Source: an uncultured Lachnospiraceae bacterium (lineage in GTDB: Bacteria; Bacillota; Clostridia; Lachnospirales; Lachnospiraceae). From it: DNA of 56,936 bases. Below are positions 1 to 56,936 of this stretch, one piece after another (position 1 is the stretch's first letter; the number at the start of each line of letters is the position of its first letter). The position numbers were made by a program, and so were the translations under genes. The notes beneath the pieces are model-generated. The model worked only from the letters and a program-made list of their open reading frames with translations. It ran no database searches and had not been told where the DNA came from. The DNA lies in NCBI GenBank assembly GCA_902777355.1, contig CACYTU010000026.1, positions 1 through 56,936 on the forward strand, written 5' to 3'.

Positions 1-58
1 TTTCCAGACCCACATTTATCATATCACGGGAGTTTACTTGTATCTAAAGATCTGCCCT

Positions 59-86
59 CCCCCTGCAGAGCAGGGGGTTTATTTTT
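59..86 (+). terminator. Rho-independent terminator of an upstream gene
   Basis: An 8-bp perfect GC stem (CCCCCTGC / GCAGGGGG) with a 3-nt loop is followed by TTTATTTTT on the plus strand. It probably ends a plus-strand transcript that lies outside the window to the left. Confidence 0.7.
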
Positions 87-107
87 GACTGTGACACAAC
101 AAAAGAA

Positions 108-146
108 ATACCGCCGATAGCAGATCTGCTTTCGGCGGTATTTTTT
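108..146. terminator. Palindromic terminator, probably bidirectional
   Basis: Stem ATACCGCCGA / TCGGCGGTAT flanks a second palindrome AGCAGATCTGCT and is followed by six T on the plus strand. On the minus strand the stem is followed by TATTTCTTTT, so it could also end the minus-strand operon that finishes with the ACT-domain gene. Confidence 0.65.
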
Positions 147-190
147 ACGTCACAGGTATTGATTACCTGGTCTCATCAGCTGTTCTTTTT

Positions 191-398
191 GCCTGATCTT
201 ATTAGCTGGTCTTTTTGCCTGATTTTATTAGCTCGTGTTTTTGCCTGATCTTATTAGCTCGTGTTTTTGCCTGATCTTATTAGCTCGTGTTTTTGCCTGA
301 TCTTATTAGCTCGTCTTTTTGCCTGATCTTATTACCTGGTCTTATTGCACAATCTTATTACCTGGCCTTATTGGCTGATCTTTTTTAGCTGAACATAC
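191..398. repeat. 26-bp tandem repeat running into the ACT gene stop codon
   Basis: Eight copies of a 26-bp unit start at 191, 217, 243, 269, 295, 321, 347 and 373. Each begins GCCTGATCTTATTAGCT or a close variant. The last copy overlaps the final codons and stop codon of the minus-strand ACT-domain gene (stop at 385-387), one base out of register. The array has no separate spacers, so it is a minisatellite and not a CRISPR. No gene is visible in 1-384. Confidence 0.9.
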
Positions 399-822
399 TT
401 TCCAGATCCTCCTGGCAGAGGGGCTTGAGACCATTATCAGTCAGAACCTTAATCGCGGCTTCATTATCTGCTACTCTGAATATCATGCAGGCACAGTTCT
501 CTTTTTTTGCAAGAAAAGCATATGAATACTCAAGGTTGATATCGTTGCCTCCCAACAGGTTCAGAACATTGACCAGGGCTCCGGGCTTGTCTTCAAATAC
601 GACGGCAAGGACCCGGGTCACAGAGCACACATATCCTTCCTGCTTCAGGATCAGGATGGCTTTTTCCGGATCATTTACAATGATCCTGACAATGCCGAAA
701 TCTTCTGTCTCTGCCAGAGAGAGCGCCCGCAGATCGATCCCGCTGTTCTGGAGAATCGTGGTAAAAGACGCCAGTGACCCCGGTTTGTTTTCAAGAAAAG
801 CCGAAATCTGTTTTACTGTCAT
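385..822 (-). CDS. Tandem ACT-domain protein, partner of phenylacetate-CoA ligase
   Basis: This is a 145-residue protein made of two ACT folds, about residues 1-65 (opening with the ISAFLENKPGSL motif) and 70-140 (VFEDKPGALVNVLNLL). ACT domains bind amino acids or small ligands, and the KPGSL/KPGAL loops are the usual ligand-site loops. There is no catalytic domain. The start has a strong AGGAGGAGGGGATT leader. It begins 22 bp after the phenylacetate-CoA ligase stop codon, and this pairing is common in anaerobic Bacteria and Archaea. I infer it senses an aromatic or branched amino acid, or assists the ligase. The ligand is not visible from the sequence. Confidence 0.85.
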   Translation of the reverse strand: MTVKQISAFLENKPGSLASFTTILQNSGIDLRALSLAETEDFGIVRIIVNDPEKAILILKQEGYVCSVTRVLAVVFEDKPGALVNVLNLLGGNDINLEYSYAFLAKKENCACMIFRVADNEAAIKVLTDNGLKPLCQEDLESMFS

Positions 823-844
823 AATCCCCTCCTCCTTTCAAAAA

Positions 845-2173
845 TCACTTTTTCTTTTCAGATGTGCCGCTGTTATATAGATTTCTCATATCGATTACAC
901 GTTTTGCCTTGCCCTCACTTCTGACGATGGACTTGGGCGCGACCAGTTTCACGATACAATAAATGCCCAGCATCGCCTTGAGATCATTGACAAGAAGTTT
1001 TTCCCGCTTTGTAATGTCTTTGAGGGAGTCGGAGAACATCTCGGGAGTCATCTCGACCTGTACCTCGATGCGGTCACTGTGTTTCTCTCTGGTCACGATA
1101 ATCTGGTAATTTGCCGGATATCCGTTCTTCATCAGGACAGCTTCAATCTGGCTCGGGAATACATTGACGCCCTTGACGATCAGCATATCATCACTGCGGC
1201 CCATGGGCTTAGCCATTCTGATGTGGGTCCTGCCGCACTTGCAGGGCTCCGGATTGAGCACACAGATATCTTTGGTGCGGTAGCGGAGCAGGGGGAAAGC
1301 CTCTTTGGTAATGCTTGTAAAGACCAGCTCGCCTTTCTCTCCGTAGGGCAGTACTTCGCCGGTTTCCGGATTGATGATCTCAGCGATGAAGTGGTCCTCG
1401 TTGATGTGCATGCCGTCATTTTGTGAGCACTCAAAAGCGACACCCGGACCGGAAATCTCCGTCAGTCCGTAAATATCAAAAGCCTTGAGGCCAAGCTTGT
1501 CCTCAATGTCTCTGCGCATCTCTTCAGTCCAGGCTTCAGCACCGAAAATACCGGATTTCAGGTTGATCCTGTCACGCAGTCCGCGCTCATTTACACATTC
1601 TGCCAGGTAGGCGGCATAGGAAGGAGTACAGGCAATAATTGTGGTGCCCATATCCGTCATGAACTGAATCTGCCGGTCTGTATTTCCCGATGACATGGGG
1701 AGCGTCAGAGAACCTACTTTGTGTGATCCGCCGTGAATGCCGGCACCGCCCGTAAACAGGCCGTATCCATAGCAGACCTGTACGACATCATCTTTGGTTC
1801 CTCCGGCCGCGGTGATAGCGCGGGCACAGCATTCTTCCCACAAATCTATATCATTCTGAGTATAAAATGCCACTACTCTTTTTCCTGTCGTCCCGCTGGT
1901 GGAATGAATGCGGACACAGTCCGACAAAGGAGTGGCGAGCAGACCGTAGGGATACTCTTCCCTCAGATCCTCCTTGCTCAGAAAAGGAAGCTTGTGCAAA
2001 TCCCTGATGCCCTGAATGTCGTCCGGTTTCACACCTGCGGCATCCATCTTCTTTTTATAATAAGGCACGTTCTCATACACCCGTTTTACAGTTGCAGCCA
2101 GACGCTCATCCTGCCACTTTGTAATCTGCTCCCGGGACGCACATTCCACTTCGGGATTAAAATAGTGTTCCAT
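845..2173 (-). CDS. paaK: Phenylacetate-CoA ligase family protein
   Basis: An ANL-superfamily adenylating enzyme of 442 residues, the usual PaaK length. It would activate an arylacetate such as phenylacetate or indoleacetate with ATP and CoA. Visible motifs are the phosphate loop STSGTTGK, the YGLTE motif (A5), YRTKD, and the C-terminal VKGVNVFPSQIE hinge region. A TTG three codons upstream sits only 3 nt from the AAGGAGG, so I chose the ATG at 2173, spaced 11-12 nt. It is preceded by a 19-bp repeat array downstream of dnaB and followed by the ACT gene. In anaerobes this pair usually acts in aromatic amino acid oxidation or reductive synthesis; the exact acid is unknown. Confidence 0.9.
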   Translation of the reverse strand: MEHYFNPEVECASREQITKWQDERLAATVKRVYENVPYYKKKMDAAGVKPDDIQGIRDLHKLPFLSKEDLREEYPYGLLATPLSDCVRIHSTSGTTGKRVVAFYTQNDIDLWEECCARAITAAGGTKDDVVQVCYGYGLFTGGAGIHGGSHKVGSLTLPMSSGNTDRQIQFMTDMGTTIIACTPSYAAYLAECVNERGLRDRINLKSGIFGAEAWTEEMRRDIEDKLGLKAFDIYGLTEISGPGVAFECSQNDGMHINEDHFIAEIINPETGEVLPYGEKGELVFTSITKEAFPLLRYRTKDICVLNPEPCKCGRTHIRMAKPMGRSDDMLIVKGVNVFPSQIEAVLMKNGYPANYQIIVTREKHSDRIEVQVEMTPEMFSDSLKDITKREKLLVNDLKAMLGIYCIVKLVAPKSIVRSEGKAKRVIDMRNLYNSGTSEKKK

Positions 2174-2233
2174 GTTCAGCAATTCCCTCCTTAGTTCGCC
2201 TTCCTTCTCATATTTTTATTTGGATAATTATCA

Positions 2234-2328
2234 ATATTTATCATAATCATCTACATTTAGCATATTCATCTATATTTATCATAATCATTTATATTTATCA
2301 TAATCATTTATATTTATCCGCACTTTTA
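2234..2328. repeat. 19-bp AT-rich tandem repeat after dnaB
   Basis: Five copies at exactly 19-bp spacing (2234, 2253, 2272, 2291, 2310), each beginning ATATTTATC or a one-base variant. The last copy runs into the dnaB stop codon (2326-2328). The array fills almost the entire gap between dnaB and paaK. Its AT content contrasts with the GC-richer flanks. Confidence 0.9.
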
Positions 2329-3660
2329 TTTGGCCAGGTTGGCAAATTTAGTCAGCTGCGGCTGCCAGCTGAGTTCCACGGTTCCGATCGGGCCGTTTCT
2401 CTGTTTGGCGATAATGATCTCAGCAATTCCCTTTTTCTCGGAATCCTCATTGTAATAGTCATCGCGGTATATAAACATGACCAGGTCCGCATCCTGCTCA
2501 ATAGCTCCCGACTCACGAAGGTCCGAAAGCATAGGCCGGTGGTTGGGCCTGGACTCCACTGCGCGCGAGAGCTGGGAAAGAGCCACTACAGGCACATTCA
2601 GTTCTCTGGCCAGTGCCTTGAGAGAACGTGAAATATCCGAGATTTCCTGTTGGCGCGAATCGTTTCTGCCGCCGGAGCCGCTCATCAGCTGTAGATAGTC
2701 GATGATAACAATATCCAGTCCGAATTCAATCTTGTACTTGCGGCATTTTGAACGCATCTCTGCAACTGTAATAGCCGGGGTGTCATCGATGATCAGACGG
2801 CTCTCTCCGATCTTCTGTGCACTCTCTATAACCTCTGCCCACTCTGATTCTGTCAGATCTCCTGTCCGGATCTTCTGTGCCTCGACATGTGACTGCATGG
2901 CGAACATTCTGTTGACAAGCTGCTCACGGGACATCTCGAGAGAAAAGACCGCAACACAGCGGTCTTCACGCAGAGTCAGATACTCGGCAATGTTGAGGAC
3001 CAGTGCTGTTTTTCCCATGGAGGGGCGTGCCGCGATCAGGATAAAATCCGCCGGCTGCAGACCGGCTGTCCTGCTGTCCAGATCTGTGAAGCCTGTGGAA
3101 AGGCCGGTGACATTTCCCTTGATTCTGGAAGCCTGGTCGATCCTGTCCATGGCATTGAGGACGATCTGCCTGATGGGAACAAAATTGGAGGCAGTCCGCC
3201 TCTGGGAAATCTCAAAAATTCTTCTCTCAGCTTTGTCCAGCAGGGTCTCCATCTCTTCCTGTTCCGCGTAACAGCTGCCGGCAATTTCCTCATTGGCGCG
3301 GATCATACTCCTCAGCAATGATTTTTCAGCCACAATGTTCGCGTAGGATTTGATATTCGCGGAAGAAGGAACCATGGCGATCAGTTCACGGATCAGCTCA
3401 TCCGAGTACAGCTCGGGAGGCAGATTCTTCTCGCGCAGCTTTGCCTGCAGTGTGACGGGGTCGATCGCGACTCCCTTTCTGCTCATTTCCAGCATGGTCC
3501 GGTACAGAATACCGTTCTGTCTGGCATAAAAATCTTCTTCTTTCACAATCTCCGAAGCGATTTCGACCGCGTCGGGATCGATCAGCATGGAACCCAGAAC
3601 AGACCGCTCCGCTTCCAGGCTGTGCGGCATCACTCTGCCGACCAGGTCTTCCTGTGCCAT
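2326..3660 (-). CDS. dnaB: Replicative DNA helicase DnaB
   Basis: A 444-residue helicase of normal length. The N-terminal all-alpha domain (PHSLEAERSVLGSML) is followed by a RecA-like ATPase with Walker A ARPSMGKTA and Walker B IIDYLQLM. The SQLSRAVE and RESGAIEQDAD motifs of the family are also present. It unwinds DNA at the replication fork as a hexamer. The start has GGAGG 8 nt upstream. It lies 19 bp after rplI, in the widespread gdpP-rplI-dnaB order, so these genes are probably co-transcribed. Confidence 0.97.
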   Translation of the reverse strand: MAQEDLVGRVMPHSLEAERSVLGSMLIDPDAVEIASEIVKEEDFYARQNGILYRTMLEMSRKGVAIDPVTLQAKLREKNLPPELYSDELIRELIAMVPSSANIKSYANIVAEKSLLRSMIRANEEIAGSCYAEQEEMETLLDKAERRIFEISQRRTASNFVPIRQIVLNAMDRIDQASRIKGNVTGLSTGFTDLDSRTAGLQPADFILIAARPSMGKTALVLNIAEYLTLREDRCVAVFSLEMSREQLVNRMFAMQSHVEAQKIRTGDLTESEWAEVIESAQKIGESRLIIDDTPAITVAEMRSKCRKYKIEFGLDIVIIDYLQLMSGSGGRNDSRQQEISDISRSLKALARELNVPVVALSQLSRAVESRPNHRPMLSDLRESGAIEQDADLVMFIYRDDYYNEDSEKKGIAEIIIAKQRNGPIGTVELSWQPQLTKFANLAK

Positions 3661-3679
3661 ATATCAGGCCTCCATATGA

Positions 3680-4126
3680 TCAGGCCTCTACGACCTTCAG
3701 CATGAATTTTCCAGTCACCTGAGGGTGCAGGCGGATCGGAATCTCAAAGCTGCCAAAGGATTTGATCGGCTCCTGGAGCTGGATCTTTTTCTTGTCCAGA
3801 TCAAGATTGTGCTGCTTTTTCGCCTCCTGGGAGATTTCCTTGGCGCTGACAGAGCCGAAGACACGGCCGTTTTCACCCGCCTTCATCTTGACTACCACAG
3901 TGACCTTGCCGAGCTCCTGTGCCAGCTTCTGCGCGTCCGCAAGCTTTGCGGCCGCTTCTTTCTCCTGGCGCAGCTTCTTGAGTTTCAGATCATTCTTGTT
4001 CTTTTCGTTGGCTTCTACGCCCAGTTTTTTGGGAATGACATAGTTCCTGGCATATCCGTCACTGACATTGACAACATCGCCCTCTTTACCGAGAGATTTG
4101 ACATCCTGTAAAAGTATAACCTTCAT
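3680..4126 (-). CDS. rplI: 50S ribosomal protein L9
   Basis: A complete 148-residue L9. The N-terminal rRNA-binding domain starts MKVILLQDVKSLGKEGDVV. A long charged helix (KNDLKLKKLRQEKEAAAKL) links it to the C-terminal domain ending in GKFMLKVVEA. L9 binds 23S rRNA domain V near L1. It sits 30 bp downstream of gdpP and 19 bp upstream of dnaB. Confidence 0.97.
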   Translation of the reverse strand: MKVILLQDVKSLGKEGDVVNVSDGYARNYVIPKKLGVEANEKNKNDLKLKKLRQEKEAAAKLADAQKLAQELGKVTVVVKMKAGENGRVFGSVSAKEISQEAKKQHNLDLDKKKIQLQEPIKSFGSFEIPIRLHPQVTGKFMLKVVEA

Positions 4127-4156
4127 GTATTCCTCCTTCTGTTTTTGAATGCATCG

Positions 4157-6364
4157 TCAGATTTCAATCTCACCGTCTTCGATCATCTGGTCTATGACTT
4201 CCTTGACCCTGGCGATGGTATCTTCAATCGTTGTATCCGAAAGCTGGCAGCCCGCCATATTGATATGTCCGCCGCCTCCCATATGTTCCATGACCAGCTG
4301 GACATTGACTTCGTCGATGGAGCGGGCACTGACAAACAGGAGATTGTTATATTGCGTGATGACAAAGCTGGCTTTGATCCTGTCTATATTGAGCAGCTCG
4401 TTGGCCGCCTGGGCACCGATTACTGTAGGGCTGCGCAGTCCTTCCCCGCCGCAGACAGATATGGCAAAGACATCTCTGTAGATTTCCGCCTGGGAAACCG
4501 CATCCGCGCGGGCCTTGTAATCCACAGCCTCCTCCCGGAAAAGCTTTCTGACACGTACCACATCCGCGCCGCTCCGTCTCAGGAAAGCTGCCGCCTCAAA
4601 GGTGCGGACACCGGCATTTTTGACAAAGTTGTCCGTGTCCACTACGATTCCGCCGTATATGGCATCCGCCTCTTCAGGGCGGAGGCGGATATTTTCGCCA
4701 GTGTACTGCACGATCTCGGCAACCATCTCGCAGGCTGAGGACGCGTAACCCTCTATATAAGACAAAGTGGCGCCCTCGATGACATCTTTTCCCGCGCGGT
4801 GATGATCCAGAACCACTGTCGACTTACAGCGCACCAGAAGTTCCGGGCACTCTGTTCTGGCGGGGGTATTGACGTCGACAACCACAACACAGGAATTCTC
4901 CGATACCAGTTCGACCGCCTGGGCACTGGTCACGATAAAGTCCTTTTCATATTCCGGATTATTATCAAACAGCCTCAAAACCTGAAGAAGGGAGACTGTG
5001 CGTTCATTGATGACAATATAAGCCTTCTTTTCCAGTGTTCTGGCGATCCTGTAAATACCGACTGCAGCGCCGAAGCTGTCGGGATCCCCCATTTTGTGTC
5101 CCATGATGAACACATCGTCCCTGGAGCGGATAATCTCTTTGAGCGCCTGCGCTTTTACTCTGGCCTTGACACGTGTATTTTTTTCCACCTGTCTTGTCTT
5201 TCCGCCGTAATACACGACGTTGTCGGGGTACTTCACGACTGCCTGGTCACCGCCGCGGCCCAGGGCCAGTTCTACTGCGTTGCGCGCAAATTCAAAGTTC
5301 TGCGTATATGCCAGGCCGTCCAGTCCGAAACCGAGACTGAGGGTGACAGCCATCTCATTTCCCACGTTGACTTTTTTGACATCCTCCAGGATATCAAAAT
5401 GTGAATCCAGAAGATTCTGCAGGGCCTTTTTCCGCAGTATCACCAGGTACTTGTCCTTCTCGATCTTGCTGCAGATGCCGTCGATTGCGGTGATATACTG
5501 GGTCACCTTACGGTCGATCAAAGCGATCAGAAGCACCTTGCGGACCTCTTCTACTGTATCGATGACCTCTTCGTAGTTGTCGATATAAAACAGACCCACA
5601 ACGATACTCTGATCATCTATTTCCCTGATGGCCAGCTGCGTGGCTGTGTTGTCCAGCAGGCAGAGCACAATGACGTCGCCTTCTACGCTGTCACCGAACA
5701 TGGTCGCGCTGCCGGCCAGATGGCTGGCCCTGATCCGGCGCATCTGAGCTATATAGCTGTTTCCTACGAGCTCCGTCTGGATCTTGGCCGTCTTTTCGTC
5801 TTTCGGGAAATTATCTCTGCTGAGAGAGGGCAGAATCGTGGAAATAGGTCTTCTGTAGCTGATATCCCTGTGGATCGCCTCCTCAAAAGCATGGTTCATC
5901 CAGAGCAGGTGTCCGCCCTCATCGAGGATGGCATAGGGAATATCCGTCTCTCGGAGGAGCAGATCCTCAAGGCCCAGAAATTCCTGTGCATACTGTGCTA
6001 TTTCTCTTCTGTAAACCTCGCGGCTGTTGATAAAAACCGCTGCCATGACAACCGTGTAGATCATGCAGGCAAGCGTAAGGGCCGCAAAGGACCTGGCGTC
6101 CAGAAACAGAATCAGAATATCCGTCACCCAAAGGATGACAGCAAGAATCAGCGTCACTCTGAAATATCCGAAAACACGCCCTCTTTTTCTTTTTATCAAT
6201 GACTGCACAGAAGACTGTACAGAAGACTGTATAGATGACTGCACAGGTGTCTGTACGGATTCTTGTACAGATTCTTGTACGGATTCTTGTACAGATGTCT
6301 TCTCTTCAGACTGCATTTCCTGTGCAGCAGAGTCCGACGGATCTGTCACATTCACTTTTTCCAT
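4157..6364 (-). CDS. gdpP: Cyclic-di-AMP phosphodiesterase GdpP-like, DHH family
   Basis: A 735-residue membrane protein with the GdpP layout: two transmembrane helices (about residues 60-112), a PAS-like segment (IPYAILDEGGHLLWMN), a degenerate GGDEF domain, then DHH and DHHA1 domains. DHH motifs seen are HKMGDPDSFG, VVDVNTPAR, LDHHR and DTDNF; the DHHA1 motif is GGGGHINMAG. Known GdpP proteins hydrolyse c-di-AMP to pApA. Before the first helix there is an unusual run of S-V-Q-E / S-V-Q-S tetrapeptides (about residues 24-56), encoded by a 12-bp repeat near 6200-6310, which standard GdpP lacks. First gene of the gdpP-rplI-dnaB block. Confidence 0.93.
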   Translation of the reverse strand: MEKVNVTDPSDSAAQEMQSEEKTSVQESVQESVQESVQTPVQSSIQSSVQSSVQSLIKRKRGRVFGYFRVTLILAVILWVTDILILFLDARSFAALTLACMIYTVVMAAVFINSREVYRREIAQYAQEFLGLEDLLLRETDIPYAILDEGGHLLWMNHAFEEAIHRDISYRRPISTILPSLSRDNFPKDEKTAKIQTELVGNSYIAQMRRIRASHLAGSATMFGDSVEGDVIVLCLLDNTATQLAIREIDDQSIVVGLFYIDNYEEVIDTVEEVRKVLLIALIDRKVTQYITAIDGICSKIEKDKYLVILRKKALQNLLDSHFDILEDVKKVNVGNEMAVTLSLGFGLDGLAYTQNFEFARNAVELALGRGGDQAVVKYPDNVVYYGGKTRQVEKNTRVKARVKAQALKEIIRSRDDVFIMGHKMGDPDSFGAAVGIYRIARTLEKKAYIVINERTVSLLQVLRLFDNNPEYEKDFIVTSAQAVELVSENSCVVVVDVNTPARTECPELLVRCKSTVVLDHHRAGKDVIEGATLSYIEGYASSACEMVAEIVQYTGENIRLRPEEADAIYGGIVVDTDNFVKNAGVRTFEAAAFLRRSGADVVRVRKLFREEAVDYKARADAVSQAEIYRDVFAISVCGGEGLRSPTVIGAQAANELLNIDRIKASFVITQYNNLLFVSARSIDEVNVQLVMEHMGGGGHINMAGCQLSDTTIEDTIARVKEVIDQMIEDGEIEI

Positions 6365-6414
6365 TCATAAATCTCCATAGCAAGTGATATTACAGCGGCA
6401 TACGCAGATCGCAG

Positions 6415-6723
6415 TCACCCGATCTGACCGGCACGTTCGTCCAGCCAGTCCGCTGCCTGCTGCATTCCTTCCTCGGAAAAAGGAAAGGTCTTATCTGTCT
6501 TTTGTCCGTCCTCCGTGGCCGCATATCCGAAGGGACCCTGCCAGATCGTCACCAGCAGGGATGCCTCTCCCCGCTTTTCCGGCGGGGTATAATGGACGTT
6601 CTGAAGCGGCTGGCGTGCGATGCGGAACCTCATTTTCCCGCAGCTGCCAAAATAAGCCTCACCGTATTCATAGTGGACGAAAGGAAATAAATCCTCTCTG
6701 GCAATTCTTCTCTCATCGCTCAT
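6415..6723 (-). CDS. Small conserved-looking protein of unknown function
   Basis: I do not recognise this family. From the ATG at 6723 it has 102 residues, is soluble, rich in aromatic residues, and ends in a helix (GMQQAADWLDERAGQIG). No signal peptide, membrane helix or metal motif is visible. An upstream in-frame ATG at 6759 would add 12 residues, but only 6723 has a GGGGAGAG leader at a plausible distance. It lies 29 bp downstream of the ABC exporter gene and 50 bp upstream of gdpP on the same strand, so it may be the last cistron of the exporter operon. Confidence 0.6.
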   Translation of the reverse strand: MSDERRIAREDLFPFVHYEYGEAYFGSCGKMRFRIARQPLQNVHYTPPEKRGEASLLVTIWQGPFGYAATEDGQKTDKTFPFSEEGMQQAADWLDERAGQIG

Positions 6724-6788
6724 AGCGCTCAGATCTCTCCCCTCACATGCTCCGCGCACGCATAGGACGCATGCGCTGAAGCTCTCTG

Positions 6789-8738
6789 TTACGACGCAGC
6801 CGCCGGTGTCTTTCCGGTGTAAAGATGATAATAACGCTGCCCGAGGGCGAGCAGCTCCTCGTGTGTCCCCTGCTCGACGATCCTGCCCTGTTCAAGGACT
6901 ATGATCAGATCACTGTTGCGGATCGTGGACAGGCGATGGGCGATCACGAAGGTCGTTCTTCCCTTCATCAGCTGATCCATACCCGACTGGACGATTTTTT
7001 CTGTCCGGGTATCGATCGAGCTGGTCGCCTCGTCCAGAATGAGGGCTGGCGGATCCGCGATCGCCGCGCGGGCGATGGCCAGCAGCTGTCTCTGTCCCTG
7101 TGACAGGTTGGCCCCGTCCCCGGTCAGCATAGTGTCATATCCCTGGGGGAGCCTGCGGATGAATCCGTCCGCGTTGGCAAGTCTGGCGGCATTTATGACT
7201 TCCTCGTCCGTGGCGTCCAGTTTGCCGAAGCGGATATTCTCTTTTACTGTTCCCGTGAACAGATGGGTGTCCTGAAGGACGATTCCCAGTGAACGGCGCA
7301 AATCTCCCTTTTTTATCTTATTGACATTAATATTGTCATACCGGATCTTCCCGTCCTGGATATCATAAAACCGGTTGATCAGATTGGTGATGGTCGTCTT
7401 TCCCGCACCGGTCGATCCCACAAGGGCGATCTTCATACCGGGTCTGGCGTGGATCCAGATATCATGGAGGACGATCTTGTCGTCGCGGTAGCCGAAATCA
7501 ACCCCGTTGAAGGTAATATCACCCTCCTGCTTCTGATAAGTGGTGGAGTCCGTCGCTTTGTGGTAGTGTTTCCATGCCCACTGTCCTGTGTGCTCCTCTG
7601 TCTCCACGATTTCTCCGTCCTCGTTTTGTCTGCAGTTTACCAGCATGACGTAGCCGTCGTCCGTCTCCGGTTTTTCATCCATCAGCCGGAAGATCCTCTC
7701 CGCGCCCGCAAGCGCCATGATGATGCTGTTAAACTGCATGCTCACCTGGTTGATCGGCATGGAAAAACCGCGGTTCAAAGTGAGGAAGCTGGCCAGGGCG
7801 CCGACCGTAAAACCCGCATAGGCATTGGCCGCCAGAATGCCGCCCACGATCGCGCAGATCACATAGTTGGCATTTCCGAGCTGTCCGTTGACCGGACCGA
7901 TAATATTGGCAAAACTGTTGGCTCTGGAAGCACTTTTATACAATTCCTCATTTAATTCATCAAACTGCCTGATCGCCTCTTCTTCGTGCGAAAAGACTTT
8001 GACCACCTTCTCGCCCGTCATGGTCTCTTCGATGAAACCGTTGAGTCTGCCCAGATTGTGCTGCTGGGCGACGAAGTTCCTTCCCGACAGAGAGGTCACT
8101 TTACCGGAACAGAGCAGCATCACGCCTACCATACCGATGGAGACGCAGGTCAGAGGCGGGCTCAGGATCAGCATCATAGACAGGATACTGACAACCGTGA
8201 TCAGGCTGTTGAGCAGCTGGGGCATACTCTGGCTGATCATCTGGCGCAGAGTATCAATATCATTTGTATAGACAGACATAATGTCGCCGTGCGCATGCGT
8301 ATCAAAATATTTGATCGGCAGACTTTCCATGTGCTCAAACAGCTCTGTGCGCAGGCGTCTCATCGTCCCCTGGGTGACGCCTGCCATGGTGCGGGCCTGC
8401 AGATAAGCGCATCCGATTCCCACAGCATAAAAGCAGGCGACGCGGCCCATAGCCCTCAGCAGAGGTGAAAAATCAGGCGCTGCCTGCCCCGACCTGACCT
8501 GCTCCACCATGGGAAGGATATAGGCATCGATCAGAGTGCGGGTAAACATGGTTCCCTGTACATTGGCGAAAACGGACACGACAATACAGACCGCCACTGC
8601 CAGCAGCTGCAGTCCGTAATTACGAAATACATATGAAAAAATTCTGCGAATCAGTTTTCCGGGATTTTCCACCTTGGGGCGGGGTCTTCCCCTCATTCCC
8701 CGGGGACCGCCGCCGATCTCCTTGACTTTTTCCGCCAT
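6789..8738 (-). CDS. ABC exporter half-transporter, catalytic subunit of a heterodimer
   Basis: A 649-residue fusion of a six-helix membrane domain (about residues 45-370) and a nucleotide-binding domain. Walker A is GSTGAGKTT, Walker B LILDEATSSID with the catalytic Glu, and the H-loop is AHRLST. The signature is LSQGQ, deviating from LSGGQ. This fits one half of an asymmetric exporter of the BmrCD/LmrCD/TM287-288 type: its Walker motifs complete the active ATP site while its own signature belongs to the weak site. The N-terminus is Gly/Arg/Pro-rich. It starts 17 bp after the partner gene at 8756-10531. Substrate unknown; drugs, lipids or peptides are typical. Confidence 0.9.
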   Translation of the reverse strand: MAEKVKEIGGGPRGMRGRPRPKVENPGKLIRRIFSYVFRNYGLQLLAVAVCIVVSVFANVQGTMFTRTLIDAYILPMVEQVRSGQAAPDFSPLLRAMGRVACFYAVGIGCAYLQARTMAGVTQGTMRRLRTELFEHMESLPIKYFDTHAHGDIMSVYTNDIDTLRQMISQSMPQLLNSLITVVSILSMMLILSPPLTCVSIGMVGVMLLCSGKVTSLSGRNFVAQQHNLGRLNGFIEETMTGEKVVKVFSHEEEAIRQFDELNEELYKSASRANSFANIIGPVNGQLGNANYVICAIVGGILAANAYAGFTVGALASFLTLNRGFSMPINQVSMQFNSIIMALAGAERIFRLMDEKPETDDGYVMLVNCRQNEDGEIVETEEHTGQWAWKHYHKATDSTTYQKQEGDITFNGVDFGYRDDKIVLHDIWIHARPGMKIALVGSTGAGKTTITNLINRFYDIQDGKIRYDNINVNKIKKGDLRRSLGIVLQDTHLFTGTVKENIRFGKLDATDEEVINAARLANADGFIRRLPQGYDTMLTGDGANLSQGQRQLLAIARAAIADPPALILDEATSSIDTRTEKIVQSGMDQLMKGRTTFVIAHRLSTIRNSDLIIVLEQGRIVEQGTHEELLALGQRYYHLYTGKTPAAAS

Positions 8739-8755
8739 CTGAGTCCCCTTTCCTT

Positions 8756-10531
8756 TTATGTCTCCGCGCTCTGCGCCGAGTCATTACCCGCTTTGTCGAA
8801 ATCGGCGTCCGCGCCCGCCCCGGTCTGGGATTCATAGACTTCCCTGTAGATCCGGTTGCTGCGGAGCAGGTCCGCATGCCTGCCGAACCCGTTGACTCTG
8901 CCGTCGTCCATGACGATGATCCTGTCGCAGTCCTGCACGCTGGCAATGCGCTGCGCAATGATCAGACGGGTAGTGCCGGGAATCTCTTCCGCGAAAGCCC
9001 GCCGGATTTTGGCGTCAGTCGCTGTGTCTACAGCGCTGGTGCTGTCATCCAGTATCAGGATCCTGGGCTTTCTAAGAATAGCTCTGGCTATGCAGAGGCG
9101 CTGTTTCTGTCCGCCGGAGACATTGGTTCCGCCCTGCTCTATATAGGTATTATAACCTTCGGGCATTTTCTCAATAAATTCGTCCGCACAGGCAAGCTGA
9201 CAGGCACGCCTGCACTCTTCATCTGTCGCGTCGGGATCGCCCCAGCGGAGGTTTTCATAAATCGTCCCTGAAAACAGGACATTTTTCTGAAGGACCACCG
9301 CGACCTGCCTGCGGAGGACATCCAGGTCATACTCCCTGACATCGTGTCCGCCGACAAGAATGCGGCCCTCCGTGACATCATATAAGCGGCTGATCAGGTT
9401 GACAAGGCTCGATTTCGAACTGCCCGTGCCGCCGATGATCCCTATGCTCTCACCGGAACGGATGTCCAGGTCAATATCCTGGAGCACAGGATCCGAAGAA
9501 CCCGGAGAATAGGAAAAATACACGTTTTCGAACCTGATGCTCCCGTCCGGAACCTCCATGAGAGGATTGTCCGGGTTTGTCAGGCTGCTCTTTTCCAGGA
9601 TCACTTCCGTAATACGTTTCGCGCTGGCTTCAGACATGGATATCATGATCACAACCATGGAAAGCATCATCAGGCTCATCAGAATATTCATGCAGTAAGT
9701 CAAAAGGCTCATCAGGTTTCCCGTCGACAGAGTGCTTCCGACGATCATATTGGCACCGAACCAGCTGATCAGCAGAATACAGGAATAGACGATTCCCATC
9801 ATGACAGGAGAAATGAGTGCCAGACGCAGTTCCGCCCGCATGAACATTTCGTAAATATTTCCCGCCGCCCTGCGGAAACGGCCGATCTCATAGTCCTCCC
9901 TGACATAGGCCTTGACGACACGGATCGCGGATACGTTTTCCTGGACACTTTCATTCAAAAGGTCGTAGCGTTCAAACACCTGCTTGAAATACCGGGTAGT
10001 CGACCTCATCATAAGTCCCATGAACAATGCCAGGACAGCGACGGCAGCCAGATAAATGCTGGACAGGCGGGCACTGATCATAAAGGACATGAACAGAGCT
10101 ACAATCATTGTGGCCGGAGCCCTCATAGCCATCCTGAGTACCATCATATAGGCGTTCTGAATATTAGTAACGTCTGTTGTGAGCCTTGTGACAAGACTGG
10201 AAGTGGAAAACTTATCTATATTGGAGAAGGAAAAAGTCTGAATATTATCAAACATGGCTTTGCGGAGATTCCTGGCCAGTCCGGCTCCCGCCCTGGCTGC
10301 GAAAACGCCCCCGAGAAGGCCTGCCGCCAGGCCGCACAGTGCAACTGCGATCATCCTGGCACCGGTCTCCAGAATATAGGAAGTATTTCCCGCCATGACT
10401 CCATAATCGACGATCCTTCCCATCAGAACAGGGATGACCATCTCGCAGATTACTTCTCCCAGCATACAGGCCGGAGTAAGTATGGATATCAGGCGGAACT
10501 CCTTCACCTGGGATAATATTGTTTTGAACAT
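8756..10531 (-). CDS. ABC exporter half-transporter, degenerate-site subunit
   Basis: A 591-residue membrane-plus-ATPase protein, partner of the gene immediately downstream. Walker A is GGTGSSKSS and the signature VSGGQ is near-canonical. The catalytic Glu after Walker B is Asp (LILDDSTSAVD), and the H-loop His is Gln (AQRIAS). This pairing of a good signature with a dead Walker B/H-loop is the hallmark of the degenerate subunit in heterodimeric exporters. First gene of the unit; GGGAG lies 10 nt before the start. Confidence 0.9.
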   Translation of the reverse strand: MFKTILSQVKEFRLISILTPACMLGEVICEMVIPVLMGRIVDYGVMAGNTSYILETGARMIAVALCGLAAGLLGGVFAARAGAGLARNLRKAMFDNIQTFSFSNIDKFSTSSLVTRLTTDVTNIQNAYMMVLRMAMRAPATMIVALFMSFMISARLSSIYLAAVAVLALFMGLMMRSTTRYFKQVFERYDLLNESVQENVSAIRVVKAYVREDYEIGRFRRAAGNIYEMFMRAELRLALISPVMMGIVYSCILLISWFGANMIVGSTLSTGNLMSLLTYCMNILMSLMMLSMVVIMISMSEASAKRITEVILEKSSLTNPDNPLMEVPDGSIRFENVYFSYSPGSSDPVLQDIDLDIRSGESIGIIGGTGSSKSSLVNLISRLYDVTEGRILVGGHDVREYDLDVLRRQVAVVLQKNVLFSGTIYENLRWGDPDATDEECRRACQLACADEFIEKMPEGYNTYIEQGGTNVSGGQKQRLCIARAILRKPRILILDDSTSAVDTATDAKIRRAFAEEIPGTTRLIIAQRIASVQDCDRIIVMDDGRVNGFGRHADLLRSNRIYREVYESQTGAGADADFDKAGNDSAQSAET

Positions 10532-10685
10532 AGTCTGTTTACTCCCTCCGGCGCACAGTAAAAGGCACGCCGGAATCTATATGCCAGCCTTCGCTGAATT
10601 AACAAAATTATCTCTTTATGATATAAAATTCTCCCCTTTATTGTCAATGGCATGGGCTGTCATTCAGGGGCTTCCGGTGTTTTCC

Positions 10686-10722
10686 GTTACTGTCCGCGCA
10701 CCCTCTAAAGGGCGTGGACATG
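10686..10722. repeat. GTTAC-type hairpin repeat copy 1
   Basis: Begins GTTACTGTCC and holds an inverted repeat around GCACCCT / AGGGCGTGGAC. The same outline recurs at 10966-11004 and, more loosely, at 15878, 27029, 30092 and 40259. It has no coding potential of its own. Confidence 0.5.
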
Positions 10723-10749
10723 CAGCGCCGCGCTGTCTTCCCGTACGTT

Positions 10750-10870
10750 TCTCCTGTGCTGTCCTCCTGTGCTGTCCTCCCAATCTGCTCTCCCCTGCTG
10801 TCCACCTGTGCTGTCCTCCCAATCTGCTCTCCCCTGCTGTCCTCCTTTGCTGCCCTGCTGCCCTGCTGTC
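10750..10870. repeat. 39-bp pyrimidine-rich tandem repeat
   Basis: About two and a half copies of a 39-bp unit, with identical stretches starting near 10770 and 10809. The unit is built from CTGCT/CTGTCC words. Open frames across it on both strands are repetitive and lack credible start sites, so I treat it as noncoding. It is part of the gene-free stretch 10532-11183. Confidence 0.75.
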
Positions 10871-10896
10871 CTGTCTTATCCTGCCCCTCCCTCACG

Positions 10897-11160
10897 AACA
10901 AACAGCGCAGCTGTTTGCTGTAAACAGCCGCGCTGTCCGATGCACGACAGTGAGCAGGCATCATCGTTACTGTCCACGCCCTATCGAAGGCGTGGACATG
11001 TAACGACGCGTTTGGCGATTCCAATGCGCTTACGCGCCGCCAAACGCCGTACAACTCGGGTTAGCCGGTCTGTACTGTAACGGCATCATCAGCAAAGTCT
11101 TTGTCACTATACACACCCTGTCCGGGCTGTTTGTGCTCCGGCACAAACAGCCGGATTGAA
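10897..11160. repeat. Cluster of strong hairpins upstream of the ABC operon
   Basis: Four separate stem-loops lie in 260 bp. Near 10900-10935 ACAGCGC/GCGCTGT encloses GCTGTTT/AAACAGC. At 10966-11004 GTTAC..TGTCCACGCC pairs with GGCGTGGACA..GTAAC. Near 11009-11046 CGTTTGGCG pairs with CGCCAAACG. Near 11128-11158 GGCTGTTTGTGC pairs with GCACAAACAGCC around a 4-nt loop. No gene is evident. They could be RNA structures or REP-like DNA elements. Confidence 0.6.
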
Positions 11161-11183
11161 ATTAATCGTATCGACGATATTTT

Positions 11184-12965
11184 TCATTCCTGGTTCTCAT
11201 CAGTGTACAGCGTACCGATCGAGAGGCCGCGCAGGGGTCCGTAGTCTTTCACCGGATTGCCGCGCAGATCCAGATAATCAAGCGCTGTGAGGGATTTCAA
11301 AACCGTGATGTCCTTAATCTCATTGTTCTGAAGCTCAAGTTCCTTCAGCATAACGAGTCCCTTGAGGGAATTGATGTCTTCGATCAGATTGTCGGAAAGA
11401 TAGAGGCTTTCAAGAGAAGTCAGTCCCGCCAGCGGAGCAAGATTTTTCACTCTGTTGCTGCCAAGCATCAGGAGAGACAGATCTTTCATGCCGGTCAGCG
11501 CACTGATATTTCCGATCTCGTTTCCCCACAGGTTCAGCTGCCGCATTTTTGTCAGTCCCTCCAGCGGCTTTAAATCTGAAATGCTGTCGCTGTACAGGGT
11601 GAGGACTTCCAGATTTTTCAGCCCTGAGAGCGCTTCAATTCCCTGCAGCGGGTTATCTCCCAGATGCAGGATTCCCAGTGACTCCAGCTTGGACAGAGGC
11701 GAAATATCCGTGATCTTGTTTCCGTCCAGATAAAGCTGGGTCAGTCCTGTAAGGGTCTCCAGGGTCTTTATATTACTGATCTGATTATTGCGCAGATACA
11801 GGCGCTGGAGAGTCGTCAGGTTCCTCAGCGGCTGTATATCTGTAATCTGATTGTCGTCGAGGCAAAGCCCCTCCAGCTGTGTCATATCTGAGAAGGCTTC
11901 CAGACTGTTGATCCCGTTTCCGGTCAGATCCACACTCTTCAGGGCCGGGAACTGTTTCAGCACAGAGAAGTCTTTCAGTCCTGCGTTGGTGAGGTCCAGA
12001 TAAGTGACCTTTTCCAGATCCTGCCGTGTGATCTCACCCTGCGGGATCTCCGCGGCCGCACGGACCGCCTGTTCCACTGCTTCATTCTCCCATTTCAGCG
12101 CAGGTTCCTTCTTTTCCTGAGCTGTCTTTGGTTTCTCCTCCGGGGCTTCTTTTCCCGGACTGCCGGTGGAATCCTCCCCACTTCCTTCTTCCTTTTTTTC
12201 CTCTTCTTTCATGAAGGGAAGATTTCCAATCAGAGACGGATCAGGGAGACGCCTGACGATCTGAGGGATTAAGATACACAGAAGGATAATCGGAATGAAG
12301 GCAATTGCCAGAACAGGAAGAATGCTGCCTTTCCTTTTCTTTTTTCCGCCGTCCCCGGTTCTTCTGCCGCGCTTTGCCGGTTCTTCAGCCGGTGCAGGGT
12401 CGAGGCTGCCCTGTGCCCTCTTGTTCTTCCTCTCCCCGGTTTCTTTTTCCGCACTGCTGCGGGTACCGGTTTCCTCCCGCTTTCTGCTGCCTTTCCGGCT
12501 GCTCTTTTCCGTCTTCTTTCTGCTGCCTTTTCCCGCGGTTCCTGTTTTTGCTGTCTCTTCCTCCAGGTCCGGATCCGGCCTGCCGTTTCCTCTCCCTCTC
12601 CTGCGCGGAGAATCACTCTCCCGCAAGTTCTCCTGATCATAAGGATCATAATAAGAGTCTCCATCGAGACCGTCCCTGCCGGAGTCCTCATACAGATCCT
12701 CATACAGATCCTGTTCTTCAATTTCGGACGCCTCGTCAAAAAAGCCTGCTCCGCGGCGTTTTGCCTCCTGTTCACTCCAAAGGCCCTGTTCGTCCGAATA
12801 CTCAGAGCGCGACGCTGACCTCGAGCCTCTTCTGTTACCGGAACCCCTGCGCTTCTTTCCTCCCAGAACAGGGACGCTGTTATCCCGGCCGCAATGGGGA
12901 CAGACCGGAATCCCGTCCGTCAGTTCAGTTCCGCAATATGCACAGCGCTGGATCATATCCCCCAT
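11184..12965 (-). CDS. Membrane-anchored zinc-ribbon and leucine-rich-repeat protein
   Basis: A 593-residue protein from the ATG at 12965, which has GGAGG 7 nt upstream. The N-terminus is a zinc ribbon with Cys8, Cys11, Cys22 and Cys25. A roughly 190-residue low-complexity region rich in Arg, Lys, Glu and Ser follows, then one transmembrane helix (PVLAIAFIPIILLCILIP), an acidic linker, and about twelve leucine-rich repeats of 21-23 residues (LxxLxLxxNxIxDIxPL) to the end. The LRR pattern is the SDS22/internalin type, expected outside the cell if the zinc ribbon is cytoplasmic. It lacks a signal peptide, LPXTG or S-layer anchor. Likely a protein-binding surface protein; partner unknown. It stands alone in its neighbourhood. 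Confidence 0.85.
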   Translation of the reverse strand: MGDMIQRCAYCGTELTDGIPVCPHCGRDNSVPVLGGKKRRGSGNRRGSRSASRSEYSDEQGLWSEQEAKRRGAGFFDEASEIEEQDLYEDLYEDSGRDGLDGDSYYDPYDQENLRESDSPRRRGRGNGRPDPDLEEETAKTGTAGKGSRKKTEKSSRKGSRKREETGTRSSAEKETGERKNKRAQGSLDPAPAEEPAKRGRRTGDGGKKKRKGSILPVLAIAFIPIILLCILIPQIVRRLPDPSLIGNLPFMKEEEKKEEGSGEDSTGSPGKEAPEEKPKTAQEKKEPALKWENEAVEQAVRAAAEIPQGEITRQDLEKVTYLDLTNAGLKDFSVLKQFPALKSVDLTGNGINSLEAFSDMTQLEGLCLDDNQITDIQPLRNLTTLQRLYLRNNQISNIKTLETLTGLTQLYLDGNKITDISPLSKLESLGILHLGDNPLQGIEALSGLKNLEVLTLYSDSISDLKPLEGLTKMRQLNLWGNEIGNISALTGMKDLSLLMLGSNRVKNLAPLAGLTSLESLYLSDNLIEDINSLKGLVMLKELELQNNEIKDITVLKSLTALDYLDLRGNPVKDYGPLRGLSIGTLYTDENQE

Positions 12966-13149
12966 AACAACACCTCCGTCTGTAGTCATAAGAAATAAAC
13001 GACACGATGAACTTCCACCCCCCGCGGTGCTGAACCGCCTCCTTTGGAGATGCTGTCAAATCCCTGCAAGCCTTAAGAAATGCTCTGGTTTTCTGATATA
13101 GGGACTATTTTGTCGTTTACCATATCATTATAAGTGTTCGGGATAAATA

Positions 13150-13246
13150 TGGCAAACACAATAGGGCAGAGGCGGCCATGCCGCCCTCTGCCCTCCCGCA
13201 GGCTGCCATCCGCCGTCAGGCGATAAATACCTGACGGCAGCCCTGC
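13150..13246 (+). repeat. Dispersed noncoding element R1, copy A
   Basis: Contains the palindromic core GGCGGCCATGCCGCC, flanked by GGGCAGA / TCTGCCC, followed by a GTCAGG..CCTGAC hairpin. Similar elements occur reversed at 19085-19225 and forward at 28755-28898. A short frame reads through it on the minus strand but has no supporting start or homology that I can recognise. Confidence 0.65.
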
Positions 13247-13256
13247 AATAAGAAAA

Positions 13257-13293
13257 ACACCCGGCAGCGGGATAAACTGCCGGGTGTTTTTCA
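13257..13293. terminator. Strong bidirectional terminator
   Basis: Stem ACACCCGGCAG / CTGCCGGGTGT with a 9-nt loop is followed by TTTTT on the plus strand and by TTTTTCTT on the minus strand. It separates the LRR gene's upstream region from the araC-type gene's leader. Confidence 0.8.
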
Positions 13294-13299
13294 AGGGAT

Positions 13300-13743
13300 G
13301 TTACAAGATGCTTAGGGGGGTAATATATTAGCTAGCGCTTTCACGCTGAACTAATCTTCATATACTTCCGGCTGCGCCGGAACAGGTTTCAAAGAGGAAA
13401 ACCTTTATTTGTTTTGTCTGGGTTGTTTCTCTCTTTGATGGATTTATAATAACATGACTGCCCTATATCGAATAGATAATATTTTGACAAACTTTATACC
13501 TTTTTTGACATTTTTGTTATTGATGTTTTTTGTTATTACAAGTAATATAAGGGAAACAGAAAACGAAGTCTTTTTCAATAGGGCACATTCGACATATCTT
13601 CCCGCAACAGGCCTCCGGACAGCCGGTTCAGCCCCCGCTTCCGGGATTTGAGCGATGAAGTGAGTTCCCCTTTTTGCGCGCGTATCCCGCGGCTGAAGTC
13701 ACGGGTATTGCGCGATGAAGGATAAAAAAGCATGGAGGATCCA
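13300..13743 (+). other. AT-rich leader before the AraC-type gene
   Basis: No credible gene. A hairpin TTCCGGC/GCCGGAA is near 13367-13383. A possible promoter is TTGTTT (13423) with a 16-nt spacer to TATAAT (13445-13450). Two further TTGACA boxes at 13484 and 13505 lack a good -10. A stretch ending in CACGGGTATTGCGCGATGAAG (in part near 13700) resembles one near 35980. I do not recognise a known riboswitch. Confidence 0.4.
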
Positions 13744-14592
13744 ATGCAGGATACCAATATTTACATCCCCAAATATGAATTGATCAATCAGAACACGACT
13801 ATTGATTTCAGGACTAACGGTTCTTATGTCCCGGCACACTGGCACTCCGCTCTTGAGATCACATATCTTCTCAACGGCCGGGCTGAAATGACTACGGAGG
13901 GAAACAGACACACCATGGTCAAGGGGGAGTTCATCGTCGTTGACTCCGGCAGGATCCATGAGTTCAGATGTCCCCAGGATTATATGCAGCTTGTCATCCA
14001 TATCAATGACGAATATATTGCTTCTTTCATGGAAAACAAGCGCAATTATCAGATCATCTGTGACCGGACAGAACTCACCGAAGAGCTGGTGGGATATTAT
14101 CTGGAAATCTGTGATGCGCTCGCCGAACTGTCTCAGCTGTGCATCAACCGTCCCTATGGCTACCGGATCCAGATCGAGTCCCTGATCCTTCATATTCTGT
14201 TCCAGCTGCTGTCGCATTTTTCCATCCAGCTCCACAGGGATGATCTTCCTGAGCCTTCGAAAGACCAGCGCCGTATCAAAGAGATTGTCTCCTACATCGC
14301 TGAAAACTACGCAAAGCCTATTTCCCTCGATGAGATTTCGGATCGCTTTGGACTCAGCAACGAGTATTTCAGCCGCTTTTTCGCCCAGAAAATCGGCATT
14401 CCATTTAAAAAGCATCTGAATCAGGTGAGGATGTCCCATATTTATCACGATCTGTGCACGACGGATATCCCGGTCATGGAGATCGTAAGCACACATGGTT
14501 TCACCAATTACAAGCTTTTTAATCGAATGTTCAAGGAGACTTACGGGACGACCCCCAGGGAGCTTCGCCGCCGGATTTCCAACATGTTGTGA
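13744..14592 (+). CDS. AraC-family transcriptional regulator with cupin sensor
   Basis: A 282-residue regulator. The N-terminal cupin-like sensor (HWHSALEITYLLNGRAEM, residues about 30-100) is followed by a C-terminal double helix-turn-helix (SLDEISDRFGLSNEYFSRFF and MEIVSTHGFTNYKLFNRMFK). Such proteins usually control sugar or small-molecule uptake genes. I chose the ATG at 13744 because GGAGG lies 5 nt before it; an upstream ATG at 13732 overlaps that ribosome-binding site. It converges on the peptide ABC importer operon, which is a possible target, but this is inference only. Confidence 0.9.
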   Translation: MQDTNIYIPKYELINQNTTIDFRTNGSYVPAHWHSALEITYLLNGRAEMTTEGNRHTMVKGEFIVVDSGRIHEFRCPQDYMQLVIHINDEYIASFMENKRNYQIICDRTELTEELVGYYLEICDALAELSQLCINRPYGYRIQIESLILHILFQLLSHFSIQLHRDDLPEPSKDQRRIKEIVSYIAENYAKPISLDEISDRFGLSNEYFSRFFAQKIGIPFKKHLNQVRMSHIYHDLCTTDIPVMEIVSTHGFTNYKLFNRMFKETYGTTPRELRRRISNML

Positions 14593-14651
14593 TAGATCTG
14601 CGGACGCATATGGGCGTCCCTGGTTTTATATAGCCTTTCGATAATAACAGG

Positions 14652-14695
14652 AAAGCCGTCTGCAGGAGTATTCTCCGGTCTGCAGACGGCTTTTT
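14652..14695. terminator. Bidirectional terminator between araC-type gene and ABC operon
   Basis: A 14-bp perfect stem AAAGCCGTCTGCAG / CTGCAGACGGCTTT ends in TTTTTAT. It lies 60 bp after the regulator stop codon and in the convergent gap before the end of the importer operon, so it probably serves both. Confidence 0.85.
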
Positions 14696-14823
14696 ATGCT
14701 GAATTCAGCTATAAGCTGTTCATGGGGCCAGCCATTTCCGGCTCCTTAAGTCATTCACCTTTCTCTCTCATTTTTACCGCAGCATGCCGGTGCGTGTCAG
14801 TGCGCGGAACATGCCGCAGCACG

Positions 14824-15813
14824 TCAGTCTGATGGCATAGTCCGGACAGGATTCCAGCAGCGGACCAGATGCTCACGGCCCTCTTCCTGCCCGGTCACAC
14901 TCTCCAGTTCCGGTCTTTTCCTGCAGGCTTCGGCAGCATAGGGACAGCGGTGATAGAAATCACAGCCCCCCTCAGCCGGTTCTCGTCTGGTCTCTTTGAA
15001 TCCGTATTCCGCCAGTTCATCAGCCTGCTCGATTTCCGGAATGGCGGACAGAAGCATGCGGGTATAAGGGTGAAGCGGATCGTTGTAAAGACTTTCCGCG
15101 TCCCCCTGCTCCACGATGCTGCCGCGGTACATGACCGCGATCCTGTCGCAGAGATAATAGACCACATTCAGGTTGTGGGAAATAAAGAGCATGGCAAAGT
15201 CTTTTTTGTCATGGATCTCCTGAAAGAGGTTGAGGATCTGCGCCCCGACGGAAACATCCAGGGCAGAAGTCGCCTCGTCCGCGATCACCAGCTCAGGGTC
15301 GATCATCAGGGCGGCGCCGATACAGACGCGCTGCCTCTGACCGCCTGACAGCTCACGCGGCAGCCTGTCGGCGTAGGAGGCATCCAGTCCCACCAGTTCC
15401 AGCATCTCTATGGCCTTCTTCCTTCGGGATTCCTTTGTACCCATCCCGTGCGCCAGAAGAGGCTCCTCCATAGTGGCGGCGATCGTCCTTCTGGGATTCA
15501 GCGCGCTCAGGGGGTCCTGAAAGACCGCCTGCACACTGGCGGAAAACTCACGGCGGTTTTGGCGGGAATACTCCATCCCCGAGACCTTGATCTCCCCTTC
15601 AAAAGGGATCAGTCCCAGAATTGCTTTACCCAGCGTCGACTTTCCGCATCCGCTCTCTCCCACCAGTCCGAAGATCTCATCCCGGTGAATGGTCAGACTG
15701 ACATCATTGAGCACGCGGGTCGTTTTATTCTTTGAAAAAAACCCTGACCCGCTGTTCCTGTATCGATTGGTGACATGTGAGATCTCCACGATCTCTTCAC
15801 TCTTTTTTCCCAT
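14824..15813 (-). CDS. Oligopeptide/dipeptide ABC importer ATPase (DppF/OppF type)
   Basis: A 329-residue ATPase with Walker A GESGCGKST, signature LSGGQRQR, Walker B ADEATSALD and switch His (ISHNLNVV). The C-terminal oligopeptide/dipeptide extension has a Cys-containing motif (CDFYHRCPYAAEAC) typical of this family, where it may bind an Fe-S cluster. It pairs with the second ATPase upstream to energise import. It is the last gene of the minus-strand operon, separated from the preceding ATPase gene by 164 bp containing hairpins. Confidence 0.92.
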   Translation of the reverse strand: MGKKSEEIVEISHVTNRYRNSGSGFFSKNKTTRVLNDVSLTIHRDEIFGLVGESGCGKSTLGKAILGLIPFEGEIKVSGMEYSRQNRREFSASVQAVFQDPLSALNPRRTIAATMEEPLLAHGMGTKESRRKKAIEMLELVGLDASYADRLPRELSGGQRQRVCIGAALMIDPELVIADEATSALDVSVGAQILNLFQEIHDKKDFAMLFISHNLNVVYYLCDRIAVMYRGSIVEQGDAESLYNDPLHPYTRMLLSAIPEIEQADELAEYGFKETRREPAEGGCDFYHRCPYAAEACRKRPELESVTGQEEGREHLVRCWNPVRTMPSD

Positions 15814-15877
15814 TTTACCCTGCCAACTCGAATCCTGCGCCCGGCGGGCGCCGCTTTAACGTCTTTGCTCTGCTGCC

Positions 15878-15966
15878 GTTACTGATCTGTACACTCCCTG
15901 TCGAGGGCTTGTAACTTGCTGCCTTCTTTGTATTAAGAAAAAGAATTCCCGGTGTGCCGGCACACC
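15878..15966. repeat. Hairpins between the two importer ATPase genes
   Basis: A GTTACTG ... GTAAC element spans 15878-15915. A 16-nt perfect palindrome GGTGTGCCGGCACACC spans 15951-15966. They occupy an otherwise unexplained 164-bp gap inside an operon and may process or attenuate the transcript. Confidence 0.45.
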
Positions 15967-15977
15967 TGCCGCCCCCG

Positions 15978-16937
15978 TCAATAATGGCACCAGAGAATAT
16001 GTTCCTCCGAGATCTTTTTTCTCGATGGATATTCAGTAAAGCATCTCTTATCAGCTTTGCTGCAGCGCGAGGCAAAAGGACAAGGAGGCTTCTCCTCCGT
16101 GACCGGAGGCACTCTTCCGGGGATGCTGGCCAGCGGGTTCCCTTTCATTCTCCTGGTCGGGATCGAAGCGATCAGGCCCTGTGTGTAGGGATGCTGAGGA
16201 TTTTTCAGGATGTCCTCCGTGCGCCCCTGCTCCACGATCTTGCCGGCGTACATGACCAGCACCCGGCTGCAGATCTTGTTGATGACACCCAGGTCATGGG
16301 AGATCAGGAGGATCGCGGTGCCGGTCTTTTCATTGATACTCTTCAAAAGTTCCAGCACGTGGGCCTGTGTGGTCACATCCAGGGCCGTAGTCGGTTCGTC
16401 CGCGATCAGGAGCTTGGGCTTGGCGATGATGCCCATGGCGATCATGACACGCTGCCGCATGCCGCCCGAGAGTTCATGGGGATACATGCGCATGGTCTTT
16501 ACCGGATCAGGAAGTCCCGCCATCCTGAGCGCTTCAATCGTCTTTTCTTCTATCTCGGCATGGGAATGATGTCCATGCAGCAGAAGAACCTCTCCGACCT
16601 GGGGTCCGATCCTGTAGAGCGGATTCAGACTTGTCATGGGCTCCTGGAAAATCATGGTTATATCATTTCCGTTGATCTGACGGCGTTCCGCCGCCGACAC
16701 TTTGAGCAGATCCCTGCCGTCGAACATCATGGTGCCTTCTGTCACCTTGATATGGTTTTTGAGAAGATCCTGCAGAGCCAGTGCAGTCATGCTCTTGCCG
16801 CAGCCCGACTCTCCGACGATTCCTACGATTTCCCCTTTTCCAACGTTGAAGCTGATGCGGTTGACCACATTATACGCCTCCCCGTTCTCGTAGATCGTCA
16901 CAGTCATGTGCTTCACTTCCAGAATGATTTCATCCAT
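15978..16937 (-). CDS. Oligopeptide/dipeptide ABC importer ATPase (DppD/OppD type)
   Basis: A 319-residue ATPase with Walker A GESGCGKSMTA, signature LSGGMRQRV, Walker B ADEPTTALD and ISHDLGV. The C-terminal Cys motif of the family (CPFASRCSKADKRC) is present. It partners with the downstream ATPase. The start ATG has AGAGG upstream. The gap to the permease gene upstream (16938-17132) holds a 22-bp hairpin repeat. Confidence 0.92.
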   Translation of the reverse strand: MDEIILEVKHMTVTIYENGEAYNVVNRISFNVGKGEIVGIVGESGCGKSMTALALQDLLKNHIKVTEGTMMFDGRDLLKVSAAERRQINGNDITMIFQEPMTSLNPLYRIGPQVGEVLLLHGHHSHAEIEEKTIEALRMAGLPDPVKTMRMYPHELSGGMRQRVMIAMGIIAKPKLLIADEPTTALDVTTQAHVLELLKSINEKTGTAILLISHDLGVINKICSRVLVMYAGKIVEQGRTEDILKNPQHPYTQGLIASIPTRRMKGNPLASIPGRVPPVTEEKPPCPFASRCSKADKRCFTEYPSRKKISEEHILWCHY

Positions 16938-16996
16938 CTGCCAAACCTCTGTGGACTGCCAGCGGCAGTTCTTTTCCCGCGGGATTTTCCTTTTTT

Positions 16997-17085
16997 CAGG
17001 GAAAAAGTCCCTCTGTTTCAGGGAGACAGTCCCTCTGTGTCAGGGAGACAGTCCCTTTGTTTCAGGGTAACAATCCCTCTTTACC
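16997..17085. repeat. 22-bp hairpin-forming tandem repeat
   Basis: Four copies at 22-bp spacing (16997, 17019, 17041, 17063). Each contains AGGGA ... TCCCT and can form a small stem. The array lies between a permease gene and an ATPase gene of the same operon, so it is transcribed. Confidence 0.85.
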
Positions 17086-17132
17086 TGCTTCAAAAAAATG
17101 CCGTTTGTCTGTCAGGATCTTTCCTGCCCTGA

Positions 17133-18053
17133 TCAGCTCAGATATTTCTTGCGGATCCCCTCGCCGATACAGTTGAGGCCGACAATGGTCAGGACGATCA
17201 TCATGCCGGGCGCTATGGCCGCCCAGGGCGTCGAGAAGATAATGTCCTGTGCCTCCTTGAGCATGCGGCCCCAGCTGGGGATGGGGGGCTGGATGCCCAG
17301 TCCCAGGTAGCTCATACTGGACTCCGCCAGGATCGCGTTTGAAAGACCGATGACGATCGAAGAGAGCAGAAGGGGATAGATATTGGGCAGTATATGGACA
17401 AAAAGTATCCGCAGATCCGAGTCTCCAAACACCTTATTGCTAAGGACAAACTCCGCATTTTTGTACTGCAGGGTGCCCGTCCGCACGATTCGCGTAAAAC
17501 TGGGTATGAACATGATCACCAGAGCGGGAATAATAGTGAGTTTGCCGTAATTGAGAATACTGACCATAACCAGGGCGATCAGGATACTGGGGAAAGAGTT
17601 GATGGCGTCGATCACGCGCATGACGATCTCGTCCAGCAAGCCGCCGACATAACCGCATACAAGTCCGAGGATTATACTGACGGCCGTCGCCAGAAGGACC
17701 GTGGAGCCGGATACCAGCAGTGTGAACCGGGCTCCCACCATGGCGCGGCTGAAAATGTCCCGGCCGTAATTGTCCGTCCCGAAAAAGTGCTGCAGGGACG
17801 GTGCCTGTGACCGGATCGTTGTATCCATCTCATAGACATCATGAGGCGTATAAAAAATACTCAGAAGCCCCAGAAAGAGGACGATGCCCACAAGCACAAA
17901 ACCGATCCGGAGTTCCGCATCGCCCGTCACCCAGGGACTGATCGTCGAATCTTTCATCCTTCGGTTCTGTCTTTCCGCCCGCGCTTTGTCCGCGGCATTG
18001 GGCTGGCGCCCCCATTTCATTCCTGCTGCGTTGGTGTTCACTGCTTTAGCCAT
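17133..18053 (-). CDS. Oligopeptide/dipeptide ABC importer permease (DppC/OppC type)
   Basis: A 306-residue inner-membrane permease. The N-terminal OppC-type segment is followed by a first helix (FVLVGIVLFLGLLSI) and the periplasmic-side motif FGTDNYGRDIFSR typical of this family. Five further helices follow, and the C-terminal part has the ATPase-coupling region. It forms the channel together with the permease gene 15 bp upstream. The start has GGAGGAGAG. Confidence 0.92.
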   Translation of the reverse strand: MAKAVNTNAAGMKWGRQPNAADKARAERQNRRMKDSTISPWVTGDAELRIGFVLVGIVLFLGLLSIFYTPHDVYEMDTTIRSQAPSLQHFFGTDNYGRDIFSRAMVGARFTLLVSGSTVLLATAVSIILGLVCGYVGGLLDEIVMRVIDAINSFPSILIALVMVSILNYGKLTIIPALVIMFIPSFTRIVRTGTLQYKNAEFVLSNKVFGDSDLRILFVHILPNIYPLLLSSIVIGLSNAILAESSMSYLGLGIQPPIPSWGRMLKEAQDIIFSTPWAAIAPGMMIVLTIVGLNCIGEGIRKKYLS

Positions 18054-18068
18054 AAAAAGCTCTCCTCC

Positions 18069-19013
18069 TCATCGCGCGATCCGGATACGGGGATCCAGAA
18101 TCTGGATCAGGATATCCACGATAAAGTTGACAACCAGGATCAGGATCGCGATGTACATAACCAGTGTCTGTACGGTAGGATAGTCTCTTGCCGAGACAGA
18201 AGCGATCAGAAGCCGTCCGATCCCAGGGATTCCGAAAACCTGCTCAACCACAATCGAACCGGAGAAGATTCCGCTGACGATCATGCCGATCAGGGGGACC
18301 ACGGAGACAATGGCATTTTTAAGCACATGCACATAGAGAATGCGGTTTTTTGTGCTGCCCTTGCTGCGGGCTGTCCGCACATAATCCGACCGCGCCTCGT
18401 CGATGACGGCGGTACGGATATATTTAGACAGGATGCAGATCTGGGGAATGGCGATCGCGATCGCCGGCCAGATCATGAACTTAAAAAATTTGGCGGGATC
18501 TCTGGAAAATGAGACAAATTTTCCCGGATTGAACCAGTGCAGTGATAAGCCGAAAATCCAAATCAGCAGAATGCTGAGAAAGAATCCCGGAAAAGAGATC
18601 CCGAGTATATTGAGGATATTCAGGATCTGTTCCGAGAGGACATGTTTTCGTCCGGCCGTAAAGACGCCCAGGAATATTCCAAATATAATGACCAGGGTCA
18701 TGGCCATGGCTCCCAGTGTCAGTGTCACGGAGAGCTTTCCTTTCAGGAGTTTGGCCACCGGTTTGCGGTACTGGATCGATTTCCCGAAATCCCCGTGCAG
18801 GGATCCGCTGATCCATTCCACATACTGTTCCTGCAGCGGACGGTTCAGACCCAGTTCCTCACGCAGGTTTTCCAGCTGCTCCTGGGACGCGCTGGTACCC
18901 AGAATCATGGCAGCGGGATCACCCGGCACAATATGAAACAGCCAGAATGTAACCATGGATATGATGAACAGCGTCAGCACCATGATCCCGAGTTTTCTGA
19001 TGAAATACCGCAT
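18069..19013 (-). CDS. Oligopeptide/dipeptide ABC importer permease (DppB/OppB type)
   Basis: A 314-residue permease opening MRYFIRKLGIMVLTLFIISM, followed by the family motif VPGDPA and six predicted helices ending near ILILVVNFIVDILIQILDPR. First permease after the binding-protein gene, separated from it by a strong hairpin and a dispersed repeat. AGGAG lies 6 nt before the start. Confidence 0.93.
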   Translation of the reverse strand: MRYFIRKLGIMVLTLFIISMVTFWLFHIVPGDPAAMILGTSASQEQLENLREELGLNRPLQEQYVEWISGSLHGDFGKSIQYRKPVAKLLKGKLSVTLTLGAMAMTLVIIFGIFLGVFTAGRKHVLSEQILNILNILGISFPGFFLSILLIWIFGLSLHWFNPGKFVSFSRDPAKFFKFMIWPAIAIAIPQICILSKYIRTAVIDEARSDYVRTARSKGSTKNRILYVHVLKNAIVSVVPLIGMIVSGIFSGSIVVEQVFGIPGIGRLLIASVSARDYPTVQTLVMYIAILILVVNFIVDILIQILDPRIRIAR

Positions 19014-19044
19014 GGTTTACTCCTATTTTGGTCGTCTTTTAATC

Positions 19045-19078
19045 ACCGGCCGGGCAGGCGGGATGCCTCCCGGCCGGG
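19045..19078. terminator. Intercistronic hairpin after the binding-protein gene
   Basis: A 9-bp stem CCGGCCGGG / CCCGGCCGG with a 14-nt loop lies between the binding-protein gene and the first permease gene. The T-run is on the plus strand only; in the operon's own direction the stem lacks a clean U-tract. I infer partial attenuation or mRNA stabilisation, common in importers that need excess binding protein. Confidence 0.55.
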
Positions 19079-19084
19079 TTTTTG

Positions 19085-19225
19085 CTTTAGCGCAGGGCCG
19101 CCGTAAGGTTATCTTTCACCTGACGGCGAACGGCTGCCCGCGTGAGGGCAGAGGACTGCGCGGCCGTCTCTACCCTGTTTGACACAGCCTGTGTATTGTC
19201 TTGTTCCGCCCGGAGGCGGACAGGC
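19085..19225 (-). repeat. Dispersed noncoding element R1, copy B (reverse)
   Basis: Read on the minus strand it runs GGCGGAACAAGACAATACAC, then CAGGCTGTGTCA, a GACGGCCGCGC core, CTCTGCCCTC, and a final CCGTCAGG..TTACGG hairpin. The order and spacing match copy A (13150-13246), and its first part matches copies C and D. It begins immediately after the binding-protein stop codon. Confidence 0.6.
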
Positions 19226-20863
19226 TTATTGTTCCGGATATGTGACAGAATATGTCTTTCCGCCGGCGGAGAACTGGTCGATTTCGTTGAATCCGTTGAT
19301 TCCGGAAACAATCGATTTCTCCAGAGAATAGACCACATCGTCCATAGTAAGTTCATTTCCGTTGTGGAATTTTATGCCCTCACGCAGTGTGAAAGTATAG
19401 GTCTGAAGGTCATCGGAAACCTCGCATTTCTCAGCGATGGCAGGACTGAAGCTGCCGTCGGTATCTGTCCTCATCAGGCCTTCATAAATATTAAAGAAGA
19501 TACTTCTCGCGTCTGCGGTCTGTGTGGTAAAGGGATCAAAACCGGGAGCCTCTGTGGAAACGCCCTTGATAAAGTCTCCGCCTTTTTTCATTTTTCCGTC
19601 ATCCCCTACGGCATACAGAGCGGAATAATCATCCACATACAGGGGATAAGCCTTGAATCCGGCAAAGGCGGGGCTGTTGATCACGACGGAATCGATGTCC
19701 TGAATATAGACGCTGGCGCACTCATCGCTGATGATCTTCTGGGCTTCCTTGAAGAGTTTGACCTGCTCGGCATCATCTGTTTCGAGGAGGGCCTTGCCGT
19801 AAGTCTCATCAAAAGCGTCGGAGTGGAAGTTTACAAAGTTGTCGGAAGCAGTGGAGACATATCTGTTCAGGAAAGAAGTCGGGTAGGCGATGGGGCCGTC
19901 AACCGCGACGATGGTCGCCTCGAATTCGCTCTCCTTATATACGCGGTTCAGCCATGTATTCCAGTCGACAGACTCGATTTCCACATTGATGCCCGCCTTT
20001 GCAAGCTGGTTGGCAATGACCTGACCCGTGTCCACATGCACCTGGTAGTTGGAAGGAACACGAATCTTGAAGGTCAGGTTCTCCTGTCCAGCCTCTTTGA
20101 GCAGTTCCTTTGCCTTTTCAACATTTACATCATAGACATCTGTCAGTTCATCGTTGAAATATTTTTCCAGTCCGGGAATGACCGGTGTGCCTGCCTTGGT
20201 ACCCAGCCCGTAGCTGACCTTGTCAATGATCTCCTCCGAGTCTACCGCATAGGCAACAGCCTGGCGGACGCGCACATCCTTGAAGGGCTCAAACTCATTG
20301 TTGAGGGCCAGAAGCTGGACCGCGTTGGAGTGGCGTAAGTTCCGGACGTAATCCGTGCCTTCCAGTTCCTTCCAGCCGCCCGCGTTGGAATTGAAGCCGT
20401 CGATCGCGCCTGACAGATAGTTGGTCGCGAGGGAAGATGTATTCTCAAAGTACTTGAGTGTGACGCTGTCCAGATTCGCCGGCTCTCCCCAGTAATCCTC
20501 GTTGCGTGTCAGCAGGGTGTAATCCTGCTCTACAAACTCGCTCATCACAAAAGGGCCGGTTCCGATCGGCTCCGAAGCCAGATCCTCCGCGTCAGCGGGA
20601 ACGATCGGGCTTGTGACAACTGCGGGGAAGCCGCTGTCGGGCTTGCTGAGATGGACGACCAGCGTTCTCTCATCCTGAGGAGCGTCTGCGGAGTCCTCAG
20701 CCTCGACGACGGGCCTGGGTTCCTCTTCTTCAGTCTGCTCCGTCTCTGCAGCTGTGTCTGCAGAAGCCGCGGAATCCTTGCCTGCGGAACCGCCGCCGCA
20801 GCCCGCGATCAGTGAAGCGGTCATCACCGTTCCCAGAATCAATGCCAGCAATCTCTTTTTCAT
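19226..20863 (-). CDS. Peptide-type ABC substrate-binding lipoprotein with permuted domain order
   Basis: A 545-residue lipoprotein starting at the ATG at 20863 (AAAGGGAG leader). Signal peptide and lipobox LIAGC give Cys22; an acidic linker follows. The family-5 segments then appear out of order. Residues about 64-425 carry motifs normally found in the middle and C-terminal parts (IGTGPFVMSEF, RNEDYWGEP, FKDVRVRQAVAYAVDSEEII, EKAKELLKEAG). Residues about 428-545 carry those that normally open the mature protein (GGDFIKG, FNIYEGLMRTDTDG, YTFTLREGIKFHNGNELTMDDVVYS). The total length is normal, so nothing seems lost. It heads the importer operon and should deliver peptides or a similar ligand. 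Confidence 0.9.
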   Translation of the reverse strand: MKKRLLALILGTVMTASLIAGCGGGSAGKDSAASADTAAETEQTEEEEPRPVVEAEDSADAPQDERTLVVHLSKPDSGFPAVVTSPIVPADAEDLASEPIGTGPFVMSEFVEQDYTLLTRNEDYWGEPANLDSVTLKYFENTSSLATNYLSGAIDGFNSNAGGWKELEGTDYVRNLRHSNAVQLLALNNEFEPFKDVRVRQAVAYAVDSEEIIDKVSYGLGTKAGTPVIPGLEKYFNDELTDVYDVNVEKAKELLKEAGQENLTFKIRVPSNYQVHVDTGQVIANQLAKAGINVEIESVDWNTWLNRVYKESEFEATIVAVDGPIAYPTSFLNRYVSTASDNFVNFHSDAFDETYGKALLETDDAEQVKLFKEAQKIISDECASVYIQDIDSVVINSPAFAGFKAYPLYVDDYSALYAVGDDGKMKKGGDFIKGVSTEAPGFDPFTTQTADARSIFFNIYEGLMRTDTDGSFSPAIAEKCEVSDDLQTYTFTLREGIKFHNGNELTMDDVVYSLEKSIVSGINGFNEIDQFSAGGKTYSVTYPEQ

Positions 20864-21798
20864 GTTTTTCTCCCTTTCATTGGCGGCCTGCCGGACAAAA
20901 AAGACCTCTTTCCGGCATACCCAAGTGCTCTTCGCGGAGACAGCATCTGCGGGGCGGACTGAAGACAGGCTCCCTCCCCTTGCAGGCAAAATGCATGCAC
21001 ATAAAAAAGATGGAGAACCGGTCCGACTGCCAAAAGCAGATTAATCCGGGCAGCAGATCATGCTTCGCATAAAAGCTCCACGAAGATAAACAAAAAATAT
21101 GTAATTGTTTTGAGCATCGGGAAAAACGGGGCGAACGCCCCCATCAGAAATTTCGGCTGTGAACAGAGTATCACATAGCCTTCCGCAAACATCCTGTCAT
21201 CCCGCGGCGATCACCTGATCATCCCATTACACGCTTTTCTTTTCCGCTCTCCTTAATTGGACGGCAGCTGTTTCGGATTTTCGTATACAGCGCGGCCTCA
21301 CCGTCCCCGGACACGCATTTCATCGCGCGTGGCCGATGACAGAACCGCTGCCGTGACAGGTCCGGAACCTCAGTCTGCCTGAAAAGTCGCATATGGGCAC
21401 TTCCGCAGCCGACATGTTTGACAGATATTGTCTTGATGCATTTTCTTTTCCTTCGAATAATGCTCAATTGAAAACTAACATATCTATGTTAAACATGCAA
21501 CAATATACACATAAAAATAACAAAAGCACCAAAAAAAATACAGACACGGGTCCGGGTAAAAATCCCTGTCGGGAACCCGGTGCACAGCAGCAGAGTGTCC
21601 GTGCTGTAATTCAGGGCTGCTTTTCAGACCGGCATAAAATCCAGGCTTTTTTCGTGAGTTTCAACTCAAAAACCCAAATTGTAATAATTCAGAAATTGTC
21701 GCAGTATTCTTCGGTTTTTTCTCTTGCCCCGACAGGTCATCTGGAATTATAATGATTACTGTTTTTATTTTTAACAGAAAGCTTAAGAGGAGGGTACT
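20864..21798. other. Divergent intergenic region between binding protein and DUF1846 genes
   Basis: This 935-bp gap separates divergent genes and should hold promoters for both. A GGGGCG..CGCCCC hairpin is near 21131 and a CCGGGT..ACCCGG hairpin near 21551-21580. The stretch 21460-21550 is AT-rich. Short frames here lack family features and convincing starts, so I call no gene. Confidence 0.5.
21724..21753 (+). promoter_or_regulatory. Candidate promoter of the DUF1846 gene
   Basis: TTGCCC (21724-21729), an 18-nt spacer and a perfect TATAAT (21748-21753) lie about 45 bp before the DUF1846 start codon. The -35 is weak; the -10 and position are good. Confidence 0.45.
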
Positions 21799-23280
21799 AT
21801 GCAGATCGGTTTTGATAATGAAAAATATCTGAAGACTCAATCCAGCCACATCAAGGACAGAATCGCCCAGTTCGGAGGCAAGCTCTATCTTGAGTTTGGC
21901 GGCAAGCTTTTTGACGACTATCATGCCTCCCGGGTACTTCCCGGATTTGCTCCCGACTCAAAAATCACCATGTTGAAGGAACTGCGCGACCAGGTCGAAA
22001 TCGTGCTCGTCATTAATGCTGCGGATATCGAGAAGAACAAGGTGCGGGGCGATCTTGGGATCACCTATGACATGGACCTGCTCCGCCTCGTCGATGCCTT
22101 CACCTCCAACGGACTGCTGGTCGGCAGCGTTGTCCTGACACGGTTCTCAAGCCAGCCTTCCGCGATTGCCTACGAGAAAAAACTCAAATCCCTCGGCCTG
22201 CGCACTTACAGGCATTATTCCATCCCGGGCTATCCCTCCAACATTCCGCTGATCGTCAGCGAAGAAGGTTTCGGGCACAACGACTACATCGAAACTTCCC
22301 GTCCCCTTGTCGTCGTCACCGCCCCCGGCCCCGGCAGCGGCAAAATGGCGACTTGTCTCTCCCAGCTCTATCATGAGAACAAACGCGGGATCAAAGCCGG
22401 GTACGCCAAGTTCGAGACATTTCCTGTCTGGAATCTTCCTCTGAGCCACCCTGTCAACCTGGCTTATGAAGCCGCGACTGCCGACCTCGATGACATCAAT
22501 ATGATCGACCCCTTCCACTTCGATGCCTATGAGGAGAGAGCGGTCAATTACAACCGGGACGTAGAGGTCTTTCCGGTTCTCAACGCCATATTTGAAAAAA
22601 TACAGGGTTCCTCCCCTTACAAATCCCCCACCGACATGGGGGTCAATATGGTGGGATTCTGTATCAGCAACGATGAAGTCTGCCGCCATGCCGCCAATCA
22701 GGAGATCATCCGCCGCTACTGCCAGGCTCTCTGCGAATACAGGAAGGGCAATTCCGCCAAAGAACCGGCTTTCAAAATCGAGCTTCTGATGAAAAAAGCC
22801 AATATCTCTGTGAGCGACCGGCCTGTCATCATGGCTGCCAATATCCGCCAGGAGGAGACCGGCGGACCCGCGGCTGCCATGCAGATGCCGGACGGCACGA
22901 TTCTCACCGGCCGGACGACGGCACTGCTGGGCGCTTCCAGCGCTCTGCTCCTCAACGCCCTCAAATATCTGGGGAAGATCCCGGAACAAGTCAAACTTCT
23001 CTCTCCGGTTATGATCGAGGCAAGCCAGAACCTGATGGTCGACCATCTGGGTGAACGCAGTCCCCTGCTCCATCTCAACGAAATTTTGATCATCCTGGCC
23101 ATCGCCGCTGTCGAAGATGAAAATGCCAAAAAGGCTCTCGATGCCCTCCCGCTCCTGGCAGGACTCGACGCCCACTCTTCCGTCATTCTCTCCCAGATTG
23201 ATGAGGGTGTATTCAAAAAACTGGGCGTCAACCAGACCTGTGAAGCCCGCTACGAGAGAAAGAAATTCTACCACAAATAA
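21799..23280 (+). CDS. DUF1846 domain-containing protein
   Basis: A 493-residue protein that matches the DUF1846 family along its length (opening FDNEKYLKTQSSHIKDRI, internal KLYLEFGGKLFDDYHA and TAPGPGSGKMATCLSQLYHE). Members have a Rossmann-like N-terminal domain with a nucleotide-binding-like loop (PGPGSGK) and are widespread in Clostridia and streptococci. Their biochemical role is not established. The start has AAGAGGAGGG upstream. It is monocistronic, ending at a palindromic terminator shared with the CapA-type gene. Confidence 0.93.
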   Translation: MQIGFDNEKYLKTQSSHIKDRIAQFGGKLYLEFGGKLFDDYHASRVLPGFAPDSKITMLKELRDQVEIVLVINAADIEKNKVRGDLGITYDMDLLRLVDAFTSNGLLVGSVVLTRFSSQPSAIAYEKKLKSLGLRTYRHYSIPGYPSNIPLIVSEEGFGHNDYIETSRPLVVVTAPGPGSGKMATCLSQLYHENKRGIKAGYAKFETFPVWNLPLSHPVNLAYEAATADLDDINMIDPFHFDAYEERAVNYNRDVEVFPVLNAIFEKIQGSSPYKSPTDMGVNMVGFCISNDEVCRHAANQEIIRRYCQALCEYRKGNSAKEPAFKIELLMKKANISVSDRPVIMAANIRQEETGGPAAAMQMPDGTILTGRTTALLGASSALLLNALKYLGKIPEQVKLLSPVMIEASQNLMVDHLGERSPLLHLNEILIILAIAAVEDENAKKALDALPLLAGLDAHSSVILSQIDEGVFKKLGVNQTCEARYERKKFYHK

Positions 23281-23301
23281 AATAATGTAAAGCGCGTTGA
23301 G

Positions 23302-23353
23302 GCCTGTCATCCTCCGCAAGGCGGAAAATACATTGCGCGGACCGTGTCATAAC
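23302..23353 (+). repeat. Dispersed noncoding element R1, partial copy D
   Basis: The run CGCAAGGCGGAAAATACATT followed by GCGCGGACCGTGTCATAA closely matches 28857-28893 (CGCAGGGGCGGATAATACAT, then TGCACAGGCCATGTCGTAA). Both copies sit just before a terminator at the 3' end of a plus-strand gene. Confidence 0.65.
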
Positions 23354-23358
23354 AAGTG

Positions 23359-23390
23359 CAGCCGCATAGCTGGATCCAGCTATGCGGCTG
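23359..23390. terminator. 32-nt perfect palindrome, convergent terminator
   Basis: CAGCCGCATAGCTG followed by GATC and its exact complement lies between the convergent DUF1846 and CapA-type genes. TCTTTAATT follows on the plus strand. The T-run is short, so efficiency is uncertain. Confidence 0.7.
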
Positions 23391-23420
23391 TCTTTAATTA
23401 CTGCTTTGCAGCGCCTGTAT

Positions 23421-24905
23421 TTACGGAATCCTGATATTTCCGTCCGAATCGATTTCCGTCCCAAAAGATATATCTCTCATATGCTGAAGGATCAGTTCCT
23501 TCTCCTGCCCCTCCTCAGGGCCGGATGTAAAAAGATCCCTCTGGGTACAGGGAATAAATCTCAGACCTGTCAGCCTTGGTTTCTCATGGGGATCAGCAGG
23601 GAGTCTGAGTGTCAGCTCTGCCATACCGGTCATCAGGTCTTCGCCGTTAAACCAGAAATTCCCCAGGCTGTAAAAAACCGGCACCCCGTCGATAATACTA
23701 ATACCCTGAAGAATGTGAGGGTGGGTCCCTATGACAGCATCTGCACCCGAAGCCACAAGTTCACGTGCCATGGCCTCCTGCTCCTCTGTATAATACTCCA
23801 GGTATTCATAGCCCCAGTGGACACTGGCGATCACAAAATCCGCCTGCTGAGCCGCTTTCCTCACCGCTTCATAAAAAGCTTCGGGGTCATAGCAGCCCAG
23901 AATCCCGGGGGAATCATCCGTGGCAGGACTGGTCCAGATCACATCCTCGTGCTCCTCTGCGCAGGATGCCGCCACATAGGCGATCTTGTGTCCGTTGATC
24001 TCATAAATGACAGGGGACGAAGCCTCCTCCAGATTTCTGCCGGCTCCGACCCGCCTGATTCCTGCCTTATCCAGTGTATCCAGCGTATCGACCAGGGACT
24101 CCTCCCCATAATCTTTTATATGATTATTGGCGGCAAGGACAATGTCCACACCCAGCGTTTTCAGGTTTTTCACCCGTTTCGGATCCGCCCGGAATGTATA
24201 GGTCTTTTCCTGAGGTTTCCCGCGGCGGCTGTAGGTATATTCATTATTCAACATGAACAGGTCGAAATCCCTCATCTCCTTCAAAAGTGCCGGGGAAAAA
24301 CAATCCCTGATCCCGTTTTTCTGCCGGTCCATGAAAACAGTGGTCTCCCAGTCCTCGGACAGATTCAGATCCCCTGCAAAGCCCAGGCGGATCTGGCGGT
24401 CCTGTGCCTTCTCTTCAGCGTCACTGGGTTTTTTCTTCTTTCCCTCTTCTTTTTCACCGCCCGCTGCGGTCTTTTTCTTTTTTCCTTCTTCCTTCTCACC
24501 GCCCGCTGCGGTTTTTTTCTTCTTTCCCTCTTCCTGCTCACCGCCTGCCGCGGTGTCTTCTTTTTTTTCAGAGTCCCCGGACTCTTTTTCTCCTGTGAAG
24601 CCCATCTCCTTCCGGTCTTCCTCAGGCCAGTCCACCTGATCGGTCAAAAGGCCTCCGCCGGAATCTTTTGCGGCATTTTCCGACCCTTCTCCAAACTGCA
24701 GTCCTGTCGTCCCTTTCCCGTTTTTGTCTGCTGAGTCTTCCCCTGCTCTGTTTTCCACAGACTGTGCAGTTTTGGAAGCGTGACCGGGCACCGGAGCCTG
24801 ATCCCCGTTTTTTTCCGGAGTGTTCCCGGCGGAACATCCATATAAAAACATGACTCCCATAAAAAACACCGTCAACACTACCCTTTTTATATTCCGTCTT
24901 TTCAT
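23421..24905 (-). CDS. CapA-family metallophosphatase-like lipoprotein
   Basis: A 494-residue secreted lipoprotein: signal peptide with lipobox LYGC, then about 130 residues of low-complexity linker, then a CapA/PGA_cap domain. Domain motifs are GFAGDLNLSED, AANNHIKDYGEESLVDTLD, SVHWGYEYLEYYTEEQ, GTHPHILQGI and YSLGNFWFN. The family includes the poly-gamma-glutamate protein PgsA/CapA, but other pgs genes are absent here, so the substrate is unknown. The linker has three copies of a 14-residue K/E/G repeat (KKKKTAAGGEKEEG type) encoded at 42-bp spacing near 24456-24545. Start has GGAGAG. Confidence 0.88.
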   Translation of the reverse strand: MKRRNIKRVVLTVFFMGVMFLYGCSAGNTPEKNGDQAPVPGHASKTAQSVENRAGEDSADKNGKGTTGLQFGEGSENAAKDSGGGLLTDQVDWPEEDRKEMGFTGEKESGDSEKKEDTAAGGEQEEGKKKKTAAGGEKEEGKKKKTAAGGEKEEGKKKKPSDAEEKAQDRQIRLGFAGDLNLSEDWETTVFMDRQKNGIRDCFSPALLKEMRDFDLFMLNNEYTYSRRGKPQEKTYTFRADPKRVKNLKTLGVDIVLAANNHIKDYGEESLVDTLDTLDKAGIRRVGAGRNLEEASSPVIYEINGHKIAYVAASCAEEHEDVIWTSPATDDSPGILGCYDPEAFYEAVRKAAQQADFVIASVHWGYEYLEYYTEEQEAMARELVASGADAVIGTHPHILQGISIIDGVPVFYSLGNFWFNGEDLMTGMAELTLRLPADPHEKPRLTGLRFIPCTQRDLFTSGPEEGQEKELILQHMRDISFGTEIDSDGNIRIP

Positions 24906-25059
24906 TGTCTCTCCACTGTTGTCCCTGCCGGGTATTTTTGACTGATTTCCTGGATGGCACTCCTGATTAATGTCGGTTTGTTCTGCCCGGAAGCATATTC
25001 TGTTCCGGGGCTGTTATCCTTTGCTGGGGCTTTCTGCCCCCGCACAGTCCAGACCGGAA

Positions 25060-25222
25060 CCGCACAAAACGCCACGGGGCATTCCCCCGCCTGAACTGCT
25101 GCGTGCAAAGCGCCGCAGGGCATCCCCCCGCCTGAACTGCTGCGTGCAAAACGCCGCAGGGCATCCCCTGCCTGAACTGCTGCGTGCAAAACGCCGCAGG
25201 GCATCCCCTGCGGCGTCCTTAT
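25060..25222. repeat. 40-bp tandem repeat upstream of the CapA-type gene
   Basis: About four copies of a 40-41 bp unit (anchors GCCTGAACTGCTGCGTG at 25089, 25130, 25170). Each includes a GCCGCAGGG..CCCC element; in the last copy this closes as a perfect hairpin GCCGCAGGG-CATC-CCCTGCGGC. It fills most of the gene-free stretch 24906-25271. Confidence 0.85.
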
Positions 25223-25271
25223 TGTTCAGGATATCTCGGGTATTTCCCGTTATAACAGCGGCAGATCCTGA

Positions 25272-25826
25272 TCAGTCCTGCTTGCGATAGGCTTCCAGTG
25301 TCATCTTAGTCAGCACATTTCCGATGCGGATAAAGTCATCTGAAGAATCAGTCTCCATTCCGGCTTCGACCCATTCTGTCCAGACTCCCACAAGCCCTGC
25401 CGTATAAAACCGGATCAAAAGTTCTTTGTCCCGGCGCGGTATCCCGGTCATTTCCGTGACTTTATCGATATAACTCTCAATCGCGAATCTGCCGATCTGG
25501 TGCACATAATCCATCAGAACCGGTCTCACCTCTGATTCATAGATATGAATAATCGCCTCTCTGTGCTCCTTTGAATAGCGCACAAGCGGAAGGATACAGT
25601 CCGCGGGTGACTGAGCATCCTTATAAATTACAAACATGCGGGCAACCATCTTACGGCATATTTCACCGAGCATGGCAGGAATGCTCTGATAATGATAGTA
25701 AAAAGTATTTCTGTGAACTCCCGCTCTTTCAACAATATGATTTACTGTGATCTTGGCATAGGGCTTTTCTTCAATAAGCTGCAGAAATGCGCCCTCCAGC
25801 CTGTCATTAGCGTTCCCGGCAGTCAT
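25272..25826 (-). CDS. TetR/AcrR-family transcriptional regulator
   Basis: A 184-residue regulator with the N-terminal TetR helix-turn-helix (KITVNHIVERAGVHRNTFYYHYQSI, read in two parts, residues about 25-48) and an all-helical ligand-binding C-terminal domain with a TetR_C-type pattern (FYTAGLVGVWTEWVEAG). The start has AGGAGGACATAGG. No obvious target gene is divergent next to it: 635 bp of gene-free DNA lie upstream. Probably autoregulated. Confidence 0.9.
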   Translation of the reverse strand: MTAGNANDRLEGAFLQLIEEKPYAKITVNHIVERAGVHRNTFYYHYQSIPAMLGEICRKMVARMFVIYKDAQSPADCILPLVRYSKEHREAIIHIYESEVRPVLMDYVHQIGRFAIESYIDKVTEMTGIPRRDKELLIRFYTAGLVGVWTEWVEAGMETDSSDDFIRIGNVLTKMTLEAYRKQD

Positions 25827-26461
25827 CCTATGTCCTCCTCATGTATAACCGTCCATATGACTGGCACCTGGTCTGACCGGAATCTCTTCATCAAGGCAAA
25901 AGATTACAGATATTTTCGGAATCCGCAAGGACCTGCATCTGCTGTTTTGCACATCCCACCTGCCGCACAGACAGATTATCCTGTACTGTGGAACATCATC
26001 CGTTTATATCTCCCTCCGGTTTTGCTTAAAAGAACCGAGTATAGCCATACAATTCATGCATACATGGGGATTTTAAAAAACGTTCGTAATTACAACAAGT
26101 ATTTTGCGAAAAATAAATTGTATTTAATTACGTACAATTCTCGCCGTATTCACTTTCTATACATTTCTCCAAGCCACACATGAATAATATGCATCTTTAT
26201 TTCTTGCTTTGAAGAGGACCGGCTATCAATCATACCTTCCGGGAAAACTATTGACTGCCCCACCGGCACATACATCCGTAAAGAAAACCGCACATCAGCA
26301 GGGTATTTGTTTATCCCCGCCCTCCCGACGGCAGAGACAGCTCAGCAACTGCAAAACTCCCCATTTTATTTTTCGCCGTACACCCGGGGGGTGCCTTGAA
26401 ATACATGTAAAAAGCGCCTGTTATCCCGCATTTCGTGCAGGTCAGGTATAGTGACCATTTT
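25827..26461. other. Gene-free stretch between TetR and thioesterase genes
   Basis: I see no supported gene in these 635 bp. The section 26040-26190 is AT-rich and could hold regulatory sites for the TetR gene. No clear hairpin terminator, tandem repeat or inverted operator was identified. Confidence 0.5.
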
Positions 26462-26935
26462 TTACTCTTCAATACTTTCAAATCCGAAATGTCTGGATTC
26501 TTTGAGTCTGTAATAGATAAATTTGGTTTTGGCCACCTCCCTGCCGGTATCGTCTGAAATCGTACCTTCAACCCAGGTCAGGGTTTTCCCGGTCTTGATC
26601 ACATTCGCCGTGCAGACGATTTCTTTTCCCCGGACAGCTCTCAGGTAATCCATATCCCCCTGCACTGTCGGTCCCCCATGCCCTGTGGATGCTGCCGCAA
26701 TCCCGCAGATCGTATCAGCAAGCGCAAAAAAAACACCGCCGTGCACAGTATTGATGGGATTCATATGCCTTTTTTCCAGAAGAACTCTTCCCTTACAATA
26801 TCCGCTGTCCACCTCCAGAATTTCCATTCCGACGTCCTTGGAAAAGCCTACTTCCTCACACAAATACTTCGCCGCCCTTTTCTGTTCCTCAAGGCTGAGT
26901 CCGTTCCTGATTCTGTTATTGTCTCTGCCAGTCAT
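26462..26935 (-). CDS. PaaI/YbgC-type hotdog-fold acyl-CoA thioesterase
   Basis: A 157-residue single hotdog-fold protein. The catalytic segment MNPINTVHGGVFFALADTI has the HGG motif and the following acidic helix residue expected of PaaI thioesterases. The strand TVQGDMDYLRAVRGKEI and the C-terminal AKTKFIYYRL complete the fold. It probably hydrolyses an aryl- or acyl-CoA ester. The phenylacetate-CoA ligase at the window's left end is a possible but distant functional partner. GGAGAAAAAG precedes the start. Confidence 0.9.
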   Translation of the reverse strand: MTGRDNNRIRNGLSLEEQKRAAKYLCEEVGFSKDVGMEILEVDSGYCKGRVLLEKRHMNPINTVHGGVFFALADTICGIAAASTGHGGPTVQGDMDYLRAVRGKEIVCTANVIKTGKTLTWVEGTISDDTGREVAKTKFIYYRLKESRHFGFESIEE

Positions 26936-27028
26936 CTTTTTCTCCAGTCTTTTAAGCTTCTTCGTCTGCTTCTGCGGCCGCCCCGAAAACCTTCTTTCAG
27001 CCTGTATCGATCCTGTACTTTTCCGTTA

Positions 27029-27073
27029 GTCCTCCTGTCCACGCCATCTCGGGAGGGCTGACCGTAACCGCGA
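27029..27073. repeat. GTTA-type hairpin repeat, degenerate copy
   Basis: GTTAG ... TGTCCACGCC ... GAGGGC ... GTAAC matches the outline of the hairpins at 10966 and 15878 but with weaker pairing. Confidence 0.35.
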
Positions 27074-27280
27074 AAAACCCATTCCTCAAAGCGAAGCAGT
27101 GCTGCCCCGCGATGTTTATTCCACCGTACTGCTCAGTTTTTTACGTTGAAAACCACTCTAAAACTCTCGAAGTTCCTTGCGGTCTGAAAAGCAGTTTCAC
27201 GTCCCTTCCGGAACAGAATGGAAGATTCGGTCAGCACAATCCAGGGCAATTAAGTGTAACATGATATCCGGATAATCTCA

Positions 27281-27410
27281 ACACGGCAAAAACGGCCACG
27301 CCCTGCATATGACACACGGCAAAACGGCTATGCCCTGCATATGACACACGGCAAAAGCAGCTGCGCCCTGCATATGACACACGGCAAAAACGGAGCCGGA
27401 CCCTGCACGG
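27281..27410. repeat. 33-bp tandem repeat upstream of the alcohol dehydrogenase gene
   Basis: Three to four copies (27281, 27314, 27346, 27379) at 32-33 bp spacing, each beginning ACACGGCAAAA and ending CCCTGCATATGAC. It lies in the gene-free stretch 26936-27634. Confidence 0.85.
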
Positions 27411-27477
27411 AAAAACGAACCCGGATCTGAATCTGTGGGGAAAACCAGCAGCGTCCCTGCGCATCAAAGCAGATTTA

Positions 27478-27553
27478 TTGTGTGCCTTTTGTCACGATTC
27501 TGATACAATAGAGATGACCGGATTAGTTTTCCGCTTCGGGAAAATCCGGCCTC
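27478..27553 (+). promoter_or_regulatory. Candidate promoter and leader hairpin of the alcohol dehydrogenase gene
   Basis: An extended -10 TGATACAAT (TACAAT at 27504-27509) has a poor -35. Downstream, 27518-27553 can pair CCGGAT..TTTTCC with GGAAAA..TCCGG, a possible leader hairpin. The start codon is at 27635. Confidence 0.3.
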
Positions 27554-27634
27554 TTGTGGATACTTTAATAGCGAGGCAGAATCCGAGATCATGTCCCGGG
27601 GCTTTTTACAGAATTGAAAAGGGAGGTTCAGTTT

Positions 27635-28714
27635 ATGTTTTTTTACATGCCCACAAAAGTATACAGCGAGAACAACTGTGTCCGCGCACACGCCAAAGAG
27701 CTTGCATCCATCGGGAAAAAAGCACTGATCGTGACGGGCAGGAACAGTGCCTTCAAAAACGGTTCCGCGGCAGATGTCGAGACCGCTCTCTCCGAATACG
27801 GTGTTGAATGGGCTTTCTTTAATGAAATCGAAGAAAACCCCTCCGTCGAGACCGTCATGAAAGGACGCGACCGCGGCCTGGCGGAAGGTGTGGATTTCGT
27901 AATCGGCATCGGAGGCGGCTCTCCCATGGATGCAGCCAAGGCCATTGCCCTGATGATCCGCTGCAAGGATGCCGGAGCCGACTACCTCTATGACAAAAAT
28001 GCTGTCACCGACGCGCTGCCTGTTGTCTGTATTCCGACCACGTGCGGCACCGGTTCGGAAGTGACCGCTGTCTCTGTGCTGACCCGGCACTCTCTCAGGG
28101 CAAAAGGATCCATTCCTCACAAGATTTTTCCTGTTCTCTCTCTTCTGGATGGAAAATATCTCATGAATGCACCCCGCAGGGTCATCACGGATACCTCGAT
28201 CGATGCTCTCTCACATATGTATGAGAGTTATCTGAACACGAAGTCGACTGACTTCAGCCGCATGTGCGTGGACGCAGGCCTCAAGGCATGGAGCCGTTCC
28301 AGGGAAACTATTCTTTCAGGCGCTCCCCTGACCCTTGACAACTGCAATGACATGCTCAATGCCTCCATGTACGCAGGTATGGCAATCGCGCACACGGGAA
28401 CCACCCTGCCCCACGGGCTCAGTTATCCGCTGACCTACGAGACAGGAATGCCTCACGGAAAAGCCTGCGGCTATTTCCTTGCGGGATATCTGAGAGAAGC
28501 AGATCCCGAAGCGGCCTCCTATCTTCTCAAAGGAGCCGGGTTCACTGATGTGGACTCTCTGGAAGCCTATTTCACAGCCACCTGCGGCAGAGACGATGTC
28601 CCCGCAGATGTCCTCATGCAATCCGTTCAGAACACCCTCGCGAGCCCTGCCAAACTGGCCCAGTGTCCATTCCACGTGGACGAGTTTGTCCTGAACCGCA
28701 TCGCAGGACTCTGA
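27635..28714 (+). CDS. Iron-containing alcohol dehydrogenase
   Basis: A 359-residue group III (Fe-ADH) enzyme. The nucleotide-binding motif is GIGGGSPMDAAKAIAL, followed by PTTCGTGSEVT. Likely metal-binding positions lie in DALSHMYESY and in HGLSYPLTYETGMPHGKA. It would interconvert an alcohol and aldehyde with NAD(P)H. An in-frame TTG at 27614 covers the ribosome-binding site (AAGGGAGG), so the ATG at 27635 is the start. The substrate, such as butanol or a diol, is not readable. Monocistronic. Confidence 0.92.
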   Translation: MFFYMPTKVYSENNCVRAHAKELASIGKKALIVTGRNSAFKNGSAADVETALSEYGVEWAFFNEIEENPSVETVMKGRDRGLAEGVDFVIGIGGGSPMDAAKAIALMIRCKDAGADYLYDKNAVTDALPVVCIPTTCGTGSEVTAVSVLTRHSLRAKGSIPHKIFPVLSLLDGKYLMNAPRRVITDTSIDALSHMYESYLNTKSTDFSRMCVDAGLKAWSRSRETILSGAPLTLDNCNDMLNASMYAGMAIAHTGTTLPHGLSYPLTYETGMPHGKACGYFLAGYLREADPEAASYLLKGAGFTDVDSLEAYFTATCGRDDVPADVLMQSVQNTLASPAKLAQCPFHVDEFVLNRIAGL

Positions 28715-28754
28715 GTCCGGCCAGAGTTCTTCATTATACGAGCCGGCCCCATCA

Positions 28755-28898
28755 GTCTGTATCCGCCTCAGGACGGGACAGTACATGACAGATTCCATGT
28801 TAACAGGGCAGTGGCGGCCACGCCGCCCTCTCCCTCCCCATCCGGCCCGTGTCTGCCGCAGGGGCGGATAATACATTGCACAGGCCATGTCGTAAAAA
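28755..28898 (+). repeat. Dispersed noncoding element R1, copy C
   Basis: Contains ACAGGGCAGTGGCGGCC ACGCCGCCCTC, matching the core of copy A, followed by GGGGCGGATAATACATTGCA and CAGGCCATGTC, matching copy D. It directly follows the alcohol dehydrogenase stop codon region and leads into a terminator. Confidence 0.65.
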
Positions 28899-28945
28899 AA
28901 TGCAGGTATCAGAGCTTTCCGCTCACTGATACCTGCACTTTTTTT
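28893..28945. terminator. Bidirectional terminator
   Basis: A 12-bp stem TGCAGGTATCAG / CTGATACCTGCA has seven A before it and seven T after it. It serves the convergent alcohol dehydrogenase (plus) and PrsW-like (minus) genes. Confidence 0.9.
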
Positions 28946-28981
28946 GACAGACATGGTCCCTGCCCGGAAAAGCAGTTCGTT

Positions 28982-30049
28982 TTAAACATCATCACTATCG
29001 TTCCAGGAATAAGTCTCCTCCACTTTAGCCTGATCCTTTTGCTCTGCTGAAGGATCATCTGCAGTCACCACAGCTGTTACCTGCGTGTCCTCTGAGGATC
29101 CGGCACTATCCTCCCTCATCTCCAGATACTGCCCGGTTCCGGCTTCGTCCTGCCCGGAAAGATCTATGTCCCCCACATCTTCGGAGAATTCCGCACTCTC
29201 CGCACTTGCCTGGGGCATTTCCGCCCTGGCCGCGGAATATGCGGCATCTGCTGCTCTGGCTGCCAGTGCAGCGTCACGCGCGCTTCCCAATACGATTGCC
29301 ATGATCAGGGCCAGCACGCCTTCCGCGGCAAATCCCAGGATATACCACACAGGTTTTTCTGAGGCGATTCCATATCCGACCATTCCTGCACAGGCTCCAT
29401 GGACCAGGACAGGCAGCAGATAACTCAGGCTCAGCATGAAGCCCGCCCTGCCGGAATGATTTTTCTGATCGGATCCCTTTGCAAGGCCGTAGAGGGCACC
29501 CATGAATCCCGAAAAGCCGAAATGTGCAAAAATAAACAGCAGTGCATATACAAAAGAGACGACCGCCCCCGCCGCCAGGAAATCCGGCATGCCCGAACGA
29601 AGAACTTCCATATCAGCCGGAATCACCTTGTAAGAAGCCTGCCACGCGATGTACATCACTGCAGAAAAACCCGCTCCGACCGCCGCGGAGGCAGCTATTC
29701 CGTCAGCGACAGTATCCATGGTCATCTGCGTCCACGTAGATTTTCTGAGAACAAAATGTTTCCAGGCTTCTTCTATGACTGCGGCTACCAGAACATATCG
29801 CAGGATGGAGGAAATCATGTGGAAGCTCTGCTCCTGGGCACCAGAGAGGAAAACACGCAGCAGGACCGTCAGGGCGATCATTGCGCCGGCTTCCATGAGA
29901 AAAGAAGGAACTGCCGCCGCAACCCCCAGGAAGAACAATTTCAGAAATGTTCCCGCCGATCCCCTGCCGAAAGATCCGGAACGCAGAATTATAAATAATA
30001 CGGGAAGAACCGGCAGATACGCTGCTATCAGCAAAACAGTTAAATTCAT
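28982..30049 (-). CDS. PrsW-type intramembrane protease family protein
   Basis: A 355-residue polytopic membrane protein with about eight helices. The PrsW (M82) motif EExxK is present (VIEEAWKHFVLR, around residue 95), with further conserved positions in AHFGFSGFMGALYGLAK and VHGACAGM. Founding members cleave anti-sigma factors in regulated proteolysis. The last ~95 residues are an Ala/Glu/Asp-rich cytoplasmic tail. The leader before the start is weak (CAATGGGATC), so translation may be coupled. It lies 54 bp after the WYL regulator gene, separated by a small GC palindrome at 30063-30076. No anti-sigma gene is nearby, so the substrate is unknown. Confidence 0.82.
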   Translation of the reverse strand: MNLTVLLIAAYLPVLPVLFIILRSGSFGRGSAGTFLKLFFLGVAAAVPSFLMEAGAMIALTVLLRVFLSGAQEQSFHMISSILRYVLVAAVIEEAWKHFVLRKSTWTQMTMDTVADGIAASAAVGAGFSAVMYIAWQASYKVIPADMEVLRSGMPDFLAAGAVVSFVYALLFIFAHFGFSGFMGALYGLAKGSDQKNHSGRAGFMLSLSYLLPVLVHGACAGMVGYGIASEKPVWYILGFAAEGVLALIMAIVLGSARDAALAARAADAAYSAARAEMPQASAESAEFSEDVGDIDLSGQDEAGTGQYLEMREDSAGSSEDTQVTAVVTADDPSAEQKDQAKVEETYSWNDSDDV

Positions 30050-30062
30050 GATCCCATTGACA

Positions 30063-30131
30063 CCGCCGCGCGGCGGTTTTCTCCTTTCTGCAGACTTTAC
30101 CCGTCACTGTTCACGACGTGTCGACGGCGTG
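30063..30131. repeat. GC palindrome and degenerate GTTAC-type hairpin
   Basis: CCGCCGCGCGGCGG (30063-30076) is followed by TTTT on the plus strand. At 30092-30131 GTCACTGTTCACG ... CGGCGTGGACAG resembles the GTTAC hairpin family. The 3' part overlaps the end of the WYL gene. Confidence 0.35.
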
Positions 30132-30841
30132 GACAGCATTTCCATCGCAAAGCGCTCAGATCTGAATCCCTCAGGTCTCTCAACTGCTCTCTCCCCGAGA
30201 ATAACCGGCTTTACAATCCTTTTCACCGGGTAGAGCATGGGTTTTCCCTCTTTATCCGACCAGCAGACCAAGTGATAATCCCGGCCATCCCAGGCAAGGT
30301 CAAAGGGTGTACAGATGAAGTTTTCACCTTCGCCCACAAGCTTCCTGCGTTTTCCCTCACCGGGCTCGCTGAGCTGAAAACTGATTTTCCTCTCCTGATT
30401 AATCGCGTCATTTATGGTATTGACCATATCGCAGATCAGGGCGTCCCCGCTCTCCTGAGGTACCACGCAGACCAGATGACGCTCCACTGACTGCGCCTGA
30501 TACTTACTGCAGAATTGTTTCAGCTTTCCCAGAATCACAGATTTCTGCTTTTTGCCGATAAAGCGGGAAGAAGCGACAGCATCTCCGATCATGCGGAGCT
30601 CATCCAGAGTAAATTCACGGTCTCTGAAGTAATAATAGTTGCCGGAACTCACAACTGTCTCGATGTCATAGCCCTCTTGCGCAAGCGTATCGATATCATT
30701 TCTCACTGTCTGCCTGCTGTAAACCGTCTCGTCGTCCTTGAGGGTTTCCATGATCTCTGCTTTTGTCGTGTAGTGCTTGTCATCCGTGTACATATACAGA
30801 TAGCGATATAATCTCAACAGTCTGCTTTTGTTGCTGACCAT
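30104..30841 (-). CDS. WYL-domain transcriptional regulator
   Basis: A 245-residue regulator. The N-terminal winged helix (YTDDKHYTTKAEIMETL, then YSRQTVRNDIDTLAQEGYDI) is the DeoR-like HTH_11 type. The C-terminal WYL-type domain includes FICTPFDLAWDGRDYHLVCW and YPVKRIVKPVI; the WYL signature itself is altered. Such proteins bind nucleic-acid or nucleotide ligands and often control stress or defence genes. No defence genes are visible here. The start has GGGAGGTGAAAT. First gene of a two-gene unit with the PrsW-like gene. Confidence 0.88.
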   Translation of the reverse strand: MVSNKSRLLRLYRYLYMYTDDKHYTTKAEIMETLKDDETVYSRQTVRNDIDTLAQEGYDIETVVSSGNYYYFRDREFTLDELRMIGDAVASSRFIGKKQKSVILGKLKQFCSKYQAQSVERHLVCVVPQESGDALICDMVNTINDAINQERKISFQLSEPGEGKRRKLVGEGENFICTPFDLAWDGRDYHLVCWSDKEGKPMLYPVKRIVKPVILGERAVERPEGFRSERFAMEMLSTPSTRREQ

Positions 30842-31007
30842 ATTTCACCTCCCGGCATCCGCAGCTGCTTTCCCTGCTGCATAAGAGTCGTTTGTCCCCG
30901 ACAACTTATTATGTCTTAATAAAAAAGATACGTCAATGAACAGCCGCCACCGTCACATCCCCTTCACATCCCTGTCATGGGATTATGGTGTAAGGCAGGG
31001 CGCTTGT

Positions 31008-31262
31008 GACAGGAAAAGCTCAGGACTTTGGCATGACGGACACGTCCCGTAATGAGAAAAGCTCCGGGGCTTTGGCATGACGGACACATCCCGTGATGAG
31101 AAAAGCTCCGGGGCTTTGGCATGACGGACACATCTCGTGATGAGAAAAGCTCCGGGGCTTTGGCATGACGGACACGTCCCGTGATGAGAAAAGCTCCGGG
31201 GCTTTGGCATGACGGACATGTCCCGTGATGAGAAAAGCTCCGGAGCTATGAAGTGACGGGCA
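31008..31262. repeat. 44-bp tandem repeat array with internal hairpins
   Basis: At least five units begin GCATGACGGACAC or a close variant at exactly 44-bp spacing (31031, 31075, 31119, 31163, 31207), with partial units at both ends. Each unit contains AAAGCTCC/GGGGCTTT, an 8-bp self-complementary stem with one G-U pair, and a GGACACGTCC-like near palindrome. The period is not a multiple of three, so all frames stay open but drift; I treat it as noncoding. It fills the middle of the gene-free stretch 30842-31341. Confidence 0.9.
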
Positions 31263-31341
31263 AAAAATCAAAACAGACATCACATTTATTCTACTTCCCA
31301 AACACATTCTCTTCACAATTTCCATCTATGATTTATTCAGA

Positions 31342-31425
31342 TCAAAACAAGAGGCCGATAATCCCTCCTTCAAGATGCTTCTTGTATTGATCGGCAGAAA
31401 GCTCCTGCACAAGCGGGGTTTTCAT
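31342..31425 (-). CDS. Possible 27-residue small protein
   Basis: From the ATG at 31425 a short frame reads MKTPLVQELSADQYKKHLEG and ends in a hydrophobic tail. GGGGAG lies 7 nt upstream; a second ATG two codons earlier is too close to it. No family is recognised. A longer frame upstream to 31584 passes through two palindromes and is probably not coding. Expression is unproven. Confidence 0.3.
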   Translation of the reverse strand: MKTPLVQELSADQYKKHLEGGIIGLLF

Positions 31426-31445
31426 TTTCATACTCCCCTTTAAGC

Positions 31446-31557
31446 CCTTCGAGACGACTATAGGCAGGTGTCGTCGCGAAGGGAATTTTTTTGCTGCTTT
31501 ATCATGTACGAGCGCTCGGAAAATGTCCGCAAAGGCCCGAGCGGGCTCGGCCTTTGC
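31446..31557. ncRNA. Structured noncoding region downstream of tex
   Basis: Two stems are packed here. A 14-nt arm beginning CCCTTCG pairs with GTCGTCGCGAAGGG with one mismatch (about 31446-31484), followed on the plus strand by AATTTTTTTG like a terminator. CGCAAAGGCC pairs with GGCCTTTGCG around 31527-31557. No plus-strand gene precedes the first stem, so it may end a plus-strand small RNA, or act in the tex 3' region on the minus strand. Confidence 0.35.
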
Positions 31558-31580
31558 GTCCGCTTTCCTCGCTGCTTTAA

Positions 31581-33890
31581 TCACACCATGGACAGGGAGA
31601 TCCTCTTCTTTTTCTGATCGACTGCCAGAACTGTCACCTCCACTACGTCACCGACACTGACAACCTCCAGAGGGTGTTTGATAAAACGGCTGCTCATCCT
31701 GGAAATATGGACCAGGCCGTCCTGATGGACACCGATGTCAACGAATGCGCCGAAGTCCACAATGTTGCGGACCGTGCCCTTGAGTTTCATGCCGGGCTCG
31801 AGGTCCTCCATGGAGAGTACATCGCTGCGGAGCACGGGAGCAGGCATATCCTGTCTGGGATCGCGGCCTGGTTTTTCAAGTTCGGCGAGGATATCTTTCA
31901 AGGTGATCTCACCGATTTCCAGCCTCTGCGCCGCCGCCTTTGTGTCCGGAACCATGGATTTCATTTTCCGCAGGGCAGTCTCCTCCATGGGCACCTGCAG
32001 AAGCTGTGCCAGGGTCTGTACGGCAGAGTAGCTTTCAGGGTGGACAGCAGTGTTGTCCAGAGGATTTCTGCCGCCGCGGATCCTCAGAAAGCCCGCGCAC
32101 TGTTCATAGGCCCTGGGGCCCAGTCCCTTCACCTTGAGCAGCTGGCTGCGCTCCGCGAAGCTCCCGTTTTCCTCCCTCCAGGCGACGATGTTTTTGGCGA
32201 TGGAAGCAGTGATTCCCGAGATGTGGGACAGGAGGGGCGCCGAGGCCGTATTCAGGTCGACACCGACGGAATTAACGCATTTTTCAACGACACCCGCCAG
32301 AGCGCTGTCCAGTTTTTTCTGGTTCATATCATGCTGATACTGACCGACGCCGATCGCCTTGGGGTCGATCTTGACCAGCTCCGCGAGCGGATCCTGCAGT
32401 CTGCGGGCAATCGAGGCAGCACTGCGCTGTCCCACGTCAAACTGAGGAAACTCCTCTGTCGCCAGCTTGCTGGCACTGTAGACCGAGGCGCCCGCCTCAT
32501 TGACAATGACATACTGCATGGGCTTTCCGGTCTTTTTGAAAAAGTCCGTGATGATTTGTTCCGACTCCCGCGAAGCGGTTCCGTTTCCTACTGAGAAGAG
32601 AGTAATGCCGTATCTGGCGATCAGCTTCTGCAGGACGCTTTCAGCCTCTCTCACCTTGTTCTGCGGGGCCGTGGGATAGATGACCGCCGTGTCCAGCACT
32701 TTGCCGGTCGGGTCGACTACCGCCAGCTTGCAGCCGGTCCTAAAAGCGGGATCCCAGCCCAGGACGACCCTGCCGGCTATGGGCTGCTGCATGAGGAGCT
32801 GCTCCAGATTCTGTTTGAAGACCAGGATTGCTCCGTCCTCGGCCTTCTCAGTCAGTTCGTTCCTGATCTCGCGCTCGATCGCGGGAGCGATCAGGCGGTC
32901 ATAGCTGTCCGCGCAGACCTCTTCCAGGATCGGAGCAGTGAATGGATTGACCGCGCCCTTTTTCTTTTTGATCACCTGCCGCTGCAGATACTGCAGAATT
33001 CTTTCCGAAGGGGCATCCACCCTGACTGCCAGATACCCTTCCTTCTCGCCCCGGTTCACAGCCAGGACACGATGGCCGGGCATCCCGGATACCTTCTCTT
33101 CATACTCAAAATACATCTCATAGACGCCGCTGCGGTCTTCAGCAGCTTTCTTTGATTTTCCGGAAGTCTCTTTTCCTGAATTCCCCTTAGAGGAATTCTC
33201 TTTTGCGGAATCCGGACCTGCTGCGCTGTTTACCTCGCCGTCCACACCGGCGTTCTCTTTTTTGGAGGCGCTTTTCTTCGAAGTCTCTTTTTTAGAGGTG
33301 ACAATATAGCCGTCCTTTGACGTGCGCTCCCTGATCCAGGTCCTGTAATCGGCATTGTCGGAGATCATCTCGGCTATGATATCCTGCGCCCCCTGCAGGG
33401 CTTCCTCCGCGCTCCCGACTTCTTTCTCCGCGGAGACGTATTTTGCCGCCTCTTCGGGTGCGGGGTGGTCAGCCGCCGGAGACAGCAGCCAGTCCGCCAG
33501 CCCCTCCAGGCCTTTCTCTCTGGCGATTCCTGCCCTGGTTCTGCGTTTGGGGCGGAAGGGGCGGTAGAGGTCCTCGACAGCGACCTGTGTCTGCGCTGCT
33601 TCGATCTGCTCCCTGAGGGCGGGAGTCAGTTTTCCCTGCGCCTCTATGCTCTCGATCACCTTCTGCTTTTTTTCCTCAAGATTTCTCAGATAGGTCAGGC
33701 GCTCATCCAGCGTTCGCAGCTGCTCATCATCAAGAGTTCCGGTCGCCTCCTTGCGGTAGCGGGCAATAAAGGGAATGGTATTTCCTTCGTCAATGAGGGC
33801 GATCGCAGCTTCTGTCTGCCAGATCTGGACTTTCAGTTCCTGCGCGATCAGCCTTGATATATTTTTCTGAATCTGTTCATTGTCACTCAT
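31581..33890 (-). CDS. tex: Tex-family RNA-binding transcription accessory protein
   Basis: A roughly 769-residue Tex protein: N-terminal helical region, YqgF/RuvX-like domain (AGRVVLGWDPAFRTGCKLAV), helix-hairpin-helix motifs (NTASAPLLSHISGI) and a C-terminal S1 domain (GTVRNIVDFGAFVDIGVHQD) ending at RISLSMV. Tex proteins bind RNA and affect transcription and virulence gene expression. A 50-residue Lys/Ser/Gly-rich insertion (about residues 200-255) is not part of the usual family. The ATG at 33890 is 14 nt from AGGAGG; the GTG at 33902 is only 2 nt away, so neither spacing is ideal. It follows the MATE gene by 23 bp. Confidence 0.93.
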   Translation of the reverse strand: MSDNEQIQKNISRLIAQELKVQIWQTEAAIALIDEGNTIPFIARYRKEATGTLDDEQLRTLDERLTYLRNLEEKKQKVIESIEAQGKLTPALREQIEAAQTQVAVEDLYRPFRPKRRTRAGIAREKGLEGLADWLLSPAADHPAPEEAAKYVSAEKEVGSAEEALQGAQDIIAEMISDNADYRTWIRERTSKDGYIVTSKKETSKKSASKKENAGVDGEVNSAAGPDSAKENSSKGNSGKETSGKSKKAAEDRSGVYEMYFEYEEKVSGMPGHRVLAVNRGEKEGYLAVRVDAPSERILQYLQRQVIKKKKGAVNPFTAPILEEVCADSYDRLIAPAIEREIRNELTEKAEDGAILVFKQNLEQLLMQQPIAGRVVLGWDPAFRTGCKLAVVDPTGKVLDTAVIYPTAPQNKVREAESVLQKLIARYGITLFSVGNGTASRESEQIITDFFKKTGKPMQYVIVNEAGASVYSASKLATEEFPQFDVGQRSAASIARRLQDPLAELVKIDPKAIGVGQYQHDMNQKKLDSALAGVVEKCVNSVGVDLNTASAPLLSHISGITASIAKNIVAWREENGSFAERSQLLKVKGLGPRAYEQCAGFLRIRGGRNPLDNTAVHPESYSAVQTLAQLLQVPMEETALRKMKSMVPDTKAAAQRLEIGEITLKDILAELEKPGRDPRQDMPAPVLRSDVLSMEDLEPGMKLKGTVRNIVDFGAFVDIGVHQDGLVHISRMSSRFIKHPLEVVSVGDVVEVTVLAVDQKKKRISLSMV

Positions 33891-33925
33891 AAAATCAGTC
33901 ACAACCTCCTGACATCCGGTCTGTT

Positions 33926-35707
33926 TTATACCGTCACCGTAAATACATTAATGCCCAGAGTAAGCCGGTATTCTGTCTCTTTCACAATTCCCATGAAAAG
34001 ACGGATACTCATACTCTTTGGCGAATCATCCTTTGGATCAATAAAATCCGCGCGCTCCTGCGGATTATAAGGTTTGCAGTCGTCCTTCAGGCTCATGAAA
34101 ATATCCTCACCCTTATGCAGGACACGGACCTCGATCGTATGTTTCTTTTTGTCTGCCTCAAAACGGTCCTTTATAATTCCAAGGCACAGTTCCTCCAGCG
34201 CCAGCGCCGAATAGTAAGCCTTCTTTTCACTAACATTCCGCTTCTCGCAGAATTTTTGAACCTCACTGGAGATGGTCATCGCCTCCTCCAGACTGTGGAT
34301 ACTGGCATCCAGACGTTCATCTTCCGCGGCGCCGAAGTCTTCAGGGATTGTCACCCATTCACTCAGGGTCCTCGGTATGCGCTTCCAGAAGAGAATCGCG
34401 TAGACTGGTCCGCACAGCGCAACTATAGCATATCCGACCAGGTACGTGATCATGGAGCCGTGGACTCCCATTCTCGGAATCAGCAGCAGTCCCACCGGAA
34501 GCATGGCGAAGAGGCCTTCCAGCACTGACATCACAGTGACGATGGCGGTCCGGCCGATCGCCTGAAAATAATTGGAGAAAATGGCCGCGATCGTCTCCAG
34601 TATCAGAACCGCGGCGCCCAGCCGCATCGCGTCTGCTGTCAGCTTAAATACTTTTGAAGCGTGGTCGGCATAGAACAAACCTGCCACAAAATCCGCCATC
34701 ATGAATGTGATCACGGCGGAGCCCAGTGTGATCAAAAGTCCTTTTGTAAAGACCGTCTTCATCACTGACGTTATGGAACGACCGTCCTCTTCCCCGTAAC
34801 AGACGCTGGTAAGGAGCCTTCCGGTCGCCGCGACGCCCTTACCGACAGACTCGAAAATCATGCTTGCCAATGCGTATGTCGACATGGCCGCAACGGCCAT
34901 CATGGTGGGATCATAAACCGCCAGCAGGTTGTTGAACAGTCCGCTCTGGACAGATGTCAGGAAAAATATTATAGCGCTTGGAAATCCGACTTTCAGTATC
35001 GCCCAAAACTCCTTCCAGATAATGCCTTTGAAGGAATACTTCAGAGAAGCCCTCTTTGTCAGGAAAAATATACCCGCAGCGATCATAGAAATCCACTGGC
35101 TCAGGGATGTGGCAATACCCAGTCCCAGAACACCCATCTTAATGACGCGTACAAAGAACAGGTCCATCGCGGCATTGACGGCCAGCATAGCACCGGCAGC
35201 GATGTAATTGCGCTTATCCTGCCCTTCCAGAGTAAGAAAAGCCGCTAACTGCGCCCCCAGCACCATGGGGATCAGTCCGAAGCCCCGGCCTATGACATAG
35301 CCGGAAAGGTCGCCGAGGACCGCCGGCGAAGCGCCGAGGCTAAGCGCAATGGGCGCAGGCAGGGCAAGGCTGAGGAGCAGTCCGAATGACGCAGCGGCCA
35401 GGGCGATCGTAATATCGAGCGAAAATACCCCTCTCGTTCTTTTGAGGTCGCCCGCACCCATGTACCTGGCACACAGTACCTGTGAACCCACCACCAGAAT
35501 GTTTCCGACAGCCACCCAGACCAGTTGGAAGGGTGAGTAAAGTCCGATGATACTCATGGCCTTCGGGCCCAGAAAATTGCTGCCGACCAGGCCGTCAACT
35601 ATATTGTTGATTCTGGTAAGCAGCAACAGGAAAATCTGTGCCGGAAGAACACGGAAATACAGGTTGGATAAGAACCGTCCGTCTGACTTTGGATTTGAAT
35701 TGCCCAT
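33926..35707 (-). CDS. MATE-family efflux transporter with C-terminal RsbW-like domain
   Basis: A 593-residue fusion. Residues about 1-450 are a twelve-helix MATE/MatE transporter (QIFLLLLTRINNIVDGLVGS, LGPKAMSIIGLYSPFQLVWV). The final ~140 residues resemble an anti-sigma-factor-type HATPase (RsbW fold): ALALEELCLGII (N-box position), SLKDDCKPYNPQ and SMSIRLFMGIVKETEY (G-box region). In an active ATPase the N-box has an Asn; here the aligned position is Gly, so the domain may bind a ligand or partner without hydrolysing ATP. MATE proteins export cationic drugs using Na+ or H+. AGGAG precedes the start; tex follows 23 bp after. Confidence 0.85.
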   Translation of the reverse strand: MGNSNPKSDGRFLSNLYFRVLPAQIFLLLLTRINNIVDGLVGSNFLGPKAMSIIGLYSPFQLVWVAVGNILVVGSQVLCARYMGAGDLKRTRGVFSLDITIALAAASFGLLLSLALPAPIALSLGASPAVLGDLSGYVIGRGFGLIPMVLGAQLAAFLTLEGQDKRNYIAAGAMLAVNAAMDLFFVRVIKMGVLGLGIATSLSQWISMIAAGIFFLTKRASLKYSFKGIIWKEFWAILKVGFPSAIIFFLTSVQSGLFNNLLAVYDPTMMAVAAMSTYALASMIFESVGKGVAATGRLLTSVCYGEEDGRSITSVMKTVFTKGLLITLGSAVITFMMADFVAGLFYADHASKVFKLTADAMRLGAAVLILETIAAIFSNYFQAIGRTAIVTVMSVLEGLFAMLPVGLLLIPRMGVHGSMITYLVGYAIVALCGPVYAILFWKRIPRTLSEWVTIPEDFGAAEDERLDASIHSLEEAMTISSEVQKFCEKRNVSEKKAYYSALALEELCLGIIKDRFEADKKKHTIEVRVLHKGEDIFMSLKDDCKPYNPQERADFIDPKDDSPKSMSIRLFMGIVKETEYRLTLGINVFTVTV

Positions 35708-36027
35708 ATTTTCTCCTATTACATGGTGCAGAGGTGAAAAGACTATGATAAGAAATCCGTCTGGTCAATATAAGCAAAACAGAATCAGTAACTTGAACCG
35801 TTTAGGTAGAAGAGGGTACAAACCACGTAGATTGCCCCTGCCCAAAGTGTAACACGGGATCACTGAAAAGATAATACTCTTTTCATTTGACAGCAGCGGG
35901 TTCCACTGTTTTTGGAACAAAATCAAGGATTCCATGTGGTTATCCGGTTGAAGTCACAGGTAGTGCCGGGAGCATTTCACGGTATTGCGCGCCAAAGAAT
36001 AAAACGTACCGCACAGCGGCCGGATAT

Positions 36028-36035
36028 GCTATAAT
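36028..36035 (+). promoter_or_regulatory. Candidate extended -10 promoter of lipoprotein gene
   Basis: TGC directly precedes a perfect TATAAT (36030-36035), an extended -10. The -35 region is not clear. Transcription would begin near 36042, giving a leader of about 155 nt. Confidence 0.45.
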
Positions 36036-36104
36036 GTCAACTGGCGCGGCTGTCCGGGGCAGATAATCCGGCACCACGCGCGGACATAGAATATCTGTTC
36101 ATCG

Positions 36105-36181
36105 TATATATGATGTCGGAGTCAAAAAGTGGTTAAAGAAAATCCGTCTTTTCCCGGCTTTTGACCTTTACATCATATATA
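36105..36181 (+). promoter_or_regulatory. Long 5'-leader hairpin or operator
   Basis: TATATATGATGT (36105-36116) pairs perfectly with ACATCATATATA (36170-36181), and TCAAAA (36122) pairs with TTTTGA (36159). The distal arm lies 19 nt before the lipoprotein start codon and could cover its ribosome-binding site. It could be an RNA switch or a DNA operator; no known riboswitch class is recognised. Confidence 0.45.
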
Positions 36182-36199
36182 AACCTTACAGGAGTTGTC

Positions 36200-37102
36200 A
36201 TGCATTATTTCAAAACGAAAAAGAGCCTCAGGAAACCAGTCCTGCCTGTCATGGCTGCCATGGTCCTCTCAGCAGTCTTACTGCTGACAGGCTGTTCGGG
36301 AACCGGAAAGATGTACAGCCCCGAAGATGACGAATCTTCTTCCAATGCCACCCTGAGCGATACGGGCACGACGGGGATGGAAGCGGAAACCACGGCAGAG
36401 AACCCCGGAGATCTCCCGTCAGATCCCGGAAAGAATCCCGATGAAGAAATCCGCAAAAAGTCTGCAGTCCTCGAGGGAACCGGAAGCGATCTGTTCACTT
36501 CAGAAACTGTTGACTACTACTACAGCTTCACCCTGGAAGGCTCCCATTTCCAGCTTCCATGCCGCTTTTCGGATTTTTCCAAGGCCGGTTGGGAACTGGT
36601 TCTGCCGGAATCAGAGAGCGGAAGCACTGCAGGCCATATCGTTCCTTACTACTCTTACGAATTCTTTGACGCTGTCCAGACAGGCGGAAGCAATGGCCGT
36701 GCCGCCTCCTCACAGGACGATCCGAAAAGAATTCAGCTTTGTCTGGCCAACTTTACAGACAAAGGCTGCCCGCCTGAAGCCTGCACTGTCTGCGGAATAA
36801 CCGTGAGGTCAGACAGCGGTTTTTCTTTTCTCACCACATTCAAGGAAGGACTCGGAAGCAGCCTGAGCGCTATGATTTCCGTATTCGGAAAGGACTCTTC
36901 CGTCTACTCTGTGAAAAAGTACGAGGATGGTTCCAGGGTTCTTCAGTACCGCTTTTCAAACGGTCTGTCAGAAAAACAGACCATTTCCGTTCTCGCCGAA
37001 GCAGAGGAGAAGGCCCTGGCGGAACTTATGACGGCGGAGACCGGCAAGGATGGCAAAACCATTGAAACACTGTCTCTTTATTATTTCAAGATTCCGAAAT
37101 AA
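36200..37102 (+). CDS. Secreted lipoprotein of unknown function
   Basis: A 300-residue lipoprotein with a signal peptide (KKSLRKPVLPVMAAMVLSAV) and lipobox LLTGC, cleaving before Cys about 30. A Ser/Thr/Asp-rich linker of about 60 residues follows, then a globular domain with a central YYYSFTLEGSHFQLPCRFSDF strand region that resembles uncharacterised Lachnospiraceae lipoproteins. I do not recognise a named family. AGGAG lies 5 nt before the ATG at 36200; an in-frame upstream start at 36161 would disrupt the signal peptide. Monocistronic, ending at a strong terminator. Confidence 0.8.
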   Translation: MHYFKTKKSLRKPVLPVMAAMVLSAVLLLTGCSGTGKMYSPEDDESSSNATLSDTGTTGMEAETTAENPGDLPSDPGKNPDEEIRKKSAVLEGTGSDLFTSETVDYYYSFTLEGSHFQLPCRFSDFSKAGWELVLPESESGSTAGHIVPYYSYEFFDAVQTGGSNGRAASSQDDPKRIQLCLANFTDKGCPPEACTVCGITVRSDSGFSFLTTFKEGLGSSLSAMISVFGKDSSVYSVKKYEDGSRVLQYRFSNGLSEKQTISVLAEAEEKALAELMTAETGKDGKTIETLSLYYFKIPK

Positions 37103-37140
37103 ACGGGCACAGGTTCATCACCTGCACCCGCTCCGGTCAG

Positions 37141-37176
37141 ACAGGCAGGATGCCGCGGCACCCTGCCTGTTTTTTT
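37141..37176 (+). terminator. Terminator of the lipoprotein gene
   Basis: ACAGGCAGG / CCTGCCTGT with an internal TGCCGCGGCA palindrome is followed by seven T. It lies about 40 bp after the stop codon. Confidence 0.9.
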
Positions 37177-37390
37177 GTAAACTATTTTTATACACTGTTT
37201 TATACACTGTTTTGGTTAAAAACCTGCCGCCGCTTCCCATGTCCCGCGCCCACACGAGCCACGCGTCAAGGGTTATCGCCCCATGCATTCGCATTGCCGG
37301 TCTTTAGGCTGCTTTATTCCACACAGGAAAATCTCTCCGATACCCTGCCGGCAGGTACATCGCTCACAGACCGGGCTCTCCCGTATTGCT

Positions 37391-38074
37391 TTAGAAGGAG
37401 ACTTCTCCGGTCTGCTCATTGAGCGTCACACTGTCGACTTCAGGGAGGTCCGCCAGCTCGTTGGTCAGGCGCAGGCGCTGTTTTGTGCGTACTTTCAGCA
37501 CCAGAGTTCTCCTCTTTCCGCGCTTGCCTTCAGATATTTTTTTGACTGCGGAACAGTTTCTGGAAATCACGTCGCCGCAGACCTTTTTCAGATCTGTACG
37601 AGCCCCTTCGCAGCCGTAGACAGACAGGATCAGGGGCGCTTTTCCCAGAGGCAGGATATCCAGCAGGATCACGATCGCTGTCATTATGATCGATACGAGA
37701 ATTCCTATACGCCATTTCCCCGCAGCAATAAAAATACCGCAGGCCACAGACCAGAGTATAAACACCTGGTCCATCGGTTCTTTGACAGTCCCTCTCAGGC
37801 GTACGATTGACAGAGCACCGACCACTCCGATCGAGGCAATCGCGTTCTGCGACATCAGAAGGATCAGGGACGCGGTCACAGGACCGGCTGCCAGCAGGGA
37901 GAGATTATAGTTTGTGGAATAAAAAGTTCTCCGCCCAACCAGCCTGTAGCAGAAGTATATATAGATACTCAGGATGATCGAAGCCAGCATAGCCGCCGCA
38001 ATTCCCATTCCTTTATATTCAGAAGGCGCATATCCCTCTGCCAGGATTTTATAAATCACATCAAAAAAATTCAT
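37391..38074 (-). CDS. DUF4956 domain-containing membrane protein
   Basis: A 227-residue membrane protein with four helices in the first 150 residues and a soluble C-terminal half. The DUF4956 signature IGVVGALSIVRLRGTVKEP is present. In other genomes this family sits next to VTC-type polyphosphate polymerases or CotH genes; neither is near here, so its partner is probably elsewhere. AGAGGATAATTTAT precedes the start. Its upstream neighbours (deoC, methyltransferase) are on the same strand with a 146-bp gap. Confidence 0.9.
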   Translation of the reverse strand: MNFFDVIYKILAEGYAPSEYKGMGIAAAMLASIILSIYIYFCYRLVGRRTFYSTNYNLSLLAAGPVTASLILLMSQNAIASIGVVGALSIVRLRGTVKEPMDQVFILWSVACGIFIAAGKWRIGILVSIIMTAIVILLDILPLGKAPLILSVYGCEGARTDLKKVCGDVISRNCSAVKKISEGKRGKRRTLVLKVRTKQRLRLTNELADLPEVDSVTLNEQTGEVSF

Positions 38075-38220
38075 ATAAATTATCCTCTAACCAGAGCCAT
38101 CCGCTCACAGCGTCGGCACATCCAATTTATTATGGAAAGGTTTCTCAGTTCCTTCTCTTGCGGGACCGGTCAGAACCGGTCGACACCGCTCCGTCTGCCT
38201 CTGTCTGTACCCGGAATGCC

Positions 38221-38895
38221 TCACAGGTTCTCGAAATGTTTCATAAGTTCCACGCCGGCGCTGGTTCCAAGTCTCTCGGCACCCGCCTCCACCATTGCCA
38301 TGGCGGTATCAAAATCCCTGATTCCGCCCGCCGCCTTGACTTTCACTGCGTCGCCGACGACGGATTTCATCAGACGTACGTCTTCAACAGTTGCTCCTCC
38401 TGTGCCGAAGCCGGTGGAGGTCTTGATAAAGTCAGGTCTGACTTTCAGGGCAATCTCCGCTGCCGTCCGCTTTTCCTCATCCGTCAGGTAGCAGTTTTCA
38501 AAAATGACCTTGCAGATAACTCCCTCAGCCCTGCATGCCTTCGTGATTTCCCTCATCTCCCGCTCGATCAGGTCCGTATTGCCGTTTTTCAATTCCGCCA
38601 CATTGAGGACATAATCAATCTCATGAGCCCCCTTGCGGATGGCGTCCATAGTCTCAAAAACCTTGCTCTCGACTGTCATCTGTCCCAGGGGAAAGCCTAC
38701 AGTAGACCCGATATGAACATTGCTCCCGGCCAGATACTTTGCGCACCTTTCAATCTGCGCGCCATTGATGGCAACTGCCTTAAAGCTGTACCTGCGCGCT
38801 TCCTCACAGAGCTTTGCAATCGCCGCGTCGTCAGCATAGGCTTTCAGATTTGTGTGGTCGATCATTCCCGCCAGCTGTTCCTTTGTCAGATTCAT
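38221..38895 (-). CDS. deoC: Deoxyribose-phosphate aldolase
   Basis: A 224-residue class I aldolase that splits 2-deoxyribose-5-phosphate into acetaldehyde and glyceraldehyde-3-phosphate. The Schiff-base Lys lies in VRPDFIKTSTGFGTGGATV, and the second catalytic Lys in VKVKAAGGIRDF. Length is normal. GGAGGGAAC precedes the start. It lies downstream of the rRNA methyltransferase, separated by a 17-bp repeat array. No other deoxynucleoside salvage genes are adjacent. Confidence 0.96.
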   Translation of the reverse strand: MNLTKEQLAGMIDHTNLKAYADDAAIAKLCEEARRYSFKAVAINGAQIERCAKYLAGSNVHIGSTVGFPLGQMTVESKVFETMDAIRKGAHEIDYVLNVAELKNGNTDLIEREMREITKACRAEGVICKVIFENCYLTDEEKRTAAEIALKVRPDFIKTSTGFGTGGATVEDVRLMKSVVGDAVKVKAAGGIRDFDTAMAMVEAGAERLGTSAGVELMKHFENL

Positions 38896-38926
38896 GTTCC
38901 CTCCATTTTCTCAGATCTTCCTTTTC

Positions 38927-39085
38927 CTCAGGATATCTTTCTCCTCAGGATATCTTTCTCCTCAGGGTATCTTTCTCCTCAGGATATCTTTCTCCTCAGG
39001 GTATCTTTCTCCTCAGGGTATCTTTCTCCTCAGGGTATCTTTTTTCCTCAGGGTATCTTTTCTCCTCAGGGTATCTTTTTACTCA
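38927..39085. repeat. 17-bp tandem repeat in phase with a stop codon
   Basis: About nine copies of a 17-bp (sometimes 18-bp) unit of the form CTCCTCAGGGTATCTTT. The methyltransferase stop codon (complement TCA at 39083-39085) falls exactly 17 bp from the TCA of the neighbouring unit (39066-39068). The array fills nearly all of the gap to deoC. Confidence 0.9.
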
Positions 39086-39979
39086 CTGCATGATCCTGTC
39101 CGCCGTCGGGAATCCTGCTCCGATCTCAAAAAAAGCGATCGCACTCGCCGCCGCAACGTTGAGGGAATCCACTCCCCTCATCATGGGGATTACTGTGACG
39201 CGATCCGCCCCCGCGATCGTCTCCGGAAGGAGTCCGTCCCCTTCCGAGCCCAGTATCACGGCAGCCTTTTCATCCTCCCGCAGGCTCAGTCTGCCGATTT
39301 CTTCGGCGTCCTCCCGCAAGGCCATCGCTATTGTCTGATATCCCCGTTCTCTGAGCATGCCAAGCCCGCCGTTTTTCCAGTCATCCAGACTCCGTCCGAT
39401 CCAGGCCCATGGTATCTGAAGGGTTGTTCCCATGCTGACTCTGAGCGTTCTGCGATAGAGAGGATCGCTGCAGCCGTCTGTCAGCAGGACTGCGTCCATA
39501 CCCAGTGCCGCCGCATTGCGGAAAATCGATCCGACATTAGCGGGATTCATCACGTTCTCGAGAACCACGATCCGCACAGCTCCGGCTTTTTCTCCACAAG
39601 ACTGTTCCACAGCCTGCAGAACCTCCTCTGCCGTCCGAAGCGGAGGCCTTCTCATTGCACACAGCACTCCCCGTGTCAAGACGTATCCAGTCAGTCTGGT
39701 CAGGTCCTCATACCTGCCGGTATAGACAGGTATTTCTGCGCCCATGCCGGCGCAAACCTCTATCACCCCGGCAGCTTCGCCTCTGACATGCCTGTCCTCC
39801 ACCAGAAGAGAGACCGGGACACACCCTGCATCCAGAGCGCGCTGCACCACTTTGGGACTCTCCGCGATAAACAGTCCCCCATCCGGCTCATACAGCCTCT
39901 TCAACTGTACCTCAGACAATTTTGTATAGACCTGCAGCGCCGGATCCTCCGGTCCGGAAACCGAAATAAGATGGACCAT
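39083..39979 (-). CDS. SpoU/TrmH-family RNA 2'-O-methyltransferase
   Basis: A 298-residue SPOUT-fold methyltransferase that likely modifies the 2'-hydroxyl of a tRNA or 23S rRNA nucleotide with SAM. An N-terminal substrate-binding domain precedes the knot motifs: motif 1 VLENVMNPANVGSIFRNAAA, motif 2 VILGSEGDGL and motif 3 IPMMRGVDSLNVAAASAIAF. The ATG at 39979 has GGAGAAGGA just upstream; an upstream in-frame TTG is less likely. The modified site is not readable. Confidence 0.92.
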   Translation of the reverse strand: MVHLISVSGPEDPALQVYTKLSEVQLKRLYEPDGGLFIAESPKVVQRALDAGCVPVSLLVEDRHVRGEAAGVIEVCAGMGAEIPVYTGRYEDLTRLTGYVLTRGVLCAMRRPPLRTAEEVLQAVEQSCGEKAGAVRIVVLENVMNPANVGSIFRNAAALGMDAVLLTDGCSDPLYRRTLRVSMGTTLQIPWAWIGRSLDDWKNGGLGMLRERGYQTIAMALREDAEEIGRLSLREDEKAAVILGSEGDGLLPETIAGADRVTVIPMMRGVDSLNVAAASAIAFFEIGAGFPTADRIMQ

Positions 39980-40156
39980 TCCTTCTCCACTCAATAGACA
40001 GCCATCCGTTCCTGCAAATATTCGAAGAATAGCGCAATGAAATTGCAGGACTCATTTTTTCAACGTATCCTTATTAATATACCCCCAAACAGGATTTTTG
40101 CCAATCATGTAATTGCTGAAAAGTGATATACTAAGACGAACTGTTACAAGTCATAC

Positions 40157-40285
40157 CCGCACCAAACACTTAGCTGTTTGGTGCGGGGGCAGTAATTTTT
40201 ACCGGGCTCAAGGGCGTTTTCCATTGGCCGAAGGCCAATTTGGAATGGAGAAGGCCCTGTTACTGGTCACGGTGTGACCAGTAAC
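40157..40285. repeat. Cluster of three perfect or near-perfect hairpins
   Basis: CCCGCACCAAACA / TGTTTGGTGCGGG is a 13-bp perfect stem (about 40157-40188). TCCATTGGCC/GGCCAAT..ATGGA lies near 40220-40250. GTTACTGGTCAC-GGT-GTGACCAGTAAC is a 12-bp perfect stem (40259-40285) and a clear copy of the GTTAC family. They lie in the gene-free stretch 39980-40795. Confidence 0.6.
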
Positions 40286-40417
40286 GACGAACTTCACGTT
40301 CATGTTGTTGAGGAAAAAAGTCCTGCTGCCGCCCCGGGAAAAGATACTGCCTCTGCTGCCATTCTGTTGCAGCCCGGAATCTGCAGCCCGGAAAGTACGC
40401 TGATGTCGAAAAAAATC

Positions 40418-40446
40418 TTGACATCCACCTGAATCTCGTATAAAAT
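40418..40446 (+). promoter_or_regulatory. Strong sigma-A promoter of the tRNA-Pro remnant
   Basis: Perfect TTGACA (40418-40423), exactly 17 nt spacer, TAAAAT (40441-40446). The tRNA-like 5' end at 40471 is about 18 nt after the predicted start site. Confidence 0.8.
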
Positions 40447-40470
40447 ATTTTTGCTTAAAGAAATATATAT

Positions 40471-40533
40471 CGAAGCGTGGCTCAGCTTGGTAGAGCGCTG
40501 CGTTCGGGACGCAGTTACAGGGCTTTCGGAGTC
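40471..40533 (+). pseudogene. Truncated tRNA-Pro(CGG)
   Basis: The first 44 nt fold as a tRNA: acceptor strand CGAAGCG, D-arm GCTC..GAGC with AGCTTGGTA loop, anticodon arm CTGCG-TTCGGGA-CGCAG with anticodon CGG. After 40514 the sequence departs from a tRNA. A weak T-arm-like AGGGC-TTTCGGA-GTCTT is present, but no CGCTTCG acceptor partner or CCA appears; a run of T follows instead. The promoter is intact, so a short tRNA fragment RNA ending at the T-run may still be made. It is probably a pseudogene or the target of an insertion. Confidence 0.65.
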
Positions 40534-40660
40534 TTTTTTTTAATATACCTCCTGTGATATAGTGGTTACAGACCCACCTGAAGATCCAGTGCGTTTTTTC
40601 GATAGTGCGAGGCTTTTACAATGCGAAGCAGTGTTTTTTTCGCGAAAGCCCCGGGTTGTA
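40520..40660. repeat. Possible inserted element with GGGCTTTCG / CGAAAGCCC ends
   Basis: Sequence after the broken tRNA is bounded by GGGCTTTCG (about 40520) and its exact complement CGAAAGCCC (about 40653). It contains GGTTACAGACCCACCTGA, similar to GTTACAGTTCAGGCCCACCT at 44163. It could be a small non-autonomous element inserted in the tRNA. Confidence 0.35.
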
Positions 40661-40795
40661 GGGCGGGAATCGCACACACGGGCTAATCGGAATGCGATTT
40701 TCGCAATTAATCTGTTTGCCCCCCGATAGGGCGTGTACAGATCACTTGTACTCTTCCGCCTTGCGGCGGACACGATAAAGAAAGGAGACAGAATT

Positions 40796-41536
40796 ATGCC
40801 GCTGGGTGTTATCGTCAATTCATTATCTGTTGCCATAGGAGGACTGATCGGCACACTGCTGGGGAACCAGTTCAGCACCGATTACAAAGAGAAGATCAAT
40901 ATGATCTTCGGATGCTGTTCCATGGCCATGGGGATCAGTTCCATTGTACTGATGGAAAACATGCCCGCCGTTGTGTTTTCGGTCATTATCGGAACCATGA
41001 TCGGCCTGGTCATCCATCTCGGGGACCGCATCAACAATGCCGGCGGCATGATGCAGCGGCTTGTCAGCAGATTTCTGAGTCCCGGCAGATCCAGGATCTC
41101 CCAGGAGGATTTCAACGCCACTCTGGTCACGGTCATCGTTCTTTTCTGCGCCAGCGGCACAGGTATTTACGGTTCACTTGCCGCAGGCATGAGCGGCGAC
41201 CACAGCATCCTGTTCGCCAAGTCCGTCCTGGATCTTTTCACCGCCCTGATCTTTGCCTGCACGCTGGGCGCGGTCGTCTGCCTGGTGGCTATCCCCCAGT
41301 TTGTGATCTTCCTGATCCTCTTTTTGCTGGGCGGTGTCGTCATTCCGCACACAACTCCCGCTATGATCGCCGATTTCAAGGCCTGCGGCGGTTTCCTGAT
41401 GCTGGCCACCGGTTTCAGGATGATCAAGGTCAAGATGTTTCCGATTGCGGATATGCTGCCGGCAATGGTCCTGGTGATGCCGGTCAGCCTTTTCTGGGCT
41501 TCGGTAATCATGCCCGCCGTTGCCTCGCTCGTCTGA
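40796..41536 (+). CDS. DUF554 family membrane protein
   Basis: A 246-residue membrane protein of the DUF554 family: about seven helices, opening MPLGVIVNSLSVAIGGLIGT with the family's GGLIGTLLG motif. It has alternating Gly-rich helices (MLATGFRMIKVKMFPIADML) typical of the group, which is proposed to be a transporter without a known substrate. The ATG at 40796 has AAAGGAGACAG; an upstream in-frame ATG at 40733 lacks a ribosome-binding site. Confidence 0.92.
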   Translation: MPLGVIVNSLSVAIGGLIGTLLGNQFSTDYKEKINMIFGCCSMAMGISSIVLMENMPAVVFSVIIGTMIGLVIHLGDRINNAGGMMQRLVSRFLSPGRSRISQEDFNATLVTVIVLFCASGTGIYGSLAAGMSGDHSILFAKSVLDLFTALIFACTLGAVVCLVAIPQFVIFLILFLLGGVVIPHTTPAMIADFKACGGFLMLATGFRMIKVKMFPIADMLPAMVLVMPVSLFWASVIMPAVASLV

Positions 41537-41779
41537 GAGCCCGGGACGCGAGATGCAGGCTGTACGGAGCGCAGCTTTGATCATACGATTCTGTGAGCTG
41601 TACTCATTACAGCAAGTATGTTATTATGATAGAAGGTTTTTCCTTTTCAGGCAGCTTTGCAGCCGCTCTGATAATCGCTGGAAAGACCGCTTCCATGAAC
41701 TTTTCCTGGAGCATTTGCGAAACAAGGGCTGACATAGTGCAGGAGCTCTCCGGCACTGTCGGAAAGAGAGGAGATTTTT

Positions 41780-42673
41780 ATGAAAGGCATTGTACTCGCC
41801 GGCGGTTCCGGCACCAGGCTCTATCCACTGACGATGGTCACATCCAAGCAGCTTCTTCCGATTTATGACAAGCCTATGATCTATTATCCCATTTCCGTTC
41901 TGATGAACGCGGGGATCAGGGATATTCTGATCATCTCTACTCCCCAGGATCTCCCTCGTTTCCAGATACTTCTCGGGGATGGGCATCAGTTCGGACTCCA
42001 TCTCTCCTACAAGGCACAGCCCTCACCGGATGGTCTGGCACAGGCATTTACCCTGGGAGAAGAATTCATTGACGGCGAGCCTGCCGCAATGATCCTGGGT
42101 GATAATATTTTTGCCGGCCACGGTCTGACCAAGAGGCTCCGCGCCGCTGTACAGAAGGCCGAAAGCGGAAAAGGGGCCACGGTATTCGGCTACTATGTGG
42201 ATGATCCCGAGCGCTTTGGAATCGTAGAGTTTGACAGCCAGGGCCGCGCTGTTTCAATAGAAGAGAAACCCAAACATCCCAAGAGCAACTACTGCGTGAC
42301 CGGTCTTTATTTTTACGACAACCGGGTTGTTGAGTATGCCAAGGGCCTGAAGCCTTCCGAGCGCGGAGAGTACGAGATAACGGATCTGAACAGGATCTAT
42401 CTGGAGAACGGGGATCTTAGTGTTGAGCTTCTGGGACAGGGATTCACATGGCTTGACACCGGAACTCACGAAAGTCTGGTGGACGCCACGAATTTTGTCA
42501 AAACCATTGAACAGCATCAGCACCGCAAGATCGGCTGTCTGGAAGAAATCGGCTATCTGAACGGATGGATCACCCGCGAAGAAGTACTGCAGACCTATGA
42601 AGTGATGAAAAAGAACGAATACGGCCAGTACCTGAAAGACGTTCTGGACGGCAAATATCTCGACCCGCAGTAA
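41780..42673 (+). CDS. rfbA: Glucose-1-phosphate thymidylyltransferase
   Basis: A 297-residue sugar nucleotidyltransferase that makes dTDP-glucose from dTTP and glucose-1-phosphate, the first step of dTDP-rhamnose synthesis. Signature [18 protein letters not shown], then [24 protein letters not shown], and [15 protein letters not shown]. Length is typical of RfbA/RmlA. GAGAGGAG precedes the start. The other rhamnose genes (rfbB, C, D) are not adjacent, which is unusual but not rare. Ends at a bidirectional terminator shared with gpsA. Confidence 0.96.
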
Positions 42674-42732
42674 TGCTGCCCGCGTGAAGGGAGCAGAATA
42701 CACTTACAGGAAAAAAAGCGAGAAGCCAAAAA

Positions 42733-42774
42733 AAGACACCCATGCCGCATATCATTCGGCATCGGGTGTCTTTT
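42733..42774. terminator. Bidirectional terminator between rfbA and gpsA
   Basis: AAAAGACACCCATGCCG pairs with CGGCATCGGGTGTCTTTT around a 9-nt loop. A-tract on one side and T-tract on the other serve both convergent genes. Confidence 0.9.
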
Positions 42775-42802
42775 CTTATGACACGGCCTGAACAATGTAT
42801 TT

Positions 42803-42905
42803 CCGCATCGCAGACGCCGGTTCATCACTTAGTAAAATCCGCATCGCAGACGTCGGTCCATCACTTAGTAAAATCCGCATCGCAGACGCCGGTTCATCAC
42901 TTAGT
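42803..42905. repeat. 36-bp tandem repeat carrying copies of the gpsA 3' end
   Basis: Three units at exactly 36-bp spacing (42803, 42839, 42875). Each contains TCACTTAGTA, the complement of the last Thr, Lys and stop codons of gpsA. The real stop complement is at 42897-42899, with copies at 42861 and 42825. So the gene's end has been duplicated downstream. Confidence 0.92.
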
Positions 42906-44030
42906 AGAGAGATAGCCTCCGCGGATCGCCTCGGAAAGAAGCCTTGCGAAATAGTACTCCCCTTCTGCCGCAGGCATCTCCGATTTCTTCCTTCTGCCCA
43001 TAAGCTGGGCCGCTGCATCTCCGGGATCAGTTCCACAGCGGACCACTCCGTCCATGAAGGAGACGATCGGCATTTCCACGCCGTACTGGGTCGCAAGCCG
43101 GACCGCCGCGGGAATGGCATTGATTCCCTCTACGACCATCCCGACCTTTTCGACTGCTTCCTCCGGTGTGCAGCCCTGCCCGATCAGGAAGCCGGCGCGG
43201 TTATTGCGGCTGTGGCGGCTGGTCGCCGTGACAATGAGGTCACCGACGCCTGCCAGGCCGTAAAAAGTCTGTTCCGAACACCCCATTTTGACTCCCAGGC
43301 GCACGATCTCAGCAAGCCCCCGGGTGATCAGAGCAGCGCGGGCATTATCTCCGTACCCCATTCCCGCAGCGACACCTGCGGAAAGAGCAATGATATTTTT
43401 CAGTGCACCGCAGAGCTCAACTCCCTTGACGTCCGTGTTGGTATAGACACGCATACATGTGGGCCTGTCAGCGGGTCCCATGAAAATATCCTGGACCAGT
43501 TCAGCAGCTGCTGTGTCCTCACAGGCAGACACGATCGTTGTGGGCATATCCATCGCCACTTCTTCGGCGTGTGTCGGGCCCGAGAGCGCGACAATGCGGA
43601 AGTCCCGGGGACCTGTTTCCTTTCCTTCTGCGCTTTTATCTTCAGAGTCTTCCATCCTCTCCAATTCGCTCCGGATGACTTCTGACATGGTCATCAGAGT
43701 ATTTGCTTCAATTCCCTTGGCCACATCGACGATCACCTGCCCGTCCGGTATATATTTGCGGGCAGCAGCCGCGGTTCCGCGCACAAAGACAGAGGGCACG
43801 GCAAAAAGCAGGATATCTTTGTCCCTGCACACCTCCTCGATAGATTTAGTGAATTGTAATTCCTCCGGAATCACCATATCGGGGAGTTTGGGATGCCTGC
43901 GGCTCTCTTGAAATGCGTCGATCTCCTGCCCGATCGCCGACCAGACGATCACCTCATTTCCCGCATTGCAGAGCATACGCGCAAGTGCCATTCCCCATGT
44001 TCCGGCACCGAGAACACCTATTTTTCTCAT
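42897..44030 (-). CDS. gpsA: Glycerol-3-phosphate dehydrogenase (NAD(P)+)
   Basis: A 377-residue GpsA, longer than the typical ~335. The Rossmann motif is MRKIGVLGAGTWGMALARML. It continues with AVPSVFVRGTAAAARKYIPDGQ, LSGPTHAEEVAM, then VELCGALKNIIALSAGVAAGMGYGDN with the catalytic Lys, and CSEQTFYGLAGVGDLIVT. It makes sn-glycerol-3-phosphate for phospholipid synthesis. Extra length comes from an acidic insertion around residues 125-145 (EDSEDKSAEGKETGPRD) and a C-terminal tail. GGAGG lies 14 nt upstream, a long spacing. Confidence 0.95.
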   Translation of the reverse strand: MRKIGVLGAGTWGMALARMLCNAGNEVIVWSAIGQEIDAFQESRRHPKLPDMVIPEELQFTKSIEEVCRDKDILLFAVPSVFVRGTAAAARKYIPDGQVIVDVAKGIEANTLMTMSEVIRSELERMEDSEDKSAEGKETGPRDFRIVALSGPTHAEEVAMDMPTTIVSACEDTAAAELVQDIFMGPADRPTCMRVYTNTDVKGVELCGALKNIIALSAGVAAGMGYGDNARAALITRGLAEIVRLGVKMGCSEQTFYGLAGVGDLIVTATSRHSRNNRAGFLIGQGCTPEEAVEKVGMVVEGINAIPAAVRLATQYGVEMPIVSFMDGVVRCGTDPGDAAAQLMGRRKKSEMPAAEGEYYFARLLSEAIRGGYLSTK

Positions 44031-44162
44031 TCCTGTAATGATAACCTCCTCAAAAAATCACTTAATCCGGGATCGGCCGGTAAGGCCTGTCATTTATTAT
44101 ATATCCAATTCCGGATTTGTGTCTATTCCAGCCGGTCCTCCGGTCACGGACGCTCTGTTCAC

Positions 44163-44327
44163 GTTACAGTTCAGGCCCACCTGATTCTTGGAGCGCCTTT
44201 TGTGCATTGCTGTAGAGGCGGGCCTTGAAAAACGCCGGTACTTGCTTTTTGCAAGCCCTGGGGAGCGTCCCGCCGAAACTGTGATGCACAAAAGGCGTAT
44301 TGTTTTCAGCATGGCCTGAACTGTAAC
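44163..44327. repeat. 165-nt nested palindrome upstream of gpsA
   Basis: GTTACAGTTCAGGCC (44163-44177) pairs perfectly with GGCCTGAACTGTAAC (44313-44327). Nested inside, 14 bp at 44194-44207 pair perfectly with 44284-44297 (ATGCACAAAAGGCG). Then GGCGGG (44217) pairs with CCCGCC (44269), and CTTGC-TTTTT-GCAAG (44241-44255) forms the tip. No coding potential. A further imperfect stem (GTTCACGGAGTTTTGG with CCTCAAAACTTCGTGAA) follows to about 44384. Could be a structured RNA or a foldback mobile element. Confidence 0.7.
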
Positions 44328-44456
44328 CTGTTCACGGAGTTTTGGTTCATTTTTCTGTCTCCTCAAAACTTCGTGAATAATAACGTTCACGGGCCGTTTA
44401 AATTCCCTGTCCGGTTTCTTTTTCTGCAGAAGCTTCGCGCCAGGGCTCAGCTTTTT

Positions 44457-47357
44457 TCAAATCACTCTGCCCATGTCATTGAGAGAAATGAATCGGGCAA
44501 GCGGACCATCATCTGTCCCTCCATCGCGCTGCAGATGTCCTGAGCCGCCCTCTCCGACTCCTTTCTTTTCTGATTCTATTGTTTTTTCTATTATTTTTCC
44601 CTGGTCCGCCTTCTTTTCACGCTCTGCTTCTTTTTCCCGCTCTGCCAGCAGGTCTGTGCGGTGGATCTGTAAGGCACTCAGGGCTTCCTCGGGAAACTCT
44701 ATGTTATTACTTCGGAAGGCCTCCCCGATGATCTGCTCAGGACGCAGGTTTTCCCCGACCCTTGAGCACACGCACATATGAATTTCATCTTCCGGACAGG
44801 AAAAAGAATAGATCAGGGGTTTCATATCAAGCGTGCGGAATCCCTTCTTTGTCTCCTTGGTCCAGAGGATCTTCTCCTGTCCGACGAATGACATGAGGAT
44901 CTCTCTCCAGTTTTCAGGAACCGCAAAGTTCTTTCGGAACTTCACGCTGTACTCTGCTGCCGCCACGACCGACATGGCCTTTTGAGGCTTTCTGGCATTT
45001 CCGCCGCCCCCAGCGGGAACCGTCTCCCCGATCTGCCTGAAATCCAGGATTTCCAGCCCTTCCGGCATCAGCGGCCTCAGCTGCTCCAGGGCATGTTCTG
45101 TGCTGATCGGACTCCTGATCTCTATATCGACATATTCCCCTGTGCTGGTCAGTCCCAGGCCCAGCGGCATCGCTGTAGACATGATCATGCGGGGAGTGAT
45201 TCCGTCCGAATAGCGGATGTCGATATCCGTGCGGCGGATACATTTCTGCAGAAAGCGCATCAGTTCCAGATGACCGATAAATTTCATGGGACCATATTTG
45301 GCCAGGCGCATACGGATTTTGATACAGATCTCTTCAGTATCCTCTCCGGAATCCTCTCCGGAAACCGTCCCGGGTCCGGCCCCGTTTTCAGTGCCCTTGG
45401 CTTCCGGCAGAACTTCAGCTTGTCTGCCGCTCCCCGCTGCCGGAGGCTCTTTTAATTCGAAAGATTCCGGTCCGGCCGCCGCTGTTTTCCCTCTCAGGCA
45501 CACGCCGCAGCCGTAGGAAGCAGCTCCGCACCCGCTGCAGGACTCCCTGCAGTTGGGGGTCAGCTGTGCTTTCTGCGCCTTTTCCCACTCCCTGCGCAGG
45601 AAGTCGCGTCGAACGCCTATATCGATGAAGTCCCAGGGGAAAATCTCATCTTCTTCTCTCTCCCTCAGGGTATAAAAATCCATATCGAAACCTATTTTCT
45701 CTGCCGCCTGTTCCCATCTGGCATATTTCCAGGTCTCCAGCCAGCAGTCAAAGACGGCGCCCATGCGATAGGCCTCCAGGATCAGGTCCGCGGTCCTGCG
45801 GTCCCCCCGGGCCAGAACGCCTTCTAGGAAAATCATCTCCGCGTCGTGCCAGCTGTAGCGTATACTCCTGTGATTGTGGGAGGCGTAGATCGCGTGGTTG
45901 ACCTCGGCCGCAAAGCCAAGATAATCTCCCGCGTGGAACATGGGAGCCCACTGGAAGGGGGTAAAGGGCTTGGGGACAAAAAAGGATGTGCTGACCGTGA
46001 TCTGGCAGCGCCCGTTCCGCTTCTGCTTAGGTACCTCCTCATAATAAGCCGCAGAAATTTTATTCGCGAGGTCGGAGATTGCTGTGCGGTCTTCCGATGT
46101 CTCTGCGGGAAGTCCGAGCATAAAATATAGTTTGACCTTGTTCCAGCCTCCCCGGAAAGCCTCTCTGGCTCCTGTGAGAATATCCTCTTCTGTGATTCCC
46201 TTGTTGATCACATCGCGAAGGCGCTGGGAACCCGCTTCCGGCGCAAAGGTCAGACTGCTCCTGCGGACGTCCTGTACCCTGGCCATGAGGTCCAGTGAAA
46301 AAGCGTCGATCCTGAGAGAAGGCACCTGGAGCTTGACCCGCTCCTCTTCGTAGCGGTCTGAGACATAGTCCACGATTTCATGGATACAGGAATAATCGCT
46401 TGAACTCAGAGAACTCAGCAGTATATCGTCCTGCCCCGTACTGCCCAGCATGGAATCCGCATAAGCCTCGACGGTCGTCAGATCTCTCTCCCGATTGGGG
46501 CGGTAGATCATGCCCGCCTGACAGAAACGGCATCCCCTGATGCAGCCGCGCATGAGTTCTACAGCCACACGGTCCTGTGTCACTGTGATAAAGGGAACCA
46601 GAGGTTTGACCGGATAAGGAGTGCTGTCCAGATCAGCCGCCGCCTGCCGTCTCACGACAGATGGCACATCCGGGTATTTGGGCCGGAATGCGCTGACAGT
46701 TCCGTCATCTCCATACTCCACTTCGTAGAGAGAGGGAACATAAATTCCCGGGATCTGCGCGGCGGCGCGCAGAAAAGCCTCCCTCCCCTCTCCGCGCTCC
46801 TTCATGGAGCGGTACAGATCAAGCAGGGCATCATAGGAGGTCTCTCCTTCTCCTATATAAAAGAGGTCAAAAAAACGCGCGACCGGCTCCGGATTACAGG
46901 CACAGGGCCCTCCTCCAATGACGATCGGGTCCTCTTCCGTTCTTTCGGAGGCCTCCAGCGGAATCCCCGACAGATCCAGAATGTGCAGGATATTTGAGTA
47001 GCAGAGTTCAAACTGAAGGGTGATCCCCAGAAAGTCAAAACTCCTGACAGGATCCTGGGATTCCAGAGCAAACAGAGGGATCCTGTGTTTCCTGAGCAGA
47101 TGATCCATGTCGACCCAGGGCGAAAATACCCTCTCGCACCAGGTGTCCTCTCTGCGGTTGAAAAGCTCATACAGAATCTGGATTCCCAGATGGGACATAC
47201 CGATCTCATACAGATCCGGAAAGCACATGACAAACCGGATCGGAATGTCTCTGTCCTTTCGCACCGCGTTCATTTCATTACCCAGATACCGCGCAGGCTT
47301 CTGAACCTGCAGCAGAAGTTCGTCCGGCAGAGCCGGTTTTCCAAAATTCATATCCAT
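44457..47357 (-). CDS. B12-binding-domain radical SAM protein fused to DUF2344 (TIGR03960/TIGR03936)
   Basis: A 966-residue protein. The N-terminal part (to about residue 640) is a TIGR03960-type radical SAM enzyme: a B12-binding-like segment (FVMCFPDLYEIGMSHLGIQI), then the CxxxCxxC cluster motif in RGCIRGCRFCQAGMI, then TFAPEAGSQRLRDVIN. A Cys-rich patch follows (CRESCSGCGAASYGCGVC). The C-terminal part is DUF2344 (RMRLAKYGPMKFIGHLELMR) with a long Lys/Glu-rich tail. The fusion is common in Clostridia; its reaction is unknown, and elsewhere it is linked to ribonuclease G and ribosomal genes, absent here. Weak leader (AAGG) before the start. Confidence 0.9.
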   Translation of the reverse strand: MDMNFGKPALPDELLLQVQKPARYLGNEMNAVRKDRDIPIRFVMCFPDLYEIGMSHLGIQILYELFNRREDTWCERVFSPWVDMDHLLRKHRIPLFALESQDPVRSFDFLGITLQFELCYSNILHILDLSGIPLEASERTEEDPIVIGGGPCACNPEPVARFFDLFYIGEGETSYDALLDLYRSMKERGEGREAFLRAAAQIPGIYVPSLYEVEYGDDGTVSAFRPKYPDVPSVVRRQAAADLDSTPYPVKPLVPFITVTQDRVAVELMRGCIRGCRFCQAGMIYRPNRERDLTTVEAYADSMLGSTGQDDILLSSLSSSDYSCIHEIVDYVSDRYEEERVKLQVPSLRIDAFSLDLMARVQDVRRSSLTFAPEAGSQRLRDVINKGITEEDILTGAREAFRGGWNKVKLYFMLGLPAETSEDRTAISDLANKISAAYYEEVPKQKRNGRCQITVSTSFFVPKPFTPFQWAPMFHAGDYLGFAAEVNHAIYASHNHRSIRYSWHDAEMIFLEGVLARGDRRTADLILEAYRMGAVFDCWLETWKYARWEQAAEKIGFDMDFYTLREREEDEIFPWDFIDIGVRRDFLRREWEKAQKAQLTPNCRESCSGCGAASYGCGVCLRGKTAAAGPESFELKEPPAAGSGRQAEVLPEAKGTENGAGPGTVSGEDSGEDTEEICIKIRMRLAKYGPMKFIGHLELMRFLQKCIRRTDIDIRYSDGITPRMIMSTAMPLGLGLTSTGEYVDIEIRSPISTEHALEQLRPLMPEGLEILDFRQIGETVPAGGGGNARKPQKAMSVVAAAEYSVKFRKNFAVPENWREILMSFVGQEKILWTKETKKGFRTLDMKPLIYSFSCPEDEIHMCVCSRVGENLRPEQIIGEAFRSNNIEFPEEALSALQIHRTDLLAEREKEAEREKKADQGKIIEKTIESEKKGVGEGGSGHLQRDGGTDDGPLARFISLNDMGRVI

Positions 47358-47628
47358 GTACTATAACCTTATTTTCTGTTTTCCGCTTTCCGCTCCAGGG
47401 CGCAGCCTGCTGTATATTTGATGCGGGCGCCACTTGTTGCAATTGTAATCTGACGCTCTTCATGATAGACTATTCGGAGCGCGTTGTACAACAATTTCAA
47501 TTTACAGCATGCTTGTGGCTATGGGCGAGTGCGCGTAAACATGTATGATATAGCCACGCGCTGAATCCGGCTGCGGACAAAGAACCCGTTAACCTGTTTA
47601 TTATTTCTGTAACCGAAAAGAGGGACGT
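47358..47628. other. Divergent promoter region of radical SAM and antiporter genes
   Basis: The 271-bp gap should contain both promoters. No clear sigma-A pair, riboswitch or hairpin stood out. Confidence 0.4.
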
Positions 47629-49026
47629 ATGAATCAAGAAGGAAAAACAATAAGACCCAACCCCGCAGCCCTGCTGCCGATCATCCTGTTTCTTGTGCTC
47701 TATCTGGGAAACGGAATCTTTTTCGAATATATCGCAAAAGAAGAAGGGCAGATGGGCTTCTATGTCGTTTCCGTCGTGTTGGCGTTTTCAATCTCGCTGA
47801 TCGCTGCTTTTATCCAGAACCCCGGCAGAACCTTTGATGAAAAAATCCACATCTGCGCAGAGGGAATAGGTGATGACAATATCGTCACGATGCTGTTTAT
47901 TTTTATTCTGGCGGGTGCCTTCAGCGGAATCGCCTCCGAGGCGGGCGGCGCTTCCAGTACCGCCAATCTCCTGCTCAGCATCATCCCGGCCAGATTCGCT
48001 GTACCAGGCCTTTTCATCATCGCCTGCCTGATCTCCATGGCTATGGGCACCAGTGTGGGAACGATCACCGTGCTCGCCCCCATCGCCTGTGAAGTGTCCA
48101 AAAACGGCAGACTTTTCCTGCCTCTATGTGTGGGAATCGTTGTCGGCGGAGCTATGTTCGGAGACAATCTTTCCTTTATTTCCGACACGACGATAGCCGC
48201 CACCAAGACGCAGGGTGTAGAGATGAAGGACAAGTTCCGGACCAATATCAAGGTGGCCGTCCCCTCCGCCCTGATCACTTTTGTGATCCTGATCGTCTAC
48301 GCTCTCATGAACCGGGGCGTGAATATCGGAGATTTCGAATACAACATTCTGCAGGCGATCCCCTATTTTATCGTCCTGGTACTCTCGATCATCGGCATCA
48401 ACGTATTCATCGTGCTGATCACCGGCTCACTTCTGTTCATCCTGGTCGGCATGATCACAGGCTCTCTGACCTACGCCAGCGCCCTCTCCTCCATGGGAGG
48501 CGGTATTTCCGGTATGTTCGAGACTATGATCGTCACGATCCTGGTAGCTTCGATCGCGGCTCTGATGCGGGCCAACGGCGGTTTTGCCGCCATCCTCTCT
48601 TTCATCCGCAACAAGGCGGACAGCCGGCGCGGAGGCATGTTCGGAATCGCATTCCTGACCGCCTTCATGGATGTTGCGACCGCAAACAACACTGTTGCCA
48701 TCGTCATCGCCGCCCCGATCGCCAGGGATATCACAGAGGAATACAAAGTAGACCCCAAGGTGACCGCGTCTCTCCTGGATACCTGCTCCTGTATCATGCA
48801 GGGCATCATTCCCTACGGCGCACAGCTGCTGGTCGCGGCCAATATCGCCAAGATCGCCAGTTTCTCCCTGATTCCCTTCCTCTTCTATCCCTTCATCCTT
48901 GCTGTCTTCGTAGTCCTCTCTATCCTTATCAGCGGTGGTTCAGGACGATCAGCCGGGACTGAAAAGGCAGGAAATACCGGAAATGCTAAGAACCCCCGGA
49001 AGAGCCGCCGGAAGAACCGGAAGTAA
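47629..49026 (+). CDS. NhaC-family Na+/H+ antiporter
   Basis: A 465-residue membrane protein of about eleven helices with NhaC-type motifs: FSGIASEAGGASSTANLLLS, ISMAMGTSVGTITVLAPIA, GAMFGDNLSFISDTTIAATK and DVATANNTVAIVIAAPIARD. It would exchange Na+ for H+ or an organic acid. It ends in a basic tail (RKSRRKNRK); a 32-bp unit that includes the last codon and stop is repeated twice downstream. GAGGGACGT precedes the start. Confidence 0.92.
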   Translation: MNQEGKTIRPNPAALLPIILFLVLYLGNGIFFEYIAKEEGQMGFYVVSVVLAFSISLIAAFIQNPGRTFDEKIHICAEGIGDDNIVTMLFIFILAGAFSGIASEAGGASSTANLLLSIIPARFAVPGLFIIACLISMAMGTSVGTITVLAPIACEVSKNGRLFLPLCVGIVVGGAMFGDNLSFISDTTIAATKTQGVEMKDKFRTNIKVAVPSALITFVILIVYALMNRGVNIGDFEYNILQAIPYFIVLVLSIIGINVFIVLITGSLLFILVGMITGSLTYASALSSMGGGISGMFETMIVTILVASIAALMRANGGFAAILSFIRNKADSRRGGMFGIAFLTAFMDVATANNTVAIVIAAPIARDITEEYKVDPKVTASLLDTCSCIMQGIIPYGAQLLVAANIAKIASFSLIPFLFYPFILAVFVVLSILISGGSGRSAGTEKAGNTGNAKNPRKSRRKNRK

Positions 49027-49112
49027 TTGATAGTAATAGGAAGAAGAACCGGAAGTAATTGATAGTAATAGGAAGAAGAACCGGAAGTAATTGAAAGTAA
49101 TACAAATAAGAA
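49017..49112 (+). repeat. 32-bp tandem repeat that includes the antiporter gene's stop codon
   Basis: Three units starting at 49017, 49049 and 49081 open CCGGAAGTAATTGA. The first contains the antiporter's final Arg-Lys codons and TAA (49024-49026). The other two lie downstream. Confidence 0.92.
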
Positions 49113-49223
49113 ATACCAGAGCGTCCAGGTAAAACCGGGACGCTGCAGGCCGGACGTCTGCCTGCCCCCGTCTGCCTGCCCGCATGCAGTCTCTGCCATG
49201 ACATAAGAATTGACATAAGAATT

Positions 49224-49284
49224 CCCCGGAAGTGCTTCTTCACCGGACTGATGTCCTGCGAAGAACCGCTTTCCGGGGTTTTTT
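49224..49284 (+). terminator. Long-stem terminator after the antiporter gene
   Basis: CCCCGGAA..GCTTCTTC pairs with GAAGAA..TTTCCGGGG across a roughly 18-nt loop, followed by six T. It lies in the convergent gap with lepB; T-run only on the plus strand. Confidence 0.75.
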
Positions 49285-49300
49285 ATCATTTTATCGCTGT

Positions 49301-50326
49301 TTATTCGTACCATTCGCCATGTTGAAGAATTCTGAATTTCCGGAAATAGGTAAAAATAGCTTTCCCGAGAATCTTCTTTTTCCGGACGAAGGAATAATCG
49401 ACCGCCTCTTCCCATGTATCCGCAAGGCCTTCCTCCATTGCGTTCTGCGCCCAGTAGCGGGCATCCTCCGACCAGTTGCGGTTGTCCCCCAGCATGAAAT
49501 AGCTGTCTTCGGGCACTTCAAAAGTGAAGTCGGTGTTCTTCTCAACCCACTTTTCCTTGAGATACCCCTCATTCAGGGGCTCCGGGGAGTCATCAATATA
49601 TATTTTTGCGTCCTTAATGCGGACTGTTTCTCCAGGCAGGCCTATGATCCTCTTTATATAAATCCTGTGCTCATCGACCGGATAATGGAAAATAACAATA
49701 TCTCCGCGCTGTGGTTCACTGAACCAGTAGCTGAACCTGGAACCGATCAGCCGGTCATGCGTCATGATAGTATCTTCCATTGACCCGGACGGAATGACTG
49801 CATTAATGATGATGAACTGGGTGAGAAAGAGGGCGAAAATGAACATGATGACGAAAGATTTCACCCAGCTGACCACCTCTTCGACAAAGGCACTCCTGCG
49901 TGCCTCGCTTCTGATCCTCTCTTTCTCCGCTTCATCATCAGCAGCTTCCGGTCCCTTGTCAGGCTCAATCTCAGGAGTGATCTGCTCCCCCGGGACTATA
50001 TTTTCTTTCTCTTCCGTAATCGTCTTCTCCTCCCGGGCAATATTAATTCTGTCTTCCCCGCTGCTTCCGGATTTATTCACTTCAGTTTCATTCACTTCAG
50101 TTTTCTTCACTTCAGTCTTATGCGCTTTAGTTTTATTCACTTCAGCTTTATTCACTTCAGCCTCATTTACATCAACTGCCGGCGAAGGATCATTTCCTGT
50201 ATAGCCCCCGCTCACAGCAGCAGGAATATTTTCCGCCGTCCGCTCCGCGGCTGCTCTCTCGTCTGCCACCTTTTCCGCTTCAATCCTTCCGTTCACTTCT
50301 TCCACTGTTCTTCCACAATCTGTCAC
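49301..50326 (-). CDS. lepB: Signal peptidase I with long repetitive N-terminal extension
   Basis: A 341-residue type I signal peptidase. A single transmembrane helix (SFVIMFIFALFLTQFIIINA) is followed by the catalytic Ser in VIPSGSMEDTI and catalytic Lys in YIKRIIGLPGE; the C-terminal box GDNRNWSEDARYW is present. It cleaves signal peptides at the outer face of the membrane. Unlike typical ~180-residue Gram-positive forms, about 155 residues precede the helix, highly charged, with a five-residue repeat (E-V-N-K/E-T/A) near residues 53-87. The GTG start overlaps the stop codon of the SGNH gene by 4 nt, so translation is coupled. Confidence 0.92.
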   Translation of the reverse strand: MTDCGRTVEEVNGRIEAEKVADERAAAERTAENIPAAVSGGYTGNDPSPAVDVNEAEVNKAEVNKTKAHKTEVKKTEVNETEVNKSGSSGEDRINIAREEKTITEEKENIVPGEQITPEIEPDKGPEAADDEAEKERIRSEARRSAFVEEVVSWVKSFVIMFIFALFLTQFIIINAVIPSGSMEDTIMTHDRLIGSRFSYWFSEPQRGDIVIFHYPVDEHRIYIKRIIGLPGETVRIKDAKIYIDDSPEPLNEGYLKEKWVEKNTDFTFEVPEDSYFMLGDNRNWSEDARYWAQNAMEEGLADTWEEAVDYSFVRKKKILGKAIFTYFRKFRILQHGEWYE

Positions 50327-50991
50327 TTATCTTCCGGATCCGGTATCTGCCGGAGAACCTCTGTCATATATTGGGCAAAGGCTGCATGTCCCTCCTCAGA
50401 GAGATGGACTCCGTCAAAGGCAAAGGACAGCGGCCACTCCGAGGCGTCCGCAAAAAGAACCTTCCGGTATCTGGCCAGTTCCCTGTAATATTGCGACAGT
50501 TTCCTTCCTTCCTCCTCGTATATATCAGTGTAACTCTTGTCCCCTGATACATAGGGTTCCTCGTAAGACATGTCCACGAGCTTGATCGCGGGAGGGGCGA
50601 TGAGAAGAATCTGAAGATCCTTTCCCTGATTTCCCGCAGCCGCTTTCACAAAAGTCAGAAGCTCGTTCATCATTCCGGCTGTCTTTGCGGCGCTGGGACG
50701 CAGCGTCCCCAGCAGGTCGTTGGTCCCGAGCATGACCGCGAAAAGGTCAAGAGGCAGCGCCCTCTGCACCAGACTGCGCAGATAATCCCATTCATATCTG
50801 GTCACAGGGACAGCCCTGCCCGGAAGGCCGTCCGACTCAATCTGCCATGTGTCTGCAAGATTATTCTGAAGGATCGTTGTCCAGCGCTGCTCGCGGGGAT
50901 AGCGTCCTCCCATAAAGCCGGCGGGATCGTATCCGAAGGTATTCGAATCACCGAAAAAAAATGCTTTTCTTATTTTGTTTTCTCTATCCAT
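50323..50991 (-). CDS. SGNH/GDSL-type hydrolase
   Basis: A 222-residue single-domain SGNH hydrolase. Block I FFFGDSNTFGYDP holds the Ser nucleophile, block III MLGTNDLL the Asn, and block V DGVHLSEEGH the Asp/His pair. No signal peptide is visible, so it is probably cytoplasmic. It resembles arylesterase/acetylxylan-type esterases but the substrate is unknown. AAGGATTT precedes the start. Translationally coupled to lepB. Confidence 0.9.
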   Translation of the reverse strand: MDRENKIRKAFFFGDSNTFGYDPAGFMGGRYPREQRWTTILQNNLADTWQIESDGLPGRAVPVTRYEWDYLRSLVQRALPLDLFAVMLGTNDLLGTLRPSAAKTAGMMNELLTFVKAAAGNQGKDLQILLIAPPAIKLVDMSYEEPYVSGDKSYTDIYEEEGRKLSQYYRELARYRKVLFADASEWPLSFAFDGVHLSEEGHAAFAQYMTEVLRQIPDPEDK

Positions 50992-51025
50992 AAATCCTTA
51001 TTCTTGTTCAGCCGCTTACCCCATG

Positions 51026-53011
51026 TCAGGCCTTGGAGGTCTTCCTGCTTTTGGTCCTGCTTCCGGCACTGCTGCTCTTTGCGCGCCTGGCCGCGCTGTT
51101 CTTTGTACCTTTAGCCGCACGTCTTCCGGCACTGATTCCCGCCGATTTGGCAGCGCTCCTTGCGGCTGCGCTCTTATTGCTGCCCGCGGCGCTCCTTCTG
51201 CTCTCTCTCTTAGCCCTGCCCGCGGCGCTCCCTGCGGTTCCGCCCTCAGCGCTGCTGACGGCACCGGTTCCGGCCGCGCCTTCACTGCTGCCGGTTCCAT
51301 CCGTGTCTCCATTGCTTCCTGTAACGGCGGCTGCGCTCCCGCTGCTGTTAAGAGAGCTGTCGGCAATCCCGCTTTTGATGCTGTCGGAGCTTTCAATTTC
51401 TTCCGCGCCTGCGGGACCACGTTTCTTTTTTTTCTTTCGCTTTACGGTGTGTTCCTTCTGCACTGCCATCTCCGGCGCCTGGACCAGAAGAAGGCGGTTG
51501 ATAATTTTGTCAAACTGGATTTTCAGGAAAGCCGCCACAGGAACCGCGAACAGCATTCCCACGACTCCTCCAAGCGCGCCGCCAATGATCAAAGCGGCGA
51601 TGACCAGCATGGGATGGACATCGACGTTGCTGCTCAGCAGACGGGGGTTGATCACATTACCGTCTATTGTCTGGATCACAAAAAGCACAATGATAGCTAC
51701 GATCAGCCTTTTCCAGTCCCCCGACAGCAGACAGACCAGAATCGTCGATCCGTATGCCACCACGGGTCCCAGATAGGGGATGAGGTTTCCTATTCCGCTC
51801 AGGATTCCGATAATGACCGCATATTTCACACCGATCAGATACAGTGAAACGCTGACCAGGACCGCCATGATCAAGGCATCGATCAGCTGTCCGCGGATAT
51901 ATCCGGAAAACACTGTGTCCGCGTCATTGACCAGAATCCTGCAGTAGCGGCGCGCCTTTTTGCCGCCGACAGCGATGAGCACGCGGTTCCAGTAATTCAG
52001 GATCCTCTCTTTGTCCAGAAGAAAATAGATGGAAAAAATAACGACAAAAATTGCACTGGTCAGTACGCCCCCGACCTGAGTGATCGTGCCGGTGATACTT
52101 TTACTGAGTCCGCTGGTAAAGTGGGCCACTGTCTCTCCGATATCGTTGAAAGCCGTCGCCATCTCATTTGACGAAATATTCATTTTCGCCAGCCAGTCCT
52201 GGATCGTCTTCTGGAAACTCTGAAGAGTTCCCGCCAGGGACTCGATCATGAGGACCAGATCCTCCGGGCTGGCCACGCGCAGGCTTTTGGACAATGCGGA
52301 AGCCACTATGGAAAGAATTGCTCCGAGAAACAGGAAAGCCAGGACATAGGTTACGGCAACAGCCGGGCCGCGCCTGCCGGCAGGCTTGTTCCTGAAAGTA
52401 TGAAAAGAACCTTTCTTCCTGAGACGGTTTTCGAAAAAATCCACAGCCGGTGACAGAATATATGCCACTACAAATCCCCAGAATAAGGGGGCCAGGAGCA
52501 TGCCTATCATCTGCACACCTTTTCCGGCTACCTTCACGAAGTTTCCAAGATTGTTTGCCAGATGTATGAGAATATAGGTGACCACGACCGTGAAAGCCAC
52601 ATACATCCCGATCATGCGGTAATGTCTCCTCCTGCTGCGCATGAGCGCCCTCTCACTGTCCGGAACCTTCTTCTCTTTTCCGTTCCCGGATGCTTTTTCC
52701 CCGTCAGAAGGCTTTGCAGCCTCTGCCTTATCCTCTTTTATTGCGGCACTGTCGGCAGTTTCGGATGCCGGAGAGGTTTTCTTCACGGTCTGGCCTCTTC
52801 CGGATGAGGCACCTGCCCCCGCAGCACCTGCAGCTGACAAAGCAGCTTCATCGATCCGGTCTGCGCTGAATTGGTAATCCCTTCCGGAGATTGTTCCTGC
52901 TCCTGCCTTGCCCGGCTCCATCCTCTGACCGGCAGCAAGACCGGTCGATACCGGATCCGCGCTCCTGTTATCTCCGCTGGGTTTTACACCCATTTTTACA
53001 ATACTTTCCAT
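51026..53011 (-). CDS. AI-2E family transporter with basic histone-like C-terminal tail
   Basis: A 661-residue membrane protein. A ~130-residue disordered N-terminus precedes an AI-2E/PerM-type permease core (about residues 130-530) with eight helices and motifs such as FWGFVVAYILSPAVDFFE, GYIRGQLIDALIMAVLV and GNLIPYLGPVVAYG. Family members include the autoinducer-2 exporter TqsA and Na+/H+ antiporters. The last ~120 residues are Ala/Ser/Gly with regularly spaced Lys and Arg and resemble histone H1-like tails (ending SRTKSRKTSKA). This tail is not normal for the family. GGAG lies 4 nt before the start. Confidence 0.88.
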   Translation of the reverse strand: MESIVKMGVKPSGDNRSADPVSTGLAAGQRMEPGKAGAGTISGRDYQFSADRIDEAALSAAGAAGAGASSGRGQTVKKTSPASETADSAAIKEDKAEAAKPSDGEKASGNGKEKKVPDSERALMRSRRRHYRMIGMYVAFTVVVTYILIHLANNLGNFVKVAGKGVQMIGMLLAPLFWGFVVAYILSPAVDFFENRLRKKGSFHTFRNKPAGRRGPAVAVTYVLAFLFLGAILSIVASALSKSLRVASPEDLVLMIESLAGTLQSFQKTIQDWLAKMNISSNEMATAFNDIGETVAHFTSGLSKSITGTITQVGGVLTSAIFVVIFSIYFLLDKERILNYWNRVLIAVGGKKARRYCRILVNDADTVFSGYIRGQLIDALIMAVLVSVSLYLIGVKYAVIIGILSGIGNLIPYLGPVVAYGSTILVCLLSGDWKRLIVAIIVLFVIQTIDGNVINPRLLSSNVDVHPMLVIAALIIGGALGGVVGMLFAVPVAAFLKIQFDKIINRLLLVQAPEMAVQKEHTVKRKKKKKRGPAGAEEIESSDSIKSGIADSSLNSSGSAAAVTGSNGDTDGTGSSEGAAGTGAVSSAEGGTAGSAAGRAKRESRRSAAGSNKSAAARSAAKSAGISAGRRAAKGTKNSAARRAKSSSAGSRTKSRKTSKA

Positions 53012-53522
53012 TTAACTCCGCCCCTATAGTCTGTTCTGCCGGGTTTTTCCCGAACATGTTTTGCGGTACATATTTTCCAGCCTGTGTCTGTCCCCCCGGG
53101 TCTGGTTTTCGGATGCGGCCGGTTTTTCACGGCATCATCCACCGGTCCTGTTTTAGGATACCCCGGCTTTTTACGGCTCTGAGGGTCATGCTTTCGGATG
53201 TCGCCGGCTTTTCACGGTCTTAAGCCATGTACTGTTTTCAAGTGTCACCGGCCTTCCCAAAGTCCTGCATCCTTCTAATCGGGATGCAATCCCGGTGAAT
53301 ACAAAACATCTATCATTTTATCATGTGACGTTTTCAGAAACAAGCTGTCACTGCAAGGTTAAACCATACCGCCGTTTAACCGCCGTTTAACCGTCATATA
53401 ACCGCCGTTTAACCGTCGTTTAACCGTCGTTTAACAAGCCCGTTTCAGTAATCCCGGTTTATGGCAGGGTTTAGCCTTATTGCTATGTAGGATGGCCCCT
53501 TTTGCCTGCGGCAGCTGTTATG
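53012..53522. repeat. Gene-free stretch with imperfect and 12-bp tandem repeats
   Basis: Between 53100 and 53260, imperfect copies of TTTCGGATG..GCCGGnTTTTCACGG recur. From about 53368 to 53435, six copies of a 12-bp unit (ACCGTCGTTTAA type) lie in tandem. A GGGATGCAATCCC hairpin is near 53280. No gene is supported. Confidence 0.75.
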
Positions 53523-55733
53523 TCAGCTTCTGTATCGGATTCCGCTCTCTGTCACCACAAAATCCATGTCTACATCTGTCTCTTCTTCCACGACCGCAGG
53601 TGCTTGCTGACAGTCGAACGCGACCAGTATTTTCGGTATTTCGGGAGACAGCTTTCCCAGAAACCGATCATAATAACCTGCTCCGTGTCCGCAGCGCCCT
53701 CCCCTTCGGTCAAAAACCACGCAGGGCACGATCACGGCGTCTATTTCCTCCGGGGCGACGGGAAGGGCTTTTTCCGGGACAGGTTCCCTGATTCCAAAGG
53801 CGCCCCTGCGCCAGGCTTGTGTATTTTCTGCCCCGGGGATGACTGCTTCCATGATTCCTCCCTTTTTGCAGACAGGATAGCAGATCCGATTTCCACTCTC
53901 TTCCAGATAGCGGTTGATCTCATCCATATTCACTTCGTCAGCAGTCGCGGCATAGGAAAAGACTGTTTTTGCACCTTTCAGCTGGGGCATGGTTTTCAGC
54001 AGATTGCACACGGACCTGCTCTTCTCTTCCCTCTGCTGCGTACTCAGACTCCTGCGCCGGACAATCGCCTCTTTCCTCTGAGTTTTTTTGCGGGAGGCTA
54101 TATATGCTTTCTTTGACCCCGGAAAGGTACTGCGTATATAGCCCGCCATATAAAGGGATCCGAAAGCAATGACCGGAATCATTTCCGTCTCTCCGGGTAT
54201 CCGGTTGCCGGAGAGCCCCTCGATTTGTTCAGGCTCGCAGTTCTGTCGCGGCTTTTGGGCATGATCCGGCTTCCGTTCCGGTTCCTGCACACAGTTCTCT
54301 GCGGGTTTTTTAGCGGGTTCAGGCTCCCGATCCGGTTCCTGCACACAGTTCTCTGCGGGTTTTTTAACGGGCCCAGTCCATGAATCCGATTCAGACATCC
54401 CGGCTCCAATCTTCTCTGACAACTTCAGCGCTGTCTCAATCCCTTCCTGTGCGCTGCCGCATGCGCATGCAGTAAATCCCCTGCTCCTGAGTTCTTCCGC
54501 AAGGTCCTCCGCGGGCAAAGCGCGGGGACTGTCGGGTGTCAGACAGACAAAGGAAGCGGCAAAGGGCGAAATGATATCGATCACAGCGTGGTAATCCTTG
54601 TCCGCCAGCATTCCCATCAGAAAGACGATCCTGCCCCTGCCTGCGGAAGTACCCTCTGTCTCCGGCAGATATGTCCTGATCGACTCCGCAAGGGCTGAGG
54701 CACACTGGGGATTATGACCCCCATCCAGGATAAAAAGCGGCTTATGTGAAAGCACTTCAAAACGGGCCGGCCATTTCACATCTGCCATTCCGTCCTTTAC
54801 AGCCTCTTCCGGTATAGAGAATCCCCGCCCGCGAAGCACCTCCACGGTCGTGAGTACTGTCGCGGCATTATGGAGCTGGTACTCTCCCAGAAGAGAGAGA
54901 CGGAGAAGAGTTCCTTCCTGTCTGTCTTTCTCCTGACCGCCTTTTTTCTGACCGGCTTTTTCCTGGACGTCTTTTTCCCGGCCATAGTTCTCCTGGCCGT
55001 TTTTTTCCCCACTGTTTTTTAAAAAGCGGAAAGTCTGTCCGTACAAACTGCGCTCTACGGGTATCACCCTGCCCTGGCGGGCAATATGCAGAGGGCATCC
55101 CTTGTCCTCGCAGGTGCGGCGGACCACTTCCATGACCTCCGGAAGGTTCTCATAGCAGACTACGTCTGACCCCGGTTTGATAATACCGCACTTGTTGGCG
55201 GCAATCTCCGCCAGCGTGCTCCCCAGATATTCCGTGTGCTCCAGGCCGATATTGGTAATAACCGCCACCTCGGGGGCATCGATAATATTTGTGGAATCAA
55301 ACAGGCCGCCCAGACCGACTTCCAGAACGACGATGTCGCAGTGTTTCTCCGCAAAATATTCCATTCCGATGGCCGTGATCAGTTCAAACTGAGTCGGGTG
55401 ATCCTCCATCGAATCGGCCAGTTCCTTCACTTTGGCCGTGATCCTGCACAGGGCTTCCTCCGGGATATACTCCCCGCAGACCTGGATCCTCTCACGGAAG
55501 TCCTCTATATAAGGCGACGGATACAGGCCGGTGACATATCCCGCCTGCCGCAGGATCCGCTCCAGCATCGCGCATGTACTCCCCTTGCCGTTGCTGCCTG
55601 CCACATGGACAAACCTCAGCTTCTTCTGGGGATTCCCAAGCAGCTCAAGAAGATCCCTTGTTCTGGAAAGTCCCAGCTTCCACTGGCTCCAGGTGTGAGC
55701 GTTAATATAATCAATCGCCTCCTGTATCGTCAT
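53523..55733 (-). CDS. folC: Fused folylpolyglutamate/dihydrofolate synthase and 5-formyl-THF cyclo-ligase
   Basis: A 736-residue two-enzyme fusion. Residues about 1-430 are FolC: ATP loop GSNGKGST, NIGLEHTEYLGS and DGGHNPQ. Residues about 560-736 are a 5-formyltetrahydrofolate cyclo-ligase (MTHFS): basic opening (KKTQRKEAIVRRRSLS), SYAATADEVNM, and active-site loop GHGAGYYDRFL. The linker carries an 18-residue repeat (CVQEPDREPEPAKKPAEN type, 54 bp at 54281 and 54335), and a second Lys/Gly/Gln-rich insertion lies inside FolC near residue 240. I chose the second ATG (55733), 8 nt from GGAGG; the first (55739) is 2 nt away. It follows the thymidylate synthase gene by about 100 bp. Confidence 0.9.
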   Translation of the reverse strand: MTIQEAIDYINAHTWSQWKLGLSRTRDLLELLGNPQKKLRFVHVAGSNGKGSTCAMLERILRQAGYVTGLYPSPYIEDFRERIQVCGEYIPEEALCRITAKVKELADSMEDHPTQFELITAIGMEYFAEKHCDIVVLEVGLGGLFDSTNIIDAPEVAVITNIGLEHTEYLGSTLAEIAANKCGIIKPGSDVVCYENLPEVMEVVRRTCEDKGCPLHIARQGRVIPVERSLYGQTFRFLKNSGEKNGQENYGREKDVQEKAGQKKGGQEKDRQEGTLLRLSLLGEYQLHNAATVLTTVEVLRGRGFSIPEEAVKDGMADVKWPARFEVLSHKPLFILDGGHNPQCASALAESIRTYLPETEGTSAGRGRIVFLMGMLADKDYHAVIDIISPFAASFVCLTPDSPRALPAEDLAEELRSRGFTACACGSAQEGIETALKLSEKIGAGMSESDSWTGPVKKPAENCVQEPDREPEPAKKPAENCVQEPERKPDHAQKPRQNCEPEQIEGLSGNRIPGETEMIPVIAFGSLYMAGYIRSTFPGSKKAYIASRKKTQRKEAIVRRRSLSTQQREEKSRSVCNLLKTMPQLKGAKTVFSYAATADEVNMDEINRYLEESGNRICYPVCKKGGIMEAVIPGAENTQAWRRGAFGIREPVPEKALPVAPEEIDAVIVPCVVFDRRGGRCGHGAGYYDRFLGKLSPEIPKILVAFDCQQAPAVVEEETDVDMDFVVTESGIRYRS

Positions 55734-55840
55734 TTTCATATCCTCCGGAAAATGTTTCTGCAGGAGAAAGATATCCCTGCAGTAGACATTTTTTCACAGT
55801 TTCTGATCAGGCGGGCCGGCTGCTTCTGACAAGCCCTGAC

Positions 55841-56743
55841 TTAAATGCCCAGTTCAAACTTCAGCTGGGGCTTCATCGGGGAGTAGTTTACCATTTCGAA
55901 ATCATCGAGTGTGATATCCTCAAAGGCGCATCCGGGCTCGCTGTGAAGGATGAGATTGGGAACCTCCTCATCCTGTTTTTCATTTTGCCCTCCGCCGGCA
56001 GTTTCAGTTTCACTGCCGATACTTTCAGCTTCGGCACGCTCAGCGGCGCGGCGGAGCATTTCCCTGGCGTTATCAATATGCCGGTCGTATATCTGCTCAT
56101 TAGCGACAAAATGGGTGAATACACCAGGTTCTTTTCCGGTTGCTTTCGCGACCATCATGAGCAGGGCGGCGTACTGGATCTCATTGATCCCGCCGGCGCC
56201 GGATGCAGTCAGCATATCTCCGCTTCTCTGTATCAGGCACATATCAAGATACTCCCGGCGTACATTCCAGATGGTCAGGAAGGCGCAGGGCGCCAGCCCG
56301 GGGGTTTCACGCAGATCGGGTTCCTGCCAGAGATCTACGATCTTGCGTCTGCCGTAGGGATCCTTACGGATATCCTCGATCAGCCTGTGGATCAGATCGT
56401 AGCGCCTTACTGTGGCGCCGTAGCGCTGGCCGATTGTGCCGTCGCCGATATCCCACGGATCCCACCAGGTCACACCCTGTTCCCGCATCTCGGACAGGAC
56501 ATTGGTGGGATTGCGATAGATTGTGAAAATCTCGCGGATACCCGTCTTCCAGGCCTGGTGGCGCAGGGTACAGATTGGAAATTCCCCTTTGCTGAGGTCA
56601 TACCGGCGGGTCACATGGTTTACGCTGATCGTGTGAGCCGGAGTGCCGTCCGCGTATTTGGGGCGCGGATTTTCATCCGGATAGCCATTGTCCAGAATAT
56701 TGTGTATGTCGTTGACCAGATACTGATCGGCTTTTGTAAGCAT
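55841..56743 (-). CDS. thyA: Divergent thymidylate synthase (ThyA fold)
   Basis: A 300-residue protein of the ThyA fold. Recognisable parts are the start YLVNDIHNILDNGY, DGTPAHTISVNH, and the nucleophile segment LAPCAFLTIW. QRSGDMLTASGAGGINEIQY keeps the R-S-D phosphate site and the Asn that selects dUMP. Two conserved His residues are replaced: the one after Cys (PCH in most ThyA) is Ala, and the one in HIY is Gln (QIYDRH). A Glu/Gln/Gly-rich loop of about 30 residues interrupts the C-terminal part. A longer in-frame start (56887) has no ribosome-binding site and overlaps repeats. Probably makes dTMP; the folate pair with the downstream fusion supports this. Confidence 0.8.
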   Translation of the reverse strand: MLTKADQYLVNDIHNILDNGYPDENPRPKYADGTPAHTISVNHVTRRYDLSKGEFPICTLRHQAWKTGIREIFTIYRNPTNVLSEMREQGVTWWDPWDIGDGTIGQRYGATVRRYDLIHRLIEDIRKDPYGRRKIVDLWQEPDLRETPGLAPCAFLTIWNVRREYLDMCLIQRSGDMLTASGAGGINEIQYAALLMMVAKATGKEPGVFTHFVANEQIYDRHIDNAREMLRRAAERAEAESIGSETETAGGGQNEKQDEEVPNLILHSEPGCAFEDITLDDFEMVNYSPMKPQLKFELGI

Positions 56744-56936
56744 ACTGTTCTTACCTGCTTTCTTTTCACTTGTGCAGCCCATTTGAGGCACTTTTGAAGC
56801 ATTTATAAAGCACTTTTGAAGCATTTTTGAGACTCTTTTGGAGTCATCTGTAGCTTGGGTGGGTGACTCTACTCCACCAAATAACAAATAACAATTGAAA
56901 AGCCATTGGCATTCCGCTATTGTGGTTGTTTGCGAA
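56744..56936. other. Upstream region of the thymidylate synthase gene
   Basis: Two copies of CACTTTTGAAGCATTT lie 22 bp apart (56789 and 56811). GAGTCA..TGACTC can pair near 56835-56870. No gene is supported to the window end. Confidence 0.5.

Follow-up and report, generated by a model that had tools for sequence, protein, structure and literature searches.

P0001, the product of a single stop-free open reading frame on the minus strand of the window (19226-20863; the window is the whole 56,936-nucleotide stretch of an uncultured Lachnospiraceae bacterium that was analysed), is a family-5 (SBP_bac_5, cluster C) substrate-binding lipoprotein of 545 amino acids with a rotated segment order: the middle (M) and C-terminal (C) segments come first and the N-terminal (N) segment last. 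We regard P0001 as very probably a genuine natural circular permutant that has kept its fold, has its lipid anchor moved to domain II and likely still serves its importer. We also consider it likely that natural circular permutation, unreported in family-5 (cluster C) lipoproteins, is recurrent there, with at least five or six events, three cut sites and cases ranging from a single species to an old, phylum-wide conserved family, each relocating the lipid anchor.

Pfam SBP_bac_5 (PF00496) recognises P0001 with 276.3 bits against a curated cut-off of 32.4, in two stretches. In a profile search of the own genome, profile positions 70-366 were located at window 19841-20680 and positions 2-54 at 19292-19450; since the former stand ahead of the latter in the minus-strand gene, the start of the profile comes last. 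A phmmer search against solved structures gave the same picture (P0001 91-388 corresponding to 3m8u 173-477, and 431-517 to 3m8u 5-99), as did the canonical relatives, so that the reversed order in one 545-residue frame, claimed in the original prediction, is borne out. The canonical N-M-C order is absent from P0001, although the Pfam definition of SBP_bac_5 is silent on order, which is customary. Each segment is present once, in rotated order, and canonical homologues exist; a second copy of either part at the locus was not found in the own-genome search. The features of the gene and its surroundings are listed below; we name the domains and place the hinge as in OppA and DppA, which we assume to apply here.

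Features of the P0001 gene, the adjacent repeat and the importer operon (window positions)
Feature	Position	Strand	Evidence
Lipoprotein signal peptide, residues 1-22 (MKKRLL...LIAGC), up to the Cys of what we take to be the lipobox	20798..20863	-	translation; near-identical signal peptides in canonical relatives
Flexible, acidic linker of residues 23-48, with the first new junction towards its end	20720..20797	-	translation; pLDDT
Middle and C-terminal segments, residues 49-419 (domain II second half, domain III, domain I end)	19607..20719	-	relatives; model vs 1dpe
C-to-N fusion joint, about residues 413-426 (SALYAV/GDDGKMKK)	19586..19627	-	relatives; pLDDT
N-terminal segment placed last, residues 420-542	19238..19606	-	relatives; phmmer
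PEQ, the new C-terminus, with the stop codon; third junction	19226..19237	-	translation
Dispersed palindromic repeat just past the stop codon, outside the protein, probably incidental	19046..19222	-	genome matches; alignment of nine other copies
DppB-like permease	18069..19013	-	BPD_transp_1 and its N-terminal family
DppC-like permease	17133..18053	-	BPD_transp_1
DppD-like ATPase	15978..16937	-	ABC_tran and oligo_HPY
DppF-like ATPase	14824..15813	-	ABC_tran and oligo_HPY

The cut opens a variable hairpin of domain II at its tip, between the strands that span 165-175 and 181-191 in the canonical model. Here canonical kin read ...GKTYTV, followed by about 15-20 variable, charged residues and PVVTAADSADAP..., whereas P0001 ends with the first half of this hairpin (GKTYSVTYPEQ) and carries the second half, TEEEEPRPVVEAEDSADAP, directly after the signal peptide linker. 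The new termini are thus placed in a surface loop. The old C-terminus, SALYAV, continues directly into GDDGKMKKGGDF, the end of which is similar to the beginning of mature canonical kin (GQMVEGGDF), so that the old termini are linked by a short joint. The C|N join falls between residues 419 and 420 (window about 19606/19607); the N segment is indeed last, as proposed, but it begins slightly upstream of the predicted boundary at 19582. Both internal joints are in frame and all breaks lie in variable linkers. The claim that nothing is missing holds for the conserved blocks, all of which are retained with their conserved residues, but, judged against the relatives, the variable hairpin loop has probably lost about a dozen residues.

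A blastn alignment of ten close relatives (L008-L017) showed the usual order in every one of them, with the last segment of P0001 upstream of its first. In each of the eight nearest relatives, one canonical protein accounts for both pieces at 66-88% identity, a likeness beyond chance. A canonical sister gene is found at L051 (CACZFF010000028.1). The M-C part is 77-88% identical to their C-terminal part (86-88% in the nearest kin), and the N part, over the full fragment in a working alignment, 66-77% identical to their N-terminal part. Synteny extends to either side of the locus in the three relatives compared, which share the TetR-like gene, the gene for a 493-aa protein, the permeases, the ATPases and the AraC-like gene. 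The intergenic stretch of nine relatives contained other sequence and no remnant or duplicate of the N segment.

Within the genus, 55 of 62 genomes gave a match at E <= 1e-60, yet residues 1-545 were covered in one piece only in the window's own genome; the P0001 order is absent from all other genomes of this set. At the family level (113 of 397 genomes matching at E <= 1e-60), none but the window's match, among the matches listed, extends past residue 434. Two interrupted matches were rejected as same-order relatives: that of G052 (residues 45-454, two stops), where the N segment lies upstream as usual (L010), and that of G058 (75-465, two stops), where the locus L030 has no N-segment match and the contig ends. 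Overall, 107 of 114 matching loci, duplicates included, are canonical, three contain one part, and four are M-C-N, namely the window (counted twice), L071 and L075.

An AlphaFold2 prediction of the rotated chain, a check proposed with the original prediction, folded well (pLDDT 86.6, pTM 0.83), the model having the two-lobed architecture of family 5. Residues 1-46 have a pLDDT under 50, while block means around the fusion joint are 79-91. Model residues 47-421 align to DppA (1dpe) 97-507, including the true DppA C-terminus; Foldseek and VIA-align cover this part only, as expected for sequential aligners, and the placement of the N segment in the model rests on pTM and pLDDT. According to our proposal, a linker of about ten residues would connect the old N- and C-termini, both on domain I, and the new termini would open at the tip of the variable domain II hairpin. 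With the lipid anchor and acidic linker staying at the front of the gene, tethering would now proceed via domain II instead of domain I. As the Venus-flytrap fold and the binding cleft are predicted to be kept, P0001 most likely continues to supply a peptide-like ligand to the DppBCDF-type importer whose genes follow its own. P0001 is the first gene of this Dpp-like operon, whose permeases and ATPases were identified by their domain families, in line with the earlier statement that it heads an intact importer operon. The permutation would be recent, postdating the divergence from canonical relatives with up to 88% identity. A tandem duplication spanning the mature region, with two parts subsequently lost, is a plausible origin and would be the simplest route; no intermediate was seen.

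Could the rearrangement be real, but the gene decaying and non-functional? The lack of a sibling of the same order in the genus (62 genomes) or among the family matches listed (397 genomes) would fit, and the event may be too young for signs of decay to appear. However, there is neither a stop nor a frameshift across 545 codons, the operon is intact, and the predicted fold is good. Also, NG86 dN/dS values between P0001 and the eight canonical relatives (0.06-0.13 for M-C and 0.07-0.15 for N, saturation leaving one of the 16 values undefined) resemble those among canonical pairs (about 0.05-0.18), though with dS near or above 1 they mostly reflect shared history and can neither date the event nor test selection since. 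We consider decay unlikely.

Slightly less probable still is an artefact of assembly or binning, in which a gene of usual order was misjoined inside the contig. P0001 is known from one draft genome, which is fragmented (150 contigs, 84% complete, 5% contaminated), and its order is unique among the 62 genus genomes. Misassembly would nevertheless require three new joins within 1.6 kb, all in variable linkers and both internal ones in frame, with each conserved block surviving exactly once. Moreover, the search of the own genome (84% complete) found no canonical copy, both flanks are syntenic with three relatives, and the own-genome matches showed no long repeats that could explain misjoins inside the gene. 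The third alternative, a domain fusion or duplication in which the last segment is extra and a normal N-terminal segment stands elsewhere in the protein, can be practically dismissed: nothing was found in its favour, residues 1-48 are signal peptide and linker, and Pfam, phmmer and the translation agree on a single N part, at the end. The evidence thus favours circular permutation over truncation, as originally suggested: conserved segments present once, rotated, in frame and broken in variable linkers, a predicted fold, and same-order proteins in other family-5 branches.

The palindromic repeat behind the stop codon had been taken as a possible mark of the rearrangement. The repeat itself is real, but region 19014-19230 is matched 25 times in the own genome, counting itself, and alignment with nine other copies identifies it as a common palindromic element of the genome; we reject it as such a mark, and it provides no evidence on mechanism. 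The element is intergenic, has the core AGGGCAGAGGCGGC...GCCGCCCTCTGCCCT, and occurs in another copy at window 13160-13272.

Same-order homologues, absent from the genus and from the family matches listed, were found in other family-5 branches; the permutation, called rare in the original prediction, has recurred within family 5. L075 (deposited as a Chloroflexi MAG; 553 aa) and L071 (deposited as a Thermoanaerobacterales MAG; 560 aa) each encode a single M-C-N frame just ahead of a DppB-like permease. In the phylum of the L075 genome, 54 of 400 genomes matched at E <= 1e-70, and 56 of 57 matches, among those listed, run across the C|N joint, one (G290) stopping before it. In that of L071, 16 of 296 genomes matched; four matches have the full permuted length and the remaining ones end at the joint. 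All 34 frames read, L071 and L075 included, are M-C-N. The L071 record (PKRH01000021.1) is labelled Thermoanaerobacterales, yet its reading frames are very G+C-rich throughout, and the label may be wrong.

A 596-aa OppA-like protein on a Subdoligranulum variabile plasmid record (OY725879.1) is cut in the same domain II region as P0001; of the 370 records that matched in a search of a plasmid collection, this gene is the only one to cover at least 80% of P0002. In the family of its nearest kin, 21 of 32 genomes matched at E <= 1e-100 (best 70% identical), and none of the matches listed from these 32 genomes crosses the joint. Among the matches listed from 391 Clostridia genomes, three cross it without stops: G1184 and G925 open with the first helix of domain III and close with the strand preceding it, i.e. 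they are cut at the hinge, and G1194 is cut inside domain III. A search of 118 genomes of that taxonomic order showed a full-length hinge cut common to G1184, G1639, G1561, G925 and the distant G1602 (32-34% identical). Permuted genes reside on a contig of 3.12 Mb in G1184 and, for the phylum-wide family, on contigs of 3.3 and 4.0 Mb in two genomes (G271, G400), and therefore the phenomenon is not an assembly fault.

Two unusual architectures were encountered. At L138 (1492-3813; G151:C11), a 774-aa frame has an extra stretch, presumably resembling a branched-chain amino-acid binding protein, ahead of a permuted family-5 protein, a possible fusion of two binder types. In the own genome, L226 (1268-5107, minus strand; G000:C8) encodes 1280 aa with extra C-terminal sequence and a family-5 domain into which a long Ala/Thr-rich repeat (TAQETAAAQ...) intrudes close to the hinge.

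The number of origins was assessed on a tree of 48 proteins, 14 permuted ones (rotated for alignment) and 34 canonical ones (order checked). The permuted state requires six changes, which strongly supported branches force, and across 200 bootstrap trees the 5-95% range is 6-6. Six gains are the simplest reading: the window; the phylum-wide family together with L071; Subdoligranulum; the G1184 group; G1194; and G1602. The long branch of G1602 is uncertain in its placement, and the changes could include losses. Irrespective of the tree, at least three events are supported by the three different cut sites (the domain II hairpin, the domain I/III hinge and inside domain III).

A permuted binder is already known for cluster B. 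As described in excerpts of PMC4990184, TpMglB-2 (Tp0684), a 'cluster Bc' glucose-binding lipoprotein of Treponema pallidum, is a natural circular permutant with its first N-lobe strands moved to the C-terminal end; it binds ligand and closes normally, and has homologues in treponemes and Gram-positives. It thus resembles P0001 in being a naturally permuted ABC substrate-binding lipoprotein, but these excerpts present a type I (cluster B) sugar binder that crosses the hinge a fourth time and belongs to the class of about 400 aa, whereas P0001 is family 5 by Pfam. DppA (1dpe, 1dpp), OppA (1ola) and GbpA (3m8u) share with P0001 the sequence, the fold of residues 47-421 and the operon setting, but have the order N-M-C and the anchor or N-terminus on domain I. 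Engineered biosensor permutants of periplasmic binding proteins also have rotated termini in a two-lobed binder, but are, in the excerpted text of PMC6335823, man-made and not naturally selected. No family-5 circular permutant was found in searches of an open-licence literature library that misses most subscription journals, several of these searches covering the top-ranked hits; as far as they show, the family-5 cases would be new.

Family 5 is one of the commonest binder families. P0001 is a young case of a rare sort, since canonical sisters with up to 88% identity occupy the same locus, and the sole effect of permutation on folding, binding and docking thereby becomes testable in natural proteins. 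Recurrent events with differing cut sites also allow one to ask if relocation of the anchor is adaptive, an idea put forward for TpMglB-2, whose authors propose a link of permutation to membrane tethering (excerpts of PMC4990184). Permuted binders go unnoticed because domain databases split them into two stretches.

An Rfam scan of the window found nothing. At 23421-24905 (minus strand), the window encodes a protein with tandem EEGKKKKTAAGGEK-type repeats followed by a region that we take to be a CapA-type domain. Short tandem DNA repeats occur at about 38880-39080, between convergent or neighbouring genes, where one plus-strand frame reads SSGYLSPQGIFLLR.
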